This document shows positions 1 to 64,000 of a stretch of 64,000 nucleotides of DNA, in pieces (position 1 is the stretch's first letter; the number at the start of each line of letters is the position of its first letter). The notes under the pieces are model-generated. The model searched no databases, was not told the origin of the DNA, and worked only from the letters and a program-made list of their open reading frames with translations. The stretch is from Planctomycetota bacterium (lineage in GTDB: Bacteria > Planctomycetota > E44-bin39). The DNA lies in assembly GCA_004376375.1 (NCBI GenBank), contig SOJX01000079.1, forward strand, positions 1 through 64,000. Direction: 5' to 3'. A program made the position numbers and the translations under genes.

Positions 1-84
1 TTAGCGGCCGCGCTTGCGCGGCGTTGAGTTAGCGGCCGCGCTTGCGCGGCGTTGAGTTAGCGGCCGCGCTTGCGCGGCGTTGAT
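1..84. repeat. Three tandem copies of the TTAGCG hairpin repeat
   Basis: A 28-bp unit (ttagcggccgcgcttgcgcg followed by gcgttgag) is repeated three times in perfect phase at 1-28, 29-56 and 57-84; only the last base differs. Each unit folds as CCGCGC-TT-GCGCGG. An outer stem TTAGCG/CGTTGA forms if G-T pairs are allowed. It lies just beyond the stop codon of the minus-strand phosphate butyryltransferase gene. Single, diverged copies recur near 11639, 22239, 34189, 35656, 41574, 50873 and 52880. Confidence 0.9.
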
Positions 85-96
85 AAACAGGTTCGA

Positions 97-999
97 CTAG
101 AGGCGGGAGGCAAGAACCCCCAGGGCGAGAGTGTCCAGTTTTGCGCGCTCCGTGTCGGCGCGCGAAAGGGATACGACGGGCGCCCTCGCGCCGACGACGA
201 TTCCCGCGTACCGTGCATGGGCGAAATGGTAAATGCACTTGGCCGCGATGTTGCAGGTAAGGAGGTCGGGCGTTACAAGTATGTCGGCCTTTCCGGCGAC
301 GGGTGATGAATCCAGCCCTTTCCTGCGCGCGCTTTCGATGTCGACCGCGACGTCGAGCGCGATCGGGCCGTCGACGACCGCGTTTTCAAACGCGCCTGCC
401 TCGTGGCGGCGCACGAGTTCTGCGGCGTCGAGCGACGCCTGCACGTCGTCGCGCACCTCTTCGGTGCCGGAGAGAACCGCTGCCCGCGGCCTCTCGTAGC
501 CGAGCTTCAGGAGCAGCGATACCGCGTTTTCAATCATCACCGCTTTCGCCTCCGCGTCGGGTGAGACGTTGAGCGCGCCATCGGTCATTATTTTTATCCG
601 CGGCGAGCGTTCGGTCGTAAAGAGGAAGCAGTGGGAAAGCTGTCGCTCGCCGCGCAGGCCGGCGTCGGGATTGAGCGCTGCGCGGAAAAACTCCGGCGTC
701 GGGACGTGGCCTTTCATCAGGAAGGCTGCCTTGCCCTTGCTGACAAGTTCGGTTGCCTTTGTGCAGACCGAGCGCGCGTCAGGGGCTGTAACGATTTCAA
801 ACAGGTCGATCGAAACGCCGGCTTTCTCCGCAGCCTGGGCGACCCTGTCTTCATCTTCCACAAGAACAGGCTCGGCGATTCCCGATTCCTTTGCTTTTGC
901 CATGACGGAAAGGGTTATTGCGTCCGCGCCCGCAACCGCGACCCGTACAGGCCCGACCTTCTTTGCGCCTTCGAGGATTTTATCGAAGTTGTCGTACAT
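97..999 (-). CDS. ptb: Phosphate butyryltransferase-like enzyme (Ptb)
   Basis: 300 aa, the usual length for the Ptb/Pta family, with the family layout: an N-terminal Rossmann-like half (AVAGADAITLSVMAKAKESG) and a central KGKAAFLMKGHVPTPEFFRA segment. It would transfer an acyl group between CoA and phosphate, giving an acyl phosphate for the kinase encoded just upstream. The likely start is the ATG at 999. It lies 45 bases after butyrate kinase in the same direction, so the two form an operon, buk then ptb. The gap between them holds a 7-base repeat array. A second enzyme of this family, paired with acetate kinase, is encoded at 55533-56525. The substrate (butyryl versus another short acyl group) is inferred from the kinase partner. 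Confidence 0.87.
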   Translation of the reverse strand: MYDNFDKILEGAKKVGPVRVAVAGADAITLSVMAKAKESGIAEPVLVEDEDRVAQAAEKAGVSIDLFEIVTAPDARSVCTKATELVSKGKAAFLMKGHVPTPEFFRAALNPDAGLRGERQLSHCFLFTTERSPRIKIMTDGALNVSPDAEAKAVMIENAVSLLLKLGYERPRAAVLSGTEEVRDDVQASLDAAELVRRHEAGAFENAVVDGPIALDVAVDIESARRKGLDSSPVAGKADILVTPDLLTCNIAAKCIYHFAHARYAGIVVGARAPVVSLSRADTERAKLDTLALGVLASRL

Positions 1000-1003
1000 T
1001 TTT

Positions 1004-1038
1004 CCCGTTTCTCGTTTCTGGTTTCTCGTGTTTCGTTG
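1004..1038. repeat. 7-base repeat array between buk and ptb
   Basis: Five heptads in phase: CCCGTTT, CTCGTTT, CTGGTTT, CTCGTGT, TTCGTTG. They fill almost the whole 45-base gap between buk and ptb. No facing arm is present. Confidence 0.8.
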
Positions 1039-1044
1039 GTAATG

Positions 1045-2148
1045 TTATTCGAAATCTCCTGTCGGGTAGATTCGCGCTTTTTCTTCGCCGCAGAGGACGC
1101 GGAGCGCGCCCTCTCCAAGCGCTTCCTGCTCCCGCGAGCCGGGGTACACCTTTACCGGCGCCAGCCATCCGATATGCTCTTCAACCATCTTCGTGAAACG
1201 TTTCGAGTTCGCAAGCCCGCCGGTGAGAATTATTGCATCCACTTTCCCGTCAAGCGCGACCGTAAGAGCGGCAATTGTCTTCGCGTTCTGGTACGCCATT
1301 GCCTCGTAAACGAGTTTCGCTCTTTCATCGCCTTCGTCGATACGTTTTTCGACCTCGCGCGCGTCCGAGGTGCCGAGCTCGCCCGCCATGCCGCCTCGCT
1401 TGTTCAGCTCGGCGAGCATTGTTTTCAGGTCTACTTTTCCCGAAAAGCAGCGGCGGGTCAGGTCGTCCACGCGTAAAGAGCCGGAGCGCTCGGGCGCGAA
1501 CGGCCCTTCGCCGTTGGCGTCCGACGAATCCACCATCCTGCCGCAGCGGTGGGCGGAAACCGTTACGCCGCCGCCGAGATGGGAAACGATAAACCTGCAT
1601 TCCTCGTATTTCTTACCCATCTCTGCCGCGACACGCCGTGCGACCGCGCGCTTGTTGAGGGCGTGGTTAAGGCTTTTCCGCGGCAGCTCGGGATGACCCG
1701 ATATTCGCGCCACCGGCTCGTATTCGTCCACGCAAACCGGGTCTACGATAAATGAGGGGATGTCGTGCATGTCCGCGACTTCGCGCGCAAGCACGCCGCC
1801 GAGGCAGGAGGCATGGTCGATGAAATCGTCGGAAACCAGGTCGGCGACAAGGGCGTCGTTTACCCTGTAAGTCCCGGCAGGTATGGGGCGGACCGGTCCG
1901 CCCCGCCCGACGACTGCGTCAAGGGCCGACGGGTCCACCTCTGCTTCAGCAAGAAAATCGAGCACAGCTTTCAGTCGGTATTCCTTCTGCGCGACCGCGG
2001 TCTGGCCCGCAGGCGCGGCCGCACGGATTTTGCTGATATCTTCTCCGGGATGATTGATTGTTTCGTTGAGGATAAGTTTATCATCTTCAAACAGGCCGAG
2101 CTTTGTCGACGTCGAGCCGGGGTTGATGGCGAGGATGCGGTGAGTCAT
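1045..2148 (-). CDS. buk: Butyrate kinase
   Basis: 367 aa acetokinase-family protein that would convert butyryl phosphate and ADP to butyrate and ATP. The ASKHA phosphate loop NPGSTSTKLGLF is near the N-terminus. SHLGGGVTVSAH lies in the middle and LTGGLANSKRF near the C-terminus, all typical of butyrate kinases and distinct from the acetate kinase pattern seen at 56648-57868. The start is put at the ATG at 2148, which has an AAAGGG ribosome site seven bases upstream. A TTG fifteen bases further out is less likely. It is the first gene of a minus-strand pair with ptb. Related branched-chain or 2-methylpropanoate kinases cannot be excluded. Confidence 0.92.
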   Translation of the reverse strand: MTHRILAINPGSTSTKLGLFEDDKLILNETINHPGEDISKIRAAAPAGQTAVAQKEYRLKAVLDFLAEAEVDPSALDAVVGRGGPVRPIPAGTYRVNDALVADLVSDDFIDHASCLGGVLAREVADMHDIPSFIVDPVCVDEYEPVARISGHPELPRKSLNHALNKRAVARRVAAEMGKKYEECRFIVSHLGGGVTVSAHRCGRMVDSSDANGEGPFAPERSGSLRVDDLTRRCFSGKVDLKTMLAELNKRGGMAGELGTSDAREVEKRIDEGDERAKLVYEAMAYQNAKTIAALTVALDGKVDAIILTGGLANSKRFTKMVEEHIGWLAPVKVYPGSREQEALGEGALRVLCGEEKARIYPTGDFE

Positions 2149-2204
2149 TTGGTGCCCTTTCAAATAAGTATCTGCTTAAGTTAGCAAAAGGAGGGTCAAA
2201 CGTC

Positions 2205-2241
2205 TAAAGTTTAAAGTTAAAAGTATAAAGTTATAAGCTAA
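2205..2241. repeat. 7-base repeat array (TAAAGTT type)
   Basis: Heptads in phase: TAAAGTT, TAAAGTT, AAAAGTA, TAAAGTT, ATAAGCT. Similar units are at 22183-22210, in a different gene context. One arm only. Confidence 0.75.
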
Positions 2242-2404
2242 GAAATCAAATATTTAGCGCCGCAGCCGGCCAGAAATGCTGCAACGGGTGTGTTTACTCA
2301 ACGTCTGTCCTAAAGGAGGTTAATGCAGCAGGCAGGGAGCGGATATGTCCTTTGTGATATATCGCACTATATCTGCCGGAAATTTGTAAAAAAACCCTAC
2401 TAAC

Positions 2405-2433
2405 TTGACTAGTCGCCCTGAGTGTTATATACT
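2405..2433 (+). promoter_or_regulatory. Sigma70-type promoter for the pilin operon
   Basis: TTGACT at 2405-2410 and TATACT at 2428-2433 with a 17-base spacer, very close to the consensus. Transcription would start near 2440, leaving a leader of about 175 bases before the first pilin-like gene at 2616. Confidence 0.7.
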
Positions 2434-2615
2434 TACAATAAGGTAAGATAGACTTAAGAGACGGACACCGTATAACCAACAATGGACCGAGACCCGTGAT
2501 ACTCGGGATGAACATAAATAATACAAGCCGCGTTCCGCCCTTTGTTCAAGCTGTAACATTAAAGCCCGCACTATTTAAGGTGCGCGCCTGACGGCTGAAA
2601 CCGTCGGGAGGAGCT

Positions 2616-3002
2616 ATGCGTATAACCGATAGAAATGGAATGACACTGATTGAAGTTCTTATCGCGATTGCGCTTCTGGTAATCGTGGCAACGGGCGCGG
2701 TCGCGACGTTTTCTACGTTGCTTACCGCCAATCGTTCGAATACGTCCAACACGAAGCTGCAGGCAGCTACTTTATTGAAAATGGAAGAATACCGCACGGT
2801 ATCTTTTAACTGGCTGTGGGATCATAGAAATGATTCCCCCCGGATTGAAACGGTCGACGACGTTACCGTCGGCATCAGCTTGTCGGAGGCGGGACCCGGT
2901 CTGATCCAGATCGAAATTACCGGATCGAAACCGGGCCGTGAGGGTGGCGTTTTTACCCTTGTAACAATGCGGGCGAGCAAGCTGATAGGAGTGCAACCAT
3001 GA
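2616..3002 (+). CDS. Prepilin-like protein, minor pilin (PilV/GspI type)
   Basis: 128 aa. The N-terminus NGMTLIEVLIAIALLVIV is a class III (type IV prepilin) signal: a short basic leader, cleavage after G before M, E at +5 of the mature protein, then a hydrophobic helix. The rest is a short, probably beta-rich periplasmic domain. The ATG at 2616 has a strong GGAGGAG site. It overlaps the next gene by four bases (ATGA), so the two are translationally coupled. Together with the next two genes it looks like a minor-pilin set that primes pilus or type II pseudopilus assembly. No assembly ATPase, prepilin peptidase or secretin is in the window, so which machine it serves is unknown. Confidence 0.82.
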   Translation: MRITDRNGMTLIEVLIAIALLVIVATGAVATFSTLLTANRSNTSNTKLQAATLLKMEEYRTVSFNWLWDHRNDSPRIETVDDVTVGISLSEAGPGLIQIEITGSKPGREGGVFTLVTMRASKLIGVQP

Positions 3003-3607
3003 GAACGAGAAAAATAAACTCAGGATTCTCTCTTATCGAGCTGACAATGGCGATTGCCGTGATGACTATCGCGGGCGTGGCAGTAGTGCTTTTCGTTTTA
3101 AACGTGAACCAGAGCTGGGAGACCATATTCGACGACTCGGAGATGATGAACAGGCTGCGTCGCGCTGAACAGGACGTACAGAGATATTTAATACAGTGCA
3201 ACGCAGTTCAGGTGACGATTACGAACGGGGCCGACTGGGATTCGATTGATTTCCAGATACCGGTCGGTGTCACGACCGGCACGGTCGCCTGGGGGGCCGA
3301 CAACAATGCCGGATGGAATTACAGGTATATCGTTGAGAACGTAGACGGTTCAGACAATCTGTACCGTATTGCATATAACGCGGGTACCGAGCAATCGCGC
3401 ACAGAGATCCTGCACGGCATATCAGGGACTTACAACGGCCGGAAAGGGCTGGAGTTTGTGCCAGCAGACCCTAACGACCTGGATCCTGGCGATCCGGTTC
3501 CGAAGGGAGAGATCCTTATCGTGAGAATGAGGATTAAACGGCAGGTTGGCAGTCAATCGGGATATCTCGAGCGCGAACTTGAAATCAGGATTCGAATGAG
3601 AAACTGA
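2999..3607 (+). CDS. Prepilin-like protein, minor pilin (PilW/GspJ type)
   Basis: 202 aa. It has the type IV prepilin signature SGFSLIELTMAIAVMTIAG: cleavage after G, Phe as mature residue 1, Glu at +5, then a membrane helix. The C-terminal domain is polar with no recognisable catalytic motif. The start codon overlaps the stop of the preceding prepilin gene, and the next gene begins 29 bases later. The order (PilV-like, PilW-like, PilX-like) matches minor-pilin clusters known in type IV pilus systems. The assignment to PilW/GspJ rather than another minor pilin rests on order and size only. Confidence 0.8.
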   Translation: MRTRKINSGFSLIELTMAIAVMTIAGVAVVLFVLNVNQSWETIFDDSEMMNRLRRAEQDVQRYLIQCNAVQVTITNGADWDSIDFQIPVGVTTGTVAWGADNNAGWNYRYIVENVDGSDNLYRIAYNAGTEQSRTEILHGISGTYNGRKGLEFVPADPNDLDPGDPVPKGEILIVRMRIKRQVGSQSGYLERELEIRIRMRN

Positions 3608-3636
3608 AACCTTCTTTAGAAAGGAAGGATGTTAAT

Positions 3637-5505
3637 ATGGAAAACAGAAACCAGAAGTCAAGGCGGGGCTCCGCACTGGTGCTGGCCGTGTTCATCATGG
3701 TGCTCGCGGTCGGATTCAGCGTGGCCTCCGCGTTTTTAGTCCAGACCGAAACCGTGGACATCGGATTTAACGAACGGCTTACACAGGCACTGTACGTAGC
3801 CGAGGCCGGGCTCGAGCGCGGCGTACAATACCTCAATGAGGTTATTGCGGTGGTTACGCTCCAGGACCCTTTCGGGGGTATTGACTCTATGCCCGCCGAG
3901 CCGTTCACTAATGAACCTCTTATGTGTGGCCTTCAAACTATCGGCGAATACACGGTTAATATTAATGTGTTACCCTATACCGGACCGGGCAGTGAAACCG
4001 CGGACACTTTGGACGACTCGTGGCGCGAAATAGAGGTTATCGCCACCGGTATTGTCGCCCGGAATACTCAGGGGCAGGTCAGGCGGATACTGAAGCAGAT
4101 CGCCCGTATCGAGCTTAAGAGCTCCGAAGTCTTCGATTATGCGTACTTCATCAACCACTGGGGCTGGTGGTTCGGCAGCAATATTTTCTCGAGCGGGAAT
4201 ATCCGCTCCAACGGGCAGTTCAACTTCGGCGGGTTCAGGCCGACGGTTAACGGCCATCCGCGCTGGGATCGGCTCGTGTATGATCCTCTCACCGACACCT
4301 ACGATCTGCAGGGGTACAAGGACGACAACGGCGACGGCCTCACGAACGGACGCGACGGCGGCGTCTGGGCCGGCTGGAACATCGTCAATGACGGCAGTGT
4401 GAGAGGCCAGCCCAACAAGTACGATTGGGAAGACCAGGTCCCGATGCCCAACCTTTCGGATTTAAGTATCTATGAAAACATGGCCAAAAAGGACGGCGCC
4501 ACGATCAAGATCGGCGGCTCCACGATCGTTGACGCGGTTCTGGGCGACGACGTCGGAGAGAAAAAGAACATTTACCTCGAAGGCACGGCCGAGAACCCGA
4601 TAGTAATCGACGGCACCATCGTTGTGCACGGCAGCGTTGTCCTGAAGGGCGTTATCCGCGGAAGGGGCGTTATTTACTCCGGGCATAACGTTTATATCGC
4701 GGACGACGTCGTATATGAGAATGTGCCGCCCAACAACGGTACTCCGGCCGGGACCAGCGAAGGCCAGATGGAGGCGTTCCTGAACAACCCGAATACGAAA
4801 AGTGCCGACGGGTTGGGGCTGTTCGCAAGAGAGCACGTGGTTCTCGGCGATTACACGTCCGGCTCCTGGCAGAGCTCGGTTTCGAGCTGGGTGAACCATC
4901 CTTTAAACGATTCGGCGGAGGACGCCGGCCTTGACGGCCTGCCCAATACGAGGGCCGGCGAGGACGGTATCCTCGGCACCGATGACGATGACCTGCTCGA
5001 AGGCGACGGCATATGGAGCGTTCTGTATTACACCCAGGCGCACGCCGATGCGGGCCAGATACCGGCGGGCAAGAATGTCGGCGACCCGATTCCCGGAACC
5101 GGCGAGGACATCGACGGCGACGGTGTATACGACGGCACGACCGACATGAATGAATTCTACATCGACGGGAACGGGAGCGGCAATTTCGACTCTTCCCTGT
5201 GGCACAACATGCCCGCGGGGGTCACCAACTACAATCAGATTGCAACGAGCAATATCGGCAACATCCATGCCGCCATGTATACGAACCACACGGTGGCGGG
5301 CAGGATCTCGAGCGATGCGCCGAACAGGAATCTTTTAATTCTCGGGGCGCTTGTAAGTCGTAACGAGGCCATAATCTACTCGGCGAGCAGGTTTCTGATG
5401 AACCACGATCTCCGTCTTCTCGGGGGAGGGCAAGCTTTCGGCTTCTTCCTGCCGAAGACGTGGAAGACGCATATCATAACCTTTGCGTTCCAGGTGGTTT
5501 ATTAG
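3637..5505 (+). CDS. PilX-like prepilin with long Asp-rich extracellular domain
   Basis: 622 aa, much longer than ordinary PilX proteins (about 150-200 aa). The N-terminus RRGSALVLAVFIMVLAVGFS is the basic leader plus hydrophobic helix typical of PilX N-termini (no Glu5), and YVAEAGLERGVQYL follows as in that family. The middle and C-terminal parts hold Asp/Gly-rich loops: DDNGDGLTNGRDGG, GEDIDGDGVYDG and DGNGSGNFD. They resemble Ca2+-binding DxDxDG loops. A repeated beta-type segment rich in V, I and G (GTIVVHGSVVLKGVIRGRGV) suggests a polymer-like or bactofilin-like beta fold. It probably sits at or near the pilus tip. Calcium binding is an inference. Confidence 0.78.
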   Translation: MENRNQKSRRGSALVLAVFIMVLAVGFSVASAFLVQTETVDIGFNERLTQALYVAEAGLERGVQYLNEVIAVVTLQDPFGGIDSMPAEPFTNEPLMCGLQTIGEYTVNINVLPYTGPGSETADTLDDSWREIEVIATGIVARNTQGQVRRILKQIARIELKSSEVFDYAYFINHWGWWFGSNIFSSGNIRSNGQFNFGGFRPTVNGHPRWDRLVYDPLTDTYDLQGYKDDNGDGLTNGRDGGVWAGWNIVNDGSVRGQPNKYDWEDQVPMPNLSDLSIYENMAKKDGATIKIGGSTIVDAVLGDDVGEKKNIYLEGTAENPIVIDGTIVVHGSVVLKGVIRGRGVIYSGHNVYIADDVVYENVPPNNGTPAGTSEGQMEAFLNNPNTKSADGLGLFAREHVVLGDYTSGSWQSSVSSWVNHPLNDSAEDAGLDGLPNTRAGEDGILGTDDDDLLEGDGIWSVLYYTQAHADAGQIPAGKNVGDPIPGTGEDIDGDGVYDGTTDMNEFYIDGNGSGNFDSSLWHNMPAGVTNYNQIATSNIGNIHAAMYTNHTVAGRISSDAPNRNLLILGALVSRNEAIIYSASRFLMNHDLRLLGGGQAFGFFLPKTWKTHIITFAFQVVY

Positions 5506-5549
5506 GATGAAACTTTCCGGTTGTTTCAGGACGGTGAAAGGAGAATGGA

Positions 5550-6182
5550 TTGCCGGCGCTGAACGCGGTTAAGTGGCTTGCAGCGATACTCGTTCTGGCT
5601 GCATCAGCCGGGACGGTGTTTGCCGCGCAGGGGCTGGACGCAAAGGGCAAGCCGGTTACGGTTAGTACCGATAAGGACGGCAAACCTCTATCGCTTCCTG
5701 AAAAGGCTGAGGTAATACCCGAGACGCTCGGCAACAAGTCCGAGTTGTTAAAGCGTAATAAGGCGTCCGCGGCGCTCTCTGCGGAAGAGCGCCGCGCGCG
5801 CTTGCTTCAGATGTATTCAAAGAAAGCCAAAGTGTTCAGGTCCAATCCGCGCAGGGCGACCGAATCTCTTTCCTTTCCCAGCCCCGCGCCCGCATACGGC
5901 AGCGCAGCGAAGAATGCGGGTAAGAAACCCAGCCCTGTCCCGATGATAATCGGGAGCGTGTTCACTATTGTTCTTATTATTCTGCTGGTCGTCCGCATGA
6001 AGCGGCGTGAGGCGAACAAGCCCATCCGGGTAGGCATTCCGCGTCTCGCTCCCGGGGATGTACCTCCGGTCGAACCGCCCCCGGACCGCAGGAAACAGAT
6101 GGATTGGGTTGAAGATTATATGAAGCAGCAGGACGGAGATTCCGAACCCGAACAGCATGAAAGCTATTCCGATTTTGATTAA
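5550..6182 (+). CDS. Hypothetical secreted or anchored protein with C-terminal membrane helix
   Basis: 210 aa, not recognised. Start chosen at TTG 5550 because GGAG lies six bases upstream. An ATG at 5545 opens a frame that stops after five codons. It has a clear signal peptide (WLAAILVLAASAGTVFA). A Lys/Ala/Glu-rich linker follows, then one membrane helix near residue 135 (MIIGSVFTIVLIILLVV) ending in RMKRRE. The C-terminal tail is acidic and cytoplasmic. It follows the PilX-like gene by 44 bases in the same direction, so it may belong to the pilin operon, for example as an inner-membrane accessory. No catalytic motif is visible. Confidence 0.65.
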   Translation: MPALNAVKWLAAILVLAASAGTVFAAQGLDAKGKPVTVSTDKDGKPLSLPEKAEVIPETLGNKSELLKRNKASAALSAEERRARLLQMYSKKAKVFRSNPRRATESLSFPSPAPAYGSAAKNAGKKPSPVPMIIGSVFTIVLIILLVVRMKRREANKPIRVGIPRLAPGDVPPVEPPPDRRKQMDWVEDYMKQQDGDSEPEQHESYSDFD

Positions 6183-6245
6183 GTATTCACTTCAAATACC
6201 TGATTCTCATTAGCGAATACAATCTCACACGCCACCACGGAGTCT

Positions 6246-6341
6246 GGTCTTCCGGTCTCCTGGCCTTTCGGTCCCCAGGCCTTTTGGTCTTCTTATTAAA
6301 TTACCGAAGGACCGAAAGACCAGAGGACCGGGGGACCAAAT
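6246..6341. repeat. 8-base GGTC/GACC two-arm array
   Basis: The left arm is about six octads starting GGTC or GGCC with a pyrimidine-rich tail: ggtcttcc, ggtctcct, ggcctttc, ggtcccca, ggcctttt, ggtcttct. After a short AT-rich centre (tattaaatta), the right arm has octads ending in GACC with purine tails. The GGTC and GACC boxes are complementary and stay on an 8-base pitch while the other four bases vary. Related arrays are at 19573, 34790 and 56542. Confidence 0.9.
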
Positions 6342-6355
6342 AGCCTTTTTTCAGT

Positions 6356-6382
6356 TGCATGGCCGCCGCGCGGTGGTATAAT
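6356..6382 (+). promoter_or_regulatory. Probable promoter of the zinc-ribbon gene
   Basis: A perfect TATAAT at 6377-6382 with TTGCAT at 6356-6361 (15-base spacer, a little short). It starts about 50 bases before the ATG at 6432 and directly follows the GGTC/GACC array. Confidence 0.5.
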
Positions 6383-6431
6383 ACATCGCGTAATTCTGGA
6401 GCCGCATTTTAACGCATGCGCGAGGGATACA

Positions 6432-7196
6432 ATGGCGAAAAAACGAAAAGGCAAACCTCAGGATAAAAAGCCCGATATCGGCGAAACCCAGGATATGAAC
6501 CTGGATGATTTCGAAGAGGTCGAGTCGGCAACGGACGCAGCGGCCGAGATCATGGGTGCCGAGGATTTCGAGCCGATTGATGACGGTCCGACTGCGCCTG
6601 ATACGCTCGAGTTGGAAACCGAGCTTCCAACCGATGTGGCAGGCGAAGCCGTTGAAGAGCCTGAGGAGAAAAAGCCCAAGAAGAAGACCAAATTCCCCAA
6701 GCGAAGCAAGACGCGGATAGGCAAAGGGAAAAAGAAAAAAGGCGATGAAGAAAAGAAGAAAGATAAGACGGTCGCGAAGATAGACAAGAAGAAAATCAGG
6801 ATGAAGGGGAAGCCGGACATCGGCGCGACCGGGCCGAGACCTTTTCCGATTATCTGCATAGAGTGCTACGAGGAGTTTATCATTGATCCCGGCAGAGATA
6901 CGAAGGTGGTCCACTGCCCCGAGTGCGACCATCCCGCGAAGATGCCCGAAGAAGAATTCCTGGAAAAATGGACCATTTATAAAAGGTCCGAGCGCAACAG
7001 GCTCATCGGCGCGGTTGTGAGCTTCGCTTTTATGGCCGTTCTGGGCGTTATCTGGGTGCTGCTTCTCGCAAAGCCCGAGAACGCAAAGAAAGGCGCGCTC
7101 AACATGGTCTTTCCCGCCTTCATGCTTATTTCGTTCATGGTGGGAGTTTTCTTTTCGATCATCTACGAGCGCGGCCGCCACGAGGCCTACTTCTAA
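6432..7196 (+). CDS. Zinc-ribbon membrane protein, function unknown
   Basis: 254 aa. The first 130 residues are low-complexity: an acidic stretch, then runs of Lys/Glu (KKKKGDEEKKKDK). A zinc-ribbon-like motif follows near residues 143-165 (CIECYEEF ... VVHCPECDHP, two CxxC pairs about 20 residues apart). Two membrane helices close the protein (VVSFAFMAVLGVIWVLLL and VFPAFMLISFMVGVFFSII). The topology suggests that the charged part and zinc ribbon face the cytoplasm. The ATG at 6432 follows a GAGGG site. The gene is convergent with the Fe-S oxidoreductase, with a shared terminator between them. Confidence 0.7.
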   Translation: MAKKRKGKPQDKKPDIGETQDMNLDDFEEVESATDAAAEIMGAEDFEPIDDGPTAPDTLELETELPTDVAGEAVEEPEEKKPKKKTKFPKRSKTRIGKGKKKKGDEEKKKDKTVAKIDKKKIRMKGKPDIGATGPRPFPIICIECYEEFIIDPGRDTKVVHCPECDHPAKMPEEEFLEKWTIYKRSERNRLIGAVVSFAFMAVLGVIWVLLLAKPENAKKGALNMVFPAFMLISFMVGVFFSIIYERGRHEAYF

Positions 7197-7224
7197 CGAG
7201 GTTGCATAGTATATAAAAACAGAA

Positions 7225-7249
7225 CCCCCGGCGAGTGCCGGGGGTTTTT
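7225..7249. terminator. Intrinsic terminator, probably bidirectional
   Basis: Stem CCCCCGGC (7225-7232), loop GAGT, stem GCCGGGGG (7237-7244), then TTTTTCTTTC on the plus strand. The minus strand has a weaker T-rich tail. It lies between the convergent genes ending at 7196 (+) and 7273 (-). Confidence 0.9.
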
Positions 7250-7272
7250 CTTTCTATGATGCCTGTGCTTGT

Positions 7273-9564
7273 TTATTCGGGAGTTTCCGCGTCCGGTGCA
7301 TCTTCCATCATTGCATCGGCTACCAGTTCGGCGATGTCGAGGACCTTGACTTTATCTTCCTTTTCTTTGGCTTTCAGGCCGTCCTCGAACATCGTCAGGC
7401 AGAACGGGCAGGCCGTGCAGATGATTTCGGGATTTTTCGAAAGCGCCATGTCCACGCGCGTTTCGTTTATGCGGTAAATGCCTTTTTCCGGCTCGACCTC
7501 TTCCTCGAGCCAGTTCCTGCCGCCGCCGGCGCCGCAGCAGAATGACTTTCTCATGTTCTTGTCCATCTCCAGGCGGATAACGCCGGGAACCGAATCGATT
7601 GCCTTGCGCGGCTCCTTGAAAAGGTTGTTGTAGCGGCCGTAGTAACAGGAATCGTGGAAAGTGAGCTTCTTGCCTTTCCCGCCCTTGAGTTTCAGCTTGT
7701 TGTCTTTTATAAGCCGGGCGATGATTTCAGGTCCGGAGATAACCTCGTATTTGCCGCCGAAGTCCGGGTATTCGTTCTTGAGCGTGTTGTAGCCGTGCGG
7801 ACAGTTCACGATGATTTTCTTCACCCCGTAACCGTTCATCGTCTCGACGTTCTGCTGGACGAGCATCTGCGCGAGATACTCGTTGCCCATGCGGCGCAGC
7901 GAATCGCCGCAGCACTGCTCTTCCTCGCCCAGTATGCCGAACGAAACGCCCGCGGCCTTCAGTATCTTCACCAGCGCGAGCATCGATTTTTTCGCGCGGG
8001 CGTCGAAAGAGCCGGCGCAGCCAACGAAAAGCAGATACTCCACGTCGGACTTCTCCGAGAGTTTCGGGATGTCCAGGCCCTCGGTCCAGTCGGCGCGGGT
8101 CGCGTATCCTATCTGCCACGGATTGAAGTTGTTTTCCATGTTCGTGAAAAAGGTCTGGGCCTCGGCCGGGAAGTCCGATTCTTCCATTACGAGGTTCCGC
8201 CTTGCCTCCGTTATCTTCACCGGATGCTCGATGAAGACCGGGCAGGCCTCGACGCATGCGCGGCAGGTCGTGCAGTACCAGAGCTCTTCCCGCTTCAGTA
8301 TCTCGCTGGGGACCGGCTTTTCCAGCATTTCCTTTTCTTTATCGCTCAGGTTTTCGCCGGCCCACTTTTCGGCCGCGGCCTGCTCTTTTGCACGCACGTC
8401 GCCCGGTTTTTCTTTCTCGAGTTGTTCCTTCTCTTCGTCGCTGAGAACCGTATACCAGTCCTTGCCTGCCTTATGCTTTTTAATAAGTATATTCCCGCAG
8501 TCGATGACGTGGTGGCGGATGTCGTTTACGATTTTCTTCGGGTTGAGCGGTTTGCCGGTGTTGAACGCCGGGCACTCGGCCTGGCAGCGCCCGCACTGCG
8601 TGCAGGCGTAACCGTCGACGAAATCCTTTACGTTGTAATGCTCGATCTTTTTCACACCGAGCTGCGGCATTTCCTCCGCTTCGAGGTCGATGGTAAGCGG
8701 GCGCAGGTCGTTCGGCTTTCCGGTAAGGTCGCGCATGTAGCAGGAAAGCATGGAGAAAAAGATGTGGACGTGCTTCGAGATTCCGAGTCCCTTGATTCTG
8801 CCTGAAGCCGGAGTAATGTAGACCAGGAACGAGAGCAGGACGGCCAGGTGTATCCACCATAAGACCTGGTGGAAGGTGTGGCTTGCGGGCATTACGAATC
8901 CCACAATCCCCGTGAAGAACTTGAGCGAATTACCGCCTGCCCACATGAAATCGAAATATACCGACACCTTTCCGGCACTTATCGCGTTTGCGTCAATCCT
9001 GCATATAGAAACATGCACGGCTTCCATAAGCATGAGCAGGAACATGTGGACGCCGATGAAGCCGAGAATCCACAAAGCATCCGATTTTGCGTACGGCTCG
9101 CCTTTCAACTCTGGCGGTTTGAGGGCAAGGCGCCGGTAAAAACCGATGACGACGCAGGCGAGCGTTACGAGTATGAAAAGGTCTTCAAGGCCTTTTATTA
9201 AATTATAGAGCGGAAGCGTTATGAAACTGAATGAGATACCCTCGTAGATGCCTTTCAGAAACATCTCGCCCGTCGAGAACAGGTGGATCATGAACCCCCA
9301 GAAGAAGAAGAAATGCAGCCAGCCCCAGTTTTCCGAAATCACCCTTCTCTGTCCGAACACGTTGACGATTACGCTTTTCCACCGCTTGCCCGATTTATCC
9401 CACCTGTCGCACGGCTGCGCGGTGCGGCAGACTTTCCATATTTTCCACATGCCGCCGATAAACAGGTACATCGCGGGAAGGAAGACGGCCAGGAACGCAA
9501 GCGCGTGGATGATTATATAAGTCCAACCTGGCTCACCGATTTTTGCCGCAAGTGCCGGTAGCAT
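7273..9564 (-). CDS. HdrD/FadF-like membrane Fe-S oxidoreductase
   Basis: 763 aa fusion. The N-terminal third has about six membrane helices resembling the NarI-type cytochrome b domain (several His residues inside helices, such as WGWLHFFFFWG and FHQVLWWIHL). Two ferredoxin motifs follow (CTQCGRCQAECP and CTTCRACVEACP). Two CCG-type cysteine-rich domains come next, with CCGDSLRRMG and CCGAGGGRN, the latter followed by CTACPFC. This is the layout of HdrE-HdrD fusions and of the electron-transfer-flavoprotein:menaquinone oxidoreductase (FadF) group. It likely passes electrons between a soluble donor (EtfAB, Hdr or a thiol) and membrane quinone. The start is moved in to ATG 9564, which has GAGGAG seven bases before it. 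No etf genes are nearby, so the partner is unknown. Confidence 0.85.
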   Translation of the reverse strand: MLPALAAKIGEPGWTYIIIHALAFLAVFLPAMYLFIGGMWKIWKVCRTAQPCDRWDKSGKRWKSVIVNVFGQRRVISENWGWLHFFFFWGFMIHLFSTGEMFLKGIYEGISFSFITLPLYNLIKGLEDLFILVTLACVVIGFYRRLALKPPELKGEPYAKSDALWILGFIGVHMFLLMLMEAVHVSICRIDANAISAGKVSVYFDFMWAGGNSLKFFTGIVGFVMPASHTFHQVLWWIHLAVLLSFLVYITPASGRIKGLGISKHVHIFFSMLSCYMRDLTGKPNDLRPLTIDLEAEEMPQLGVKKIEHYNVKDFVDGYACTQCGRCQAECPAFNTGKPLNPKKIVNDIRHHVIDCGNILIKKHKAGKDWYTVLSDEEKEQLEKEKPGDVRAKEQAAAEKWAGENLSDKEKEMLEKPVPSEILKREELWYCTTCRACVEACPVFIEHPVKITEARRNLVMEESDFPAEAQTFFTNMENNFNPWQIGYATRADWTEGLDIPKLSEKSDVEYLLFVGCAGSFDARAKKSMLALVKILKAAGVSFGILGEEEQCCGDSLRRMGNEYLAQMLVQQNVETMNGYGVKKIIVNCPHGYNTLKNEYPDFGGKYEVISGPEIIARLIKDNKLKLKGGKGKKLTFHDSCYYGRYNNLFKEPRKAIDSVPGVIRLEMDKNMRKSFCCGAGGGRNWLEEEVEPEKGIYRINETRVDMALSKNPEIICTACPFCLTMFEDGLKAKEKEDKVKVLDIAELVADAMMEDAPDAETPE

Positions 9565-9744
9565 ATGGTTTCTCCTCGGGTAGGGACTGTAAGGCAAGGC
9601 TGCGTTTTATAATTACAGATTCAGGATGATAAAAAAACCAGTCAATATTGTCAATTCTTTTCCTTGTGCGGTTTTTCGGTTGAACTGGAGATACTGGCGT
9701 TTATAATCGGTTGCGTAACCACCTGCCGACAATCGAGGGTGAAA

Positions 9745-10167
9745 ATGAGATTTGCCTTTTGTGCCTTTTTCCTTTACGCAATCCTTTCAATATCCGTTTG
9801 TGCCGGATGTGTTTCGGGAGAGCTGACTTCGGCGCAACCCGGAAAGGAGCGTGCCGGTAAGCCGGAAGGCCCGGTCCGATTGACGTCAGCTCTTTACGTC
9901 GCCAGGGACTACGGACAATATGTCCGGGAAATTACCGATGAGGCGGAAAAATACAGGATGAAAGGATACGTCCGGGAGAGCGGCCTCCAGAAACTGGAGC
10001 TTGTCCTTGAAGGCGAGCGGGAAAAAGTCGACAAGTTTTTCGACCGCGTAATAGAAATCGGCAGAGTATGCGGCAAACTGGCCCAATACGATATGCCGGT
10101 ATGGTCGGACGCGACCGGTGAATGCAAGAGCTTTATACAGCGGTTCGACCTCGGGCCGCCGGAATAA
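9745..10167 (+). CDS. Exported protein with acylphosphatase-like domain
   Basis: 140 aa. Start at ATG 9745 after GAGGG. It has a signal peptide (FAFCAFFLYAILSISVCAGC); the possible lipobox VCAGC is poor because Cys stands at -3. The mature part, from about residue 55, reads YGQYVREITDEAEKYRMKGY, then VRES and ELVLEGEREKVDKFFDRV. That matches the acylphosphatase pattern GVxFRxxTxxxAxxxGLxGWVRN...VEG...V..F. The phosphate-binding Arg is kept (YVRE), but the catalytic Asn of the VRN motif is Glu here. It is therefore probably a binding or inactive member. Acylphosphatases are normally cytosolic, so export is also odd. Confidence 0.6.
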   Translation: MRFAFCAFFLYAILSISVCAGCVSGELTSAQPGKERAGKPEGPVRLTSALYVARDYGQYVREITDEAEKYRMKGYVRESGLQKLELVLEGEREKVDKFFDRVIEIGRVCGKLAQYDMPVWSDATGECKSFIQRFDLGPPE

Positions 10168-10172
10168 AATAT

Positions 10173-10198
10173 CTCCAGCACTCCAGCACACCAGCACT
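10173..10198. repeat. 8-base repeat (CTCCAGCA) x3
   Basis: Octads CTCCAGCA, CTCCAGCA, CACCAGCA in phase, just after the stop codon at 10167. One arm, followed by a T-rich stretch. Confidence 0.75.
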
Positions 10199-10292
10199 TC
10201 TTTTTCTTTTGACACCTGCCGGGACGTCGGCTACAATTGCATATCTTGCCGATGGAAACAGGTTTATGGATGCATTTAACCGGAGGAAAATT

Positions 10293-11585
10293 ATGCCTCG
10301 CGCATGCTTATGTTGCTTCTTTCTTTTATTATTTCTCCTGTTCATTCCTTCATTTTCCACCGCCCTTGCCGGCGAGCAGGCTCCGAGGCCCAGGGCCGTT
10401 CTCCTTTCCCGGAACATGACTGGTGTCGTTTATCTCAACGTCGACAATTCCGGCGACACAAAGGTAACCATCGGCGGCCGGAGCGTCGGTATTTCGGAAC
10501 TGATAAAGCTGAAGTTCTCGAATGAGGATAAAAGCAGGAGGAGTGGAAAAAACAGCGTCGAGGTGCATTATGCGAACGGTGACGTTCTGCTCGGGACTTA
10601 CGGCGGCGGCGGCGATGAATCGATCATATTCAGCACCCGTTCGCTCGGCGCCCGGGAAGAGGCTTTTGAAGACCTTCGCGCCGTCTTTTTCCCGGAGCGG
10701 ATTCCGAGGAATATAAGGGGCTTCAGGGAGACGTGTCTGAAAAAAGTACACAAGCTGGACGACATTGTTTTCCTGAAAGCTGAGCCTGATAAGCCCGTGG
10801 CGGGCGGAATAATGGCGTTCACGACCGGAAAAGTCAAGATAGACACTGGCGCCGAAAAATACGGCGTCATAACTCCCGATCTCATCCGTATAGCGGCGGT
10901 TGTGTTCGCCCGTGATCCGGAAGAGGAAGAAAAAGGCGGGGAGAAAAAAGAAGAAAGCGGGAAAAAACGCTACCCGAAAATAACGGCCTATCTCGGTGAC
11001 GGCTCACGCCTGACCGGACATATCGCGTCGCTGGATATTGGAAAGCTCAAGATGACATGGCGCGGCGATACGCTGACCATTCCGCTTATGGACGTCGGTA
11101 CCGTCTACTTTCACAATCCGAGTTATGTCTTCCTTTCCGACCTCGAGCCGGTAGAGGTTAATGAGAGCCTGTACTTTCAAAAAGAACAGGAGTGGCCGTG
11201 GCGGCGGGACCGCTCGGTGAAGGACGGCCAGGCTCTGAGGATTCGCGGCCAGGTCTTCCAGAAAGGTCTTGGCGTCCACTCGAAATCCATGCTCACCTAT
11301 CAGCTCGACCACCAGTATTCCGTTTTCATGGCCACCATCGGCCTCGATGATGAGGTTGAAAAGGAGGCCAACGAAGGCCGGGAGGGAAACGTCGATTTCC
11401 GCGTGACGGGAGACGGCAAGGTTCTTTTCGAGGCGAAAAGTGTGACGGTAGCGGATAAACCCAAAAACATCAATATAAACGTAGCCGGAGTGAAGCGGCT
11501 TACGCTTATCGTTGATTTTGGAAAAAACTTCCACGTACAGGACAGGGCCGACTGGGCCGAGCCGATTCTCATCAAAAAGAAGTGA
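10293..11585 (+). CDS. Secreted NPCBM-domain protein
   Basis: 430 aa. Start at ATG 10293 with GGAGGA upstream. It has a signal peptide of about 27 residues (CCFFLLLFLLFIPSFSTALA). The C-terminal 150 residues form an NPCBM/NEW2 carbohydrate-binding-like beta-sandwich, with QKGLGVHSKSMLTYQLDHQY, FMATIGLDDEV and VDFRVTGDGKVLFEAKSV as the recognisable core. The middle repeats short beta segments of the type ITAYLGDGSRLTGHIASLDI, twice or three times, interrupted by a charged EEEEKGGEKKEESGKKR linker. No catalytic domain is present. It probably binds glycan or another envelope polymer outside the inner membrane. Confidence 0.78.
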   Translation: MPRACLCCFFLLLFLLFIPSFSTALAGEQAPRPRAVLLSRNMTGVVYLNVDNSGDTKVTIGGRSVGISELIKLKFSNEDKSRRSGKNSVEVHYANGDVLLGTYGGGGDESIIFSTRSLGAREEAFEDLRAVFFPERIPRNIRGFRETCLKKVHKLDDIVFLKAEPDKPVAGGIMAFTTGKVKIDTGAEKYGVITPDLIRIAAVVFARDPEEEEKGGEKKEESGKKRYPKITAYLGDGSRLTGHIASLDIGKLKMTWRGDTLTIPLMDVGTVYFHNPSYVFLSDLEPVEVNESLYFQKEQEWPWRRDRSVKDGQALRIRGQVFQKGLGVHSKSMLTYQLDHQYSVFMATIGLDDEVEKEANEGREGNVDFRVTGDGKVLFEAKSVTVADKPKNININVAGVKRLTLIVDFGKNFHVQDRADWAEPILIKKK

Positions 11586-11751
11586 ATAAGGTAACAGGCG
11601 AATAGGGAAACAAGAAAATAAGGAAATAATCAATTCTGTTAGCCGCCGCGCTTGCGCGGCGTGTCTTTCGGATTAGTAAAGGATAAAGGCTTAAGTATGA
11701 AGGATGAAATTTCAGCCTTCATACTTCATATTTTCTTTAAGGGAAGCAACC
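11586..11751. repeat. Composite intergenic element: octads, TTAGCG hairpin, inverted repeat
   Basis: Immediately after the stop codon come about six loose octads (gaataagg, taacaggc, gaataggg, aaacaaga, aaataagg). Next, at 11639-11664, is a hairpin repeat with stem CCGCGC-TT-GCGCGG. Then a perfect 9-bp inverted repeat GTATGAAGG (11695-11703) / CCTTCATAC (11716-11724) lies just before the start of the giant TPR gene. The last could act on its translation or transcription. Confidence 0.75.
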
Positions 11752-14700
11752 ATGAAATACCGGACTATCCTGCTTATTGCGGTGGCGTTTCTTATGATTG
11801 GCGCGGGCGCGCCCCCGAAAGCTCCGCCCGGGAAGACGCCTCCCGCAAAACCACCGGAAAAACCCGGGAACGCGATTGACAGATTCGGCGACATAAAACC
11901 CAAGGAACGCGAGGCCCTCACCATCGAGTCGCGCGGCAGATACGAGGAAGCTATCGCGATTTACTGGGAATGTTTCGCCGACGCTGTAAAGGCCGCGCAG
12001 AAGGCGACCGGCGAAGAAAAAGTCCTGGAAATCGCGCTCCAGGAGTTCTACGTTGAAAAAGCGACCTGTCTTACCGAGGACATCGGCAGCCGCCCGATGA
12101 ATATAAAGAAGCTGGAAGAGGCGGCTGAGATGCCGGGCGTCGATCCCTATGTCAGGGGCCGGGTGCTCTGGGAGCTCCTGAATGCGGTTCTTGCCGCGGG
12201 CGATGCGAAACGCGCGCGCCAGATTCGCGACCAGCTCGGCTTTATAAACAAGTGGGCCATAATAGGACCGTTTGACAACGAGCGGGGAAGGAACTTCAAC
12301 AACCCGTTTCCGCCTGAAAAGAAACTCGAGATCGAAAAGAAAGAAGGCGACAGCGTCCTGCCGGTTACCTACGAGGGTAAAGCCGGGCGCAAGGTTTCGT
12401 GGCGCATGCTGCCGGTTGATTCGCCGATGGGTACGGTTGATTTTGACGTGCTTCTTCGCCCCGACGACCAGGTGCTCGCCTACGCTCTCGCGTTTGTAAA
12501 TTCTGCCCGGGAGACCGCCGCCGCCGTGCGCATCACCTCGGACGAAGGTTGCTCCGTCTGGATAAACGGAAAAAGAGTCCTTCACCGCGACATCGAGCGG
12601 CGGATCGAGTTCGACCAGGATTCGGCTCCGATTCACCTTGTCCGCGGCTGGAACAGCGTACTCGTTAAGGTGGGAGAGAACGAGGGCGACTGGGAGTTCA
12701 GGATGCGCCTGACCCTGCCCGACGGCTCTCCTCTTCCGGCGATTAAACCGGCAACGAGCCTGAAACAGATTGCCCGGCTTATCACCAAGCTGCCCGAAGA
12801 ATCGGTTTCTCCCGAGGCTTTGGTAGCCGAGGACGCGATTGTCAAGTTTACGAAACTTGTCAAGAACCACCCGAAAAGCCCCTGGCTCCATTTCCGCAGG
12901 GGTTACCTCGTGGATGACCGCCATCCGTACGACCTGAGCGACCGCACCGAAAGTGAGAGCATTAACACGGCATGTAAACTCGACCCGACGGTCCCGGATT
13001 TCTGGTACTATCTCGGCCACTCGGAAATCCGCACGCTGCGCGAGGAGTCGGAGCGCGAGTACAACCCGAGCCGGCTTGCATATCTCAAAGTCATCGAGCT
13101 CGACCCCGGTTACACGGAAGCCTACGCCGCCGTGGCGTCGAACTATTACCTGAGGGGCTACAACGCGGAGACGCTGAAGTATGCCCGCGCTGCGCAGAAG
13201 GCGAACCCGGACTATTTCTACGGAACCAGGCTCGAGCTCCGCGCTCTTGCCAGCATGGGTTTTGACATGGAAACGAAGCTGAGGATGCGCGAGCTTTACC
13301 TCTCCGGACGTTTCCCGTACGAGCGCGAGGTAATCGAGGCGGAAATCGAGCGCCGCAACGAAAAGGGCGACCTCGAGGGCGAGGCAAAGCTCCGCCGGCA
13401 TATGTTGAGCATCAATGCGATGGATTTCGGGCAAAGGATGGGCCTGGTGCTCATTGCCCGGATTCGCGCGCGGACTCCTGATAAATATCCCAACGCGGAA
13501 AAGGAAATCCTTGATGAATTCTCGGCCGTGCTCGAAGTCGAGCCGTATGCAACCGGGATATACAGCATGCGCGCAAACTTCTACGAGGCCCGGGACAGGT
13601 TCCGCGATGCGCTCGCGGAGATTGATGCCGCGCTCAAAATCACGCCGCGAAACATGGGTTTTCTGGTCAGGCGGGGGGACATCCTCTGGCGGCTCGCGAC
13701 CGAGGAGAACGATGAGGCGGTCAGGCAACAGGCTCTCGATGCCTGGCATTTCGCGCTTGAGATCAATCCGAACAATGTCGAGCTCAAGCGCCGTCTCGAG
13801 TTCCTCGAAGCTGCCTCGCATTTCGAGGACGACCCGCGCTTCGACGAGGACGTATCACCGCTTATCGCGGCTGTGCCGAAGGACCTTGGGAAGGAAAACG
13901 ATCCCTACGCGTTTATCCTGAGAAAGAGAATCACCAAGGTAACCAAGGAAGGCTACCACGATGACGCCGTGCATGAAATAATCAGAATCCTCAACGATGC
14001 CGGCGTCAAGGAGTTCCAGTCGTATTCGGCCGGTGGAGGCTTCGTCTACACGGGCGGGCGTCACACCAGGTTCACCATGTTCAAAATAACGCATGCCGAC
14101 GGAACGCCCGGACCCGCCGTACGGATGGGCGAACTCTCATGGATTCAACTGCCGCTGATGAGGGTGGGCGATACTCTGGAAATCAAGTACCGCGTCCAGC
14201 AGGCACGCGGAGGCGGCTTCAGCCTGATGGAAAACTATTTCGGCGATATTTTCCTGCTCCAGACGACGGTGCCCGTCCTTAACGAAAAGCTCGTTCTGAT
14301 TCTGCCGCCGGAGAGAAAGTTCTACCTCAATGCACGTAATATGCCCGCCACTCCGACTTCGCGGGAAGTCGACGATAAGGGCAACAAGATTCTTACCTGG
14401 GTCCTGAAGAACGTCCCCAAGATCGTACCCGAGCCCCGGATGCCGGACCTGAACGAGATTGCCAAACAGGTGCAGGTCTCGACCTTCAGCGACTGGAAAA
14501 GCTTCGGTATCTGGTACTGGAACCTCGCCAAGAATACGTGCAGGCCTGATGAAAAAATCAAGGCAACGGTCGCCGAGCTCATGAAGGACGCGAAGACCAA
14601 ACGCGACAAGGTGCGCGCAATATACAACTGGGTTATAACCGAGATAAACTATCAGGCGCTTGAAGTCGCGATTCACGGATGGCAACCCTACGACGCGCGG

Positions 14701-15675
14701 CTGATCTTTGCCCGGCGGTACGGAGACTGCAAGGACAAGGCTACGCTGCTCCGCACGATGCTGGGCGAGGCAGGAATCACCGCCTACCCGGTGCTCATAA
14801 GCATGGAGGGAGTGCGGTCGCGGGAAGACCTGACCCTGCCGATGTTCAGCCATTTCAATCATATGATATGCTACCTGCCGCCGACCGACGAGTGGCCCGA
14901 CGGATGGTTCCTTGACGGGACGGCTCATTACGTCCCCGCCGATTTCATCCCAACGGGCGACGCCGGTGCAACCGTTGCCGTTATCAAGCCCGACGGAACG
15001 GAAGTGAAGGTGGTCCCGCCGCATACGCCGAAGTCCAACCAGACCATAAAAAACTTCGTTATAAAAATTAACAGCAAAGGCGGCGGCACCATCGACGTAC
15101 ATCACCTGGAACCCGGCGAGAACGGACCTTACTGGCGGATGAGGCTTTCTCAGGAGGACCTCCGCGACGAGCGCATTGAGAAAACTTATTCCTCGCGCTT
15201 CCCCGGCGTCAAGTACGTAAAAAGCGAGTTCAGCGACCTTACGGACCTTGAAAAGACGGTCGAGTTCAGGGTTACGTTCAAGGCACGCAAGCTGGTGGAG
15301 AAAACGGCGGGCGGGTTGACGCTTCGGAACGTTATCAGGCGACTTAATCTCAGCCGTCTCGCTTCACTTGCCGAGCGCGATCACGATATCGTCATTGACG
15401 CGGCCTATACGAATAAAGAGACCGTAGTCTATAAGCTCCCCGCCGGCTTCAAGATCAAGTCGATGCCGGGCGACCTGTCCCGGAAAACGCCTTTCGGCCG
15501 CTATATATTGAAGCACAAGCGCGAGGGGTCGGTGATAAAGGTTACCCGCATATACGAGCGTTCCGTCTCCCGGATTTCAAAAGAGCTCTACAAGGAGTTC
15601 AGAAAGTTCTGCACCGAGGTTGACGCGGCCGAGCGGGAAGTAATCATTCTCGAGAATCCGGGAGGTGTAGAATGA
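11752..15675 (+). CDS. Giant exported TPR protein with active-looking transglutaminase domain
   Basis: 1307 aa. Start at ATG 11752 (signal peptide MKYRTILLIAVAFLMIGAGA). Order: signal and Pro-rich linker; a beta-sandwich-like region (INKWAIIGPFDNE ... VRGWNSVLVKVG, about residues 165-330); TPR-like helices (about 370-680); a DUF3857-like domain (about 720-960); then a transglutaminase core. The catalytic triad is visible as Cys993 in YGDCKDKATLL, His1037 in FNHMICYL and Asp1055 in FLDGTA. A C-terminal DUF3858-like beta domain follows. Members of this group are periplasmic or surface proteins; the substrate is unknown. It overlaps the next gene by four bases (ATGA), and that gene is its paralogue. 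Confidence 0.82.
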   Translation: MKYRTILLIAVAFLMIGAGAPPKAPPGKTPPAKPPEKPGNAIDRFGDIKPKEREALTIESRGRYEEAIAIYWECFADAVKAAQKATGEEKVLEIALQEFYVEKATCLTEDIGSRPMNIKKLEEAAEMPGVDPYVRGRVLWELLNAVLAAGDAKRARQIRDQLGFINKWAIIGPFDNERGRNFNNPFPPEKKLEIEKKEGDSVLPVTYEGKAGRKVSWRMLPVDSPMGTVDFDVLLRPDDQVLAYALAFVNSARETAAAVRITSDEGCSVWINGKRVLHRDIERRIEFDQDSAPIHLVRGWNSVLVKVGENEGDWEFRMRLTLPDGSPLPAIKPATSLKQIARLITKLPEESVSPEALVAEDAIVKFTKLVKNHPKSPWLHFRRGYLVDDRHPYDLSDRTESESINTACKLDPTVPDFWYYLGHSEIRTLREESEREYNPSRLAYLKVIELDPGYTEAYAAVASNYYLRGYNAETLKYARAAQKANPDYFYGTRLELRALASMGFDMETKLRMRELYLSGRFPYEREVIEAEIERRNEKGDLEGEAKLRRHMLSINAMDFGQRMGLVLIARIRARTPDKYPNAEKEILDEFSAVLEVEPYATGIYSMRANFYEARDRFRDALAEIDAALKITPRNMGFLVRRGDILWRLATEENDEAVRQQALDAWHFALEINPNNVELKRRLEFLEAASHFEDDPRFDEDVSPLIAAVPKDLGKENDPYAFILRKRITKVTKEGYHDDAVHEIIRILNDAGVKEFQSYSAGGGFVYTGGRHTRFTMFKITHADGTPGPAVRMGELSWIQLPLMRVGDTLEIKYRVQQARGGGFSLMENYFGDIFLLQTTVPVLNEKLVLILPPERKFYLNARNMPATPTSREVDDKGNKILTWVLKNVPKIVPEPRMPDLNEIAKQVQVSTFSDWKSFGIWYWNLAKNTCRPDEKIKATVAELMKDAKTKRDKVRAIYNWVITEINYQALEVAIHGWQPYDARLIFARRYGDCKDKATLLRTMLGEAGITAYPVLISMEGVRSREDLTLPMFSHFNHMICYLPPTDEWPDGWFLDGTAHYVPADFIPTGDAGATVAVIKPDGTEVKVVPPHTPKSNQTIKNFVIKINSKGGGTIDVHHLEPGENGPYWRMRLSQEDLRDERIEKTYSSRFPGVKYVKSEFSDLTDLEKTVEFRVTFKARKLVEKTAGGLTLRNVIRRLNLSRLASLAERDHDIVIDAAYTNKETVVYKLPAGFKIKSMPGDLSRKTPFGRYILKHKREGSVIKVTRIYERSVSRISKELYKEFRKFCTEVDAAEREVIILENPGGVE

Positions 15676-18600
15676 TATCACGCATGAAAAAACACAACCG
15701 GACGTTTATTGCTCTTATAACCGCGGTGGTTTTTATCGCGTCGCCGGTGTTTTCCGCCGAGCAGGCGGGAAAGGCCGGCGATCCCGGGAAGAAGAAGCCC
15801 GTGAAAGCCGCTCCTCTCGATGAGTCGGCGTTTCCGGGTCAGCTTTCTCCTCTTCTTGCCCGGGGTGAGTATGACAGACTGCTGGAACACTGGATTGAGC
15901 TTATTGAAAAAGCTCCCGACGACCCGAAAACGGCGATCCTGCTTCGCCGCATCGGGCGGCTGAAAAGTTACTGCACCAACTATGCAAAAACCGAGAACCT
16001 CTGGCGGAAGCTGCTTGACGGGGGCATGAAAAACGGATTCAACGCGCGTACCGTCCGAAGCGCGCACGGCAGGTGGCTCAAGCGCCGCGGACGCGAAGAG
16101 GACCTGGAAAAACTCGACCTCCCCGCCGGTTACGTGCAGAACTGGATCGTATGCGGGCCGTTCGGCCTCTCCGACAAATCCACGCACGTCATGGTTTTCC
16201 CGCCGGAGCGGGAGCTGAACCTGAAGGCGTCCTATCCCGGCTCGAAGCTGGATGGAAAAGCGGCGTGGCAGCACCTGAATTACAAAAAGCCGCGCCGGAA
16301 TATTAATGCTTTTGCGTTCCTGCGCCCGACGCGCGGCTGCGTTTACGCGCTTTCACAGTTCCGCGCGGACAAAGACCGCGACGTTATCGTGCGTGTTAAC
16401 CGCCCGTCCAATTATAAGCTTTTTCTCGACGGTAACCTCGTGCTGGACGTTAACCGGGATGAGAACTACGAGCCATACATAAAATTCGTGTCCTGGCGTC
16501 TGAAGGCGGGGTGGCACCGCATTATGATAAAATGCTCCGGGAACGGGAGCGGCATTTTTTCGATTGAGCTTCTGGAGCCGACCGGCCACCCGGCAAAGGG
16601 GTTGACGTTCGACCGCGAAGTGAAAGAGATAAGAGACCTTGCATCAAGCGAGGCTCTGGCCGGGTTTTTTACCGATGCTTCGTGCCCCTTTACGGACGTG
16701 CTTACATACTACCGCGCCCGGGTTGCACGCGAGCCTGAAAATGCGGCCGCGCACGCAGCGCTTGCTACTCTGCTCGACGGCCAGGGGCTGGAGGTTGAGG
16801 CGCTGCGCGAGATCGAGCTTGCCGTAAAGCTCGCGCCCGAAAACGCCGTTCTCTGGTATGAGTTCGCAAGGCTTTACGAGCAGTCGGTTTCCTATCCCGA
16901 CAGCCTGAAGACGGCGAAGGTGAGAAGTGCGGTCGCGAAAGTCCGGGAGCTCGACCCCGAATTCGTGCCCGTTACCGACATGGTGGTTTCCGACCTGGAA
17001 AGCGACGACCGGCTCCGCGATGCAATTCGGGAAATAGACAAACTCCTTGCCCGCAAGCGCGATTTGTTTACCGCTCACAAGTTGGCCGCGGATATATTCA
17101 ACCGCAAGGGCTGGACCGCGGAGGTCGTGGACCGATGGCGGCAGATTGAGCGCATCTACCCCGACAGCGAGGCAATAACCACGTTCTGGCAGAGGTACTA
17201 CCGCAGGCACGGCAACGAAGCCGCCGCCGACCGGTTCCGCGACATGGCGCTTGAACGCAACCGCGCCCTTACCGGTTATAAGCTTGACAGGATAGAGCAG
17301 GCGTCCGAGCGCGGTGATTTTGAAACCGCCATGGCGTATTACCGTAAAAAGTTTCAGAAAGAGCCCGATAATTACGCGTACCTTTCGACGATTGCCGGTC
17401 TTCATCAGAAGCGCGGCCAGTACCCCGAGGCAATCTCGACGATGGAGGAGTTGATAAGAATCTATCCCGAGGACCAGTACTACATGAGGCGCATCGGCCG
17501 CCTCTATCACGAATGGGGCAGGAAAGAGCGCGCGATAGAATATTACAGAAAAGCGCTCGAGATTGACTCGTCTGATTCGAGCCTCAGGCGGTATATCTGT
17601 TACCTGACGACCGGCGAGGACGACCGGTTCTGGATACCCTACGCGCACGGCGAAGCGGCTGCGAAAAAGATTATTGAAAATGCGCCGGACGCGGACGACT
17701 TTACCGGAGGCGCCTCCGCCGCTCTGCTTTTGCGCGAAGTGATTCTCCGTTTTTACAAGGACGGCTCTTCGAGCGAATACGTGCATAACGTGGTTAAGAT
17801 TCTCGACGAGAAAGGCGTCGAGCTGTACAAGGAGATGCCGATTCGAGGCGAGATCGAGTTCATGCGCTCGATAAACCCCGACGGCTCCGTCCTCGAGCCC
17901 GACCCGATCGGCGGCGCGCAGAGGATGACCGGGCTGACGACCGGAAGCATTCTCGACTATGCATACAGGACGGACAATTACTTCCCGCAGGAGCGCGCCT
18001 TTACGACCGGGCCGTGGCAGCTTATCGACATGGCACGCCAGACCGACACCGATACTCTCGTCCTGCCTATCCAGCTTATGCGTACGATCATGATTATCGA
18101 CAAGGAGATAGAGCTGCAGCCCCCGATTCAGAAGAATATCGGGAATTACAACATAACTTTTTCAAAGCGCGATTCCGATGACGGCTCGGCTCACGTTTTC
18201 GTATGGGAAGGCGAGGACATTCCGAAGTACGAGCCGGAGCCGTACATGCCGTCTCCGAAGGAGTGGGTCCCGCACGTGGAGATCCGCGGCGCGAAGCACC
18301 GCACGTGGGCCGAAATGAAAGAACAAATGATGGACGGCTCTTTCGGCAACCATCGCGTGAGCGCCCTTATCCGGGAGGCCGCGGACGGAATCATGGAAAA
18401 AGTCACCGGCGATACCGCCCGCGCGAAGGCGTTTTACAGGTTCGTGAACGAAAAAATAAAGACTGAACGAGGGGAATCGAACGCGCATTACATTCTGTTG
18501 ACTCAGACCGGTTCCCGCATTCAGCTCTTTCTTGCGCTTCTGCGGGCCGCGAAAATCCCCTACGATTTCGTCTACGTGACCCCGGACCCGAGGCTTATGG

Positions 18601-19502
18601 CGCCGATAGAGTGGGACTGGCCGCAGACGTCGCTCTTTTCGGGTGGGACGATTTTCCTCATCCGCCCGAGGGGTGAAAAAGAGCACTACGTCGCGTTCCA
18701 GCGGGGCGCCGACCTTTATCCCTACGGCAAAATTCCGAACTGGCTTCAGGGCGGTTATATCTACTCGGAGAAGCCCGGCCCCGACTCGAAGCAGCTTCCG
18801 CGCGACCCGCTTTTCGACCGCGCGCTCCAGCTTACTGAATCCACGATCTTTCTGAATTCGATGACGGTTACGCGTAAGATAGTTCAGCCGCAATCAAATG
18901 TGTATACACTAAAACACCGTGTGGCCGAGGCTGAAAACAGGATGAAGCAGTTTTATATACAACAAATGCTCAATGAAGTTTATCCCGGGGCAACGGTGAC
19001 CGGTTTTGACTTTCCCGGGATTGATAACGCGAGTGTTCCTTTTGCCGTCACGGCCGGCGCGAAGCTCTCGCCGAATTACGTGACCGCCAGGGGAAAGGAC
19101 AGGCTGTTCTGCCCCATGGGATTTACAGTGATCCAGCTTTCACGCATGGTCGGCCTGATCTCGCAGCGGAGGTACGACCAGGCGCTCAGGAACGAGCGGA
19201 TATTCAGCGATACGACGATCGCTTACCCGCCCGACGGGTTTGAAATGGCCCGGCTGCCCGACACGGTTCAACTGAACCACGGAAGCTACCTGTACACCCT
19301 GAGGTTTTCATTGCAGGCCGACGGCGCAGTGCGCGTGGAGCGGATGCTTATCATGCCGCCGCGGCTCGTACCGGTTGAGAAATACCAGTCCTTCGTAAAG
19401 TTCTGCAGCGAAGTTGACGAGGCGGAGCAGACAAAGCTCATCTTTTCCAGAAAGCAGGAGAAAATACCCGAACCGCCGCCGGACGAGGAAAAAAATAAGT
19501 GA
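15672..19502 (+). CDS. Paralogous giant TPR protein with degenerate transglutaminase domain
   Basis: 1276 aa, translationally coupled to the preceding gene (GGGAGG then ATGA). Same architecture: signal peptide (IALITAVVFIASPVFS), beta-sandwich region beginning VQNWIVCGPFG, TPR repeats (clear around YMRRIGRLYHEWGRKERAIE), a DUF3857-like part, then the transglutaminase fold. The catalytic site is lost: where the neighbour has GDCKDKATLL, this protein has QTGSRIQLFLALL (about residues 945-955), with Thr/Ser in place of Cys. A His is kept (HYVAFQ, residue 1005). It is likely a non-catalytic partner that binds the same ligand or forms a complex with its active neighbour. The stop codon lies inside a 7-base repeat array. 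Confidence 0.78.
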   Translation: MISRMKKHNRTFIALITAVVFIASPVFSAEQAGKAGDPGKKKPVKAAPLDESAFPGQLSPLLARGEYDRLLEHWIELIEKAPDDPKTAILLRRIGRLKSYCTNYAKTENLWRKLLDGGMKNGFNARTVRSAHGRWLKRRGREEDLEKLDLPAGYVQNWIVCGPFGLSDKSTHVMVFPPERELNLKASYPGSKLDGKAAWQHLNYKKPRRNINAFAFLRPTRGCVYALSQFRADKDRDVIVRVNRPSNYKLFLDGNLVLDVNRDENYEPYIKFVSWRLKAGWHRIMIKCSGNGSGIFSIELLEPTGHPAKGLTFDREVKEIRDLASSEALAGFFTDASCPFTDVLTYYRARVAREPENAAAHAALATLLDGQGLEVEALREIELAVKLAPENAVLWYEFARLYEQSVSYPDSLKTAKVRSAVAKVRELDPEFVPVTDMVVSDLESDDRLRDAIREIDKLLARKRDLFTAHKLAADIFNRKGWTAEVVDRWRQIERIYPDSEAITTFWQRYYRRHGNEAAADRFRDMALERNRALTGYKLDRIEQASERGDFETAMAYYRKKFQKEPDNYAYLSTIAGLHQKRGQYPEAISTMEELIRIYPEDQYYMRRIGRLYHEWGRKERAIEYYRKALEIDSSDSSLRRYICYLTTGEDDRFWIPYAHGEAAAKKIIENAPDADDFTGGASAALLLREVILRFYKDGSSSEYVHNVVKILDEKGVELYKEMPIRGEIEFMRSINPDGSVLEPDPIGGAQRMTGLTTGSILDYAYRTDNYFPQERAFTTGPWQLIDMARQTDTDTLVLPIQLMRTIMIIDKEIELQPPIQKNIGNYNITFSKRDSDDGSAHVFVWEGEDIPKYEPEPYMPSPKEWVPHVEIRGAKHRTWAEMKEQMMDGSFGNHRVSALIREAADGIMEKVTGDTARAKAFYRFVNEKIKTERGESNAHYILLTQTGSRIQLFLALLRAAKIPYDFVYVTPDPRLMAPIEWDWPQTSLFSGGTIFLIRPRGEKEHYVAFQRGADLYPYGKIPNWLQGGYIYSEKPGPDSKQLPRDPLFDRALQLTESTIFLNSMTVTRKIVQPQSNVYTLKHRVAEAENRMKQFYIQQMLNEVYPGATVTGFDFPGIDNASVPFAVTAGAKLSPNYVTARGKDRLFCPMGFTVIQLSRMVGLISQRRYDQALRNERIFSDTTIAYPPDGFEMARLPDTVQLNHGSYLYTLRFSLQADGAVRVERMLIMPPRLVPVEKYQSFVKFCSEVDEAEQTKLIFSRKQEKIPEPPPDEEKNK

Positions 19503-19535
19503 TAGGTGATAAGTGATAGGTGATAAGTGATAGTG
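19495..19535. repeat. 7-base array (ATAAGTG/ATAGGTG) over a stop codon
   Basis: Alternating heptads ATAAGTG, ATAGGTG, ATAAGTG, ATAGGTG, ATAAGTG. The first contains the last codons and the TGA stop of the giant TPR paralogue. Confidence 0.9.
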
Positions 19536-19572
19536 TTGGCAGCAACGCCTGAAACGCGCATTAATAAAAAAA

Positions 19573-19612
19573 GACAAAAGGACCGAGAGACCAAAGGACC
19601 GAGAGACCAAAA
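19573..19612. repeat. 8-base GACC array, single arm
   Basis: Octads gacaaaag, gaccgaga, gaccaaag, gaccgaga, gaccaaaa in phase. Same family as 6246, 34790 and 56542, but only the GACC arm is present. It lies about 20 bases before pdxA. Confidence 0.85.
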
Positions 19613-19635
19613 GATAAGACACCAGGGAGACAACC

Positions 19636-20664
19636 ATGAAGGTTATCGCAATCACGCTTGGGGACCCTGCCGGTATCGGGCCTGAAGTTCTTCTCAAGGC
19701 TCTCAGGGGGGAAGGCTCGATAGGCGAAGAAATTGCCGCCGAAGCCCGAATCATCATTTTCGGGTCCGCTGACGTGCTGAGAGAAGCGTGCGGAAAAACC
19801 AACATCGAGTGCGAGCCCAATGTTATCCAGCTACCCGCCGCAACGGACGACCTGAAGGAATTGAACCTGGTCGACCTCGACGGTGCGGACGATTTCGTTG
19901 TCGGCGAAGCGTCAAAGGCCTCCGGCAAACTTGCGCTCGAGGCGATCTACGCGGCCGTCGAAACCGCCTGCAATGGTAATGTTGACGCGCTGGTCACGAT
20001 GCCTGTTTCAAAGGTCGCCTTTACCCTTGCAGGAGTAAAAAGGACCGGGCATACGGAAATACTCCGCGATCGCACGGGCGTCGAGGAAACGACGATGTTT
20101 CTCGAAAACGGACCGCTCCGCTTTGCCCTGGTTACGAAGCACCTTCCAATCAGGGAGGTTTCGGATACCCTCAGCGAGGAGGGGGTAGCCCAGACCATCC
20201 GTGCGGCGGACCATGCGCTGAGGGAGTATTACGAAATAGCGCGCCCGACCATCGGCGTGATGGCACTAAACCCGCATGCGGGCGAGAACGGTCTGGTCGG
20301 CGGCGAAGAACGCGAAAAAATAATTCCGGCGATCAAGCGCGTCCAGAGCGAGGGCGTGAACGTCCGCGGACCGTTTCCGGCCGACGTTGCCGTCGCGATG
20401 CAGAGCAGGGGGAGCTTCGACGGCCTCGTCGCGATGTATCACGACCAGGCGCTGGTGCCGCTCAAGCTCGTGAACGGCGAGGGCGGCTTCAACATGACGC
20501 TCGGGCTGCCTTTCGTCCGCACCAGCCCGCTTCACGGCACGTCTTACGATATTGCCGGCAAGAACCTTGCGAATCCTGCATCGACAATCGCGGCCATCCG
20601 CGCCGCGATCCGTTTCTCGCGCAGGAAAACCGCGGAGTCGGCGGAGGATAGCGGCGGTGAATGA
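19636..20664 (+). CDS. pdxA: 4-hydroxythreonine-4-phosphate dehydrogenase
   Basis: 342 aa, usual family length. Recognised from the start ITLGDPAGIGPEVLLKAL, VTMPVSKVAF, KRTGHTEILRD (metal and substrate site), LNPHAGENGLVGGEE, AMYHDQALVPLK (metal-binding His and Asp) and RTSPLHGTSYDIAGK. It would oxidise 4-phosphooxy-threonine in the pyridoxal phosphate pathway. No other pyridoxine gene (pdxJ etc.) is in the window, and some PdxA relatives act on D-threonate or related 4-phosphates. The vitamin B6 role is therefore probable but not certain. It overlaps the start of the regulator gene that follows by eight bases. Confidence 0.9.
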   Translation: MKVIAITLGDPAGIGPEVLLKALRGEGSIGEEIAAEARIIIFGSADVLREACGKTNIECEPNVIQLPAATDDLKELNLVDLDGADDFVVGEASKASGKLALEAIYAAVETACNGNVDALVTMPVSKVAFTLAGVKRTGHTEILRDRTGVEETTMFLENGPLRFALVTKHLPIREVSDTLSEEGVAQTIRAADHALREYYEIARPTIGVMALNPHAGENGLVGGEEREKIIPAIKRVQSEGVNVRGPFPADVAVAMQSRGSFDGLVAMYHDQALVPLKLVNGEGGFNMTLGLPFVRTSPLHGTSYDIAGKNLANPASTIAAIRAAIRFSRRKTAESAEDSGGE

Positions 20665-22186
20665 AGACACGGCCAGGCTTTCCCTGAAAATCGAGCGGCT
20701 CGAGGCGCTTCTTGCCGTCACAAAGGCGATGGTGACGCAGCACGACCTCGATAAGCTGCTGGATATCATCGCGCACGAGGCCGCGAATATAGTGGGCGCC
20801 GAGCGGGCGTCGATTTTCCTGGTAACGAGCGACCGCAGAGCGCTGACCTCCAAAATCGCCATCGGGATGGAAGAAACCGGCCTCGCTTTTTCCATCGACG
20901 CGGGGATCGCCGGATACGTGGCGCGTACGGGAGAGGTAATCGTAAGCGACGACCCGTACGGCGACGAGCGCTTCAACCCCCGTATCGACGAGGAAACGGG
21001 CTTCAAGACTTTCAACCTCGCCACCGTTCCCATGTACGGCACCGACGAGAAGAAGCCGGGGCCGCTCGGCGTTTTTGAAGTGCTCAATAAAAAGGACGGC
21101 GACTTCAGCGAGGAAGACCTCGAGATACTTCTCGCCCTCTCGGGCCAGGCCGCGGTCGCGATCGAGAACGCGCGGCTCCTTGCGGAGCTGCGGCTCGCGC
21201 AGGACAAACTCGACCGGGAAAACACGCGCCTGCGCCAGCGGTTCCTGAAAGAGTATGCTTTTGAAAACATTATCGGCATCGCGCCCGCGATGACCGAGCT
21301 TCTATCCCTTGCATCGCGCGTCGCCGAGAGCACCGCCAACATCCTCATCACCGGCGAGAGCGGTACGGGCAAGGACCTGCTCGCCCGCGCGATTCACGGC
21401 CGCTCGCCGCGTGCGGAAGGGCCATTCGTCGCGCTGAACTGCGCGGCCCTTCCCGAGTCGCTTCTCGAGGCCGAGCTGTTCGGGATCGAGAAAGGCGTCG
21501 CGACCGGAGTCGAGGAGCGCGACGGAAAGATCGCGCAGGCCGCCGGCGGCACTCTCTTCCTGGACGAGATCGGCGATATGTCGCTTGCGACCCAGTCCAA
21601 GGTCCTGAGGGTGCTGCAGGAACGCGAGTTTACCCGCGTCGGCGGGAGCGAAACTGTCCGGGTCGATATCCGCGTCATCGCCGCGACGAACAAGGATCTC
21701 AAGGCCGAGATAGAAGCGGAGCGCTTCCGCGAGGACCTGTTCTACCGGCTCGACGTGGTTGAGTTGTGCCTGCCGTCTCTCAGGGAGCGGCGGGAAGACA
21801 TACCGCTCCTGGCCGAGCATTTTCTTGAAGTGTATCGGCTGAAAAGCGAGAAAGACATTAAGGGAATGTCACAAGAGGCACATGACGTCCTGGTTTCATA
21901 TACATGGCCCGGCAACGTGCGCGAGCTCCAGAACGAAATCGAGCGCGCCGTCGCGCTCGCAAAACCGGGCGAGACGATAGGGCAGGAGATTCTTTCGGAA
22001 AAAGTGCGCGCAGCCGCCCCGAGCCCGTTGCGCCCGATGGCGGACGCGGTCCGTGCGCTCGAGACCGGGCTGATAGCGCGCGCCCTGAAAGAAAGTGAAG
22101 GCAACAAGGCCGCGGCCGCGAAACTGCTCGGCCTTTCACGCGAAGGTTTGCGGAAAAAAATGGCGAGGTACGAGATAAAGTTATAA
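20657..22186 (+). CDS. GAF-AAA-Fis regulator of the NtrC family with altered GAFTGA loop
   Basis: 509 aa. Start at GTG 20657 with GGAGGA eight bases before; it overlaps the end of pdxA. An N-terminal GAF sensor domain (about 30-170) has SIDAGIAGYVARTGEVIVSD. A short coiled coil follows, then the AAA+ domain: Walker A GESGTGKD at 233-240, Walker B GGTLFLDEIGDM, and Arg fingers in FREDLFYRLDV. A Fis-type helix-turn-helix ends the protein (GNKAAAAKLLGLSREGLRKK). The loop that contacts sigma54, normally GAFTGA, is GVATGV at 280-285. The Phe and final Ala that touch sigma54 are missing, so it may not be a normal sigma54 activator. No response-regulator receiver domain is present. Confidence 0.87.
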   Translation: MNEDTARLSLKIERLEALLAVTKAMVTQHDLDKLLDIIAHEAANIVGAERASIFLVTSDRRALTSKIAIGMEETGLAFSIDAGIAGYVARTGEVIVSDDPYGDERFNPRIDEETGFKTFNLATVPMYGTDEKKPGPLGVFEVLNKKDGDFSEEDLEILLALSGQAAVAIENARLLAELRLAQDKLDRENTRLRQRFLKEYAFENIIGIAPAMTELLSLASRVAESTANILITGESGTGKDLLARAIHGRSPRAEGPFVALNCAALPESLLEAELFGIEKGVATGVEERDGKIAQAAGGTLFLDEIGDMSLATQSKVLRVLQEREFTRVGGSETVRVDIRVIAATNKDLKAEIEAERFREDLFYRLDVVELCLPSLRERREDIPLLAEHFLEVYRLKSEKDIKGMSQEAHDVLVSYTWPGNVRELQNEIERAVALAKPGETIGQEILSEKVRAAAPSPLRPMADAVRALETGLIARALKESEGNKAAAAKLLGLSREGLRKKMARYEIKL

Positions 22187-22210
22187 GTTTAAAGTTCTAA
22201 GTTAAAAGTT
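22183..22210. repeat. 7-base array (ATAAGTT) over a stop codon
   Basis: Heptads ATAAGTT, TAAAGTT, CTAAGTT, AAAAGTT in phase. The first includes the TAA stop codon of the regulator gene. Confidence 0.85.
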
Positions 22211-22238
22211 AAGAGAAACAAGAATGGAAATAAATTTG

Positions 22239-22265
22239 TTTAGCGGTCGAGCTTGCTCGACGCGT
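22239..22265. repeat. TTAGCG hairpin repeat, variant stem
   Basis: tttagcg, then a perfect 7-bp stem GTCGAGC-TT-GCTCGAC (22246-22261), then gcgttc. The stem sequence differs from the 1-84 copies (CCGCGC-TT-GCGCGG), but pairing is fully kept. Confidence 0.85.
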
Positions 22266-22276
22266 TCTTCTATTTT

Positions 22277-22304
22277 CGATTTGCGATTTTCGATTGTCGA
22301 TTTC
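22277..22304. repeat. 7-base array (CGATTTT)
   Basis: Heptads CGATTTG, CGATTTT, CGATTGT, CGATTTC in exact phase, just before the small lipoprotein gene. One arm. Confidence 0.85.
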
Positions 22305-22327
22305 AAAACACAAAGGTGATTTACGTG

Positions 22328-22735
22328 ATGCTAAGATTTACCCTGGTTTCAGTTCTTCTTATAGCTGGCTGCGCCGCGCCGGTTAATACGGACAAAAAAG
22401 AATCACTAGGTACGGAGGAATTAAAACTCAGGGTGCGAAAAATCATGGACAAGCTTAAAAAGGATGTGGGTTATCCAGCTGTAGGTGCACGACCAAACGT
22501 GGCAAAGCAGCCTGATCCATGGGAAATGAAAAGGGAGGCTTTGATAAGAAAAGCAGCGGCTAAGATAAAGGAACTGGGACCTGAGGCGACACCAGTGCTG
22601 AGAAAATTCGAATATGAACTTTACGGAAAAGGTGGAACGGTGGGTGCACGCCCGGCGGTGGGAAGGATGTATTTTGTTGATATAAAAGAAGATGTCCTGA
22701 AAGAAATTGAGAGAAAAAGACAGATCGATGACTAA
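22328..22735 (+). CDS. Small lipoprotein, function unknown
   Basis: 135 aa. Start at ATG 22328. It has a lipoprotein signal with a good lipobox (VSVLLIAGC, Cys at residue 17). The mature part is charged and helical. The motif VGARP occurs twice (DVGYPAVGARPNVAK and GTVGARPAVGRMYF), which suggests a short internal duplication. Codons here are more AT-rich than in the neighbours. It overlaps the following HEAT-like lipoprotein gene by eight bases. I do not recognise the family. Confidence 0.65.
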   Translation: MLRFTLVSVLLIAGCAAPVNTDKKESLGTEELKLRVRKIMDKLKKDVGYPAVGARPNVAKQPDPWEMKREALIRKAAAKIKELGPEATPVLRKFEYELYGKGGTVGARPAVGRMYFVDIKEDVLKEIERKRQIDD

Positions 22736-23459
22736 AACCATATCAGGAAATATACTTTGCCTGTTTCTTTTTTTCTGCATCGGCTGCGCGGGGCCGATGA
22801 CGGTTGAGCGCGGGATTGAGATTCTGAAAAAAGAATACGATGTCAACCTCAACCGTGGACCGGACAGGGAAAAGCTCGCCGAGGTGCGCGAATATTTTCT
22901 TTCAAATCCCTCTCAGGCAAAGACGGGCCTGCTCCCTCTCTGTGCCGAAGATAACCGGAATATCCAGAGATTTTCCATAGAAACGTGCGCAGAAGCGATG
23001 CCGGACGATCCCGACGTCACGACTGCTGCCAGGAAACTGCTTTCTGAGAAATCGTCGAAGACGCGCCTTGTCGCCGCCGAGGCGCTTGCCGCGCGCGGCA
23101 TTCCCGAGGCGGAAGCGGAGCTTGTGAAGTTTCTGAAGGACGAGCGCGCATCGCGCCGTGCGCGGGCGGCGACGGCGCTTTCATGGGGGAAGTTTACCGG
23201 CTCGGCGAAGGCGATTGCGGAACTGCTCAATGACCGCGACGTTGTCACGATTCACATGCCGGTAAAGAAACATTTCCTGTGGCTTTTCAGGTGGGAGTCG
23301 CGCGATTTCAGGAGCTTCCCGGTCCGCGAGGTCGCCCTCTATTCTCTTTCCCGCCTCGCAGGCGACGACTTCGGCTGGGAGACGGGCGGCGAAGTCGAAG
23401 CCCTCAACGCCGCATGCGACCGCGCCGCCGAATGGGCCGCGACTTTATCTTCCGAATGA
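22728..23459 (+). CDS. HEAT-repeat-like lipoprotein
   Basis: 243 aa. Start at ATG 22728, overlapping the previous gene. The signal peptide ends in LFLFFCIGC, a lipobox-like site with Cys at -3 (weak). The mature protein is made of alpha-helical pairs of HEAT type, clearest at RKLLSEKSSKTRLVAAEALA, ARGIPEAEAELVKFL and RRARAATALSWGKF. These repeats usually form scaffolds for protein contacts. No catalytic residues are evident. It is convergent with another HEAT-like membrane protein gene at 23492-24001, only 32 bases away. Confidence 0.68.
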   Translation: MTKTISGNILCLFLFFCIGCAGPMTVERGIEILKKEYDVNLNRGPDREKLAEVREYFLSNPSQAKTGLLPLCAEDNRNIQRFSIETCAEAMPDDPDVTTAARKLLSEKSSKTRLVAAEALAARGIPEAEAELVKFLKDERASRRARAATALSWGKFTGSAKAIAELLNDRDVVTIHMPVKKHFLWLFRWESRDFRSFPVREVALYSLSRLAGDDFGWETGGEVEALNAACDRAAEWAATLSSE

Positions 23460-23491
23460 TTTGCATATCTATTCTTTCCATAAATCATTCT

Positions 23492-24001
23492 CTATCTTCT
23501 CCGGGCAGAAGCATATATTTCAATCCCGTAGCCGCGAAGGATTTCCGGCGGAAGCAGCGACAACGCTTTCTCGTATATCCGGTGATATTTCCGCGGTACC
23601 TCGCGATTTTTCACATAGGGATAGCTGTGCGATCTGATTATTTCCCCGAAACGCCGGCACCAGTCACGATCCTTATCAATAACATTTGCGATAGCTTTTC
23701 GCAGCTCCGGCATGTTACTGTCCAGGGAATGGATATCGTTATGCAGCATCAGCATAAGAATCTTGATGCTTCCGGTTCTCAATACGTGATTTTCCTGGCC
23801 TATCCAATCTATTATATAAGGTATTGCCCTGGTTCCTTCTTCCGCGATTCCTGCACAATAACCGAGATGAGCGTTTGTGCGGATCAAATCTTTTTCATAA
23901 AACCTGAACTTGAGCGGCCTGTAAAGGCAGAGTACCGAAATCACCAACGTAAAAATCAGGACGACGAATATACCGAGTTTCAGAGAAAGCGAGATTTTCA
24001 T
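23492..24001 (-). CDS. Membrane-anchored small helical protein (HEAT-like)
   Basis: 169 aa. It has an N-terminal membrane helix (LGIFVVLIFTLVISVLCLY) and a helical domain with EEGTRAIPYIIDWIGQENHV and LRTGSIKILMLMLH, which look like one or two HEAT-type helical pairs. There is no catalytic motif. It is the last of three minus-strand genes (C69 peptidase, EEP protein, this gene), each separated by 70-120 bases. AT-richer than its neighbours. Function unknown. Confidence 0.6.
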   Translation of the reverse strand: MKISLSLKLGIFVVLIFTLVISVLCLYRPLKFRFYEKDLIRTNAHLGYCAGIAEEGTRAIPYIIDWIGQENHVLRTGSIKILMLMLHNDIHSLDSNMPELRKAIANVIDKDRDWCRRFGEIIRSHSYPYVKNREVPRKYHRIYEKALSLLPPEILRGYGIEIYASARRR

Positions 24002-24116
24002 AACAGGCTCTCAGCGGGTCTGTAATAAGGAGTGAACGCCGGTGCGGGCTTCGGGACAGGACTGACTATATTCTAATCGCGGATTAAAATAATGCAACCG
24101 GGATTTGCACGGAAAG

Positions 24117-25115
24117 TTATTGCCGGCTCAATTCGGCAATAACCGGGTAATGGTCTGAATATGAAACCGGTATGACTTTATATTCCGAGAACGTGAAGTG
24201 CGTGGTGGGGATAATCCAGTCGATTGTGCGGTTCACTTTTCCCGCGGGGTAAGTCATGTCGGCCTTTGCCGGTTTTCCGTCGGGGCGGAAGCGGAATTCT
24301 CCCAGCTTCCGCAGCTTCGCCATCGCGTTGTCTTTGTCCGAGCTGCCGAACGAGCGGTGAAATCCCGGGAAGCCCGAGTTCAGGTCGCCCGCGATTATGA
24401 GGGGCAGGCCGCGGCTCGTGCAGTCCGATATAACCGGGGCGATTTTCTCGACGGATTCCACGCGGATCTTTTCCGAGCGGTCGTCAAAATGCAGCGCTAG
24501 AACGCAGAATGGCCCACGGCCTTCGGGGCGGACCGTCGCCATTACTCCCCTTTTCTTGCCGATGACAAAACTCTCAAACATTGTATACGGAGGCAGGTCG
24601 ACGACGGCCGCGTTGTCCAGCGGATAGCGGGAAAGAATCGCGTTGCCGCAGCGGACCCTGAGAAACGGAAGGCTCAGGTCGAGATTTGTTTCCTTGATAA
24701 TGTACTTGTGGCCCGTCCGTGCGGCAATGTAATACGCCTGGTTAACGCCGTGGCTCCACGTGCAGTTGAAATCGACTTCGTTCAGCACGATGATGTCGAG
24801 ATTCTCTTCCCTTAGAAAGTCGCTGATCTCGAGCAGCCGGTTATCTCGTTCTTCTTTGCTGCCGCCGCCCCAGTTCGTATCGGTGTTTCCCCTGCCGTGG
24901 GCTATGTTGTATGTTCCGATCCTGATTCGATTACTTTTGGATTTGCCTGAGACAGGAGGCTTAGGCCCGAGAAGCTCGATGACCGCAAGCCTCCTGGCCG
25001 GCGCGGTTAATCTGCCGATCAGGAACCATGCCGCCACGAGAGAGAATAGTGCGGCGATAAACAGCAGCACAATTTTAAGTACTTTTCTTTTTCCACTATT
25101 ATTATTGTCAGACAT
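24117..25115 (-). CDS. Membrane-anchored endonuclease/exonuclease/phosphatase-family protein
   Basis: 332 aa. An N-terminal membrane helix (VLLFIAALFSLVAAWFLIG) is followed by an EEP domain. Visible motifs are RIGTYNIAHGRG (Asn of motif I), DIIVLNEVDFN (catalytic Glu), VLALHFDDRS (His), IIAGDLNSGF (GDLN, Asp and Asn), TIDWI and SDHYPV (final Asp-His). All key residues of the Mg2+-dependent phosphodiesterase fold are present. The outward-facing active site suggests action on an envelope phosphoester, such as a lipid or nucleotide, rather than chromosomal DNA. Start at ATG 25115. An ATG six bases upstream is not in frame. Confidence 0.82.
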   Translation of the reverse strand: MSDNNNSGKRKVLKIVLLFIAALFSLVAAWFLIGRLTAPARRLAVIELLGPKPPVSGKSKSNRIRIGTYNIAHGRGNTDTNWGGGSKEERDNRLLEISDFLREENLDIIVLNEVDFNCTWSHGVNQAYYIAARTGHKYIIKETNLDLSLPFLRVRCGNAILSRYPLDNAAVVDLPPYTMFESFVIGKKRGVMATVRPEGRGPFCVLALHFDDRSEKIRVESVEKIAPVISDCTSRGLPLIIAGDLNSGFPGFHRSFGSSDKDNAMAKLRKLGEFRFRPDGKPAKADMTYPAGKVNRTIDWIIPTTHFTFSEYKVIPVSYSDHYPVIAELSRQ

Positions 25116-25184
25116 TTCATTCCCCGTAAGCGGGGGAGGGCGCCAGTTTCCACCTTAAGGGACGAGTCGTGTTTTTACGGCCGA

Positions 25185-26708
25185 TTACTCGGCCCAGAAT
25201 TTGGTTTTCAGTTTTATGTTCAGCTCTTTGGCTTTTGAAACGGCAAGTCGGGTCAACTTATGGGTATATTCGGTTAAATGCTGCCTCGCTTTATCTTTGT
25301 CTTTTTTATATAGCGTAAGCGCGCCGTTTTCAATCCTGGACTGCATTTCGAATTCCTGTTTTTCAAATTTATCCCAGGCTTCTCTTATTATCTTGATTGC
25401 CTCGGCGTAGTTTCTCTCGGCCAGGTTTTCGGTCTCGTTGAAGATGTCGAACGCGAAGTCCGAATCGAACACGAGCTTCTCTTCCGGGTAATTGAAATGG
25501 TAATCAAGAGAAAGCGCTTTTTTGATATCGCATGGTTTGTAAAAATCTTCAGGCGTTTCGGTAATTCCAAGGTAGAACGGAATGAGGACGCCGGTGCACG
25601 GCGCGGTCGTCGCCCGCCAGGCAACGCAACCTATTTCCTTCGGCATGTTGCTTCGAAGCTGGAATATCTGCGCCGCCTGCGTCGTCTTTGTGCAGATGTT
25701 CATCCCTGTTTCCACGTCCAGAAGATGAGGCGCACCCTTATCACTTGGAAGTTGTCCCCTTACGTGGCTCCTGAGAATCTTTGCCACGTCTGCAACTTCC
25801 ATTTTATGTGCGGGCTTGACCGAAAACGGCAGCGGTCCTTTTTCGGGAACTCTAAATACTCCATCTACCGTTGGCTGCCCACCAAACTGGCGCGGGTCAT
25901 GGCCGTTCTTTTCCCGGTAGCTGTTCTTCTCCGGCGGCAGGTTGAACGCGTCCATGAAGCTAAACGGCTTGCCTGATTTCGGGTCGTACCAGCCGCGCTT
26001 GGTCGCGTATTCGACAAGCCCCGGGGAGGCTATCACGTTTTTGTTATCGCTCAGGTCGGCTTCCGGTCCGATTACGTGGATGTTTGGGATGCAGACCACC
26101 GCGTCGTCCGGAACCCGCTGTGCGATCCAGTGCTTTCCACGCGCGATGGCAAGTACCCACGCCTCGTTCGGGTCCGCTATCACGTATGACCTGCCCGAGT
26201 CCCAGTAACCGAACTTGTTTATCAGTTCGCCCGCGATTTCTACACCTTCTCTCGCCGTTTTTGCGCGCTGTGCGACAAGCCTTCTCAACATGTATCCGAT
26301 ACCGCCGCCTTCCACGTCGCCGCGTTTTACCAGCTCTTCCCAGGAATCTTCCCGCGTGCTGCACCTGTCCGAACATATGGTGACGCCGTGCTCGTTGAAA
26401 TACGAGTCGCTCCATTCGCAGTTCGGAACTTCCTGCCAGAGAAATGCATTCGTCTCCGCGACCTGGGGGAGGGTGCCGCCCCTCCTGAGTTTCACCACCG
26501 CGCCGGGCTCATGCTTCATTCTCGGAACGTAACGGTAATTTGCGATCATCCGCCCACTGTTCTGCTCGTTGTGGCCGACGATTACGGAGCCGTCCGCCGA
26601 AGCCTTCTTTCCCACGACCACTGCAAAACAGTCGGCATAGACCAGGGAAGTGGCAGCCACCAGGGCTATCAGAACGAAGATTCCAGGGATGGTTTTATTA
26701 TGATTCAT
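25185..26708 (-). CDS. Exported C69-family dipeptidase
   Basis: 507 aa. The signal peptide ends ATSLVYA and is followed directly by Asp26-Cys27 in DCFAVVVGKKASADGSVIVG, the start of the C69 (PepD-like) Ntn-hydrolase domain. Cys27 would become the N-terminal nucleophile after processing. HNEQNSGRMIANY and GYWDSGRSYVIADPNEAWVL are further family motifs. C69 enzymes cleave dipeptides. The location, in the envelope of a diderm, suggests use of peptides from outside or from wall turnover. The ribosome site is weak (TATCCTT before the ATG at 26708). It is the first gene of a minus-strand group with the EEP protein. Confidence 0.85.
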   Translation of the reverse strand: MNHNKTIPGIFVLIALVAATSLVYADCFAVVVGKKASADGSVIVGHNEQNSGRMIANYRYVPRMKHEPGAVVKLRRGGTLPQVAETNAFLWQEVPNCEWSDSYFNEHGVTICSDRCSTREDSWEELVKRGDVEGGGIGYMLRRLVAQRAKTAREGVEIAGELINKFGYWDSGRSYVIADPNEAWVLAIARGKHWIAQRVPDDAVVCIPNIHVIGPEADLSDNKNVIASPGLVEYATKRGWYDPKSGKPFSFMDAFNLPPEKNSYREKNGHDPRQFGGQPTVDGVFRVPEKGPLPFSVKPAHKMEVADVAKILRSHVRGQLPSDKGAPHLLDVETGMNICTKTTQAAQIFQLRSNMPKEIGCVAWRATTAPCTGVLIPFYLGITETPEDFYKPCDIKKALSLDYHFNYPEEKLVFDSDFAFDIFNETENLAERNYAEAIKIIREAWDKFEKQEFEMQSRIENGALTLYKKDKDKARQHLTEYTHKLTRLAVSKAKELNIKLKTKFWAE

Positions 26709-26836
26709 AAGGATAAATATATTATCAAAACAGATTATTAACCGCTATGGATTATTCTTGAATTTATCAAGTACCTGGGATGTAATTGATAAGCTGTAAA
26801 TCAGACAATTGAGGCGATTAAACCGGTATCACTGAA

Positions 26837-27856
26837 ATGGACTCGATAACGCAGACATTGCTGGGCGTTACGATAGCCGAGGCCGGCTTCAGGAAAAAGC
26901 TCGGCTGGAAGGCGTTGGCCGCGGGCGCGGCCCTCGGAATCGCGCCCGACCTGGACGTGTTTGCCCGTGCTTTCGGACCGCTTGCCTCGATGAAGTACCA
27001 CCGGGCGGAGACGCATTCGTTTGTAGTTCTTGCCTTTATCCTTGCGGTCGTATTGCTCCTCGTCCTGAGATTTGCGAAAGAGAAGGAAAAACGCCTGCCA
27101 TGGGTTCATCTTGCCGCGTGGGTTCTGCTTACGCACCCCGTACTGGACTGGTGCAATACTTACGGTACCTTGATACTGGCCCCGTTAAGCAGGCACAGGT
27201 TTTCACTCGATTTAATAGCGATTATCGATCCTTTTTATTCCGCGCCGCTTGCGATTGCCGTTTTCATCGCGCTTTTCAGGATTATTCCCGCTGACGTGCG
27301 CAAGGGTGTGGCAATCGGCGCGCTCGTCCTGAGTACGGCCTACCTTGGATGGGCGGTAAGACAGAATCTGAAAGCACGGGGCATTGCAGAAAAATCCGCG
27401 GCTGATAGCGGGATCGAAGTTTCCAGCCTCTTTGTCACCCCCTGCTTTTTCACGATTTACTGCTGGCGCGCGGTTGTCACGGACCCCGACGGAAACCACC
27501 ACGTCGGGCTTGTATCGACGTGGAATCCCGGGAATGTCGAGCTCACCAGGCTTGAATCGTCCCGAGACCCTCTGGTAAAAGAAGCCCTGAAAACGGAAGC
27601 GGGAAGAACTTTTAAATGGTTTGCCCAGGATCTGGTCCGCTATGACGTGGAAGAATTCCAGGGCGGCAGCGTTGTTGTGATAAGCGACGTGCGTTTTGGC
27701 TGGATAAGCGAGCCGCTAAAACCGGTTTTCGGGATGCAGGTCTTTTTCGACGAAGACGGAAACCACACCGGTTTCGAAAGGACCCATCCGCGGATGTCTG
27801 TATCATTTGAGAGAGAGTGGGATGTGCTCTGGTCGACTGTGGCCGGAAATAATTGA
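26837..27856 (+). CDS. YdjM-like metal-dependent membrane hydrolase
   Basis: 339 aa. The N-terminus MDSITQTLLGVTIAEAGF, then LGIAPDLDVFAR, KYHRAETHSFVV and LLTHPVLDWCNTYGT, is the signature of the YdjM/YfhO-type inner-membrane proteins (DUF457). These have conserved Asp and His residues thought to bind a metal in the membrane. About four to five membrane helices fill residues 45-190. A periplasmic or cytoplasmic C-terminal domain of 150 residues follows. The substrate is unknown for the family. It is divergent from the C69 gene, with a 128-base gap. Confidence 0.82.
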   Translation: MDSITQTLLGVTIAEAGFRKKLGWKALAAGAALGIAPDLDVFARAFGPLASMKYHRAETHSFVVLAFILAVVLLLVLRFAKEKEKRLPWVHLAAWVLLTHPVLDWCNTYGTLILAPLSRHRFSLDLIAIIDPFYSAPLAIAVFIALFRIIPADVRKGVAIGALVLSTAYLGWAVRQNLKARGIAEKSAADSGIEVSSLFVTPCFFTIYCWRAVVTDPDGNHHVGLVSTWNPGNVELTRLESSRDPLVKEALKTEAGRTFKWFAQDLVRYDVEEFQGGSVVVISDVRFGWISEPLKPVFGMQVFFDEDGNHTGFERTHPRMSVSFEREWDVLWSTVAGNN

Positions 27857-28281
27857 ATACTCGCATGAATCCAATAAAAAAAAATTTCACAATAATAAAA
27901 ATATTTTACCCGATTCGGTGCACACTTTTCACAACTTTTATGGTTGTAGAATGTTAGGATAACTTTTGCTGAATTGGCCTGAATCGTTTTTTATGCGACA
28001 TTTTTGACAGGATTTTTCTAGGTCCCGTCGCTACACAGACTTCGGGAAAAAAGAAAAATTTCACCTTGACTTCATTTCCATAATTGATATACTGAGAATT
28101 CTTTGCACCTTAGGGAATTTCCGTTGGGGACTGTATGAACTACAGTAGCCCGAGGGGAATGAATTTATTTTTATTTGGGAATTTTTCCCGCCGGGGTGTG
28201 GAGTGCGGCGAGGTTTTTGCTGTGCGCCGAAGGTGTTTTTGTGCAAACGGAAAAACCGGGATACTGCTTGCGAGGCATTAG
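27857..28281 (+). promoter_or_regulatory. Leader region of the ribosomal superoperon
   Basis: 425 bases without a gene. It is AT-rich at the left. A strong promoter lies at 28066-28093. The transcript leader of about 180 bases carries several stems: ACTGTA-tgaac-TACAGT (28130-28146), GGGAA-ttt-TTCCC (28177-28189), and a GGCG/CGCC pair spanning a T-rich loop just before rpsJ. S10 leaders are known to bind L4 in some bacteria. Whether this one does is not visible. Confidence 0.55.
28066..28093 (+). promoter_or_regulatory. Sigma70-type promoter for rpsJ operon
   Basis: TTGACT (28066-28071), 16-base spacer, TATACT (28088-28093). It is the best promoter match upstream of the ribosomal genes. Confidence 0.7.
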
Positions 28282-28593
28282 ATGACTACGGAAAAAATCA
28301 GGATAAGAATGGAAGCGTACGACCATGAAATCCTTGACAAGAAGGCTGCGGAGATCGTGGAGGAGGCAAAGCGCTCCAATGCCGGAAGGGTGGCCGGTCC
28401 TATTCCGCTTCCGACGCGGATAGAGCGTTACACCGTCCTTCGCAGTCCGCATGTCGACAAGAAGAGCAGGGAGCAGTTCGAGATCCGCACGCACAAGCGT
28501 TTGATAGAAATCTGGAGCCCGAGCGGGAAAACGATAGATGCATTGCACAAGCTTGAAATGCCCGCGGGCATAGACATAAGGATTAAGGCCTAA
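28282..28593 (+). CDS. rpsJ: Ribosomal protein S10
   Basis: 103 aa, standard length; [39 protein letters not shown] and [10 protein letters not shown] are diagnostic. It binds the 30S head and also works as NusE in antitermination. It is the first gene of the superoperon. Unusually, the next gene, four bases on, is rplD; rplC (L3), which normally stands between them, is absent. The genes usually found just before S10 (rpsL, rpsG, fusA, tuf) are also not here. Confidence 0.97.
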
Positions 28594-28597
28594 AGCC

Positions 28598-29266
28598 ATG
28601 CTGGACATCAAGGTCTACAACAACGAGGGCGAGGTCGCGGAAACCGCGACTATCGATGAGAACCTGCTCGGCGGCAAGGTGCGCCATGAGCTTCTGCACC
28701 AGGCGTGCGTCATGTACATGGCCAACCGGCGCCAGGGCAGCGCGTGTACGAAAACCCGCGGCCAGGTGGCCGGCTCGGGCGCGAAACCATGGCGTCAGAA
28801 AGGCACCGGCAGGGCGCGCGCGGGCGACCGGAAAATGCCGCACTGGCGCGGCGGCGGCGTCGCGTTCGGCCCCAAGCCCCGCGACTATTCCTACTCAATA
28901 GGAAAAACCGCGAAACGCCAGGCCTTCAAATCCGCCCTTCTCTCCAAAATAACCGACGGCGAAGTGATAATAATCGACGAGTTGAAATTCGACGAGCCTT
29001 CCACGAAGAACTTCGCCGCTTTACTTAAGAAACTGAAACTGAGCCGCTCCGTTCTCGTGGGGGTGCGCAACCTTCAGGGCCAGCGCGCCGAGAGCGAAGA
29101 GGACTTCAGGACGAAACACCTTAATGTCGTCAAGTCCGGCCGAAATATTCCCGGCGTAAAAATTCTGCCGGTAGATGACTTCAATGCGCTCGCCGTCGTG
29201 CGGGCGCATCGTGTTTTGCTGACGCGCGAGGGCTTCGAGGACCTGAAGGAAAGGCTTTCAAGATGA
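28598..29266 (+). CDS. rplD: Ribosomal protein L4
   Basis: 222 aa. The exit-tunnel loop is evident (KTRGQVAGSGAKPWRQKGTG, then RARAGDRKMPHWRGGGVAFG), as is the C-terminal GVKILPVDDFNALAVVRAHR. It starts four bases after rpsJ and its TGA overlaps the rplW start (ATGA). In some bacteria it represses its own operon. The missing rplC upstream means L4 directly follows S10. Confidence 0.96.
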   Translation: MLDIKVYNNEGEVAETATIDENLLGGKVRHELLHQACVMYMANRRQGSACTKTRGQVAGSGAKPWRQKGTGRARAGDRKMPHWRGGGVAFGPKPRDYSYSIGKTAKRQAFKSALLSKITDGEVIIIDELKFDEPSTKNFAALLKKLKLSRSVLVGVRNLQGQRAESEEDFRTKHLNVVKSGRNIPGVKILPVDDFNALAVVRAHRVLLTREGFEDLKERLSR

Positions 29267-29556
29267 AGTTCCGTGATCCGCGGCAGATAATACTGAAACC
29301 GCTCGTAACGGAAAAATCGCACCGCAACGTGCTGTTGAACAATGCGTATTCGTTCATCGTTGCGAAAACGGCCAACAAGCAGCAGATCAAATGGGCCGTT
29401 GAACAGATATGGGACGGCGCGAAAGTGCTTTCCGTCAGAACCATCAGGATGAAGGGCAAGCCGCGCCGGCACAGGTGGCGTTTTGTCTACGGCTCGGACT
29501 GGAAAAAGGCCATAATTAAACTCGATCCCGAAGGAAAGCAGATAGACGTCTTTTAG
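29263..29556 (+). CDS. rplW: Ribosomal protein L23
   Basis: 97 aa. IILKPLVTEKSHRNVLLNNA, then the conserved region ending VRTIRMKGKPRR. It lies at the tunnel exit and contacts trigger factor and SRP. Start coupled to rplD by a four-base overlap. Confidence 0.96.
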   Translation: MKFRDPRQIILKPLVTEKSHRNVLLNNAYSFIVAKTANKQQIKWAVEQIWDGAKVLSVRTIRMKGKPRRHRWRFVYGSDWKKAIIKLDPEGKQIDVF

Positions 29557-29591
29557 GCGCGCATAAGGCGGACTGAAGGCCGGAGATTACC

Positions 29592-30434
29592 ATGGGCATC
29601 AGGAAATACAAACCGACATCCCCGGGACGGCGCTTTGGCACGGTGCTCGACTTTTCCGAGATTACAAGGACAAAGCGGGAAAAAAGCCTTTGCGAGCCGA
29701 AGAAAATGACCGGCGGAAGAAACCATCACGGCCGTACGACCGCACGGTTCCGCGGAGGCGGGCACAAGCGCGCTTACAGGCGGATCGATTTCAGGCGGGA
29801 CAAGGACGGAGTACCCGCACGCGTGGCCTCGATTGAGTACGACCCGAACAGAAGCGCCAATATCGCGCTGCTGAATTACGTCGACGGCGAGAAACGGTAT
29901 ATTATCGCGCCTCTGGGTCTTGAGGTCGGGCAGCAGGTTCTTTCCGGCCCCAACGCGGAGCCGAGGCTTGGAAATTCGCTCCCGCTGGGAAAAATTCCAC
30001 CGGGACTTATCGTGCATAACGTCGAGCTCGAGCCCGGCGGGGGGGCCAAACTCGCACGCTCCGCCGGCACGTACATCCGGCTCACCGCCAAGGAGGGCAA
30101 GTACGCGATACTGGTGCTTCCCTCGGGCGAGCAGCGCAGGGTTAATATTAATTGCCGTGCGACGCTGGGCCAGATCGGAAACCTCGACTGGCAGCACGTT
30201 ACATACGGAAAAGCCGGGCGCACAAGGTGGCATGGGCGCAGGCCGCATAACCGCGGCACGTCGATGAACCCGGTCGCGCACCCGATGGGTGGCGGCGAGG
30301 GGCGCAAGGCGGGAGGCCGTCATCCCTGCTCGCCGACTGGAGTTCTTTCCAAGGGCGGAAAGACGCGCAAGCCGGGCAAGACGTCGAATTCGCTGATTAT
30401 CAGGAAGCGCCGCAAGAAACGCAAAAAACGGTAG
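29592..30434 (+). CDS. rplB: Ribosomal protein L2
   Basis: 280 aa. [39 protein letters not shown] and the peptidyl-transferase-proximal [20 protein letters not shown] are all present. The C-terminus is basic (KKRKKR). The gap to rpsS is filled by an octad array that begins on the stop codon. Confidence 0.97.
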
Positions 30435-30488
30435 GAAATAAGGAACCAAAGAACCAAGGAACCAGAGAACCAAGGAACCAGAGAAAAC
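30433..30488. repeat. 8-base array (AGGAACCA), stop codon to start codon
   Basis: Seven octads in exact phase: aggaaata, aggaacca, aagaacca, aggaacca, gagaacca, aggaacca, gagaaaac. The first overlaps the TAG of rplB and the last ends at the ATG of rpsS, so the array is the whole intergenic space and the only place for the rpsS ribosome site. Confidence 0.92.
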
Positions 30489-30767
30489 ATGAGTCGTTCG
30501 TCGAAAAAAGATCCATACGTCGATCCGAAACTTCTGCGCAAGGTGATGCATCAGAAGCAGTCGGGCAATCGCGAACCGCTTAAGACCTGGGCGCGCGCGT
30601 GCACCATTCTGCCCGAGTTTGTAGGTCACACGTTTGACGTGCACCGCGGGAAAGGTTTCCAGAAGGTTTTTGTGACTGAGGATATGGTTGGACACAAGCT
30701 CGGGGAATTCGCGACGACCCGAATCTTCCGCGGACATTCGTCATCGAAGAAGATTAAGAAGACGTAG
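30489..30767 (+). CDS. rpsS: Ribosomal protein S19
   Basis: 92 aa. SRSSKKDPYVDPKLLRKV, LPEFVGHTFDVHRGKGF and MVGHKLGEFATTRIFRGHSS are diagnostic. Its ribosome site must lie in the AGGA-rich octad array upstream. Confidence 0.96.
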   Translation: MSRSSKKDPYVDPKLLRKVMHQKQSGNREPLKTWARACTILPEFVGHTFDVHRGKGFQKVFVTEDMVGHKLGEFATTRIFRGHSSSKKIKKT

Positions 30768-30794
30768 GCTGCTCGATTGAAAGCGGGTATCCGT

Positions 30795-31244
30795 ATGGCA
30801 AAGTCAGAAGTAACCGTTACCGAAAAACTGGAATTCAGGGCCTCGCACCGGTACGCCCGCTCGTCGCCCCGCAAGGCGCGCCTGGTAGCAAACCTTGTAA
30901 GGGGAAAAAACGTCAACAGCGCGCTCGAGGTCCTGCTTTTCGAGCACAAGCGCGCAGGGCATATGGTCGAGCAGTTGATTCACGGTGCGATTCAGAACGC
31001 GAACCAGTTCGTGAGCCGGGCAAAGGACCTTCGCAAGTCGGACCCGCGTACATTTCGCACCAAGTACTCGAATGTTGAAAAAGAGATTGACAAGTTCGAC
31101 GTTGACAATCTCTTCATAAAGCAGCTCTGGGTGGACGAGGGTCCCAGGCTCAAACGCTGGCTGCCCCGTGCGATGGGCCGGGCGACGCCGATCATCAAAC
31201 GCATGTGCCACATCAACGTGGTGCTTGGTTACAGGACCGAATAA
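30795..31244 (+). CDS. rplV: Ribosomal protein L22, extended
   Basis: 149 aa from the ATG at 30795, against about 110 in most bacteria. A TTG at 30777 is a less likely start. The core RYARSSPRKARLVANLVRGK and the tunnel-hairpin region ending ATPIIKRMCHINVVLGYR are normal. The extra length is an insertion in the middle (DLRKSDPRTFRTKYSNVEKE to about QLWVDEGPRLKRWLPRA). Confidence 0.94.
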   Translation: MAKSEVTVTEKLEFRASHRYARSSPRKARLVANLVRGKNVNSALEVLLFEHKRAGHMVEQLIHGAIQNANQFVSRAKDLRKSDPRTFRTKYSNVEKEIDKFDVDNLFIKQLWVDEGPRLKRWLPRAMGRATPIIKRMCHINVVLGYRTE

Positions 31245-31248
31245 GAAG

Positions 31249-31311
31249 TATCGAGTTTCGAGTTTCGAGTTTCGAGTTTTTTTCTTTACTCGATACTCGA
31301 AACTCGAAACT
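31249..31311. repeat. 7-base two-arm array (TTTCGAG/CTCGAAA)
   Basis: Left arm TATCGAG plus three TTTCGAG. The centre is tttttttcttta. The right arm is CTCGATA, CTCGAAA, CTCGAAA. The arms are complementary, so the rplV-rpsC message can form a stem of roughly 20 bp. The same unit family is used in the next gap (32035-32126). Confidence 0.93.
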
Positions 31312-31332
31312 TCTTTCAAACGGGAGTAATTC

Positions 31333-32022
31333 ATGGGCCAGAAGGTCAACCCCACGGGTTTCAGGGTCGGCATAAAGATTCGCACGGGCAAGCAGAAGCT
31401 TCGCACCGTCGAGGAATGGCGTTCGCAGTGGTATGCCACCAAGAAGGATTTCGGCAGATTTCTGGTCGAGGACCAGGCAATCAGGCGCTTCATAAAGAGA
31501 AGTCACAAAGGCGCCCGGATTCCCAAGATTGAGATCGACCGGACACGCGACGGCCTTACCGTCCGCATTCACACTGCGAAACCCGCGCTCGTTATCGGCA
31601 GAAAGGGCGCGAAAATCGAGCGGCTCAAGGAGGAGCTGGAGGAGCTTATCGGCAGACACATCGACAACGTGCGCATCATGGAGGTAAAGAATCCTGATAC
31701 CGAGGCGCAGCTTGTCGCCGAGTCCATCGCCGAGCAGCTTGAAAAGCGCGCCAGTTTTCGCCGGGTCATAAAAAAGCACCTCGAGCTCGTCAGTAACGCG
31801 GGAGCTCAGGGCGTGAAGATAATGGTTTCAGGGCGCCTGGGCGGCGCGGAGATCGCCAAGTGCGAGCATTCTTCCGTCGGGAAGATCCCTCTTCAGACCC
31901 TCCGCGCGAACGTGGACTACGGTTTCACCGAGGCGCATACGAGCTACGGGCATATCGGAATCAAGGTCTGGGTATACAAGGGCGATATCCTCACCGAAGA
32001 AGAAGAAGAGCGCATGAAGTAG
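31333..32022 (+). CDS. rpsC: Ribosomal protein S3
   Basis: 229 aa. GQKVNPTGFRVGIKI at the N-terminus, a KH domain with ALVIGRKGAKIERLKEEL, and the C-terminal RVSGRLGGAEIAKCE-type segment (here IMVSGRLGGAEIAKCEHSS). It forms part of the mRNA entry channel. Confidence 0.97.
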   Translation: MGQKVNPTGFRVGIKIRTGKQKLRTVEEWRSQWYATKKDFGRFLVEDQAIRRFIKRSHKGARIPKIEIDRTRDGLTVRIHTAKPALVIGRKGAKIERLKEELEELIGRHIDNVRIMEVKNPDTEAQLVAESIAEQLEKRASFRRVIKKHLELVSNAGAQGVKIMVSGRLGGAEIAKCEHSSVGKIPLQTLRANVDYGFTEAHTSYGHIGIKVWVYKGDILTEEEEERMK

Positions 32023-32034
32023 CCCGGATATAAC

Positions 32035-32126
32035 AAGTATCGAGTATCGGGTTTCGAGTATCGAGTGAAGAACTTCCGCTAATATATTTTTTCTCGAAAC
32101 TCTGTACTCGAAACTCGAAACTTCTT
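32035..32126. repeat. 7-base two-arm array (GTATCGA/CTCGAAA)
   Basis: Left heptads gtatcga, gtatcgg, gtttcga, gtatcga; an AT-rich centre with a T run; right heptads ctcgaaa, ctctgta, ctcgaaa, ctcgaaa. It lies between rpsC and rplP and is the same family as 31249-31311 with different copy errors. Confidence 0.88.
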
Positions 32127-32143
32127 TTGGAACTGAGGTTGAG

Positions 32144-32563
32144 ATGGCTACCCAGCCAAAACGAGTAAAGTGGCGGAAAATGCAGCGCGGGCGCATCCGC
32201 GGGCGCGCCAGCCGCGGAAACAAGCTTTCCGTCGGTGAGTACGGGATTCAGGCGCTCGAGCCGTGCTGGCTTGCGGCCCGCCAGATAGAGGCCGGCCGAA
32301 TCGCCGCCAACCATTACCTCGCCGGTGAGGGCCGCGTTATCGTCGCGGTCTTTCCCGACAAGTCCGTTACGGCGACGCCTGCCGAAACCCGCATGGGTAA
32401 GGGAAAGGGCGAGCCCGAGTTCTACGCCGCGGTCGTCCGCCCCGGTACGATTATCTACGAAATCAAGGGCGCGTCGGAAATTAACGCCAAGACGGCGCTC
32501 AACCGCGCGGCCCATAAAATGCCCATCCGCTGCAGGCTGGTGCACCGGAGGCCGAAACAATGA
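32144..32563 (+). CDS. rplP: Ribosomal protein L16
   Basis: 139 aa. KRVKWRKMQRGRIRGRASRG, IEAGRIAANHYLAGEGRVIV, VTATPAETRMGKGKGEPEFY and the final ALNRAAHKMPIRCRLVHR. It overlaps rpmC by four bases. Confidence 0.96.
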   Translation: MATQPKRVKWRKMQRGRIRGRASRGNKLSVGEYGIQALEPCWLAARQIEAGRIAANHYLAGEGRVIVAVFPDKSVTATPAETRMGKGKGEPEFYAAVVRPGTIIYEIKGASEINAKTALNRAAHKMPIRCRLVHRRPKQ

Positions 32564-32922
32564 GAACCCAGCACTGGCGCGAATTCACCGATGACGAACT
32601 CAGAGAAAAGTTGCGGGATAAAATCGAGCTTCTCTTCAAGCGCCGATTTGAAACGCATGACGACCAGGCGAAAAACCCGGGCGAAATCCGCGGGGCACGC
32701 CGCGATATTTCCAAAATCAGGACTGTGCTTCGTGAGCGCGAGCTCGGAATCATACGCACGGGTATTCCGGGCATAACTGAGAAGCGGAAGGAATCAAAAC
32801 CCGCTGTGAAGGAAGAAAAGGAAAAGAAGGCGGAAAAGGAAATAAAGAAAGAGACTGAGGAGCCGGAGGCTCCGGTTTCCTCAGAATCTCCGGCTCAGCC
32901 CGGGGAGGCTGAAACATCATGA
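32560..32922 (+). CDS. rpmC: Ribosomal protein L29 with long charged tail
   Basis: 120 aa, against about 65 usually. The normal L29 helices (FTDDELREKLRDKIELLFKR ... ARRDISKIRTVLRERELG) take the first 65 residues. The rest is a low-complexity Lys/Glu and then Pro/Ser/Glu tail. Such tails also occur on S17 and L17 in this operon. Coupled to its neighbours by ATGA overlaps at both ends. Confidence 0.92.
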   Translation: MRTQHWREFTDDELREKLRDKIELLFKRRFETHDDQAKNPGEIRGARRDISKIRTVLRERELGIIRTGIPGITEKRKESKPAVKEEKEKKAEKEIKKETEEPEAPVSSESPAQPGEAETS

Positions 32923-33338
32923 CTCAGACCTCAAGGGGAAAAGGCCGGACTGAAACGGGAACCGTGGTTTCCGCGGGCAAGGCTGCGAAAACCATAAGGG
33001 TTGAACTGACCCGCCTTGTGAAGCATCCGCGCTACCACAAGTATGTCAAGGGCCGCAAGAGTTTTCTTGTACATGACGAGACGGAGAAAGCGGCGCTCGG
33101 CGATATTGTCCGTATAATCGAGTCGCGGCCTCACTCGAAACGGAAGCGCTGGCGCCTTCTCGATATTATTGAGCGCGAAAAGGTTGACTTCGAGCCTATT
33201 CCCGGCGCCGCCGACGTTGAACCGGCCGTCGCTGAACCTGCTGCCGCCGAAGAGACGCCGGTCGAGCCGGACGCGGTTGAAGCCGGGCCCGCCTCCGCAG
33301 AGGCCGGGCAGGTCGCCCCGGAAGGGGGCGAGTCATGA
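32919..33338 (+). CDS. rpsQ: Ribosomal protein S17 with acidic tail
   Basis: 139 aa, against about 85 usually. The S17 core is clear ([54 protein letters not shown]). It is followed by about 50 residues rich in Ala, Glu, Pro and Val that end [10 protein letters not shown]. Overlaps rpmC and rplN by four bases each. Confidence 0.94.
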
Positions 33339-33703
33339 TACAGATGGGCTCACGCCTGGATGTTGCCGACAATACCGGCGCAAAGACGGTCGGATGCATT
33401 CGCGTGCTGGGCGGCACAAACCGCCGTTACGCCGGGATCGGCGATATTATCATCGCAAGCGTCAAAAAGGCCGACCCGCGGGGCGACGTCAAGCAGAAGG
33501 AAAAGGTCAGGTGCGTGGTTGTTCGCACCAAGAATTCGCTGAGGCGCCAGGACGGCTCGTATGTCCGGTTCGACAGCAATGCCGTGGTAATAATTGACAA
33601 TCAGGGCAACCCGCGCGGCGGGCGCGTCTTCGGCGCGGTCGCAAGGGAACTGAGGCAGAAAAATTTCATGAAGATAATCTCGCTTGCGGAAGAAGTTGTC
33701 TGA
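33335..33703 (+). CDS. rplN: Ribosomal protein L14
   Basis: 122 aa, standard. [40 protein letters not shown] and [20 protein letters not shown] are diagnostic. Start overlaps the end of rpsQ (ATGA). Confidence 0.97.
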
Positions 33704-33713
33704 GGGCGGAAAA

Positions 33714-34082
33714 ATGCATATACGCAGGAACGACCTGGTCGTTGTAATAACCGGAAAGGCAAAACCGCGCAAGAAAACCGCGGAGGCCGTGACTCCACGC
33801 AAGGTGCTGAAGTGTTTTCCGAAAGAGAACCGCGTCATCGTGGAGCAGACGAATTACATCTGGAAGCACGTTCGGCGGAGCGACAAGTATCCCCAGGGCG
33901 GGCGGGTTCAGAAAGAAGCCCCCATACACGTTTCCAACCTCATGCTGTGGTGCGAAAACTGCGCGCGCCCCGTGCGCATCGGCATCAGGCGGGCGGAGAA
34001 AGTCATAAGGGGACGTACACGCAGGGTGAAAGAGCGTGTCTGCAAGAAGTGCAGCGGCGTAATAGAACCGCGCAAGAAATAG
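33714..34082 (+). CDS. rplX: Ribosomal protein L24 with zinc motif
   Basis: 122 aa from the ATG at 33714 (GAGGGCGG upstream). The KOW-like start HIRRNDLVVVITGKAKPRK, the loop VIVEQTNYIWKHVRRSDKYP and GRVQKEAPIHVSNLML are typical. The C-terminal region has two CxxC pairs (WCENCARPV ... VCKKCSGVI), a zinc-binding form known in many L24 proteins. The stop codon begins an octad array. Confidence 0.95.
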   Translation: MHIRRNDLVVVITGKAKPRKKTAEAVTPRKVLKCFPKENRVIVEQTNYIWKHVRRSDKYPQGGRVQKEAPIHVSNLMLWCENCARPVRIGIRRAEKVIRGRTRRVKERVCKKCSGVIEPRKK

Positions 34083-34191
34083 GAAGCAAGGAAGCAAGGA
34101 AACACGGAAACAAGGAAACAAGGAAACAAGAGAACAAGAAATCATTTTTTTACTTATTTCCTTGTCAACTTGTTTTCTTGTTCACTTATTT
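34081..34191. repeat. 8-base two-arm array (GGAAACAA/TTGTTTCC)
   Basis: Left arm of seven octads (aggaagca and variants, most GGAAACAA). The centre is a T run. The right arm is built from the complementary unit (ccttgtca, acttgttt, tcttgttc, acttattt). It begins inside the TAG of rplX and passes directly into a TTAGCG hairpin. Confidence 0.92.
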
Positions 34192-34217
34192 AGCGGCGCA
34201 GCTTGCTGTGCGTTAAA
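34189..34217. repeat. TTAGCG hairpin repeat at array end
   Basis: TTTAGCG, bulged G, CGCAGC-TT-GCTGTG, CGTTAAA. The outer TTTAGCG/CGTTAAA and inner stems pair throughout, with two G-T pairs. It ends 26 bases before rplE. Confidence 0.88.
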
Positions 34218-34242
34218 TGAAATACGGTGATGGGAAACGGAC

Positions 34243-34785
34243 ATGTCAAGGCTCCTGGAAAAATACAAGGCGGAAATCGTATCGAAGATGATGGAGACCT
34301 TCGGTTACGGGAACCGGCACGCCGTTCCGCGGCTGGATAAGATAGTCGTAAACATGGGGGTGGGTCGCGCCACTGAAAACTCGAAGCGCATCGGCGCCGC
34401 CATGAAAGACCTGGCGACGATAACCGGCCAGAAACCGGTCGTGACAAAGGCCCGCCACGCCGTCAGCGGTTTCAGGATTCGCGAGGGCGTGCCGATCGGC
34501 GTCAAGGTCACGCTTCGCCAGAAGAGGATGTATGAGTTCCTCGACCGGTTGATTTCGATAACGATACCCCGTATACGCGACTTCCGGGGACTGCCCACGA
34601 ATTCGTTCGACGGGCACGGGAATTACTCGCTGGGCCTTTCGGACCAGTTCGTCTTTCCGGAGATAAACGTGGACAAGGTCGAATTCCCTCAGGGGATGGA
34701 CATTACTCTTGTAATAGAGAATTCCACCGACGACCGTTCCCTCGAGCTTCTGAGGTTTTTCGGGATGCCGTTTCGGCGGCGCTAG
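34243..34785 (+). CDS. rplE: Ribosomal protein L5
   Basis: 180 aa. [60 protein letters not shown] and the 5S rRNA-binding region [20 protein letters not shown]. Ribosome site GGGAAACGG. Confidence 0.97.
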
Positions 34786-34789
34786 AGCT

Positions 34790-34872
34790 GGTCAATTGGT
34801 CAATCGGTCCTTCGGTCCCTCGGTCAAGAAAAGACCGGATGACCGAAAGACCAAAGGACCAAAGGACCAAAG
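34790..34872. repeat. 8-base GGTC/GACC two-arm array
   Basis: Left: ggtcaatt, ggtcaatc, ggtccttc, ggtccctc, ggtcaaga. Right: gaccggat, gaccgaaa, gaccaaag, gaccaaag, gaccaaag. The GGTC and GACC tetramers never change while the other four bases do. It lies between rplE and rpsN. Confidence 0.94.
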
Positions 34873-34891
34873 ACGAAAGGTTGCCTGCTTT

Positions 34892-35077
34892 ATGGCCAAG
34901 AAGTGTCTTATAATAAAACAGCGCAGGCCGCAGAAATACAAGACGCGGCAGTACAATCGTTGTCAGATATGCGGCCGCCCCCGCGGCTATTACCGCAAGT
35001 TTCAGATTTGCCGAATCTGCTTTCGCACGATTGCAAACAGGGGTGAAATCCCCGGCGTGCGGAAAGCCAGCTGGTAA
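34892..35077 (+). CDS. rpsN: Ribosomal protein S14, zinc type
   Basis: 61 aa from the ATG at 34892. It is the short zinc-binding (C+) form: [20 protein letters not shown] has the two CxxC pairs, then [18 protein letters not shown] longer reading frame upstream runs through the repeat array and is rejected as a start. Confidence 0.96.
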
Positions 35078-35113
35078 AGCTGCGCAAGCAAGGATAAGAA
35101 GGAGTCTTTGCAA

Positions 35114-35512
35114 ATGACCATGACCGATCCCGTGGCAGATATGCTTACCCGCATTCGCAATGCGGTTCGCGTGGAAAAGGAGCAGGTCCGCATCCCGCTT
35201 TCGAACCTGAAGCTCGGGATTTCGAAAGCTCTGGAGCGCGAAGGTTATATACACGGCTTTGAAGTCGAACCCGCGACACCGTGCAGCTGGATCGTCATGA
35301 AGCTCAAATACGGGCCCGAGGGTGAGCGCATTATTAATCATATCCAGCGCAACTCCAAGCCTGGCCGGCGGATTTACGTCGGGGTGGACAATGTAAAGCC
35401 GGTCCTCAAGGGATTGGGGGTTTCGATACTTTCGACTTCAAGCGGAATCCTCTCAGACCGCGAGGCGCGCAAGAAACACGTGGGTGGAGAGTTGCTCTGC
35501 ACCATATGGTAG
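35114..35512 (+). CDS. rpsH: Ribosomal protein S8
   Basis: 132 aa. Start at ATG 35114 (AAGGAG nine bases before); TTG 35108 is too close to the ribosome site. TDPVADMLTRIRNA at the N-terminus and LGVSILSTSSGILSDREARK at the C-terminus are diagnostic. Confidence 0.96.
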   Translation: MTMTDPVADMLTRIRNAVRVEKEQVRIPLSNLKLGISKALEREGYIHGFEVEPATPCSWIVMKLKYGPEGERIINHIQRNSKPGRRIYVGVDNVKPVLKGLGVSILSTSSGILSDREARKKHVGGELLCTIW

Positions 35513-35523
35513 GGCGCCAGAAA

Positions 35524-35653
35524 AGGAAACAAGGAAACAAGGAAACAAGGAAACAAAGGAACAAGGGAATAAGTAAAGAGGAAATGGCCTTTTTTATTGT
35601 TTGTTTTCTTATTTTACTTGTTTCCTTATCAACTTGTTACCTTGTCCCTTTAT
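35524..35653. repeat. 8-base two-arm array (GGAAACAA/TTGTTTCC)
   Basis: Left arm of GGAAACAA octads with drift (ggaaacaa x4, ggaacaag, ggaataag). A loop follows, then a complementary right arm (gtttgttt, tcttattt, tacttgtt, tccttatc, aacttgtt, accttgtc). It lies between rpsH and rplF. Same family as 34081, 52911 and 57944. Confidence 0.9.
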
Positions 35654-35654
35654 T

Positions 35655-35674
35655 TGCAGCTTGCTGCGCGTGTA
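35655..35674. repeat. TTAGCG-family hairpin, truncated
   Basis: GCAGC-TT-GCTGC followed by gcgtg; the 5' TTAGCGG part is missing. It directly follows the octad array, as at 34189. Confidence 0.75.
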
Positions 35675-35695
35675 TCAGGATAGAGGAGAGACGCG

Positions 35696-36241
35696 ATGAG
35701 CCGCGTGGGGAAAAAACCGATTCCAGTGCCTTCCGGCGTTACCGTGAAGATCGAGCCGGATCGCGTTGAGGTGAAGGGGCCGGGGGGCACTCTTTCGCAG
35801 GAGATAAAGGGCGGCGTTACCGTGTCCAGGGAAGGTGATGAGCTGCAGGTGAATCGCCCAAACGACAGTAAAGCCAGCCGCGCCTTGCACGGGCTTTACC
35901 GGCAGCTGATTGCCAACATGGTCCAGGGGGTGGTAAAACCGTTTATAAAGAAGCTCGATATCGTCGGCGTTGGGTATAACGCCGCGAAGCAGGGAAAAGA
36001 CCTTGTTTTGAAAGTCGGCTTCTGCCATCCGGTCAGGCTTTCGCCGCCGCCTATGATTGAAATCGAGGTCCCGGGCCCACAACTCATTATTATCAAGGGC
36101 CCGGACAAGCAGCAGGTCGGGCAGTTTGCCGCGGATGTGCGCAAGGTGCGCACGCCGGATGCATACAAAGGCAAGGGGGTCCGCTACCACGGCGAGATTG
36201 TCCGCCTGAAGGCCGGGAAAGCTTTCGTTGGCGGTGAATAG
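35696..36241 (+). CDS. rplF: Ribosomal protein L6
   Basis: 181 aa. SRVGKKPIPVPSGVTVKIEP, ALHGLYRQLIANMVQGVVKP, and the C-terminal region with RTPDAYKGKGVRYHGEIVRL. Ribosome site GAGGAG. Confidence 0.97.
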   Translation: MSRVGKKPIPVPSGVTVKIEPDRVEVKGPGGTLSQEIKGGVTVSREGDELQVNRPNDSKASRALHGLYRQLIANMVQGVVKPFIKKLDIVGVGYNAAKQGKDLVLKVGFCHPVRLSPPPMIEIEVPGPQLIIIKGPDKQQVGQFAADVRKVRTPDAYKGKGVRYHGEIVRLKAGKAFVGGE

Positions 36242-36249
36242 CATATATC

Positions 36250-36329
36250 AGGTTCGCAGGTTTGCAGGTCTGTAGGTTTTTGGGTTCTTACCTGCCCACC
36301 TACATACCTACGAGCCTACAGACCTGATA
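36250..36329. repeat. 8-base two-arm array, ten units in perfect phase
   Basis: Five left octads (aggttcgc, aggtttgc, aggtctgt, aggttttt, gggttctt). Five right octads follow directly (acctgccc, acctacat, acctacga, gcctacag, acctgata). AGGT and ACCT boxes are complementary at fixed 8-base pitch. It lies between rplF and rplR. Confidence 0.95.
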
Positions 36330-36340
36330 AGAGGCTGAAC

Positions 36341-36709
36341 ATGAAGCGCGAGAAAAAGATAGCGAAGCAGCGACGCAGGAGACGATTGCGTGTCAGACGC
36401 AGGATGTTCGGCACCAGTGAGCGTCCGCGTCTGACCGTATACCGGAGCAATAAGAACTTCTCCTGCCAGGCTGTGAATGACGAGGAAGGCAAGACGCTTT
36501 TTGCGCTCTCTACCGGCTCAAAGGCGTTTCGTGAGATGCATGGTTACGGTGGAAACGTGGGATCAGCCGCCAAGCTGGGTATCCTTGTGGCCAGCGGGTT
36601 GAAGTCGGTGGGAATAACCAGTGTCGCCTTCGACCGCGGACACTTCCATTACCATGGAAGGATAAAGGCGTTTGCCGAGAAGCTTCGCGAAGGTAAAATA
36701 GAGTTTTAA
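36341..36709 (+). CDS. rplR: Ribosomal protein L18
   Basis: 122 aa. RRRRLRVRRRMFGTSERPRL, LTVYRSNKNFSCQAVND and the C-terminal GITSVAFDRGHFHYHGRIKA. Binds 5S rRNA with L5. Confidence 0.96.
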   Translation: MKREKKIAKQRRRRRLRVRRRMFGTSERPRLTVYRSNKNFSCQAVNDEEGKTLFALSTGSKAFREMHGYGGNVGSAAKLGILVASGLKSVGITSVAFDRGHFHYHGRIKAFAEKLREGKIEF

Positions 36710-36776
36710 AGCGCACAGGAAAGGTCGCGTGGTCCTCTGGTTATCATAAAGACCAGGGACCGGAAAGGGAATTTTC

Positions 36777-37331
36777 ATGGTGATTCGTGCTGGAGGTAGA
36801 GGACGCAGAGGCCCCGGCAGGGGTCCGGGACGCGGTCAGGAAAAGGCCGAGCCTGAAGATATGCTCCGTGAGACCGTTGTCAAGATCAACCGCTGCGCCA
36901 CAGTGGTTAAGGGTGGACGCCGTTTTTCCTTTTCGTCGCTTGTCGTCGTCGGCGACCGGAAGGGGAATGTAGGCGTCGGCTTCGGCAAGGCGAAGGAAGT
37001 TCCCAGCGCGGTCGAAAAAGGGATAAAGTCGGCCAAGAAGAATATGAAGGCCATCTCACTGAAAGGCGACACGATTCCCCATGAAACGCTGGGGCGTTTC
37101 GGGGCCGCGAAAGTTGCGCTCATCCCGGCGCGCCCCGGGACCGGCGTTATAGCCGGTGCGTCCGTCCGGGCGGTTGTGGAGGCCGTCGGGATTAAGAATA
37201 TTCTCACGAAATCATTCGGATCGAACAACCCGATGAACCTTGTCAAAGCCACGATGGCCGGGCTTGAAGGGCTGCGCACGAAAGAACAGGTTGAAACCCT
37301 TCGGGGAGTGACACTCGATGAATCTGACTGA
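36777..37331 (+). CDS. rpsE: Ribosomal protein S5
   Basis: 184 aa. [20 protein letters not shown], then [20 protein letters not shown] and the [18 protein letters not shown] region. The N-terminus has extra Gly/Arg repeats ([14 protein letters not shown]). It overlaps rplO by 14 bases, so there is no room for rpmD (L30), the usual gene between them. Confidence 0.97.
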
Positions 37332-37824
37332 TGTAATGAAAAAGATCAAGAGGCACAAGCGTCGCACCCGCAAGGGGCGCGGCACGGGCTCCGGCATCGG
37401 AAAAACCTGCGGCCGCGGCCATAAAGGCTCCAAGTCGCGCTCCGGCTATTCAAAGCGTGCGATGTTTGAAGGCGGGCAGATGCCGCTTTTCAGGCGCATT
37501 CCGAAGCGCGGGTTTTCAAACGCGAAGTTCAGAAAGGATTACGTGCCGATTAACATCTCGAGACTGAATGTTTTTGATGACGACACCGTGGTCACACCCG
37601 AGCTTTTGTGTGAAAAGGGAATAATCTCCCGGGATTTCCGCGGTGGGCGGCTCATTAAGCGGTTCTTTGGAATAAAAATTCTTGGTAACGGCGAGATAAC
37701 CCGCAAACTCCTGGTACAGGCGCATAAATTCTCGGAAAGCGCCGTAAAGAAAATCGAAGAGGCCGGAGGCACGGTCGAGGTAATTTCGATCCATGATACG
37801 GCCGGAACCGGGAGTGAGGCCTAA
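37318..37824 (+). CDS. rplO: Ribosomal protein L15
   Basis: 168 aa. [54 protein letters not shown]. It begins 14 bases inside rpsE, with GGGGAG as ribosome site. Confidence 0.96.
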
Positions 37825-37829
37825 GGATA

Positions 37830-39176
37830 ATGTTCAGCGTAATCGCCAACATGTTCAAGATTCCCGAGCTGAGGCGGAAGATTTTTTTCACCTTCGCCTT
37901 TCTGGCGATTTACCGGCTCGCAGCCTGGATAATGATTCCAGGCGTAGATTACCAGGCCGTTCAATATATGAAAGAGCGCTCCGCCGACTGGTGGGATTTC
38001 CTGTCGGTGGTTACGGGCGGCACGCTCCAGCAGTGCTCGCTTACCGCGCTCGGCATAATGCCGTACATCTCGAGCTCGATTATTTTCCAGCTCCTGGTGA
38101 AGGTGGTGCCGTCGCTGGAGGCCCTTGCAAAGGAAGGCGAATCCGGCCGCCGCAAGATTCACCAGTACGAGCGCTATTTCACTGTGCTGCTTTGCATGAT
38201 TCAGGGCTGGTTTATCGTCCGGATGCTGATGGGGATGAGGTTTCCCACCCCGGGAGGCGGGGAAATCCCGCTCATTGAGACACAGAACCCGGCCCTTACG
38301 CAGCTCTTCATGGTCATGGTGCTGACGACGGGCACGATATTCCTGATGTGGCTGGGCGAGCAGATAACCGAATTCGGCGTCGGAAACGGCATATCGATAA
38401 TTATTATGGCCGGTATTATCTCGCGGATGCCTTCCGCGTTCGCGCAGTTTCTCGGCAACATCACCGGCGCGTACAGCCGGGGCGAGCCCGTGCCTCCTGA
38501 GGTCGGAAAGGTGCTCGCCTTCATTGGGCTATTCGTCGGAATTGTCGTGTGCGTTGTCATGATTACGCAGGGGCAGCGAAAGATACCGATACAACAGCAG
38601 AAGGTCGCTCGCGGGCGGAGGATCTACGGCGGTCAGAGGCATTTCCTTCCGCTGCGCGTCAATGCCGCGGGCGTGCTGCCCATCATTTTCGCACAGTCGA
38701 TTATTATTCTGCCGGCCGCACTTCTCGGCGGGCTCGGGCTCCGGGGGGTGGCCGATATGTTCCAGATTGGCACCTTCTGGTACACGGTCGTGTACCTGGC
38801 AATGATAGGGTTTTTCACTTACTTCTGGACGGCGCTTACTTTCAACCCTGTCGAAATCGCCAATAACCTGAAGGAGCACGGCTCGTTTATACCCGGTTAC
38901 AGGCCCGGCAACCAGACCGCGTTGCACATCGAGAATATTCTGAACAGAATAACGCTGGTCGGAAGCGCGTTTCTGTCGTTTATCGCGATCTTTCCGCAGA
39001 TGGTCGCGTACTTCTTCAACATCAACCAGTACCTCTCGGGTTTCCTGGGCGGGACTGGAATCCTGATTGTGGTCGGCGTCGCCCTTGACATGGTTCAGAA
39101 GGTCGAGGGCCATCTGCTCATGAGGCACTACGAAGGTTTTATGAAAAAAACGCAACGCGGAAGCCGAACCTATTAG
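37830..39176 (+). CDS. secY: Preprotein translocase subunit SecY
   Basis: 448 aa, about ten membrane helices. The plug region, the YISSSIIFQLL segment, GIMPYISSS, TQGQRKIPIQ and the C-terminal tail HYEGFMKKT are typical. It forms the protein channel with SecE and SecG (not in the window). Starts six bases after rplO. Confidence 0.97.
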   Translation: MFSVIANMFKIPELRRKIFFTFAFLAIYRLAAWIMIPGVDYQAVQYMKERSADWWDFLSVVTGGTLQQCSLTALGIMPYISSSIIFQLLVKVVPSLEALAKEGESGRRKIHQYERYFTVLLCMIQGWFIVRMLMGMRFPTPGGGEIPLIETQNPALTQLFMVMVLTTGTIFLMWLGEQITEFGVGNGISIIIMAGIISRMPSAFAQFLGNITGAYSRGEPVPPEVGKVLAFIGLFVGIVVCVVMITQGQRKIPIQQQKVARGRRIYGGQRHFLPLRVNAAGVLPIIFAQSIIILPAALLGGLGLRGVADMFQIGTFWYTVVYLAMIGFFTYFWTALTFNPVEIANNLKEHGSFIPGYRPGNQTALHIENILNRITLVGSAFLSFIAIFPQMVAYFFNINQYLSGFLGGTGILIVVGVALDMVQKVEGHLLMRHYEGFMKKTQRGSRTY

Positions 39177-39221
39177 GGTTGCCGGAATAGCATTGGAAGT
39201 GAGTAAGGGCAAGGAGCGGAC

Positions 39222-39875
39222 ATGAAACTCGTTTTTCTCGGACCTCCGGGAGTTGGAAAAGGCACGCAGGCGGGGCGTTACTGCGAGCATGCGAATGTGC
39301 CGCATATTTCGACGGGCGACCTGTTCAGGGAAGAGGTGCGAAGCAATTCCGAAGTCGGGCGCAAGGCTCAGGAATTTATGGATGCCGGAAAACTCGTGCC
39401 GGACGAGGTGGTTGTGGAAATGGTGCGCAAGCGGCTCGCAAAGCCGGACGCGGAGAAAGGCTTCGTCCTCGACGGCTTCCCGCGAACGGTTGTGCAGGGT
39501 GAAGCCCTTGACGAAGTGCTTGAAGAACTGGGAATGAAGCTCGACGCCGTCGTCTCATTCGACGTGGCCGACGAGGTCGTTGTCCAGAGACTTTCGGGCA
39601 GGCGGTCATGCAAGGATTGCGGCGCGCTCTATCATATCAAATTCAACCCGCCCCCGGAGGACGGGAAATGCAGCAAGTGTCGCGGTGAGCTGTTCCAGCG
39701 CTCCGACGACGAGCCGGAAACGATAAAGGTGCGGCTGGTCGAATACAAAGAAAAGACCGAGCCGCTTGAAAATTATTATGAAAAGGGCGGGTGTCTTGTG
39801 CGCGTCGACGCCTCTCCGAAGCCGGATGAGGTCGCCGAGGTCGTGCGCAAGGCGCTTGAACGTCCGACTGACTAG
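39222..39875 (+). CDS. adk: Adenylate kinase, zinc-lid type
   Basis: 217 aa. P-loop FLGPPGVGKGTQ, HISTGDLFR, FVLDGFPRTV. The LID domain carries CKDCGALYH ... CSKCRGELF, the four-Cys form that binds zinc. Ribosome site AAGGAG. Standard place after secY. Confidence 0.96.
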   Translation: MKLVFLGPPGVGKGTQAGRYCEHANVPHISTGDLFREEVRSNSEVGRKAQEFMDAGKLVPDEVVVEMVRKRLAKPDAEKGFVLDGFPRTVVQGEALDEVLEELGMKLDAVVSFDVADEVVVQRLSGRRSCKDCGALYHIKFNPPPEDGKCSKCRGELFQRSDDEPETIKVRLVEYKEKTEPLENYYEKGGCLVRVDASPKPDEVAEVVRKALERPTD

Positions 39876-39889
39876 GACCGGGGCCTGCA

Positions 39890-40681
39890 ATGGGACTTTT
39901 CCGCCGATCACGTCAGCCGATATTGAAGTCGGCGCGCGAGATCGAGAAGATGGCCCGGGCCGGACGCATCGTGATCGGCACGCTCGAGCTTCTGTGCTCG
40001 ATGATGAAACCGGGCATTTCGACGCTCGAGCTTGACAAGGCGGCCGAGGAGTATATAAGAAGTCACGGCGGTACGCCGACGTTCTTTCAATATCAGGTTG
40101 GAAGCAAGGTGTTCCCGGGGAACATCTGCGTGTCGTTGAACGAGGAAGTCGTTCACGGAATCGGGTGCGAGGGGCGCCTCCTTTTGGCGGGAGACATCGT
40201 TTCCGTCGACGTCGGTGTTACGCTCGACGGTTACATCGGCGACGCCGCGCGCACATGGCCGGTCGGGGATGTATCCGAGGAAGCCAGGCGCCTTATGGAA
40301 GCCGCCAGCGAGGCGTTGAAGCGCTCAATAGAGCAGTGCGTTGCCGGAAACACGCTTGCGGACGTATCGGGCGCGATTGAGAACAGTGCGAAGGAAGCCG
40401 GTTTCCAGGTCGTGCGGGAATATACCGGGCACGGACTCGGTACAAAGCTTCACGAACCGCCGGAGATTTTCAACTACGTGAATCCTTCGGCTTTTGACCG
40501 CATACTCGAGGTCGGCCTTACAATCGCGATAGAGCCGATGCTGAACGCCGGGACGTGGAAAACCACGGTTTTGAAGGATAACTGGACGGTCGTCACCAGG
40601 GACCGCAGGTTGTCGGCGCATTTCGAGGATACGGTGGCGGTTACCCGTGACGGGCCTCTTGTCCTCACGGCTGATGGATAA
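39890..40681 (+). CDS. map: Methionine aminopeptidase, type I
   Basis: 263 aa. The metal-binding residues are in VSVDVGVTLDGYIGDAARTW (two Asp), GHGLGTKLHEPPEIFN (His), TIAIEPMLN (Glu) and the last Glu in SAHFEDTVAVT. NEEVVHGIG gives the substrate His. Confidence 0.96.
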   Translation: MGLFRRSRQPILKSAREIEKMARAGRIVIGTLELLCSMMKPGISTLELDKAAEEYIRSHGGTPTFFQYQVGSKVFPGNICVSLNEEVVHGIGCEGRLLLAGDIVSVDVGVTLDGYIGDAARTWPVGDVSEEARRLMEAASEALKRSIEQCVAGNTLADVSGAIENSAKEAGFQVVREYTGHGLGTKLHEPPEIFNYVNPSAFDRILEVGLTIAIEPMLNAGTWKTTVLKDNWTVVTRDRRLSAHFEDTVAVTRDGPLVLTADG

Positions 40682-40690
40682 AGGAAAAGG

Positions 40691-40906
40691 ATGCCCAAGG
40701 AAGAGCCGATTGAGCTGACAGGCGAAGTGGTGGAGGCGTTGCCGAACACCCGCTTCAAGGTAAAGCTCGAGAACGGCCATCTGGTGCACGCGCACCTCTC
40801 CGGAAAGATGCGGCGATACAACATCCGTATCCTTCCGGGCGACAGGGTGCGCCTTCAGATGTCGCCTTACGACATAACGAAGGCGAGAATTGTATACCGC
40901 GAGTAG
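40691..40906 (+). CDS. infA: Translation initiation factor IF-1
   Basis: 71 aa S1-fold protein: [58 protein letters not shown]. Its TAG stop is the first three bases of a heptad array. Confidence 0.97.
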
Positions 40907-41007
40907 TGGTTAGTCGTTAGTGGTTAGTAGTTAGTAGTTAGTGGTTAGTGGTTAGTCGTTAGTATCTTTTTCTTCACTAACGACTAACGACAAACGACTA
41001 ACGACTG
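40904..41007. repeat. 7-base two-arm array (TAGTGGT/ACTAACG) from a stop codon
   Basis: Nine left heptads (TAGTGGT, TAGTCGT, TAGTGGT, TAGTAGT, ...), starting with the TAG stop of infA. A T-rich centre follows, then right heptads ACTAACG, ACTAACG, ACAAACG, ACTAACG. The array ends at the GGAGG ribosome site of rpmJ. Confidence 0.95.
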
Positions 41008-41015
41008 GAGGCGTT

Positions 41016-41135
41016 ATGAAGGTGCGCAGCTCAGTCAGGCGCATCTGCGAGCACTGCAAGCTGATAAAGCGCAAAGGTGTTTTGCGCGTTATCTGTTCAG
41101 TTAATCCCCGCCATAAACAGCGTCAGGGCAAATAA
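41016..41135 (+). CDS. rpmJ: Ribosomal protein L36, zinc form
   Basis: 39 aa. [20 protein letters not shown] then [19 protein letters not shown]. The Cys-Cys-Cys-His zinc set is complete (CxxC, then C and H). GGAGG lies just before the start. Normal position between infA and rpsM. Confidence 0.95.
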
Positions 41136-41174
41136 GCCCGCTCTGTTTTGACTGGGGATAATGGGAGGTTTTGG

Positions 41175-41558
41175 ATGCCTCGTGTAGCAGGCGTAGACAT
41201 ACCGGCCGAAAAAAGAGTTGTGATTGCCCTGACCTATATCTACGGCGTCGGGCCTCATAACTCGAAGCTGATTCTGAAGGCGTGCAATATCGACGGGAGC
41301 GTTCGGGCAAAGAGCCTGACCGAGGACGAGCTCTCACGTATCGCGGCGGAGATTGAACGCGGGTTCGTTATCGAGGGCCAGCTCAGGCGGCAAGTTATGC
41401 AGAACGTACAGAGGCTCAAGGACATCAACTGCTACCGCGGCCTGAGGCACAGGCAGGGACTCCCGACCCGCGGGCAGCGCACACGCACGAATGCGCGCAC
41501 GCGCAAGGGACCGAAAAAGACCGTTGCCGGAAAGAAATCAGTCAAGGCGATGCGATGA
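41175..41558 (+). CDS. rpsM: Ribosomal protein S13
   Basis: 127 aa from ATG 41175 (GGGAGG upstream). [26 protein letters not shown], and the C-terminal [20 protein letters not shown]. Binds the 30S head and the A-site finger. Confidence 0.97.
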
Positions 41559-41573
41559 TTCAGTCGTTGGCAG

Positions 41574-41614
41574 TTAGCGGCCGCACGTAACCAGACCGGT
41601 TTGCGCGGCGTTGA
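41574..41614. repeat. TTAGCG hairpin repeat with enlarged loop
   Basis: ttagcggccgc on the left and gcgcggcgttga on the right match the 1-84 copies. The short centre is replaced by 18 bases (acgtaaccagaccggttt). The outer stem is kept. It lies between rpsM and rpsK. Confidence 0.8.
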
Positions 41615-41652
41615 AACAGATTTGACGTAACGAGAAAACGGAAACCGAATTC

Positions 41653-42030
41653 ATGGCAAAACAGAAAAAGAAAGCCAGGCGAAACGTAGCCAAAGCGATC
41701 GCTCACATAAAAGCGACGTTCAACAACACGCTTATTACGATTACGGACCGCCAGGGCAATGTGCTCTGCTGGGACAGCGCGGGCACTATCGGTTATAAAG
41801 GCTCGCGCAAGTCGACGCCTTTCGCCGCCCAGCGCGCCGCCGAAGCCGTTGCGGCCAAGGCGCTCAAGTTCGGGGTAAAGGAAGTTGACGTCAGGGTAAA
41901 AGGCCCGGGCGCCGGGCGCGAACCGGCCATAAGGTCGTTGCAGGCTGCGGGGCTTTCAGTCAAGTCGATTGAAGACATGACACCGCTTCCGCACAACGGT
42001 TGCCGCCCGAGAAAGAAGCGCAGGGTCTGA
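41653..42030 (+). CDS. rpsK: Ribosomal protein S11
   Basis: 125 aa. [24 protein letters not shown]-type [19 protein letters not shown], and [19 protein letters not shown] ending [13 protein letters not shown]. Confidence 0.97.
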
Positions 42031-42037
42031 GGAAATG

Positions 42038-42110
42038 GGTTGAAGGTCAAAGGTCGAACGTCACAAGGAATAGACGTTTATTCATTGCGACCTGCGACTT
42101 GAAAAGGAGA
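42038..42110. repeat. 7-base array, loose two-arm (GGTCAAA/GCGACCT)
   Basis: Left ggttgaa, ggtcaaa, ggtcgaa, cgtcaca; right attgcga, cctgcga, cttgaaa. Less regular than the others. It lies between rpsK and rpsD. Confidence 0.65.
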
Positions 42111-42120
42111 TATTGACTAA

Positions 42121-42750
42121 ATGGGAAGAAAGCTGGGACCGAAATGCAAGATCTGCCGCCGCGAGGGCGAGCCGCTCCACCTCAAAGGTTCGCGGTGCGA
42201 TTCCCCCAATTGCGCTTTCAAGCGCGGCAGGGATTACCCGCCGGGCATGCATACCTGGCGTCGCGGCAAGACTTCGGAGTACGGACGTCAGCTGCGTGAG
42301 ACCCAGAAGCTTAAACGCACCTACGGGGTTCTGGAGCGCCAGTTCCGTATTTACGTTGGTCGCGCCGAGCGTCAGCGCGGCAATACAGGCGAGAACCTTC
42401 TGGTGCTTATCGAGCGCCGTTTCGATAACGTGGTCTACCATCTCGGGTTTGCCCAGTCGCGGAGCCAGGCCCGACAGCTTATCGTTCACGGGCATCTTAC
42501 GTTTAACGAGCACAAGCTGGACATCCCGTCGGCCCTCATGAGTACGGGAAATATTATCGGCGTAAAAGACACTGAAAAATCCAGGAAGCTCATCAAGGAC
42601 AACCTTGAATTTGCCCGCGCCCGGAAGCTTCCCGAATGGCTGGAGCGCGAAGACGATGCGCTACAGGGGTGCGTGAAGATGCTGCCGAGTCGCGATCAGA
42701 TTGTGACTCCGATTCAAGAGCAGCTTGTGGTCGAGTTCTGTTCCAAGTAG
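42121..42750 (+). CDS. rpsD: Ribosomal protein S4, zinc form
   Basis: 209 aa. GRKLGPKCKICRREGEPLHL and RCDSPNCAF hold the N-terminal Cys4 zinc site. The S4 RNA-binding domain follows (RRFDNVVYHLGFAQSRSQAR, QLIVHGHLTFN). AAGGAG is 11 bases before the ATG, a slightly long spacing. Confidence 0.97.
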   Translation: MGRKLGPKCKICRREGEPLHLKGSRCDSPNCAFKRGRDYPPGMHTWRRGKTSEYGRQLRETQKLKRTYGVLERQFRIYVGRAERQRGNTGENLLVLIERRFDNVVYHLGFAQSRSQARQLIVHGHLTFNEHKLDIPSALMSTGNIIGVKDTEKSRKLIKDNLEFARARKLPEWLEREDDALQGCVKMLPSRDQIVTPIQEQLVVEFCSK

Positions 42751-42780
42751 CCGGGCAAGGCCCGAAGCAGGAGAAATCTT

Positions 42781-43806
42781 ATGCGTGTTCGCTGGAGAGA
42801 TTTCGAGCTCCCGACCCGCGTTGTGGTCGACGAGGCTTCGCTTACTTCCACCTACGGGATGTTCATCACCGAACCTTTCGAGAGAGGCTTCGGGACCACT
42901 GCGGGAAACGCCCTCAGGAGAGTACTGCTTTCCTCTCTCGAGGGATGTGCCGTCACGTCAATTAAAATCGAGGGCATTCTGCATGAATTTACCGCACTCG
43001 ATTATGTCTACGAGGACGTGACCGACGTCGTGCTGAGCATTAAGGACCTTCTCGTTCGCTTGAAGACCGGGAAGCCAACCACCCTGCGCATCGAGACCGA
43101 CCGCAAGGGGGACATTACCGCGGGCGACATTATCCACGATGAGAGCGTGGAAGTGCTCAACACGGACATGCACATCTGCACCGTGACGGAGCCGCACGAG
43201 TTCATCATGGAGATGGTCGTCGAGCGGGGGCGGGGGTACGTTACGGCCGAGGAGAACAAGCAGAATATCTCCGAGGTCGGCGTTATCCCGGTGGCGAGTA
43301 TCTTCTCGCCGGTGCAGCGGGTGCGTTTCCGCACCGAGGACACCCGCGTCGGCATGTTCACCAATTACGATAAGCTGATTCTGGAGATATGGACCAACGG
43401 CATTTTAACGCCCGACAACGCGCTGGTCGAGGCGGCGAAGATTCTCCGCAAGCACCTCAACCCCTTTGTACATTATTATGAGATCGGCCGCGAGCTGCAG
43501 CAGGCCGAGATCAAGGAGGACGAGGCCGCGCGCGGCGCAAGGGAGCGCGCCGAGCTTCAGCGGAAGCTCGACCAGAGCATTGCGATTTTGGACCTTTCGG
43601 TCCGCTCGAGCAACTGCCTGCGCGCCTCCAACATGACCCAGGTGCGCGAGCTCGTCTCGAAGTCGGAGCATGACATGCTTCGCATCCGCAATTTCGGGAA
43701 GACGTCGCTGCGCGAGATAAAGAAGAAGCTGACCGATATCGGGCTCTCGCTGGGGATGCCCAAGGAGCTTCTCGAACAGGAGCCCGTCGAGGAGAAGGCC
43801 CAATGA
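42781..43806 (+). CDS. rpoA: RNA polymerase alpha subunit
   Basis: 341 aa. N-terminal assembly domain (FGTTAGNALRRVLLSSLEGC, LHEFTALDYVYEDVTDVVLS) and C-terminal DNA-binding domain (LDLSVRSSNCLRASNMTQVR, LRIRNFGKTSLREIKKKL). Overlaps rplQ by four bases. Confidence 0.98.
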   Translation: MRVRWRDFELPTRVVVDEASLTSTYGMFITEPFERGFGTTAGNALRRVLLSSLEGCAVTSIKIEGILHEFTALDYVYEDVTDVVLSIKDLLVRLKTGKPTTLRIETDRKGDITAGDIIHDESVEVLNTDMHICTVTEPHEFIMEMVVERGRGYVTAEENKQNISEVGVIPVASIFSPVQRVRFRTEDTRVGMFTNYDKLILEIWTNGILTPDNALVEAAKILRKHLNPFVHYYEIGRELQQAEIKEDEAARGARERAELQRKLDQSIAILDLSVRSSNCLRASNMTQVRELVSKSEHDMLRIRNFGKTSLREIKKKLTDIGLSLGMPKELLEQEPVEEKAQ

Positions 43807-44453
43807 GACACCGGAAACGCGGGCGTAGACTGGGCAGAACGGGCGCGCACAGGAAAGCCCTGATGCGTAACCTGACAATCGCGCTTTTCGAGCACGGCAA
43901 AATCAAAACGACCGTTCCGAAGGCGAAGGAGGTTACGCCGTTTGCCCACAGGCTCATCACGCTTGCGAGGAAAGGAACTCTGCATCACAGGCGCCAGGCC
44001 GCAAGCCTTCTGCCCAACAAGGCTGCCGTCAAGAAGCTGTTCGACGAGATTGCACCGCAGTTCGCGGCGCGCAACGGTGGTTATACGCGCATTATCCGCC
44101 TTCCGCAGAAGAGACTCGGCGACGCCGCGGAAACATGCTACCTCGAGCTCATCGGCGACACCGCCCCTGTTTTGGGGAAGCGCAAGGGCTGGGCCAGAAA
44201 CCAGAGGCGCAATAAACGCAAGTTCAGAAGCGACGAGGACAGGGAACCCAAACCCGCCGCGGCGGAAGAGACGCCGCCCGAAGAGGAAGCTCCCGTCGAA
44301 ACCGAACCGGCTCCCGAAGCCGTAACCGAACCGGCGGCCGAGGCCGCTTCCACCGAGGAAGCCAAGCCGGAAGAAGAAAAGCCGGAAGAAAAAAAAGCGC
44401 CTGAAGAACCTCCCGAAGAGAAACCGGAAGAGGAGGGCGAAAAGGCGGAGTAA
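43803..44453 (+). CDS. rplQ: Ribosomal protein L17 with long acidic tail
   Basis: 216 aa, against about 120 usually. The core is typical (MRHRKRGRRLGRTGAHRKAL, MRNLTIALFEHGKIKTTVPK). From about residue 135 the protein is a low-complexity Glu/Pro/Ala tail (PPEEEAPVETEPAPEA and similar). Last gene of the superoperon. Confidence 0.95.
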   Translation: MRHRKRGRRLGRTGAHRKALMRNLTIALFEHGKIKTTVPKAKEVTPFAHRLITLARKGTLHHRRQAASLLPNKAAVKKLFDEIAPQFAARNGGYTRIIRLPQKRLGDAAETCYLELIGDTAPVLGKRKGWARNQRRNKRKFRSDEDREPKPAAAEETPPEEEAPVETEPAPEAVTEPAAEAASTEEAKPEEEKPEEKKAPEEPPEEKPEEEGEKAE

Positions 44454-44480
44454 TCTGCAGAACACAGAGATAAAGAAAAA

Positions 44481-44507
44481 GCCCGGCGATTACCGCCGGG
44501 CTTTTAT
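44481..44507 (+). terminator. Intrinsic terminator of the ribosomal superoperon
   Basis: Stem GCCCGGCG (44481-44488), loop ATTAC, stem CGCCGGGC (44494-44501), then TTTTATTA. It lies 28 bases after rplQ. Confidence 0.9.
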
Positions 44508-44700
44508 TAATTAAGATTTTATTCCTGTTCCGGCGTAAATGAAATAACCAATCGGCAGATCGACTTACCGACAATTACCAAACCAGTTACTGTTACTATT
44601 AGACAAATACTATATTTATGTAATATTACGCTGATTCCATCATGCAGAATTCTAGCTCAATTTCGTATATATTTATATAACCTCTTTGATTTCAAATAGT

Positions 44701-44751
44701 AATGCAGGCGGTATAATATTACAATATATGTCATATTGTAAGCACTGCATT
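44701..44751. repeat. Nested inverted repeat, possible operator
   Basis: Outer AATGCAG (44701-44707) / CTGCATT (44745-44751). Inner TTACAATA (44719-44726) / TATTGTAA (44734-44741) with a 7-base loop. Both pairs are perfect. A TATAAT (44712-44717) lies between them. Confidence 0.6.
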
Positions 44752-44863
44752 GAGTTGGAATGACTTTTTATAATTAGATGTGTAATGCATTATTTTTGAT
44801 GAAGCTTTCGAGTAAATGCAATGAGTATTTGTTGCGATAAATAAGAGACGTGGCTCCGAATGC

Positions 44864-44930
44864 AGGGGCAAACCCTCGTGCTTTGCGCGATAAAAGGTAG
44901 GAGCAAGGCATGCGCGTGTTCTTTGCCCCT
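44864..44930. repeat. Inverted repeat AGGGGCAAA/TTTGCCCCT
   Basis: A perfect 9-bp inverted repeat around 49 bases. AGGGGCG-CCTT-CGCCCCT at 57881-57898 has a related stem, so these look like dispersed palindromic elements. Confidence 0.6.
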
Positions 44931-44949
44931 ACAAATGCGCGGCAAAGCT

Positions 44950-45060
44950 GCTCAAATAACCGCTCCGGAGGGGCGCGAGTCCCTTAGCCTGGCGTGAAGC
45001 AGGTGCAACCTTTAGGAGCACCGGGTAGGATGAAACCGAATAAAACCCGCCCTGAGTGAG
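44950..45060 (+). ncRNA. Possible structured RNA, three adjacent hairpins
   Basis: On the plus strand: CCTG-gcgtgaag-CAGG, GGTGC-aacctttagga-GCACC, then CGGGT-18 bases-ACCCG, back to back with purine-rich loops. It lies about 170 bases before the FDH-like promoter, so it is either an independent small RNA or a dispersed repeat. I checked it by eye against TPP, cobalamin, c-di-GMP, Moco, SRP and tmRNA patterns and found no match. Low confidence. Confidence 0.3.
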
Positions 45061-45224
45061 TGGAATAACTGGCAGGTATTGTTTTCCCCTACAGAGCAAG
45101 GGGGAAACAGGGGCGTTCGTAAGACGGGGTTTCGTTTCAGGCCGTCGTCGTTCACTCCATCTTCAATTTCCCGCTTCGTATCGACGCGAACATGTTCGGT
45201 GCATTGGAAACAGGTGTTTTCCAT

Positions 45225-45252
45225 TTGACTTTGGGTGCAATTTGCGTATTAT
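45225..45252 (+). promoter_or_regulatory. Sigma70-type promoter of the FDH-like operon
   Basis: TTGACT (45225-45230), 16-base spacer, TATTAT (45247-45252). It lies inside the longest open frame of the alpha subunit, which supports the inner TTG start at 45327. Confidence 0.65.
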
Positions 45253-45326
45253 ATGGGAGTTCTATCAATAAATCTGGCGAACATAACGGGATAGTATGTT
45301 CAGGCTTTAGTGGAAGGAGCGCTAAG

Positions 45327-48300
45327 TTGAACTTGTCAAGACGCGATTTCCTGAAGCTGTCTACAGCCGCACCGGTAGGTGCTTTTTGCCTGAGCTTGGG
45401 CATGAGTTCGACGGTCGAAGCGGCCAGGAAGAAGAGACGCAAGAAAGAGCAGTACTCGAAGAAGATCGAGGGATTGCAGCTCAAGAGGACTGTCTGCGGC
45501 GTTTGTCCCATTGGATGCGGTCTGGAAGTTCGAACAAGCGCGCAGAACATAGAACACGTGGAAGGCGACAAGCGCAACCCGATCAGCAACGGGCGTATCT
45601 GCTCCCGCGTGCTCGCATTGAGTTTTCTCAACCGCTCGATGGACCGGGTGGGTTTCGTGGCCGCGGCGGCTGCGATGGAAGCTGGAAAAGTGGTAGAAAA
45701 AGTAGAAGACCCATGGGAAGACCGAATCCGGCACCGGAAGCCCGGAGGTACTGACTGGGATGCGGCCAAGAAATGCCCCAAGGCCGGCAAGGCGATTCAG
45801 GAAATCGCTTCGAAGATTATCTCAACGCGCGGAACCGGCGAGACCTGTACTTCGATAGGTCTGATCGGCGGTCCCGGCATGACCAATGAGGAAGCCTACG
45901 CTGCGGCAAAATTCTGCCGCGGCCTCGGAATGCTTTACGTAGACTCTCCCGCGCGCAACGGTTATCTCCCGGCTGTGAAGGCGCTTGGCGAGTCGTTCGG
46001 CCGCATGGCGCCCACGAACCATCCGGGAGACATCGCGAATTCGGACTGCATACTCATAATCGGCGCGAATCCCGCGGTTACCCACCCTGTACTGATGAAT
46101 CACGTTCACAGGGCGCAACTGCGCGGGGCCAAACTGATCGTCGTTGATCCGCGCGCCACGGAGACGACAAGCAAGGCTGACATGCATGTAAGGCTTCTGC
46201 CCGGAACCGATATGGCGTTTATCGGCGGGATGGTCTATTCGCTGGTTCGCGGGCTCGATCCTTCGGCAAGATCGGCTGACGCGACCGTGAGTATTCAAAA
46301 CGAATATCTGCGCACCCATACCGACGCGATGTTCAAGATCAACAAGGATTTTGAAACAATCAAGAATCGCGGCATTTTTTCCGGATATGATCCGGATGCG
46401 CGCCGGTACGACGATTCAACATGGCGCTACCAGTTCGACCACAACGGCAACCTGAAAATCGGGGAGCCGAGAAGGGATTCGGTCGTCACTTTGAACAGGC
46501 TTGTGGAGAGTTTTTATCCGTTCCAGGACCAGCAGGTCGCGGACGTCTGCGGAATAGATGCAATGGCTCTCGAAGATGCAGTTGCCGTCTACCGCAGGAC
46601 CTGCATGAAAGGTGAGGCCGGCGCCGTAATTCTGGGCAACGGCGCGCTTTGCTCGACGAACGGACCCCAGGTCGCCCGCGCGGCGGCAATACTCCAGATG
46701 CTGCTTGGAAACATCGGTGTTGCGGGCGGCGGAATATATCCGCTTGCGGATTTCGGCAACGCGCAGGGCGTCATCGATAACGGGCTTGCAGCCGAGTTCC
46801 TTCCGGGTCATTTGCCGTATCCGACCGAAGACGACAAGACCATCAGCGAATATCTCGAGAACCATCTGGAGACCACGAAAGAGCCAAGGGCAAAGAACGA
46901 ATGGGCGCGCATGGGCGACTACCTTATCAGTTTACTCCGGGCCTGGTATGGCGGCAATACCGATCTGGAGCAGGCGTTCTCCTGTCTGCCGAAGCGCGCA
47001 AAAGGGGTAAACTACGGTTATAACGGCATTTTCGATGCGATTGAAGACGGGACCATAAGGGGACTCATCGTTTTCGGTGACAACCCCGCCGTAAGCGCGC
47101 CCGATGCCGACCGGGTGAAAAAGGCCCTAGCAAAGCTTGAGTGGCTTGTCGTTCTTGACATGGTGCAGAGTGAAACCGCGACCTTCTGGAAGGAAGCCGC
47201 GGGCGCCCAGACGGAAGTATGGCTCCTGAATGCCGCTTCTCCGCTTGAGAAGGAAGGCTCTTTCACCAACATGGGTCGGTGGATACAGTGGGCCAAAGCC
47301 GGGATCAGCGCGAGCCGGGTAGGCCCGACAATGAGAAGTGAACTCCAGGTTCTTACACGGCTGAGAGAGGCAATGCTCGCAGAGGCCCCCGAGAATTTCA
47401 AGAAGATGACCTGGGATTTCATGGATGCATTGCCTGCCCTGGTTGCCCGTGAAATAAACGGCTACAGCGGGAACAACAGGCAACTCAAGTCGTCGGCGGA
47501 TATAAAGGCGTCCGGTACCATTTGCGGCAACTGGCTTTATACAGGTTATTGTTCCCAGGACATCGACGCGGCGGCCGGAGTAATGCTGAGTGCGCCCTGC
47601 ATGGACCGCAACGGCGGGCAAAGCGAGTTGCAGACAAAGGTCGGCCTGTATCCGGCTTTTGCCTGGCGCTGGCCGAGCAACGTTCATGTTCTGTATAGCC
47701 GGGCTTCTCTGGACAGCGGCAACGTGTCCTGGAACGGCAGAAGGCGGCTTGCGATATTCAAGCCCGACGCTGAAGGCAAGCCGAACTGGCAGGACGACCT
47801 GGACGTTGTTGACGGCGGTACCGATACAAGTCCCCAGGATATCGCCCCGTTCACGTGCACACCGACCGGATTCGCGAAATTGTTTGCCGCGGGCATGCTG
47901 GACGGACCGTTCCCGGCATATTATGAGCCGTTTGATTACGACCGCTCGAACCAGATAGCGCCGAGTTTCCGCACTAATCCGCTGCTCCCTAAGGAACCCC
48001 CGGCAGATGAAAGCAAGTATCCATATCTGGGTGTCCTTTTCCATTTGCCGATGTTCTCTCACGGGTCCGCACGCGAGCGGGTGTTGCCGAACATTGCCGA
48101 AATCATGCCCGGCTTCTTCATTGAAGTCGGCGCTGACTTCGCCACGGAAAAAGGGTTGACGCGGCGCCAGAAAGTCAAGCTGAGCTCGCCGCGCCTGCCC
48201 GGCGGGGGAATAGAGGGCGAAATCCGCATAACCCGCAGGCTGAAAGCGATTGACGGGCGTCATGTTATCGGGATTCCCTGTGACTTCGGCGCTGCCGGTA

Positions 48301-48401
48301 GAATCGTAGGTGGAAGCGGAGCCGCCCTTGCTCGAAGGGCGTGCGATCCGAATACATACGGCGCGGAATGCCGGTTTTTTGCCTGTAACCTGGACAAATA
48401 A
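45327..48401 (+). CDS. Formate-dehydrogenase-like molybdopterin subunit lacking the Sec/Cys ligand
   Basis: 1024 aa from TTG 45327 (AAGGAG seven bases before), which gives a Tat signal at once: NLSRRDFLKLSTAAPVGAF. The frame continues 45 codons upstream but contains the promoter there. A [4Fe-4S] site is present (Cys57, 60, 64, 92). The rest follows FdnG closely (GLGMLYVDSPARNG, DIANSDCILIIGANPAVTHP, AKLIVVDPRATETTSKADMH). Where FdnG has Sec-His, this protein has Gly212-Tyr213, and the Arg of the RGxxNxQG motif is Ala474. So all three catalytic residues of formate oxidation are changed. It probably still binds the Mo/W cofactor, but the metal ligand and substrate are open. First gene of an operon with Fe-S and cytochrome subunits and fdhE. 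Confidence 0.85.
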   Translation: MNLSRRDFLKLSTAAPVGAFCLSLGMSSTVEAARKKRRKKEQYSKKIEGLQLKRTVCGVCPIGCGLEVRTSAQNIEHVEGDKRNPISNGRICSRVLALSFLNRSMDRVGFVAAAAAMEAGKVVEKVEDPWEDRIRHRKPGGTDWDAAKKCPKAGKAIQEIASKIISTRGTGETCTSIGLIGGPGMTNEEAYAAAKFCRGLGMLYVDSPARNGYLPAVKALGESFGRMAPTNHPGDIANSDCILIIGANPAVTHPVLMNHVHRAQLRGAKLIVVDPRATETTSKADMHVRLLPGTDMAFIGGMVYSLVRGLDPSARSADATVSIQNEYLRTHTDAMFKINKDFETIKNRGIFSGYDPDARRYDDSTWRYQFDHNGNLKIGEPRRDSVVTLNRLVESFYPFQDQQVADVCGIDAMALEDAVAVYRRTCMKGEAGAVILGNGALCSTNGPQVARAAAILQMLLGNIGVAGGGIYPLADFGNAQGVIDNGLAAEFLPGHLPYPTEDDKTISEYLENHLETTKEPRAKNEWARMGDYLISLLRAWYGGNTDLEQAFSCLPKRAKGVNYGYNGIFDAIEDGTIRGLIVFGDNPAVSAPDADRVKKALAKLEWLVVLDMVQSETATFWKEAAGAQTEVWLLNAASPLEKEGSFTNMGRWIQWAKAGISASRVGPTMRSELQVLTRLREAMLAEAPENFKKMTWDFMDALPALVAREINGYSGNNRQLKSSADIKASGTICGNWLYTGYCSQDIDAAAGVMLSAPCMDRNGGQSELQTKVGLYPAFAWRWPSNVHVLYSRASLDSGNVSWNGRRRLAIFKPDAEGKPNWQDDLDVVDGGTDTSPQDIAPFTCTPTGFAKLFAAGMLDGPFPAYYEPFDYDRSNQIAPSFRTNPLLPKEPPADESKYPYLGVLFHLPMFSHGSARERVLPNIAEIMPGFFIEVGADFATEKGLTRRQKVKLSSPRLPGGGIEGEIRITRRLKAIDGRHVIGIPCDFGAAGRIVGGSGAALARRACDPNTYGAECRFFACNLDK

Positions 48402-48415
48402 CTTCGGGACAACTC

Positions 48416-49507
48416 ATGGCAACAAAACGTAAACGAGGTGGAAGGCGGCGCAAGAAACGTAAGATCGGTCCCGGGTATGCGATGCTCGCCGATATGAGCC
48501 GTTGTTCGAACTGCGGCACGTGTATGATGGCCTGCAAGGAGTATAACGACCACCCGCCCGAAACCACGGAGCTTACTCCGACGGGAGTCAATCCGCCTGA
48601 CATCTCTTCCCGGTCGGTGCTGGCGATTCATGCCTTTGAATCGGTGTTGAGGGGACAGCCGTACGTACGGTTCCAGCGGGTTTCCTGCTACCATTGCGGG
48701 CGCCCGGCGTGCCATATGGTGTGCCCTGTTCCCGATTGCATCACCATCGACGTCAAGACCCGGGCCGTGATCATGGATGAGACGCGGTGTGCAGGCTGCC
48801 GTTTCTGCGTGCACGCCTGCCCGTTTGAAGTGCCCAGAATGGGCCAACACCCTGAAGTCAAGGACCGGGATGTAGCGATAAAGTGCAACTTCTGTTACGA
48901 CCGTCTGCGCGCGGACCTGAAAATGCGGCCTGCATGCGCAAGGGCCTGCCCCACGGGCGCGCTTATTTTCGGCAAACGGAAAGACGTCGTAGAAGCGGCC
49001 GAGTCGCGTCTCGCCGCACTGAGGAATACGTTCGGCCAGGAAATCGGCGGGCGCAGGTATCTGTCTTACGGCATGGATATCGACCAGAACCTTTTCGGAC
49101 TCGGTATTTTCATGATCCTCGAGGAGGAGCAGACCAAGGATTACCGGCGTTTGGCGCTCATTCCCAAGGTCCCGGCCGCCGTTTCCAGCTGGAAGGGCTT
49201 GTTCCGGTGGACGGCCGCAATTGTCCCGGGGATTGTAATCGTTTTCGCGTTCCTCCATTACATGATTTTCGGCCCGCTCGGCGTTCACGTCGTAGAAGAG
49301 GAAGAAGAAAAAACATTTGACGAAATGACGCCGGAAGAGCAGACGGAATTCGCGGAAAAGATGGAACGCCAGTTCAAGATGAAACAGAAAGCGGGAAAGG
49401 CCAAACGCCTCTATCAGCCTATGCCGATCCGCCGCGCGAGGAAAGGCGGCAAAGGAAGGGACAAAGGGAGGGGGAGAGGGCGCGGCCCGCGCCGCCGCCG
49501 CAGGTAA
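48416..49507 (+). CDS. FdnH-like Fe-S subunit with membrane helix and basic tails
   Basis: 363 aa. Four [4Fe-4S] clusters of the HybA/FdnH type: CSNCGTCMMAC (from Cys30), CYHCGRPACHMVCP, CAGCRFCVHACP and CNFCYDR...CARACP. One membrane helix lies near residue 270 (TAAIVPGIVIVFAFLHYMIF), as in FdnH. It carries electrons from the Mo subunit to the cytochrome. Unusual are a very basic N-terminus (KRKRGGRRRKKRK) and a very basic C-terminus of about 25 residues (GRGRGRGPRRRRR). Starts 15 bases after the alpha gene. Confidence 0.85.
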   Translation: MATKRKRGGRRRKKRKIGPGYAMLADMSRCSNCGTCMMACKEYNDHPPETTELTPTGVNPPDISSRSVLAIHAFESVLRGQPYVRFQRVSCYHCGRPACHMVCPVPDCITIDVKTRAVIMDETRCAGCRFCVHACPFEVPRMGQHPEVKDRDVAIKCNFCYDRLRADLKMRPACARACPTGALIFGKRKDVVEAAESRLAALRNTFGQEIGGRRYLSYGMDIDQNLFGLGIFMILEEEQTKDYRRLALIPKVPAAVSSWKGLFRWTAAIVPGIVIVFAFLHYMIFGPLGVHVVEEEEEKTFDEMTPEEQTEFAEKMERQFKMKQKAGKAKRLYQPMPIRRARKGGKGRDKGRGRGRGPRRRRR

Positions 49508-49515
49508 TTCAGAAC

Positions 49516-49593
49516 CAGTTATTCAGTTATTCAGTTATTCAGTTATTCGGTTCTTCAGTTATTCGGTTCTTCGGTTGTAAGGAGCTTCGCGCA
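49516..49593. repeat. 8-base array (CAGTTATT/CGGTTCTT) plus short tail
   Basis: Eight octads in exact phase: cagttatt x4, cggttctt, cagttatt, cggttctt, cggttgta. They are followed by aggagcttcgcgca; 12 bases of its reverse complement occur at 52981-52992. One arm. It lies between the beta and gamma subunit genes. Confidence 0.92.
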
Positions 49594-49613
49594 GGATAGG
49601 GGATAAGGCGCAC

Positions 49614-49640
49614 AAAACCGCAATCCGCAATCCGAAATCA
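49614..49640. repeat. 7-base array (CAATCCG)
   Basis: aaaaccg, caatccg, caatccg, aaatcat in phase, about 15 bases before the gamma subunit start. Confidence 0.65.
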
Positions 49641-49653
49641 TGAGGGCCAACCC

Positions 49654-50847
49654 ATGGCAAGAAGAAGGAAAACCCGGCGAAGAACCCGCGTCAGACGCCC
49701 AAGCGGTAAAGAGGGTAAAGAGGGAAAAGAAAAAAGGCGCTCACAGAAGGTCGAACGCGTTGACATGGTCGTCATAACGCCGAAAATGCACCGCGTTGTG
49801 CACTGGATGACGGCGATTGCCTTTTTCTTCACCGCACTTACCGGCATGTTTCATTATTACAGGGTTCCCATCGTCCCTGAGGCGCTTGGCAGCGTATACG
49901 CGCTCGGCTGGGTTCATTTTGGATTCGGCGTGGCCTTTTTCGCCGGCATGGTTCTGGTGTTCCTCATCTGGGGTTTCCGGTCGCTTGCCTTCGGCCCTAC
50001 TGAATTCGCCTGGTGGCGCGAAATGGGCGGATACGCAAGAAAATTTGCCAAACCACCGGCAGCCTACCGTTTCAACGGCGGGCAAAAACTGTTTACTCTT
50101 TTATTGAGCCTGGTTTCACTCCTGCTCTTTGCATCCGGTGTCGTCATGAAGTTCTGGTATCTCGTCATGCCGGGCCAGCTCGGACTTGTTAATACGGCGT
50201 CAATGCTGCATGTTTTCATGGTCACCATCATTCTTTCGATACTTCTCTGGCATTTATATTTTTCCGGCATCGCCACCCCGGGCCGGATGGGCGCCATGTG
50301 GGGCGGTCGGGTGACGAAAGAATTCATGGAGCTTCATCACTCGATGCTTGATCTCGGGAAGCTGGGCTCCCGCGAGGAAGCGCTCCGCAAGCGCAGGGAA
50401 GAGGAGCTCAAGCGTAAGAAGGAAAGGATGAAGTCTGCGCGTGAGTCGGGACGCATTTCAGACAGGGCCAGGGCGATCGGCAGCGGTAAACTCAAGGGCA
50501 GGGGCGGCAGCACGAAGTTTAAGGGGCTGAAGCGGAAAAGAAAAGAAGCTCCTCCTCCCGAGGAAGAAGTAATCGAAGAAACCCCTGAGGCCAAGATGGA
50601 GCCGGCGGTCGCTGAGGCGCCTCCCCAGGCGGCGGGGCCTGACGCGGGCATGGACTTCGACGAGGCCGAGTTCGAGGATGCGGAAGAGGCGTCCGGGTTT
50701 TATGAGGAAGATTCCGGCGGAGCCGCTGACGAGCTGGTTTATGAAGGCGAAGAAGAAGTGATAGAAGCCGAAGCGGTGGAAGTGGAAGTGGAAGTGGAAG
50801 AGGAAGAGCCGGACGAAGATCCTGAACCGAAACCGGACGAATCCTAG
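49654..50847 (+). CDS. FdnI-like cytochrome b subunit with basic head and acidic tail
   Basis: 397 aa, about twice the usual length of FdnI. Residues 30-230 have four membrane helices with conserved His (KMHRVVHWMTAIAFFFTALT, VHFGFGVAFFAGMVLVFLIW, LHVFMVTIILSILLWHLYFS, ELHHSML), the b-heme and quinone site pattern of FDH gamma subunits. The N-terminus is strongly basic (RRRKTRRRTRVRRPSGKE). From about residue 235 there is a long linker, first basic, then strongly acidic (VEVEVEVEEEEPDEDPEP). The acidic tail could pair with the basic tails of the beta subunit. Confidence 0.82.
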   Translation: MARRRKTRRRTRVRRPSGKEGKEGKEKRRSQKVERVDMVVITPKMHRVVHWMTAIAFFFTALTGMFHYYRVPIVPEALGSVYALGWVHFGFGVAFFAGMVLVFLIWGFRSLAFGPTEFAWWREMGGYARKFAKPPAAYRFNGGQKLFTLLLSLVSLLLFASGVVMKFWYLVMPGQLGLVNTASMLHVFMVTIILSILLWHLYFSGIATPGRMGAMWGGRVTKEFMELHHSMLDLGKLGSREEALRKRREEELKRKKERMKSARESGRISDRARAIGSGKLKGRGGSTKFKGLKRKRKEAPPPEEEVIEETPEAKMEPAVAEAPPQAAGPDAGMDFDEAEFEDAEEASGFYEEDSGGAADELVYEGEEEVIEAEAVEVEVEVEEEEPDEDPEPKPDES

Positions 50848-50872
50848 CCGCGCGCATCGATTGCGGCTTGAG

Positions 50873-50901
50873 TTTAACCGCGCGGCTTGCTGCGCGTCAA
50901 T
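50873..50901. repeat. TTAGCG-family hairpin
   Basis: tttaaccgc, stem GCGCGGC-TT-GCTGCGC (one G-T pair), gtcaa. It is the stem type of the family with a new sequence, and lies just before an octad array. Confidence 0.8.
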
Positions 50902-50948
50902 AATAAAAAACAAAATGGCAGGCAAGCTCGCACGCTGGATGAAAATAA

Positions 50949-50996
50949 CCGACGAACCGAATAACCGCCCAACCGACCAACCGACCAATCGACCAA
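50949..50996. repeat. 8-base array (CCGACCAA)
   Basis: Six octads in exact phase: ccgacgaa, ccgaataa, ccgcccaa, ccgaccaa, ccgaccaa, tcgaccaa. One arm. It lies before the methyltransferase gene. Confidence 0.9.
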
Positions 50997-51033
50997 TAGA
51001 TTTGTAACGCTCGACCAGTTTGTGGAGTTCCTG

Positions 51034-51966
51034 ATGCCGCTTTCGCGTGAAGAAATCCTGGCCAGAAAGCAGGAACTGATTGACCGTTTCGGGGAATGGA
51101 CCGCGCACAACATAGACCTCGGCTACGGAATCACGACAAGGACGCCCGATATCAGGGATACGGGCAAGCTGTGGCGGATAATGCAGTTTGTCTCGGACGT
51201 GTTCGGCGAGGATCTCTCGGGTATTCGCGCGCTGGACCTGGCCTGTCTCGAGGGACAGTATGCCGTTGAGCTTGCCATGCGCGGCGCGGACGTTGTCGCG
51301 ATAGAAGGCAGGGAAGGGAATATCGAGAAAGCCCGCCTGGCCGGGGAATGTCTCGAGCTGGAAAACCTTTCGTTCCATCTGGACGATGTCCGGAATCTTT
51401 CCGCTAAAAAGTACGGCAAGTTCGACCTGGTGTTCTGCATAGGCATATTCTATCATCTCGACGCGCCTGACGTTTTTCATTTTGCAAGGTCCATCGCCGA
51501 ATGTACGACGAAGTGGGCCGTCTTCGATACCAATTACGCCCTGCGGCCCCGCCAGTTTCGTGAATTTGGCGGCAAAAAATATTACGGCGTGTCGTACCGG
51601 GAGCATAAGACCGGAAAAACGGAAGAAGAAGTTGATAAAGACGTCTGGGCTTCCCTGGATAATCCGGAATCGTTCTGGCTGACCCGCGCGTCGCTGGTGA
51701 ACCTGCTTTCGGACATGGGGTTTAAAACCGTCTCCGAGTGCCACTATCCCGTGGCGTATCACGGAATAGGCGACAGGCTTACGCTGTTTGCGTCAAAGGG
51801 CGCTCAAACCGAGCTGCGGATCGACCCGGATGACGTGCCAGTGGTAAAAAAAATGTCGCAAAGGCCCGCAGGGTTTGTTTCGAAGTGCCAGATGAGCGCG
51901 CTCGAGCGGTTTGCGCGCAGAATTGTCCCCCGCGCTTTCAAGAATTTCCTGCGCCGTCTGCGTTAA
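51034..51966 (+). CDS. SAM-dependent class I methyltransferase
   Basis: 310 aa from ATG 51034 (GGAG six bases before). The Rossmann core is clear: ALDLACLEGQYAVELAMRGA (motif I), VVAIEGREGNIEKARLA, and KFDLVFCIGIFYHLDAPDVF (motif IV). It resembles the CmoB/DUF1698 group and similar methyltransferases with a basic C-terminus. Its target is unknown. It lies between the cytochrome subunit and fdhE, which is not a known position for a methyltransferase, so it may modify the complex or be unrelated. The start is separated from the gamma subunit by an octad array. Confidence 0.8.
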   Translation: MPLSREEILARKQELIDRFGEWTAHNIDLGYGITTRTPDIRDTGKLWRIMQFVSDVFGEDLSGIRALDLACLEGQYAVELAMRGADVVAIEGREGNIEKARLAGECLELENLSFHLDDVRNLSAKKYGKFDLVFCIGIFYHLDAPDVFHFARSIAECTTKWAVFDTNYALRPRQFREFGGKKYYGVSYREHKTGKTEEEVDKDVWASLDNPESFWLTRASLVNLLSDMGFKTVSECHYPVAYHGIGDRLTLFASKGAQTELRIDPDDVPVVKKMSQRPAGFVSKCQMSALERFARRIVPRAFKNFLRRLR

Positions 51967-51982
51967 TGACTGGAGGGCTTTC

Positions 51983-52843
51983 GTGTCCGTTTACGAGCCT
52001 GCACCGGATATCGCGCTTGCACTCGCCGCAAAGGAAGAATTCGCGCACGCCGAGGATTTGCTGCGCGCGTTTGCGCGGGTGCTTCCGCTTCGGGACGCCC
52101 TCCGGACGGAAACTAAAATCAGGCGTGCCGATTTTCCCCGCTCAGAGCTCGAAAAGCTTTTCCTCAAAGGCGAACCGGTCAGGTATCACGGGAATTTCAG
52201 GCTTGGCACGGAGCTTCTTGTGAGTCATTCGAAAGGTTTCCTGGACCTTTTCACCGAGATTAACAGCGGTGCGTGGGCGGCGAATCGGGACGCGATATGC
52301 AGGGATGATTTCCCGCTGGCCGAAATGTTCGAGTCTTTTGTCGAGGAGAAACTCGAGCCGCTTGAAAAAGCGGCCGAGGGCCAGCCGTTTTCATTGCCGG
52401 TCCTGGCTTCGTTTCTGCAGCAGGTGCTGAAGGGGTGGTTTATCGCTTTTCGCGACGCGGTCTGGCCCGAATTGCCCATGCACGCCTGGGGCAAGGGGTA
52501 CTGCCCCGTGTGCGCCTCGTTTGCGGCGATGGGGGAGCGCGACGGGGAGGGGAACCGCAATCTGTTCTGCCACCTGTGCGACACCCGGTATCCTTACCCT
52601 TGGGGCGAGTGCCCCATCTGTGCGGACCCGGCCGCATCGATAAAAGTCCTTGAACTGCCTGAAAAGGCCGGCTATACGCTGGCGCTCTGTGAGAAATGCG
52701 ACTGCTACGTGAAACACGTCGACAGGAGCCGCGTTCCTGATGCGCCCGCGTATCCTTTTGTCGACCTGGTCACGTTCGATATCGACGTTCTGGCCCAGAA
52801 GCAGGGATACAAGAAGCCGACGCTTTCAAGTTTCGGCATTTAA
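51983..52843 (+). CDS. fdhE: Formate dehydrogenase accessory protein FdhE-like
   Basis: 286 aa from GTG 51983 (GGAGGG before it). The C-terminal half has the rubredoxin-like Cys pairs of FdhE: YCPVCASFA, LFCHLCDTRY, ECPICAD and LCEKCDCYVKHVD. The N-terminal half is helical. FdhE is needed for active respiratory formate dehydrogenases in Enterobacteria, where it acts on the Tat-exported Mo subunit. Its presence here ties the divergent alpha subunit to that family and argues that it is a working complex. Confidence 0.85.
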   Translation: MSVYEPAPDIALALAAKEEFAHAEDLLRAFARVLPLRDALRTETKIRRADFPRSELEKLFLKGEPVRYHGNFRLGTELLVSHSKGFLDLFTEINSGAWAANRDAICRDDFPLAEMFESFVEEKLEPLEKAAEGQPFSLPVLASFLQQVLKGWFIAFRDAVWPELPMHAWGKGYCPVCASFAAMGERDGEGNRNLFCHLCDTRYPYPWGECPICADPAASIKVLELPEKAGYTLALCEKCDCYVKHVDRSRVPDAPAYPFVDLVTFDIDVLAQKQGYKKPTLSSFGI

Positions 52844-52844
52844 T

Positions 52845-52865
52845 GCGTCAAGCGTCAAGCGTCAT
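52845..52865. repeat. 7-base array (GCGTCAA) x3
   Basis: gcgtcaa, gcgtcaa, gcgtcat directly after the fdhE stop codon. Confidence 0.8.
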
Positions 52866-52879
52866 ATTAATTTATATTT

Positions 52880-52903
52880 GGCGGCGCAGCTTGCTGCGCG
52901 TGT
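52880..52903. repeat. TTAGCG-family hairpin
   Basis: ggcg, stem GCGCAGC-TT-GCTGCGC (52884-52899), gtg. Perfect 7-bp stem with another sequence. An octad array follows at once. Confidence 0.8.
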
Positions 52904-52910
52904 CTTTTAC

Positions 52911-53034
52911 AAAATAAAAACAAGGAAACAAGGGAATAAGGGAATGGTAGGACAGACATTCCTGTCTGTCCATAAATAATGCGCGAAGCTCCATGAGACT
53001 TGTTTTCCTGTTACCTTGTCAACTTATTACCTTA
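52911..53034. repeat. 8-base two-arm array (GGAAACAA type) with inserted palindromes
   Basis: Left octads with drift (acaaggaa, acaaggga, ataaggga; 52911-52945). The palindrome at 52950-52971 and the short element gcgcgaagctcc (52981-52992) follow. The right arm is TTGTTTTCC-type octads (52999-53034). The central elements look like later insertions in the loop of the array. Confidence 0.8.
52950..52971. repeat. Perfect palindrome, copy 1
   Basis: Core GACAGACA-TTCC-TGTCTGTC with closing G-C pair. A second copy at 57909-57930 has C-G as the closing pair, so the pair has flipped while pairing is kept. Confidence 0.85.
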
Positions 53035-53107
53035 AATTGCCCGGGGGAGTTTTAACTTCCGCTGAGCAGTTTTTATTAGTATAATATTTGCCCGTGCAGG
53101 TAGAGAA

Positions 53108-55438
53108 ATGACGGAAGTAAGTCGGGAAAAACTTCAGGAAATGCTCGCAGGCGGGCATGCGCTCAAAGGCCTCGACCTGTCCGGTGGGAATTTTGCGGGC
53201 CTGGACCTGTCCGATGCGAACCTCAGCATATGCAACCTCAAGGGCTCCGACCTCTCGGGTGCAAACCTAAGCCGCGTAAACCTGACCGGCGCCAACCTCG
53301 TCGGCGCCAACCTATCCGCCGCCAACCTGGAAGAAGCGGTGTTTGAGCTGGCGAACCTGACGAACGCCAAACTGATCGGCTCCGATCTGCGCCGCGCCGA
53401 TTTCTCCCGTGCCCAGTTGAAGAACGCCGATTTCGAACAGGCCAACCTGTTCAAAGCCAAGCTCTATGACCTCAACCTCGAAGGCCTGAACCTGACTGAA
53501 ACCAATCTGTCGATGACGAGTTTTCAGCACTGCAACCTGAAGGGCGCGACTTTCAGGCGTTCGCACATTGTGGCGACGAACTTCCGCAAGGCGGACCTCT
53601 CGGGCGCGGTTTTCGACAACGCGATAATCAAGAAGCCTAATTTCACCGGCGTCGACATGAAGAAAGTTTCCCTTGCCAATGCGAAAATAGAGGAGCTGGA
53701 TTTCGCACAGATCTCGCTCGGGGGCCTCGACCTTTCGGGTTGCAGCCTCGAGGGGAAAAATCTTTCCGGCGCGGATTTCAGGGGCGCAAAGCTGCACGGC
53801 GCCAATTTGAGTGAAGCGAATCTGAGCGGGGCGAATTTTTCGAACGTTGACCTTACCGGTGTGCAGGCTAACGGGGCGGATTTTTCCAGGGCAAAGCTTG
53901 AAGGAGCCAACTTGACGCGAGCCAGCCTGGAGAATGCACGGTTTTCGGACGCGGTGATGAAAAAGACACTCTGCCTTGAAGCTTCCGCGGCGGAGGCCAG
54001 CTTTGTGGGAGCGGATCTTACTTCCACCGATTTTTCGCGCGCAGACCTCGACGGCGCGGATTTTACTTCCAGCCGGCTCGAGAATACCGTTATGTCGTCG
54101 GCAAAGGCGAATGAGGCCATGTTTGCGGAGGCAACATTCAAACAGGCGAATATGGAAAAAGTGGATTTTTCGCATAGTGAATGCGGTGGTGCGCTTTTCG
54201 ATTCTGCAGACTTGAGGGGCTCGAAGTTTACCGGCTCAAACCTCACCCGTGCAACGTTCCTGAACTGCAGGATGGACAAGATTGCACTTGACAAATGTAA
54301 TCTTCATGAGGCCAAGTTAAATCGCGCGATACTCGTCAAGGCTGATATGACGGATGCTCGCCTGTCGAAGGCCCAGCTGCTCGAGGCCAAACTGAAAAAC
54401 GCGCATCTCGCAGGGGTGGACTTTTCGGATGCCGATCTGACAAAAGTTGATCTGACGGGCGCCGATTGCACGCGGGCGAATTTCAGCCGGGCGCGACTAC
54501 CCGGAGCAATTATCACGAAAGCAACGCTGATCGAGGTCGATTTCACCGGCGCTGATCTCGAAGGCGTCAACCTGGGCCGAATCTCCGATGAAGAATTGCT
54601 TACGATAAAAGGGCTTGATGAAAGCAAGGCCGGTGGAACACCGGCGTCCGCCGCGGGGAAAAAACCTTCCGCAAAGCCCGCGGAAAAACCGCCGGTGGAG
54701 ACGGCCGGGCAACAGGCCGTCTTATCGGAGAAAATCCCCGTTCCCGATTCGCCGACGCCTCCTTATCCGCTTCCGCCGCAGGTTGTGGTTCAGCGCTCGG
54801 TGGGCAAAAGCATTCTGGAAAGTTTTATTAACACTCTGACTTTCGAGCTTGACAACGCATACCTTCTTTCCAGCGACCTAGAGGGTATTTTTCACGATAT
54901 GAGTTGGATGTTCAACAAGGTTATCTGTACGAGGGAGGGGCTGCCGAGCTCCGACCTTATTCCGGAAAAGAGCAAGCTCCAGGTCCGGCAGATTTCTTCA
55001 GGACCTATTTCCACGATCGTTTTCGGCGAGCCGCCCCGCAAGGGCATCAGGCTCGCCGACATCAGCGAATCAAACCTCATGCAGGTCTCGGCCCTCGCGG
55101 TGATGAGCGCGGTCTTCAAAAGCGTCGCCGGGTACAATTTCGAGTCGTATAACCGGATGTCCAACAAGCTCAATTTCTTCCAGACCAACCAGGTGACCGC
55201 GGGTGGAGGGATGTCGATCCCCGATAAGATGCACCGGGAGATGCAGAAAGTGCAGGAGTCGTGGAAGGGACTTACCGAAAAGGTCTATTCCTGCCTCGAG
55301 ACCGTTTTCCTTTCCGTGCGCGAGAAGGAGATACGCGAATTCATCGAGAAAGTGCTTTTGATGATCGCAAACTGGGTCGCCCGCTCGAACTTCACGGCCA
55401 TCTTCATCGACGGCTCCGTCATCAAGGAAAAACGATAA
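53108..55438 (+). CDS. Very large pentapeptide-repeat protein
   Basis: 776 aa. From residue about 18 to 500 it is almost pure pentapeptide repeat with the pattern A(D/N)LxX (LDLSDANLSICNLKGSDLSG, ANLSRVNLTGANLVGANL, and so on), about 95 repeats. These would build a right-handed square beta-helix of over 20 turns, longer than most of the family. A Pro/Lys/Ala linker follows (EKPPVETAGQ). A C-terminal domain of about 200 residues (LESFINTLTFELDNAYLLSS to FTAIFIDGSVIKEKR) comes last, not recognised. No signal peptide, so probably cytoplasmic. Start ATG 53108. A TATAAT-like box is at 53080-53085. Confidence 0.85.
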   Translation: MTEVSREKLQEMLAGGHALKGLDLSGGNFAGLDLSDANLSICNLKGSDLSGANLSRVNLTGANLVGANLSAANLEEAVFELANLTNAKLIGSDLRRADFSRAQLKNADFEQANLFKAKLYDLNLEGLNLTETNLSMTSFQHCNLKGATFRRSHIVATNFRKADLSGAVFDNAIIKKPNFTGVDMKKVSLANAKIEELDFAQISLGGLDLSGCSLEGKNLSGADFRGAKLHGANLSEANLSGANFSNVDLTGVQANGADFSRAKLEGANLTRASLENARFSDAVMKKTLCLEASAAEASFVGADLTSTDFSRADLDGADFTSSRLENTVMSSAKANEAMFAEATFKQANMEKVDFSHSECGGALFDSADLRGSKFTGSNLTRATFLNCRMDKIALDKCNLHEAKLNRAILVKADMTDARLSKAQLLEAKLKNAHLAGVDFSDADLTKVDLTGADCTRANFSRARLPGAIITKATLIEVDFTGADLEGVNLGRISDEELLTIKGLDESKAGGTPASAAGKKPSAKPAEKPPVETAGQQAVLSEKIPVPDSPTPPYPLPPQVVVQRSVGKSILESFINTLTFELDNAYLLSSDLEGIFHDMSWMFNKVICTREGLPSSDLIPEKSKLQVRQISSGPISTIVFGEPPRKGIRLADISESNLMQVSALAVMSAVFKSVAGYNFESYNRMSNKLNFFQTNQVTAGGGMSIPDKMHREMQKVQESWKGLTEKVYSCLETVFLSVREKEIREFIEKVLLMIANWVARSNFTAIFIDGSVIKEKR

Positions 55439-55443
55439 AAAAA

Positions 55444-55530
55444 CAGGTATCAGGTCTCAGGTTTCAGGTTTTAGCATATTCCATAATATTTTCCAATACC
55501 TGAAACCTGACACCTAACACCTAACACCTT
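55444..55530. terminator. 7-base two-arm array (CAGGTTT/ACCTGAA), possible bidirectional terminator
   Basis: Left CAGGTAT, CAGGTCT, CAGGTTT, CAGGTTT; centre AT-rich; right ACCTGAA, ACCTGAC, ACCTAAC, ACCTAAC, then a T run. It lies between the convergent pentapeptide gene and the acyltransferase gene, where a shared terminator would be expected. Confidence 0.75.
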
Positions 55531-55532
55531 TT

Positions 55533-56525
55533 TTAATACCTTACCTTTCCAATCTTTAGCATCAGCCTTCGTTTCATATCGGCCATGTAGGTCGCGACCG
55601 CGAGTGAGTTGAAGCGAGTCACCGGCGTGTCGGCGCGCGAGGTTACGACGACCGGTTTGGTCGTTCCGATGAGGACTCCCGCCATCGGGATGTCGGCGAG
55701 CCATACCAGCGCTTTTGCGAGTATGTTTCCCGACTCGATGTCGGGCATGACGAGGACGTCGCACCTGCCGGCTATGTCGCCCGAGATGTGTTTTTTACGC
55801 GCGGCGATGACGCTTATCGCGTTGTCCAGTCCGAACGGACCGTCAATCTCGCACGGCTCGCTGAACTGTCTGCGTTTGGCCATGGTGGAAAGGCATGACG
55901 CCTCGATCGTCGCCGGCATTGCGGGGTTTACGACTTCAACCGCGGCGAGGATGCCGACTTTCGGTTTTTCATAGCCGAGGTGACGCGCCAGGTATACGGC
56001 GTTCAAGGCGATGGTTGCTTTCTGTTCGAGCGTGGGCTCGATGTTCATAGCGGAATCGGTCACAAAGATCAGCCGGTTCTCGGCCCGGTTCTCGGCGATG
56101 AAGACGTGGCTCATCATGACGCCGGGCACGCGCAGGCCGATTTCCTTGTCGAGGATTGCCCGCAGGAAATCGTCGGTGTGTATATACCCTTTCATGAGTA
56201 TGTCGGCCTTGCCGTCGCGGACCAGTTTAGTGGCGGTGCGCGCGGCTTCGACCGCGTTGTCGGCGTGGACGATTTCGAAGATGTCGGTTTCAATGCCGCA
56301 GTCCCTTGCGGCTTCGCGGATCTTTTCCTCGTCGCCCACGAGTATGCCCTTGCCCATGTCTTCGGCGTGGAACTGGCGCATCGCTTCCAGCACGTCCGGG
56401 TCGTTGGCCGCCGCGACCGCGACCGTGTTCGGTTCATACTTTTTTACCGCGTCGATGATGTCGGCAAAGCGCGTCATGCGCCTTTTTTTCAGGATTGTCA
56501 CACGGGTATAATCACGCATTACCAT
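55533..56525 (-). CDS. Phosphate acyltransferase (Ptb/Pta family), second copy
   Basis: 330 aa. Start ATG 56525 with GGAGG. RFADIIDAVKKYEPNTVAVA at the N-terminus, GKADILMKGYIHTDDFLRAI, PGVMMSHVFIAENRAENRLI and RCDVLVMPDIESGNILAKAL match the Ptb branch. It follows acetate kinase in the same direction with an octad array between. It would make acetyl or butyryl phosphate from CoA esters. It is only moderately similar to the Ptb at 97-999, so the two are not recent duplicates. Confidence 0.83.
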   Translation of the reverse strand: MVMRDYTRVTILKKRRMTRFADIIDAVKKYEPNTVAVAAANDPDVLEAMRQFHAEDMGKGILVGDEEKIREAARDCGIETDIFEIVHADNAVEAARTATKLVRDGKADILMKGYIHTDDFLRAILDKEIGLRVPGVMMSHVFIAENRAENRLIFVTDSAMNIEPTLEQKATIALNAVYLARHLGYEKPKVGILAAVEVVNPAMPATIEASCLSTMAKRRQFSEPCEIDGPFGLDNAISVIAARKKHISGDIAGRCDVLVMPDIESGNILAKALVWLADIPMAGVLIGTTKPVVVTSRADTPVTRFNSLAVATYMADMKRRLMLKIGKVRY

Positions 56526-56541
56526 GGTAGCCTCCTATCCT

Positions 56542-56646
56542 GGTCCTTCGGTCTATTGGTCTCTCGGTCTCTCGGTCCTCCGGTCCCCTGGTCTATCGGC
56601 TTTTTTTATTGACCGAAAGACCGAAGGACCGAAGGACCAGGAGACC
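56542..56646. repeat. 8-base GGTC/GACC two-arm array
   Basis: Seven left octads (ggtccttc, ggtctatt, ggtctctc, ggtctctc, ggtcctcc, ggtcccct, ggtctatc). A T run follows, then right octads gaccgaaa, gaccgaag, gaccgaag, gaccagga, gacc. The GGTC/GACC boxes are constant. Confidence 0.94.
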
Positions 56647-56647
56647 T

Positions 56648-57868
56648 TTATATTTTTTCTATTCGTTTCGTTTTCTCGCCCCGCAGGCGCTTGACTTCGA
56701 GTGCGATCATCAATTCTTCGTCAGTCGGAATTACCAGAGCCTGCACCACTGAGTCGGATGTGGTAATAGTCCGTTCCTCGCCGTTGTCAAGACCGTTGGC
56801 TTCGCGGTCCAGTTTCAGACCGAGCCATTTCAGTTTTGAGCAGACTTTTTCGCGAACGAGAGAAGAATGCTCTCCTATGCCGCCGGTGAATATTATTGCA
56901 TCCGCTCCCTCGAGAACGGCTGCGTAGCTTCCGATATACTGACGCAGGCGGTAGCAGAAGATGTCGTGGGCCAGAGTCGCTTCTTCGTCACCCTCTTTAA
57001 CTTTTAATTCGATGGTGCGCATATCGCTCCCGGCGCCGGAAAGCGCGGCCAGGCCGCATTCGCGGTTGAGCGCGCGTTCGATCCGCTCGAGGTCGAGTCC
57101 GGCGCGGCTTTCGAGGTGAAAGATTACCGTGGGGTCGAAATCGCCGGGGCGCGTCCCCATGACGAGGCCGGGGAGAGGAGAAAAACCCATTGATGTATCA
57201 ACGCTTTTCCCGCCACCCACCGCCGCTACCGATGCGCCGTTGCCGAGGTGGCAGGATATCAGCCGTAGTCCGGTTATGTCGCGCCGGAGGATCGCTGCGG
57301 CCCGGAGCGTCACGTATTTATGGCTTGTCCCGTGAAAGCCGAAGCGGCGAACGCCGTAGCGCTCGTACCATTCTTTCGGCAGCGCGTACCTGTACGCGAC
57401 CGGCGGAATAGTCGCATGGAACTGCGTGTCGAATACGGCGATGTTCGCGGCATGCGGCAGCAGCCTCTGCGCGGCCTCGATGCCCGCGAGGTTGTGGGGG
57501 TTGTGAAGCGGCGCCAGCTCGCAGAGGTCGCGGATAGCCGCTATCACCTTTTCGTCTATTGCGGACGACTCGACGAACTTCTCGCCGCCGTGGACTACGC
57601 GGTGGCCGACGGCTGCGATTTCCGAAAGGTCGTCCATCTCGCAGGAAGGTTCGGATATGAGCGTACGGAAGACGGCGTCAAGCGCGGCGTCATGGTCCGG
57701 CAGCTCCCGTTCTTCGCCGAGCTTCGTTTCGGGGGTTTCCAGTTTAATGCGGGAACGGCCGGTGCCGATTTCCTCTGCAACGCCCTCGGCGATTCGCTCT
57801 TCCCGGCTTGCGTCGAACAGGGCGAATTTGACCGAAGAACTGCCGGCGTTGAGTACAAGGATTCGCAT
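56648..57868 (-). CDS. ackA: Acetate kinase
   Basis: 406 aa, family length. MRILVLNAGSSSVKFALFD, AVGHRVVHGGEKF (active-site region), ISCHLGNGASVAAVGGGKSV, MGTRPGDFDP and AIIFTGGIGEHSSLVR are diagnostic. Start put at ATG 57868; an upstream extension of 23 codons reads through a palindromic repeat. It makes ATP from acetyl phosphate. It is in the same direction as the Ptb-like gene that follows and the two membrane-protein genes that precede it. Confidence 0.95.
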   Translation of the reverse strand: MRILVLNAGSSSVKFALFDASREERIAEGVAEEIGTGRSRIKLETPETKLGEERELPDHDAALDAVFRTLISEPSCEMDDLSEIAAVGHRVVHGGEKFVESSAIDEKVIAAIRDLCELAPLHNPHNLAGIEAAQRLLPHAANIAVFDTQFHATIPPVAYRYALPKEWYERYGVRRFGFHGTSHKYVTLRAAAILRRDITGLRLISCHLGNGASVAAVGGGKSVDTSMGFSPLPGLVMGTRPGDFDPTVIFHLESRAGLDLERIERALNRECGLAALSGAGSDMRTIELKVKEGDEEATLAHDIFCYRLRQYIGSYAAVLEGADAIIFTGGIGEHSSLVREKVCSKLKWLGLKLDREANGLDNGEERTITTSDSVVQALVIPTDEELMIALEVKRLRGEKTKRIEKI

Positions 57869-57880
57869 TTTTGGTTTTGT

Positions 57881-57930
57881 AGGGGCGCCTTCGCCCCTGT
57901 ATCCGGTACGACAGACATTCCTGTCTGTCG
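57881..57930. repeat. Two short palindromes upstream of ackA
   Basis: AGGGGCG-CCTT-CGCCCCT (57881-57898) and the perfect palindrome with core GACAGACA-TTCC-TGTCTGTC (57909-57930, closing pair C-G). Both occur elsewhere in the window. They sit just 5' of ackA, in the place of its promoter or ribosome site. Confidence 0.85.
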
Positions 57931-57943
57931 AATACATGAACTA

Positions 57944-58037
57944 AATAAGGAATAAGATAGCAAGTTGACAAGGCAACAAGGTCTTTTTCTTATTCCCTTG
58001 TTCCCTTGTTTCCTTGTTCCCTTGTTTCCTTCTTCCG
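57944..58037. repeat. 8-base two-arm array (ACAAGGCA/GTTCCCTT)
   Basis: Left aataagga, ataagata, gcaagttg, acaaggca, acaaggtc; right attccctt, gttccctt, gtttcctt, gttccctt, gtttcctt. The right arm encodes the last dozen residues of the minus-strand gene 57990-58610. Confidence 0.88.
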
Positions 58038-58610
58038 ATTGCGGAGTCCGAGTATCAGTTTTATCTCGCCTTTGGGCATCCCGGTCTCGCGGGCTATCGA
58101 GACCAGGTCAGTTCCGGAGTCGGCGAGCTTGAATATCTTCTCAAAGCGGGGGTCGTCTTCCAGGGGTTTATCCGTGCCGTCCTGTTTAGCTTCAGTTGCC
58201 GGTTCGGGCTCCACCTGTTCACCGCTGTCGGGTATCACGACCGATGAGACGTCGGGCCCGGCTTGAGGCTTTTTCCGTTCTGAGGTTGACTTTTCGCTTG
58301 TTTTGGCGTCAGGGGGGCTTTTCGGCTCGACTTTTTCTAATTCGTTTATTTTATCGTCCGCTTCGATGAGCAGTTCATTGAGGACGTGGATTTTAGTGTC
58401 GAGCCGCGCCGTGATGTCCCGGCACATTGCCTCGATATCTATGAGCAACTGCTCGAGTTCGCGCCGGACGGTGTGCGTCTGGGTGCGGTCTTCGTCGGGG
58501 TCGTGATAGGTGGAGCCGAGGTCCGCGATGCGCCTGCGCGTCCTCAGAAGCATGGCCAGCAGCGCGAAAAGGGCGATGATTAGTGCCGCGACGCCGATCC
58601 ATTGCTGCAC
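57990..58610 (-). CDS. Membrane-anchored protein with C-terminal helix-turn-helix-like motif
   Basis: 206 aa. An N-terminal membrane helix (WIGVAALIIALFALLAMLL) is followed by a coiled-coil-like region (RRELEQLLIDIEAMCRDITA to EADDKINELE). A Pro/Glu/Lys linker leads to a C-terminal segment FEKIFKLADSGTDLVSIARE then TGMPKGEIKLIL, resembling the HTH of DUF2802/DUF6115-type proteins. The last residues (KKETREQGNKGTRE) are encoded by the octad array, so its end has been made by the repeat. Function unknown. Its start is 12 bases after the permease-like gene. Confidence 0.62.
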   Translation of the reverse strand: MQQWIGVAALIIALFALLAMLLRTRRRIADLGSTYHDPDEDRTQTHTVRRELEQLLIDIEAMCRDITARLDTKIHVLNELLIEADDKINELEKVEPKSPPDAKTSEKSTSERKKPQAGPDVSSVVIPDSGEQVEPEPATEAKQDGTDKPLEDDPRFEKIFKLADSGTDLVSIARETGMPKGEIKLILGLRNRKKETREQGNKGTRE

Positions 58611-58622
58611 TTCATTGCTCCT

Positions 58623-60287
58623 TTACAGCGCTTCCTCGGTGAAGCGGCGGCGCAGCCTGCTTTGCAGTATCAGAAGGATAACGGAAAGAAGCGCCGCGGA
58701 TACGCAGTAAAAAATCAGGGCCGCCAGGAGATAGAATACTCGTCCGACCGATATGGAAGCCGCGACCTTGGCCCCGCAGCAGGTGGTGACTATTCCCCTT
58801 ATCGAAACGCCGGCGTCGGGCAGCGCGGGTAAGACGGCCGTGAACGGGTTGAGCACGAAGAAGACAGCGCGGTTTACAATACCGGTGAAGTTAACGAACA
58901 GGAACGGTACTATGAAAAAGACGCAGAATATCGCAAGAGCGTAAACCTTCCCGGAGCGCTCACCGGCCAGCGACAGAGACCCCGTCAGCGCCGCATAGAA
59001 TATTGCAATAAGCGTTGTAAGCCCCCAGGCCGCCAGCAGGTCGTAGCCGATTCGGCGGGCCTCGATGTTCCTTCCGATATCGGTGAGATAGCCGCTCGGA
59101 ATGAGGAACGCGAAGACCAGAATCACGGCGACCATAAGGCCGTTGAGGAACGCGGTCGGGAGAATACTCGCGCCCGTGCCGAACAGGTAATGCAGTAAGC
59201 CGCGTTTCGATTTCCTGAGCGGGTCGTAGTAACGCTTGTAATCCATAAAAGTGGGCGCGGTGGCAAAACAGAAGAGTATCCATCCCGCAAGGTTTATAAG
59301 CAGCACCAGCTCGATCAGGCTGAAAAACGCGGTGCGTTTTTCAGGATTCGCCCACCATGAAGTGGAGGAGGATGCGGCACCGAGCGTGCGCTGCCATGAG
59401 AGTGCGATGACGAGGAGCGACACGCACGCCAGCGCAATCAGTACTTCGAGTTTTGTAACCGGCACGTCGTCGGGCCGCTGGAATTTCCGCGCCGCGATTG
59501 CAATAAAACCCAGCCCGAGGAAGACCTGGATGATGAATGAAAGCAGGTAAAGCAGGTAAGGTGATTTCGAACCCAGCCCGAAGAAAGTCGGCGCCCAGCC
59601 TGCTGCGGCCGCGCTCTTTAATGGGAAAAAAGACATTGCGAAGCTCGAGGGGCTGAACGCGGCCAGGTTCGATAGCGGCGAGGGCGCGAACGCGAAGAAA
59701 CCGATCCCGAAGTACACCCCGATAATAATCAGCGTTATCAGGAAAGCGCCGAGGCGTTTTTCCAATACTACGCTCGCCAGAAGGGCGAAGCCGTGGAGAA
59801 AGAACACACCGCCGGCAAGAACGATTATATGGTTTGCGAAGTCGTGCCAGCTGACGGTCTCGCTGCTGGTGAAGATGACGGTGAACGCGGCAAAGACAAG
59901 CCCGAGTATTGTCAGAAAGTAGGCGTAAAGGGGAGCGCCGAGCACGTTGCCCAGCGCGAAACTCCACGGACTCCGGGGTGCGATGCGCTCGAAGTCGAAC
60001 GCGTTATCTTCCTTGAGCCCTGCTACCGATTCCGCCACGCAGAGGGTGCCGTAAACCAGCAGGAAAAAGTACGTGAGCGAGATCAGCACGCCGAAGTAGA
60101 CTCTGAGCGCGGGGTCGAGCGGGTTGAGGGCGAGCGGGTCGACCGTTCCCAGGCGGTCGCGGAGCGCGTAAACGGCGATGAAGAGGACGCCGCAAATCGC
60201 GATGAACGTGCCCGCACCGAAGACGACCCACGGGTTTTGCAGCCTGAACTTGGACTGATAATTTCGAAGGATTACGGCATTCAGCAC
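58623..60287 (-). CDS. Polytopic membrane protein, ABC-2-permease-like
   Basis: 554 aa from GTG 60287 (GGGAGGG seven bases before). About twelve membrane helices in two halves, each starting with a helix after a short cytoplasmic stretch. The layout FRLQNPWVVFGAGTFIAICG, LISLTYFFLLVYGTLCVAES, APRSPWSFALGNVLGAPLYA recalls ABC-2 or gliding-type permeases. No ATPase gene is next to it, so this remains a guess. It leads the minus-strand group that ends with the acetate kinase pair. Confidence 0.6.
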   Translation of the reverse strand: MLNAVILRNYQSKFRLQNPWVVFGAGTFIAICGVLFIAVYALRDRLGTVDPLALNPLDPALRVYFGVLISLTYFFLLVYGTLCVAESVAGLKEDNAFDFERIAPRSPWSFALGNVLGAPLYAYFLTILGLVFAAFTVIFTSSETVSWHDFANHIIVLAGGVFFLHGFALLASVVLEKRLGAFLITLIIIGVYFGIGFFAFAPSPLSNLAAFSPSSFAMSFFPLKSAAAAGWAPTFFGLGSKSPYLLYLLSFIIQVFLGLGFIAIAARKFQRPDDVPVTKLEVLIALACVSLLVIALSWQRTLGAASSSTSWWANPEKRTAFFSLIELVLLINLAGWILFCFATAPTFMDYKRYYDPLRKSKRGLLHYLFGTGASILPTAFLNGLMVAVILVFAFLIPSGYLTDIGRNIEARRIGYDLLAAWGLTTLIAIFYAALTGSLSLAGERSGKVYALAIFCVFFIVPFLFVNFTGIVNRAVFFVLNPFTAVLPALPDAGVSIRGIVTTCCGAKVAASISVGRVFYLLAALIFYCVSAALLSVILLILQSRLRRRFTEEAL

Positions 60288-60626
60288 AATCCGACCCTCC
60301 CGCACTTCATCCTGCTTTCGGGCATTTTAGCCGTGATTGCGGCCGAACGCAAGGCTTTTTCGATATAAGGAGCAGAGATAAGATTATTACTTTCCGAGGA
60401 TTTGTTTTGCTTGACAAGAAGGGCCGCCTGTGATAATTTTTTCGTTCCGCAACATGTTCGGTACCACAGACTTGGGAGCTGACCATGGTCTTTCCGTTTA
60501 AGAAATGCAGGGGCGCAGACGCCTTAAAGGGTGTTACTTTTTTTCCATTGTGAAATGCACGGCAGCTCAACCTGTCAATTATGGTAAACCGCCTAACGGC
60601 AAAAATAGATGAGTAAGGAGAAAACA
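60288..60626 (+). promoter_or_regulatory. asnA promoter and long leader
   Basis: 339 bases between divergent genes. TTGACA at 60411-60416 with GATAAT at 60432-60437 (15 bases) is a good promoter. The leader of about 180 bases contains a 22-codon open frame (ATG 60484, GGGAG before it, stop 60550-60552). Its last part overlaps an ACGCC/GGTGT stem followed by a run of seven T, so transcription could stop early. No Asn codons are in the short frame. No T-box sequence was found. Confidence 0.5.
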
Positions 60627-61763
60627 ATGGCAGAAAAAACAGGCAAAGAAGCCGACCTCGCCGGACCCGGCATCAGCACATACGAGGAAGTGGAGAAAAT
60701 CCTTCCGACCGGTTATGAGCCACTCCTCAGCAGGAAAGATACGCAGAAGGCAATCGCGGGCGTAAAGAACTATATCGAGGAAGGGCTCTGCAAAGAGCTG
60801 AACATCTTCCGCATCGAGAGCCCGCTGATAATGGAAACGGCCAGCGGGATGAACGATTACCTCGACCGCGACGGCTCCCGCACGCCAATCGACTTCCAGT
60901 GCGGACTCGGCCTCGAAAAAAAGATCGACGCGCAGGTCGTTCAGGCCGCCACGAAATGGAAACGCTGGGCGCTCACGCAGTTCGAGTGCGGTGTCGGCGA
61001 AGGCATAATGACCGACATGCGCGCCGTCCGCAAGGATTACTTCCTCGACCACGACCACAGCTCGTACGTCGACCAGTGGGACTGGGAAAGGGTGATAACG
61101 GCCGGGGACCGTAACCTCGATTTCCTGAAAGATATTGTCAAGAAGCTCTACAAGGTCATAAAGGGCGCGCAGGATTTTGCGTTCTCCAAGTACCCCGCGC
61201 TGGTGACCGACAAGTATCCGCCGCTGCCCGACGAACTCAAGTTCATCCACGCCGAGGAAATCCTCGAGATGTTCCCGGACCTGCCCCGCAAGCAGCGCGA
61301 GACGGCAATCCTCCAGGAGTATCCGGCGGTTTTCATTATCGGAATCGGATGGGTGCTCGACGACGGCTACCCGCACGAGATGCGCGCCGCCGACTACGAC
61401 GACTGGTGCACCCCGGTCACCACGGAAGCCGGCAAACCGGCGCACGGCCTCAACGGCGACATCCTCATCTGGAACCCGGTAACCAGGCGCCGCCATGAGC
61501 TGACCTCGATGGGTATCCGCGTCACGAAGGATACGCTCAAAGAGCAATTGAAAATCACGGGCCAGGAGCACTTCCTTGAGCTGCCGTACCATAAGATGAT
61601 TCTGAACGACGAGATTCCGCTTTCAATCGGAGGCGGTATCGGTCAGTCGCGTACCTATATGTACATTCTCAGGAAAGCGCACCTCGGCGAGTGCAGCGTT
61701 ACCGTCTGGCCGAAACAGCTCAGAGATATCTGCGCGGCGAAGAAAATACACGTTTTACAATAG
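60627..61763 (+). CDS. asnA: Aspartate-ammonia ligase
   Basis: 378 aa. Start ATG 60627 (AAGGAG seven bases before); an ATG 18 bases upstream has no site. ETASGMNDYLDRD, HALRVRCRRR-free core QFECGVGEGIMTDMRAVRKD, DHDHSSYVDQWDWERVI and SIGGGIGQSRTYMYIL match AsnA, which makes asparagine from aspartate, ammonia and ATP. It is class-II-synthetase-like. About 45 residues longer than E. coli AsnA, mostly at the N-terminus. Confidence 0.93.
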   Translation: MAEKTGKEADLAGPGISTYEEVEKILPTGYEPLLSRKDTQKAIAGVKNYIEEGLCKELNIFRIESPLIMETASGMNDYLDRDGSRTPIDFQCGLGLEKKIDAQVVQAATKWKRWALTQFECGVGEGIMTDMRAVRKDYFLDHDHSSYVDQWDWERVITAGDRNLDFLKDIVKKLYKVIKGAQDFAFSKYPALVTDKYPPLPDELKFIHAEEILEMFPDLPRKQRETAILQEYPAVFIIGIGWVLDDGYPHEMRAADYDDWCTPVTTEAGKPAHGLNGDILIWNPVTRRRHELTSMGIRVTKDTLKEQLKITGQEHFLELPYHKMILNDEIPLSIGGGIGQSRTYMYILRKAHLGECSVTVWPKQLRDICAAKKIHVLQ

Positions 61764-61821
61764 GTACCGAGTACCGAGTACCGAGTACCGAGTACCGAGT
61801 ACCGAGTACCGAGTACCGAGA
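61761..61821. repeat. 7-base array (ACCGAGT) from a stop codon
   Basis: taggt, then eight heptads ACCGAGT in near-perfect phase. It begins at the TAG of asnA. One arm only, and the most uniform array in the window. Confidence 0.92.
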
Positions 61822-61844
61822 ACCAAGCACCAGGTACTGACTAA

Positions 61845-61873
61845 AGGTGAGCCTGACCGGCTCGCCTTTTTTT
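61845..61873 (+). terminator. Intrinsic terminator of asnA
   Basis: Stem AGGTGAGCC (61845-61853), loop TGACC, stem GGCTCGCCT (61859-61867; one G-T pair), then a run of T. Confidence 0.88.
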
Positions 61874-61956
61874 ATAGATAAACCTGATATGTTTTTGTAT
61901 GGTATAAAATTACAGGTAAAATATGTGAATATGTTCCGGAGCAAATCGTCAAAACC

Positions 61957-62559
61957 ATGGCGGAAGACCTGGATAGAGATCGGGAACGGGAACTGGTGCG
62001 CCTGGCCAAGAGCGGCGATAAGGAGGCTTTCGGCGCGCTCTTTACCGCTTATCGTGAAAAGGTTTACGCAGTCGCCCGCAAGTACGTGAAAAACCGGGAG
62101 GCTGCGCTCGACATCGTGCAGGAGGCGTTTCTTCGCGCCTTTCGCAGCATCGGCAGTTTCAAGGGCGATTCGCTTTTTTACACCTGGGTCGTGCGGATCG
62201 CGATAAATCTGGCAATCGACGCCGGGCGCAGAAAGCATGCCGACGGCAATATCCCGTTCGACAAGTACGTCGAAGGCGGCGATATCCGCCCGGTAAAGGA
62301 ACGCCCGGCCCAGAGTCCGGGCGAGGCTGCGGAACTGAGCGAAATGGAAGAAGCGCTGGCCAGGGCGATAGAGGAGCTTTCGGAAAACCACCGCGGCGTT
62401 TTCCTGCTGCACGCGGCCGAGGGACTGGCATACAAGGATATAGCTGAGGCGCTCGGGATATCAATCGGCACGGTGATGAGCCGGCTGCACTACGCGCGGA
62501 AAAAGCTGCGCGAAATGCTGGCGGGACATCTGGGACGATCAAGGTTCGTAGGTATGTAG
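61957..62559 (+). CDS. ECF-family RNA polymerase sigma factor
   Basis: 200 aa. Region 2: LFTAYREKVYAVARKYVKNR, EAALDIVQEAFLRAFRSIGS, FYTWVVRIAINLAID. Region 4: ALARAIEELSENHRGVFLLH, GLAYKDIAEALGISIGTVMS, RLHYARKKLREML. No region 3. An anti-sigma gene follows, separated by a 16-unit octad array. Its last codons (RFVGM) lie inside that array. Confidence 0.93.
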   Translation: MAEDLDRDRERELVRLAKSGDKEAFGALFTAYREKVYAVARKYVKNREAALDIVQEAFLRAFRSIGSFKGDSLFYTWVVRIAINLAIDAGRRKHADGNIPFDKYVEGGDIRPVKERPAQSPGEAAELSEMEEALARAIEELSENHRGVFLLHAAEGLAYKDIAEALGISIGTVMSRLHYARKKLREMLAGHLGRSRFVGM

Positions 62560-62669
62560 GTTCGTAGGTTCGAAGGTTCGAAGGTTCAAAGGTTCGAAAG
62601 TTCAAAGGTTCGAAGGTTCTTTTGAACCTTCTAACGTTCTAACTTTCTAACCTTCGAACCTACAAACCT
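62542..62669. repeat. 8-base two-arm array, sixteen units in perfect phase
   Basis: Ten left octads (aggttcgt, aggtatgt, aggttcgt, aggttcga x2, aggttcaa, aggttcga, aagttcaa, aggttcga, aggttctt). Six right octads follow (ttgaacct, tctaacgt, tctaactt, tctaacct, tcgaacct, acaaacct). It starts inside the sigma gene. AGGT/ACCT boxes are complementary. Confidence 0.96.
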
Positions 62670-62727
62670 ATTTTGAGTTTGTGGATTGAAGACCCATGTT
62701 ATATAATTAAACGTATGGAGGCTTGCT

Positions 62728-63261
62728 TTGGCGACTGAGTCATGCAAATTTTCGGGCGAAGAGCTTTCCGCGTTCGTAGACGGCGAGCTCGAGGGTGAGC
62801 GCGCAGACGCGATTGCCGCGCATCTTACGGATTGCGACGCGTGTGCGAAGGAGGTCGCGGAGAACCGCAGGCTCGATGAAGCGGCCCTGAAAATCCATGC
62901 GAAATACGGCAGGACCGCGGGTGAAGTCCCGGCCGAGCGGTGGGACCGGATGTGGCGGGACATCTCGGACCGGATGGACCGCCCGGGAAACGTTCACGGC
63001 CTGCCGAAGCCGGTGAAGCTCAACGCGTGGCGCGCCATCGCCGCCGTCGCCATCATACTTATTGCGGTGGTCCTGCTTTTTGCCCTTCCCTGGGGCGGCG
63101 AGGTCAAGAACGGGGGGGGAGTCGTTGAGGTAGAGCCGGCGGAAGAGGGGCCCATGTGGGATATTTATGTCAGTGACGATTACGAAGTAACCATCGACCC
63201 GATGGGTGACTCTATTGACATAAGCATGGTCAAGGTCGTAGACGATAAGGAAGGTTCATAG
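62728..63261 (+). CDS. Zinc-finger anti-sigma factor, membrane protein
   Basis: 177 aa from TTG 62728 with GGAGG seven bases before; the ATG at 62715 opens a frame that stops at once. A zf-HC2 domain (FSGEELSAFVDGELEGERAD, AIAAHLTDCDACAKEV) holds the His-Cys-Cys zinc site of anti-sigma factors. One membrane helix (AIAAVAIILIAVVLLFALPW) follows, then a short acidic periplasmic domain. It would hold the sigma factor at the membrane until a signal is sensed. Confidence 0.85.
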   Translation: MATESCKFSGEELSAFVDGELEGERADAIAAHLTDCDACAKEVAENRRLDEAALKIHAKYGRTAGEVPAERWDRMWRDISDRMDRPGNVHGLPKPVKLNAWRAIAAVAIILIAVVLLFALPWGGEVKNGGGVVEVEPAEEGPMWDIYVSDDYEVTIDPMGDSIDISMVKVVDDKEGS

Positions 63262-63263
63262 CC

Positions 63264-63662
63264 ATGAAAACATGCCTTCTCACTATCGGGATTGCCGCGG
63301 TTCTCGTTTTCGCTATGACCGCGAATGCCGACGATAAAGTAAAAATCAAATACTACGTCATCAAGGCGACCGAGTCGGGCTCGATTCCCAAGGAACTCAA
63401 GTTCCTGAAAAAGAAAATCGAGGCCAAGGGTTACAAGGGCGCGGAGCTCATCAAGTCGGACACGGGGGAGGGTACCGTCGAGGTGAAAACCCACGGCTAC
63501 AAGATCACCATGAAGTTCTCGGGCAACAAGGTAAGGCTGATTCTCAAAAAAGGCGAGGAGACTATTTTCGACGGTTCGGTGACGGTCAAGAAGAAGCCTT
63601 ATAATATCTGGGGCCCCGAAGTCGACGGCGGCCAGCTTCTTTTCATTTTCAAAAAAGCGTAA
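63264..63662 (+). CDS. Small exported protein
   Basis: 132 aa. Signal peptide CLLTIGIAAVLVFAMTANA. The mature part is rich in Lys and Val with a beta-strand-like rhythm (VEVKTHGYKITMKFSGNKVR). It starts two bases after the anti-sigma stop, so it is the third gene of the sigma operon and may be the sensor or a target. Not recognised. Confidence 0.65.
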   Translation: MKTCLLTIGIAAVLVFAMTANADDKVKIKYYVIKATESGSIPKELKFLKKKIEAKGYKGAELIKSDTGEGTVEVKTHGYKITMKFSGNKVRLILKKGEETIFDGSVTVKKKPYNIWGPEVDGGQLLFIFKKA

Positions 63663-63673
63663 AGGTTTTTTAA

Positions 63674-64000
63674 GTGCGCTTTCCCATCTTTTCCATCCTG
63701 ATTATTCTCTTTATAGCGGCGCCGGTCGCGGGTGGTGAGGAGTTCATCGAGCGCGAAGCCACGTATTGGTACGAGATGTGGTTCCTCGGCAAGCGCGTGG
63801 GCTATATGACGGATCACGTTAACCTCGTGCGGCTTGACGGCCGGGAAGTATGGAAGATATACCGCGAGGAGACCCATTTCCGCAAAGGACCGGCCGGTCT
63901 TATCAAATTTTCCGCCGTATATGTTGATTACGTAACGAGGGATTTTTCCCTCATTCGCGCCCTCCAGGCCGAGTTTGACGCGGACCAGGTCAAGACCACG
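63674..64000 (+). CDS. Exported protein, cut by window end
   Basis: Partial, 109 residues seen from GTG 63674 (AAAGG upstream). N-terminal signal (IFSILIILFIAAPVAGGEEF), then EREATYWYEMWFLGKRVGYM and LDGREVWKIYREETHFRKG, which look like the start of a beta-rich domain. The start is the best in frame, 12 bases after the previous gene. Too short to name. Confidence 0.55.
   Translation, partial: MRFPIFSILIILFIAAPVAGGEEFIEREATYWYEMWFLGKRVGYMTDHVNLVRLDGREVWKIYREETHFRKGPAGLIKFSAVYVDYVTRDFSLIRALQAEFDADQVKTT

Follow-up and report, generated by a model that had tools for sequence, protein, structure and literature searches.

The closest described counterparts of the complex reported here are the formate dehydrogenases FdnGHI of E. 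coli (PDB entry 1KQF) and the periplasmic DvFdhAB of D. vulgaris (6SDR). Formate oxidation in such enzymes relies on a Sec or Cys that ligates the metal, a catalytic His and an Arg that grips formate, and in DvFdhAB a Thr (T450) also contacts formate (PMC9820355). These residues are U192, H193, R441 and T450 of DvFdhAB, where R441 is the Arg of the segment ALRGESNVQG and its number was counted from the alignment with the protein described below. Within the same DMSO reductase superfamily, the arsenite oxidase AioA has been called unique in having no amino-acid ligand on its metal (PMC10100899). QrcB of the Qrc menaquinone reductase and ActB of alternative complex III are homologues of molybdopterin subunits that have lost catalysis within membrane electron-transfer complexes and carry no Mo/W cofactor (PMC6303296, PMC13059093).

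We analyzed a window of 64,000 nucleotides from an uncultured, deep-branching planctomycete, which contains a gene cluster of the FdnGHI type (Table 1). The PLA46 probe target occurs without mismatch in a 16S fragment of this genome, pointing to Planctomycetota. The alpha gene is an uninterrupted frame of 1024 codons with TTG as its start codon. It lies directly downstream of the rpsM–rpsK–rpsD–rpoA–rplQ region, and a binning error is therefore unlikely. As the original prediction had stated, its product aligns from end to end with E. coli FdnG (E = 4e-114, residues 1–1024); the PDB match to DvFdhAB covers residues 1–1021 (E = 4e-129). The same prediction was right about the Tat signal (TIGR01409 above cut-off), the [4Fe-4S] site, whose four Cys ligands are all present in the alignment, and the FdnH-, FdnI- and FdhE-like partners, all of which were found beside the alpha gene. 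In its full-length alpha subunit, Tat export, cluster ligands and FdhE neighbour the locus thus resembles FdnGHI and DvFdhAB, and FdhE commonly neighbours canonical fdnG in Planctomycetota. In contrast to FdnGHI, all three subunits score under the curated FDH-N cut-offs; the best NCBIfam model for alpha is FDH-N alpha (TIGR01553), with 546.8 bits against a cut-off of 814.2. A single-sequence AlphaFold2 model of the alpha subunit had a pLDDT of 36.

Table 1. Features of the alpha gene and its cluster; positions are those of the window.
Feature	Position	Strand	Basis or remarks
Sigma-70-like promoter match TTGACT-16-TATTAT upstream of alpha gene	45225..45252	+	Consensus scan 10/12; suggestive only
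Shine–Dalgarno GGAAGGAG, a few bases 5' of the alpha TTG start	45312..45319	+	Read from sequence
Alpha subunit, FdnG-like molybdopterin oxidoreductase, 1024 aa	45327..48401	+	Tat RR residues 5–6; [4Fe-4S] Cys57/60/64/92; triad lost
Gly212-Tyr213 codons, in place of Sec/Cys-His of formate dehydrogenases	45960..45965	+	Alignment; U/C-H in 83/83 homologues
Ala474 codon, in place of formate-binding Arg (DvFdhAB R441)	46746..46748	+	Alignment; R in 83/83 homologues
Ile483 codon, in place of formate-contacting Thr (DvFdhAB T450)	46773..46775	+	Alignment; T in 83/83 homologues
Beta subunit, FdnH-like, four [4Fe-4S] sites, C-terminal membrane anchor PF09163, basic tail	48416..49507	+	1KQF chain B E 2.5e-38; Pfam
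Gamma subunit, FdnI-like cytochrome b (PF01292), basic N-terminus, long acidic C-terminal tail	49654..50847	+	1KQF chain C E 8e-10
SAM-dependent methyltransferase-like gene inside cluster	51022..51966	+	Pfam PF13649 and others
FdhE-like accessory protein, CxxC at 198, 220, 234, 260	51911..52843	+	TIGR01562 E 1e-6, under curated cut-off

Unlike FdnGHI and DvFdhAB, the alpha subunit has none of the pocket Sec/Cys, His, Arg and Thr. The original prediction had placed Gly, Tyr and Ala at the first three of these positions, and the ungapped, well-anchored alignment agrees; where a Cys, Sec or Ser at the metal was looked for, Gly212 was found. Misalignment was considered and ruled out, as the ligand and Arg regions both align ungapped and the retained R451 corresponds to another conserved Arg, not to R441. 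Of five residues highlighted in the DvFdhAB pocket, four (U192, H193, R441 and T450) are in this way absent, and Q480, equivalent to DvFdhAB Q447, is retained. The Lys that bridges the Fe–S cluster and the pterin is replaced by Arg94. The K44R variant of E. coli FDH-H is only partially inactivated (PMC12176258).

The rarity of these losses was assessed in about 60 relatives, none closer to the window genome than the same phylum, and in 392 genomes of Planctomycetota, 399 genomes from the phylum to which a Brucella locus belongs and 95 from that of a Candidatus Methylomirabilis locus. The comparison set comprised 83 FdnG-type proteins from three phyla (Sec in 57, Cys in 26), among which a few rows are overlapping copies of one gene and outside which some further matches lie; the alignments were not trimmed. 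The U/C-H-R triad is intact in all 83. Only two relatives in the sample are without it, both from Planctomycetota: G038:C63 (locus L006), with Ser-Cys-Leu at the triad positions, and G008:C54 (L007), with Ser-Ile-Val and a 3' end that runs off the contig. Since these two belong to other families, a single sequencing or assembly error is unlikely. The replacements in the window, G038 and G008 proteins read G/S/S, Y/C/I and A/L/V at the triad and I/C/S at the T450 site, so that the same four DvFdhAB pocket residues are missing from all three and present in the 83 others. One FdnG-type protein with the triad (L127, G841:C83) has three of its four Fe–S cysteine columns not aligned to Cys, which may reflect a wrong start or a misaligned N-terminus.

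The window, G038 and G008 proteins form one clade (SH-aLRT 100), and any two of them still group when the third is left out of the tree; we are unsure of the inner branching order, given the long branches. The members are pairwise 37–39% identical, about the same distance as separates them from canonical enzymes. Distant molybdopterin paralogues carry Cys/Sec in 100% of cases and His and Arg in 83%, which indicates that the triad is ancestral and was lost later. G038 has both types: besides the protein without the triad it encodes a normal Sec enzyme, on a separate contig (L048). A scan of genome contigs with the alpha protein alone returned distant matches only, and a search of viral contigs returned one relative, partial. 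The open-access literature yielded no account of an FdnG-type protein lacking the triad.

Conservation was scored at 177 positions that are constant in 95% or more of the 83 canonical proteins; 128 of 176 are kept in the window protein and 137 of 176 in the G038 protein (73–78%). All three members have lost the same 23, which include the formate-pocket positions 212, 213, 474, 475 and 483, as well as 216, 227, 251, 436, 437, 472, 786, 811, 865, 986 and 987. The Tat arginines and the four cluster cysteines are invariant in the clade. The cofactor site was assessed at the 67 positions that FdnG-type proteins share by conservation with 18 distant molybdopterin paralogues; the window protein keeps 50 of them, G038 49 of 66 and G008 42 of 58. 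G246, N248, P254, D274-P275-R276, G293, T617 and E641 are retained in the window protein; G246, N248, P254, the DPR segment and G293 are the kinds of positions that hold the guanine dinucleotides, and most such positions survive. The superfamily-conserved residues R906, H986 and N999 of the C-terminal cap, intact in FdnGHI and DvFdhAB, are changed in every clade member that can be read there. In other formate dehydrogenases this cap stabilizes the MGD (PMC10869683), and the three residues probably contact the pterins. No new polar residue common to the clade is found at the metal in the alignment, where the only clade-specific polar residues are E490, at the site of the DvFdhAB tunnel residue H457, and E525.

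ActB served as a control for loss of the cofactor, since nothing above cut-off was found for QrcB in the genomes searched. Six ActB proteins from Planctomycetota keep 16–23 of about 51 aligned positions and have neither the Fe–S cysteines nor the DPR segment. By these counts the clade is far nearer to cofactor-bearing proteins than ActB is, though not untouched: judged by sequence, the window protein differs from ActB in keeping the Fe–S cysteines, the guanine-site motifs and more of the cofactor-site positions.

The partner subunits retain the wiring expected of FdnGHI. The beta subunit, which resembles FdnH down to its membrane anchor, has all 16 FdnH-type cluster cysteines, and its 17 Cys residues are all shared with the G038 homologue; it scores under the TIGR01582 cut-off. 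In the gamma subunit, which scores under the TIGR01583 cut-off, H50, H88, H186 and H200 align with the four haem His of FdnI (1KQF chain C), and an NGGQK sequence aligned to FdnI NAGQK preserves the N-x-G-Q-K motif. The G038 gamma subunit has Phe at the first haem His position. The alpha–beta–gamma gene order is kept in both genomes where visible. Both also share a basic N-terminus and long acidic tail on gamma and a basic C-terminal stretch on beta, and the long charged tails of beta and gamma set the window complex apart from FdnGHI. Long acidic C-terminal tails occur on ribosomal protein L17 [43803–44453 (+)] as well as on the gamma subunits [49654–50847 (+) and L053:10003–11145 (−)], and may be characteristic of these lineages rather than of the complex.

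In the gene list and Pfam assignments of the window, no partner through which electrons could enter, such as a cytochrome c or an NrfD-type subunit, adjoins the alpha cluster. Directly after the FdhE-like gene, positions 53108–55438 (+) encode a 776-residue protein made up largely of pentapeptide repeats, followed by a distinct C-terminal region. Intergenic stretches contain many short tandem arrays built from units of 7 or 8 bases (53 repeat-finder rows across positions 1–64000), for example at 40904–40963, 49516–49576, 61764–61824 and 62541–62619, with units that include GTACCGA (8.7 copies) and CAGTTATT (7.6 copies); one array sits between the beta and gamma genes. A 28-base repeat in three exact copies occupies positions 1–83 at the contig start. 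Elsewhere in the same genome, G000:C93 (L001:625–3459) encodes an ordinary Sec-containing formate dehydrogenase of the NAD type with an in-frame TGA, and the genome thus still appears to use selenocysteine. This protein belongs to the same superfamily as the window alpha subunit; unlike it, G000:C93 keeps Sec-His and the Arg of an NPLRGQNN segment, has N-terminal ferredoxin-like domains and lacks a Tat/FdnH/FdnI context.

Because every residue known to handle formate is lost while the electron wiring is kept, another function is very probable, and on the sequence evidence the window complex is very probably not a formate dehydrogenase. Oxidation of formate by a different mechanism, through metal–sulfido chemistry alone, would fit the overall architecture, the FdhE neighbour and the retained Q480, but it is most unlikely when the equivalents of U192, H193, R441 and T450 have gone from three of three members and persist in 83 of 83 other proteins. 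A decaying or relaxed copy without function could account for the long branches and for active-site residues that vary freely inside the clade. We consider this very unlikely: the frames are open in three lineages at about 38% identity, the window and G038 proteins hold to roughly three quarters of the conserved positions, the beta cysteines and (in two genomes) the gene order are conserved, and a Shine–Dalgarno sequence is present. That the three members form a single clade at this divergence points to an old loss in genes that are not decaying. Coordination of the metal by another residue of the window protein can be judged in the same way. In type II (NarG-type) enzymes an Asp serves as the Mo ligand, and D206 lies six residues ahead of G212. 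The acidic residue at this site is, however, no new feature, being Asp or Glu in 78 of the 83 canonical Sec/Cys enzymes, and an Asp ligand is therefore unsupported. The residue preceding the ligand position (N/D/S in the three members) offers no common choice, and with Ser in the relatives and Gly in the window protein at the ligand position itself there is no common new ligand; such coordination is very unlikely. The original prediction is thus well supported in its claim that formate chemistry was lost without gene decay, given the joint loss of the triad in a three-member clade with intact partners. Its proposal of another substrate is possible, and its suggestion of Asp207 (in fact D206, followed by S207) as a replacement ligand is unsupported.

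The loss of superfamily-conserved cap residues makes a non-catalytic large subunit a serious alternative. The alpha subunit would then have no working Mo/W cofactor and would instead give structure to a quinone-linked complex or relay electrons within it, in parallel with QrcB and ActB, with electrons passing from another periplasmic protein via the alpha or beta clusters to the quinone, or in reverse. In favour of this, the formate pocket has been lost in its entirety along with several conserved residues of the cap, and the pocket replacements differ between the three members, as expected without selection for chemistry. On the other side are the retained four Fe–S cysteines, bridging Lys/Arg and guanine-dinucleotide motifs, which ActB has lost, and the lack of an adjoining cytochrome c, NrfD-type or other electron-entry partner in the window; Qrc and alternative complex III differ further in that the membrane partner here is a cytochrome b and not an NrfD-type protein. 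Such a subunit is quite possible, and we slightly favour an oxidoreductase for another substrate over it.

This preferred reading, which we hold tentatively, is that an FdnGHI-type complex with Mo/W-bis-MGD oxidizes a substrate other than formate, with no protein ligand on the metal in the window protein. An old planctomycete clade would have lost the metal-ligating Sec/Cys and the catalytic His together with the Arg that grips formate and the Thr that contacts it, leaving a Tat-exported, membrane-bound complex that does not oxidize formate. The alpha subunit would retain Mo/W-bis-MGD, with the metal in the window protein free of an amino-acid ligand as in AioA, and would oxidize a different small molecule in the periplasm, probably uncharged or cationic. 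An anionic substrate seems disfavoured because the carboxylate-gripping Arg is gone (Ala/Leu/Val) and the clade shares Glu490 near the former tunnel. Electrons would pass from the alpha [4Fe-4S] cluster to the quinone by way of the four clusters of beta and the two haems of gamma. We count in favour of an active enzyme the retained Fe–S cysteines and Lys/Arg94, the 50 of 67 cofactor positions, the adjacent FdhE-like gene, the complete beta cluster cysteines, gamma haem His and NxGQK motif of the window, and the ordinary NAD-type Sec formate dehydrogenase in the same genome; against it count the altered R906, H986 and N999, the lack of a shared polar residue at the metal and the Phe of the G038 gamma subunit.

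The likeness to AioA would lie in the Gly at the ligand position, from which no amino-acid ligand is expected. AioA was not among the PDB matches; the window sequence is of the FdnG type, and no Rieske subunit AioB occurs among its neighbours, which are FdnH- and FdnI-type partners with methyltransferase and FdhE-like genes instead. It is possible, although we consider it somewhat doubtful, that the complex represents an independent, second instance, within the DMSO reductase superfamily, of a Mo/W-bis-MGD site that works without an amino-acid ligand, one derived from a formate dehydrogenase scaffold, coupled to quinone via an FdnHI-type module and acting on another substrate.

Annotated automatically, this protein would probably be named a formate dehydrogenase, and an uncultured planctomycete lineage would be credited with the use of formate or the reduction of CO2, against what the sequence indicates. 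An active complex would mean that the FdnG scaffold can serve a new purpose once Sec/Cys, His and Arg are gone, with consequences for the roles assigned to these residues and for the question of whether a protein ligand is required in bis-MGD enzymes. An inactive one would represent another route by which a molybdopterin subunit without catalysis is retained in a respiratory complex.
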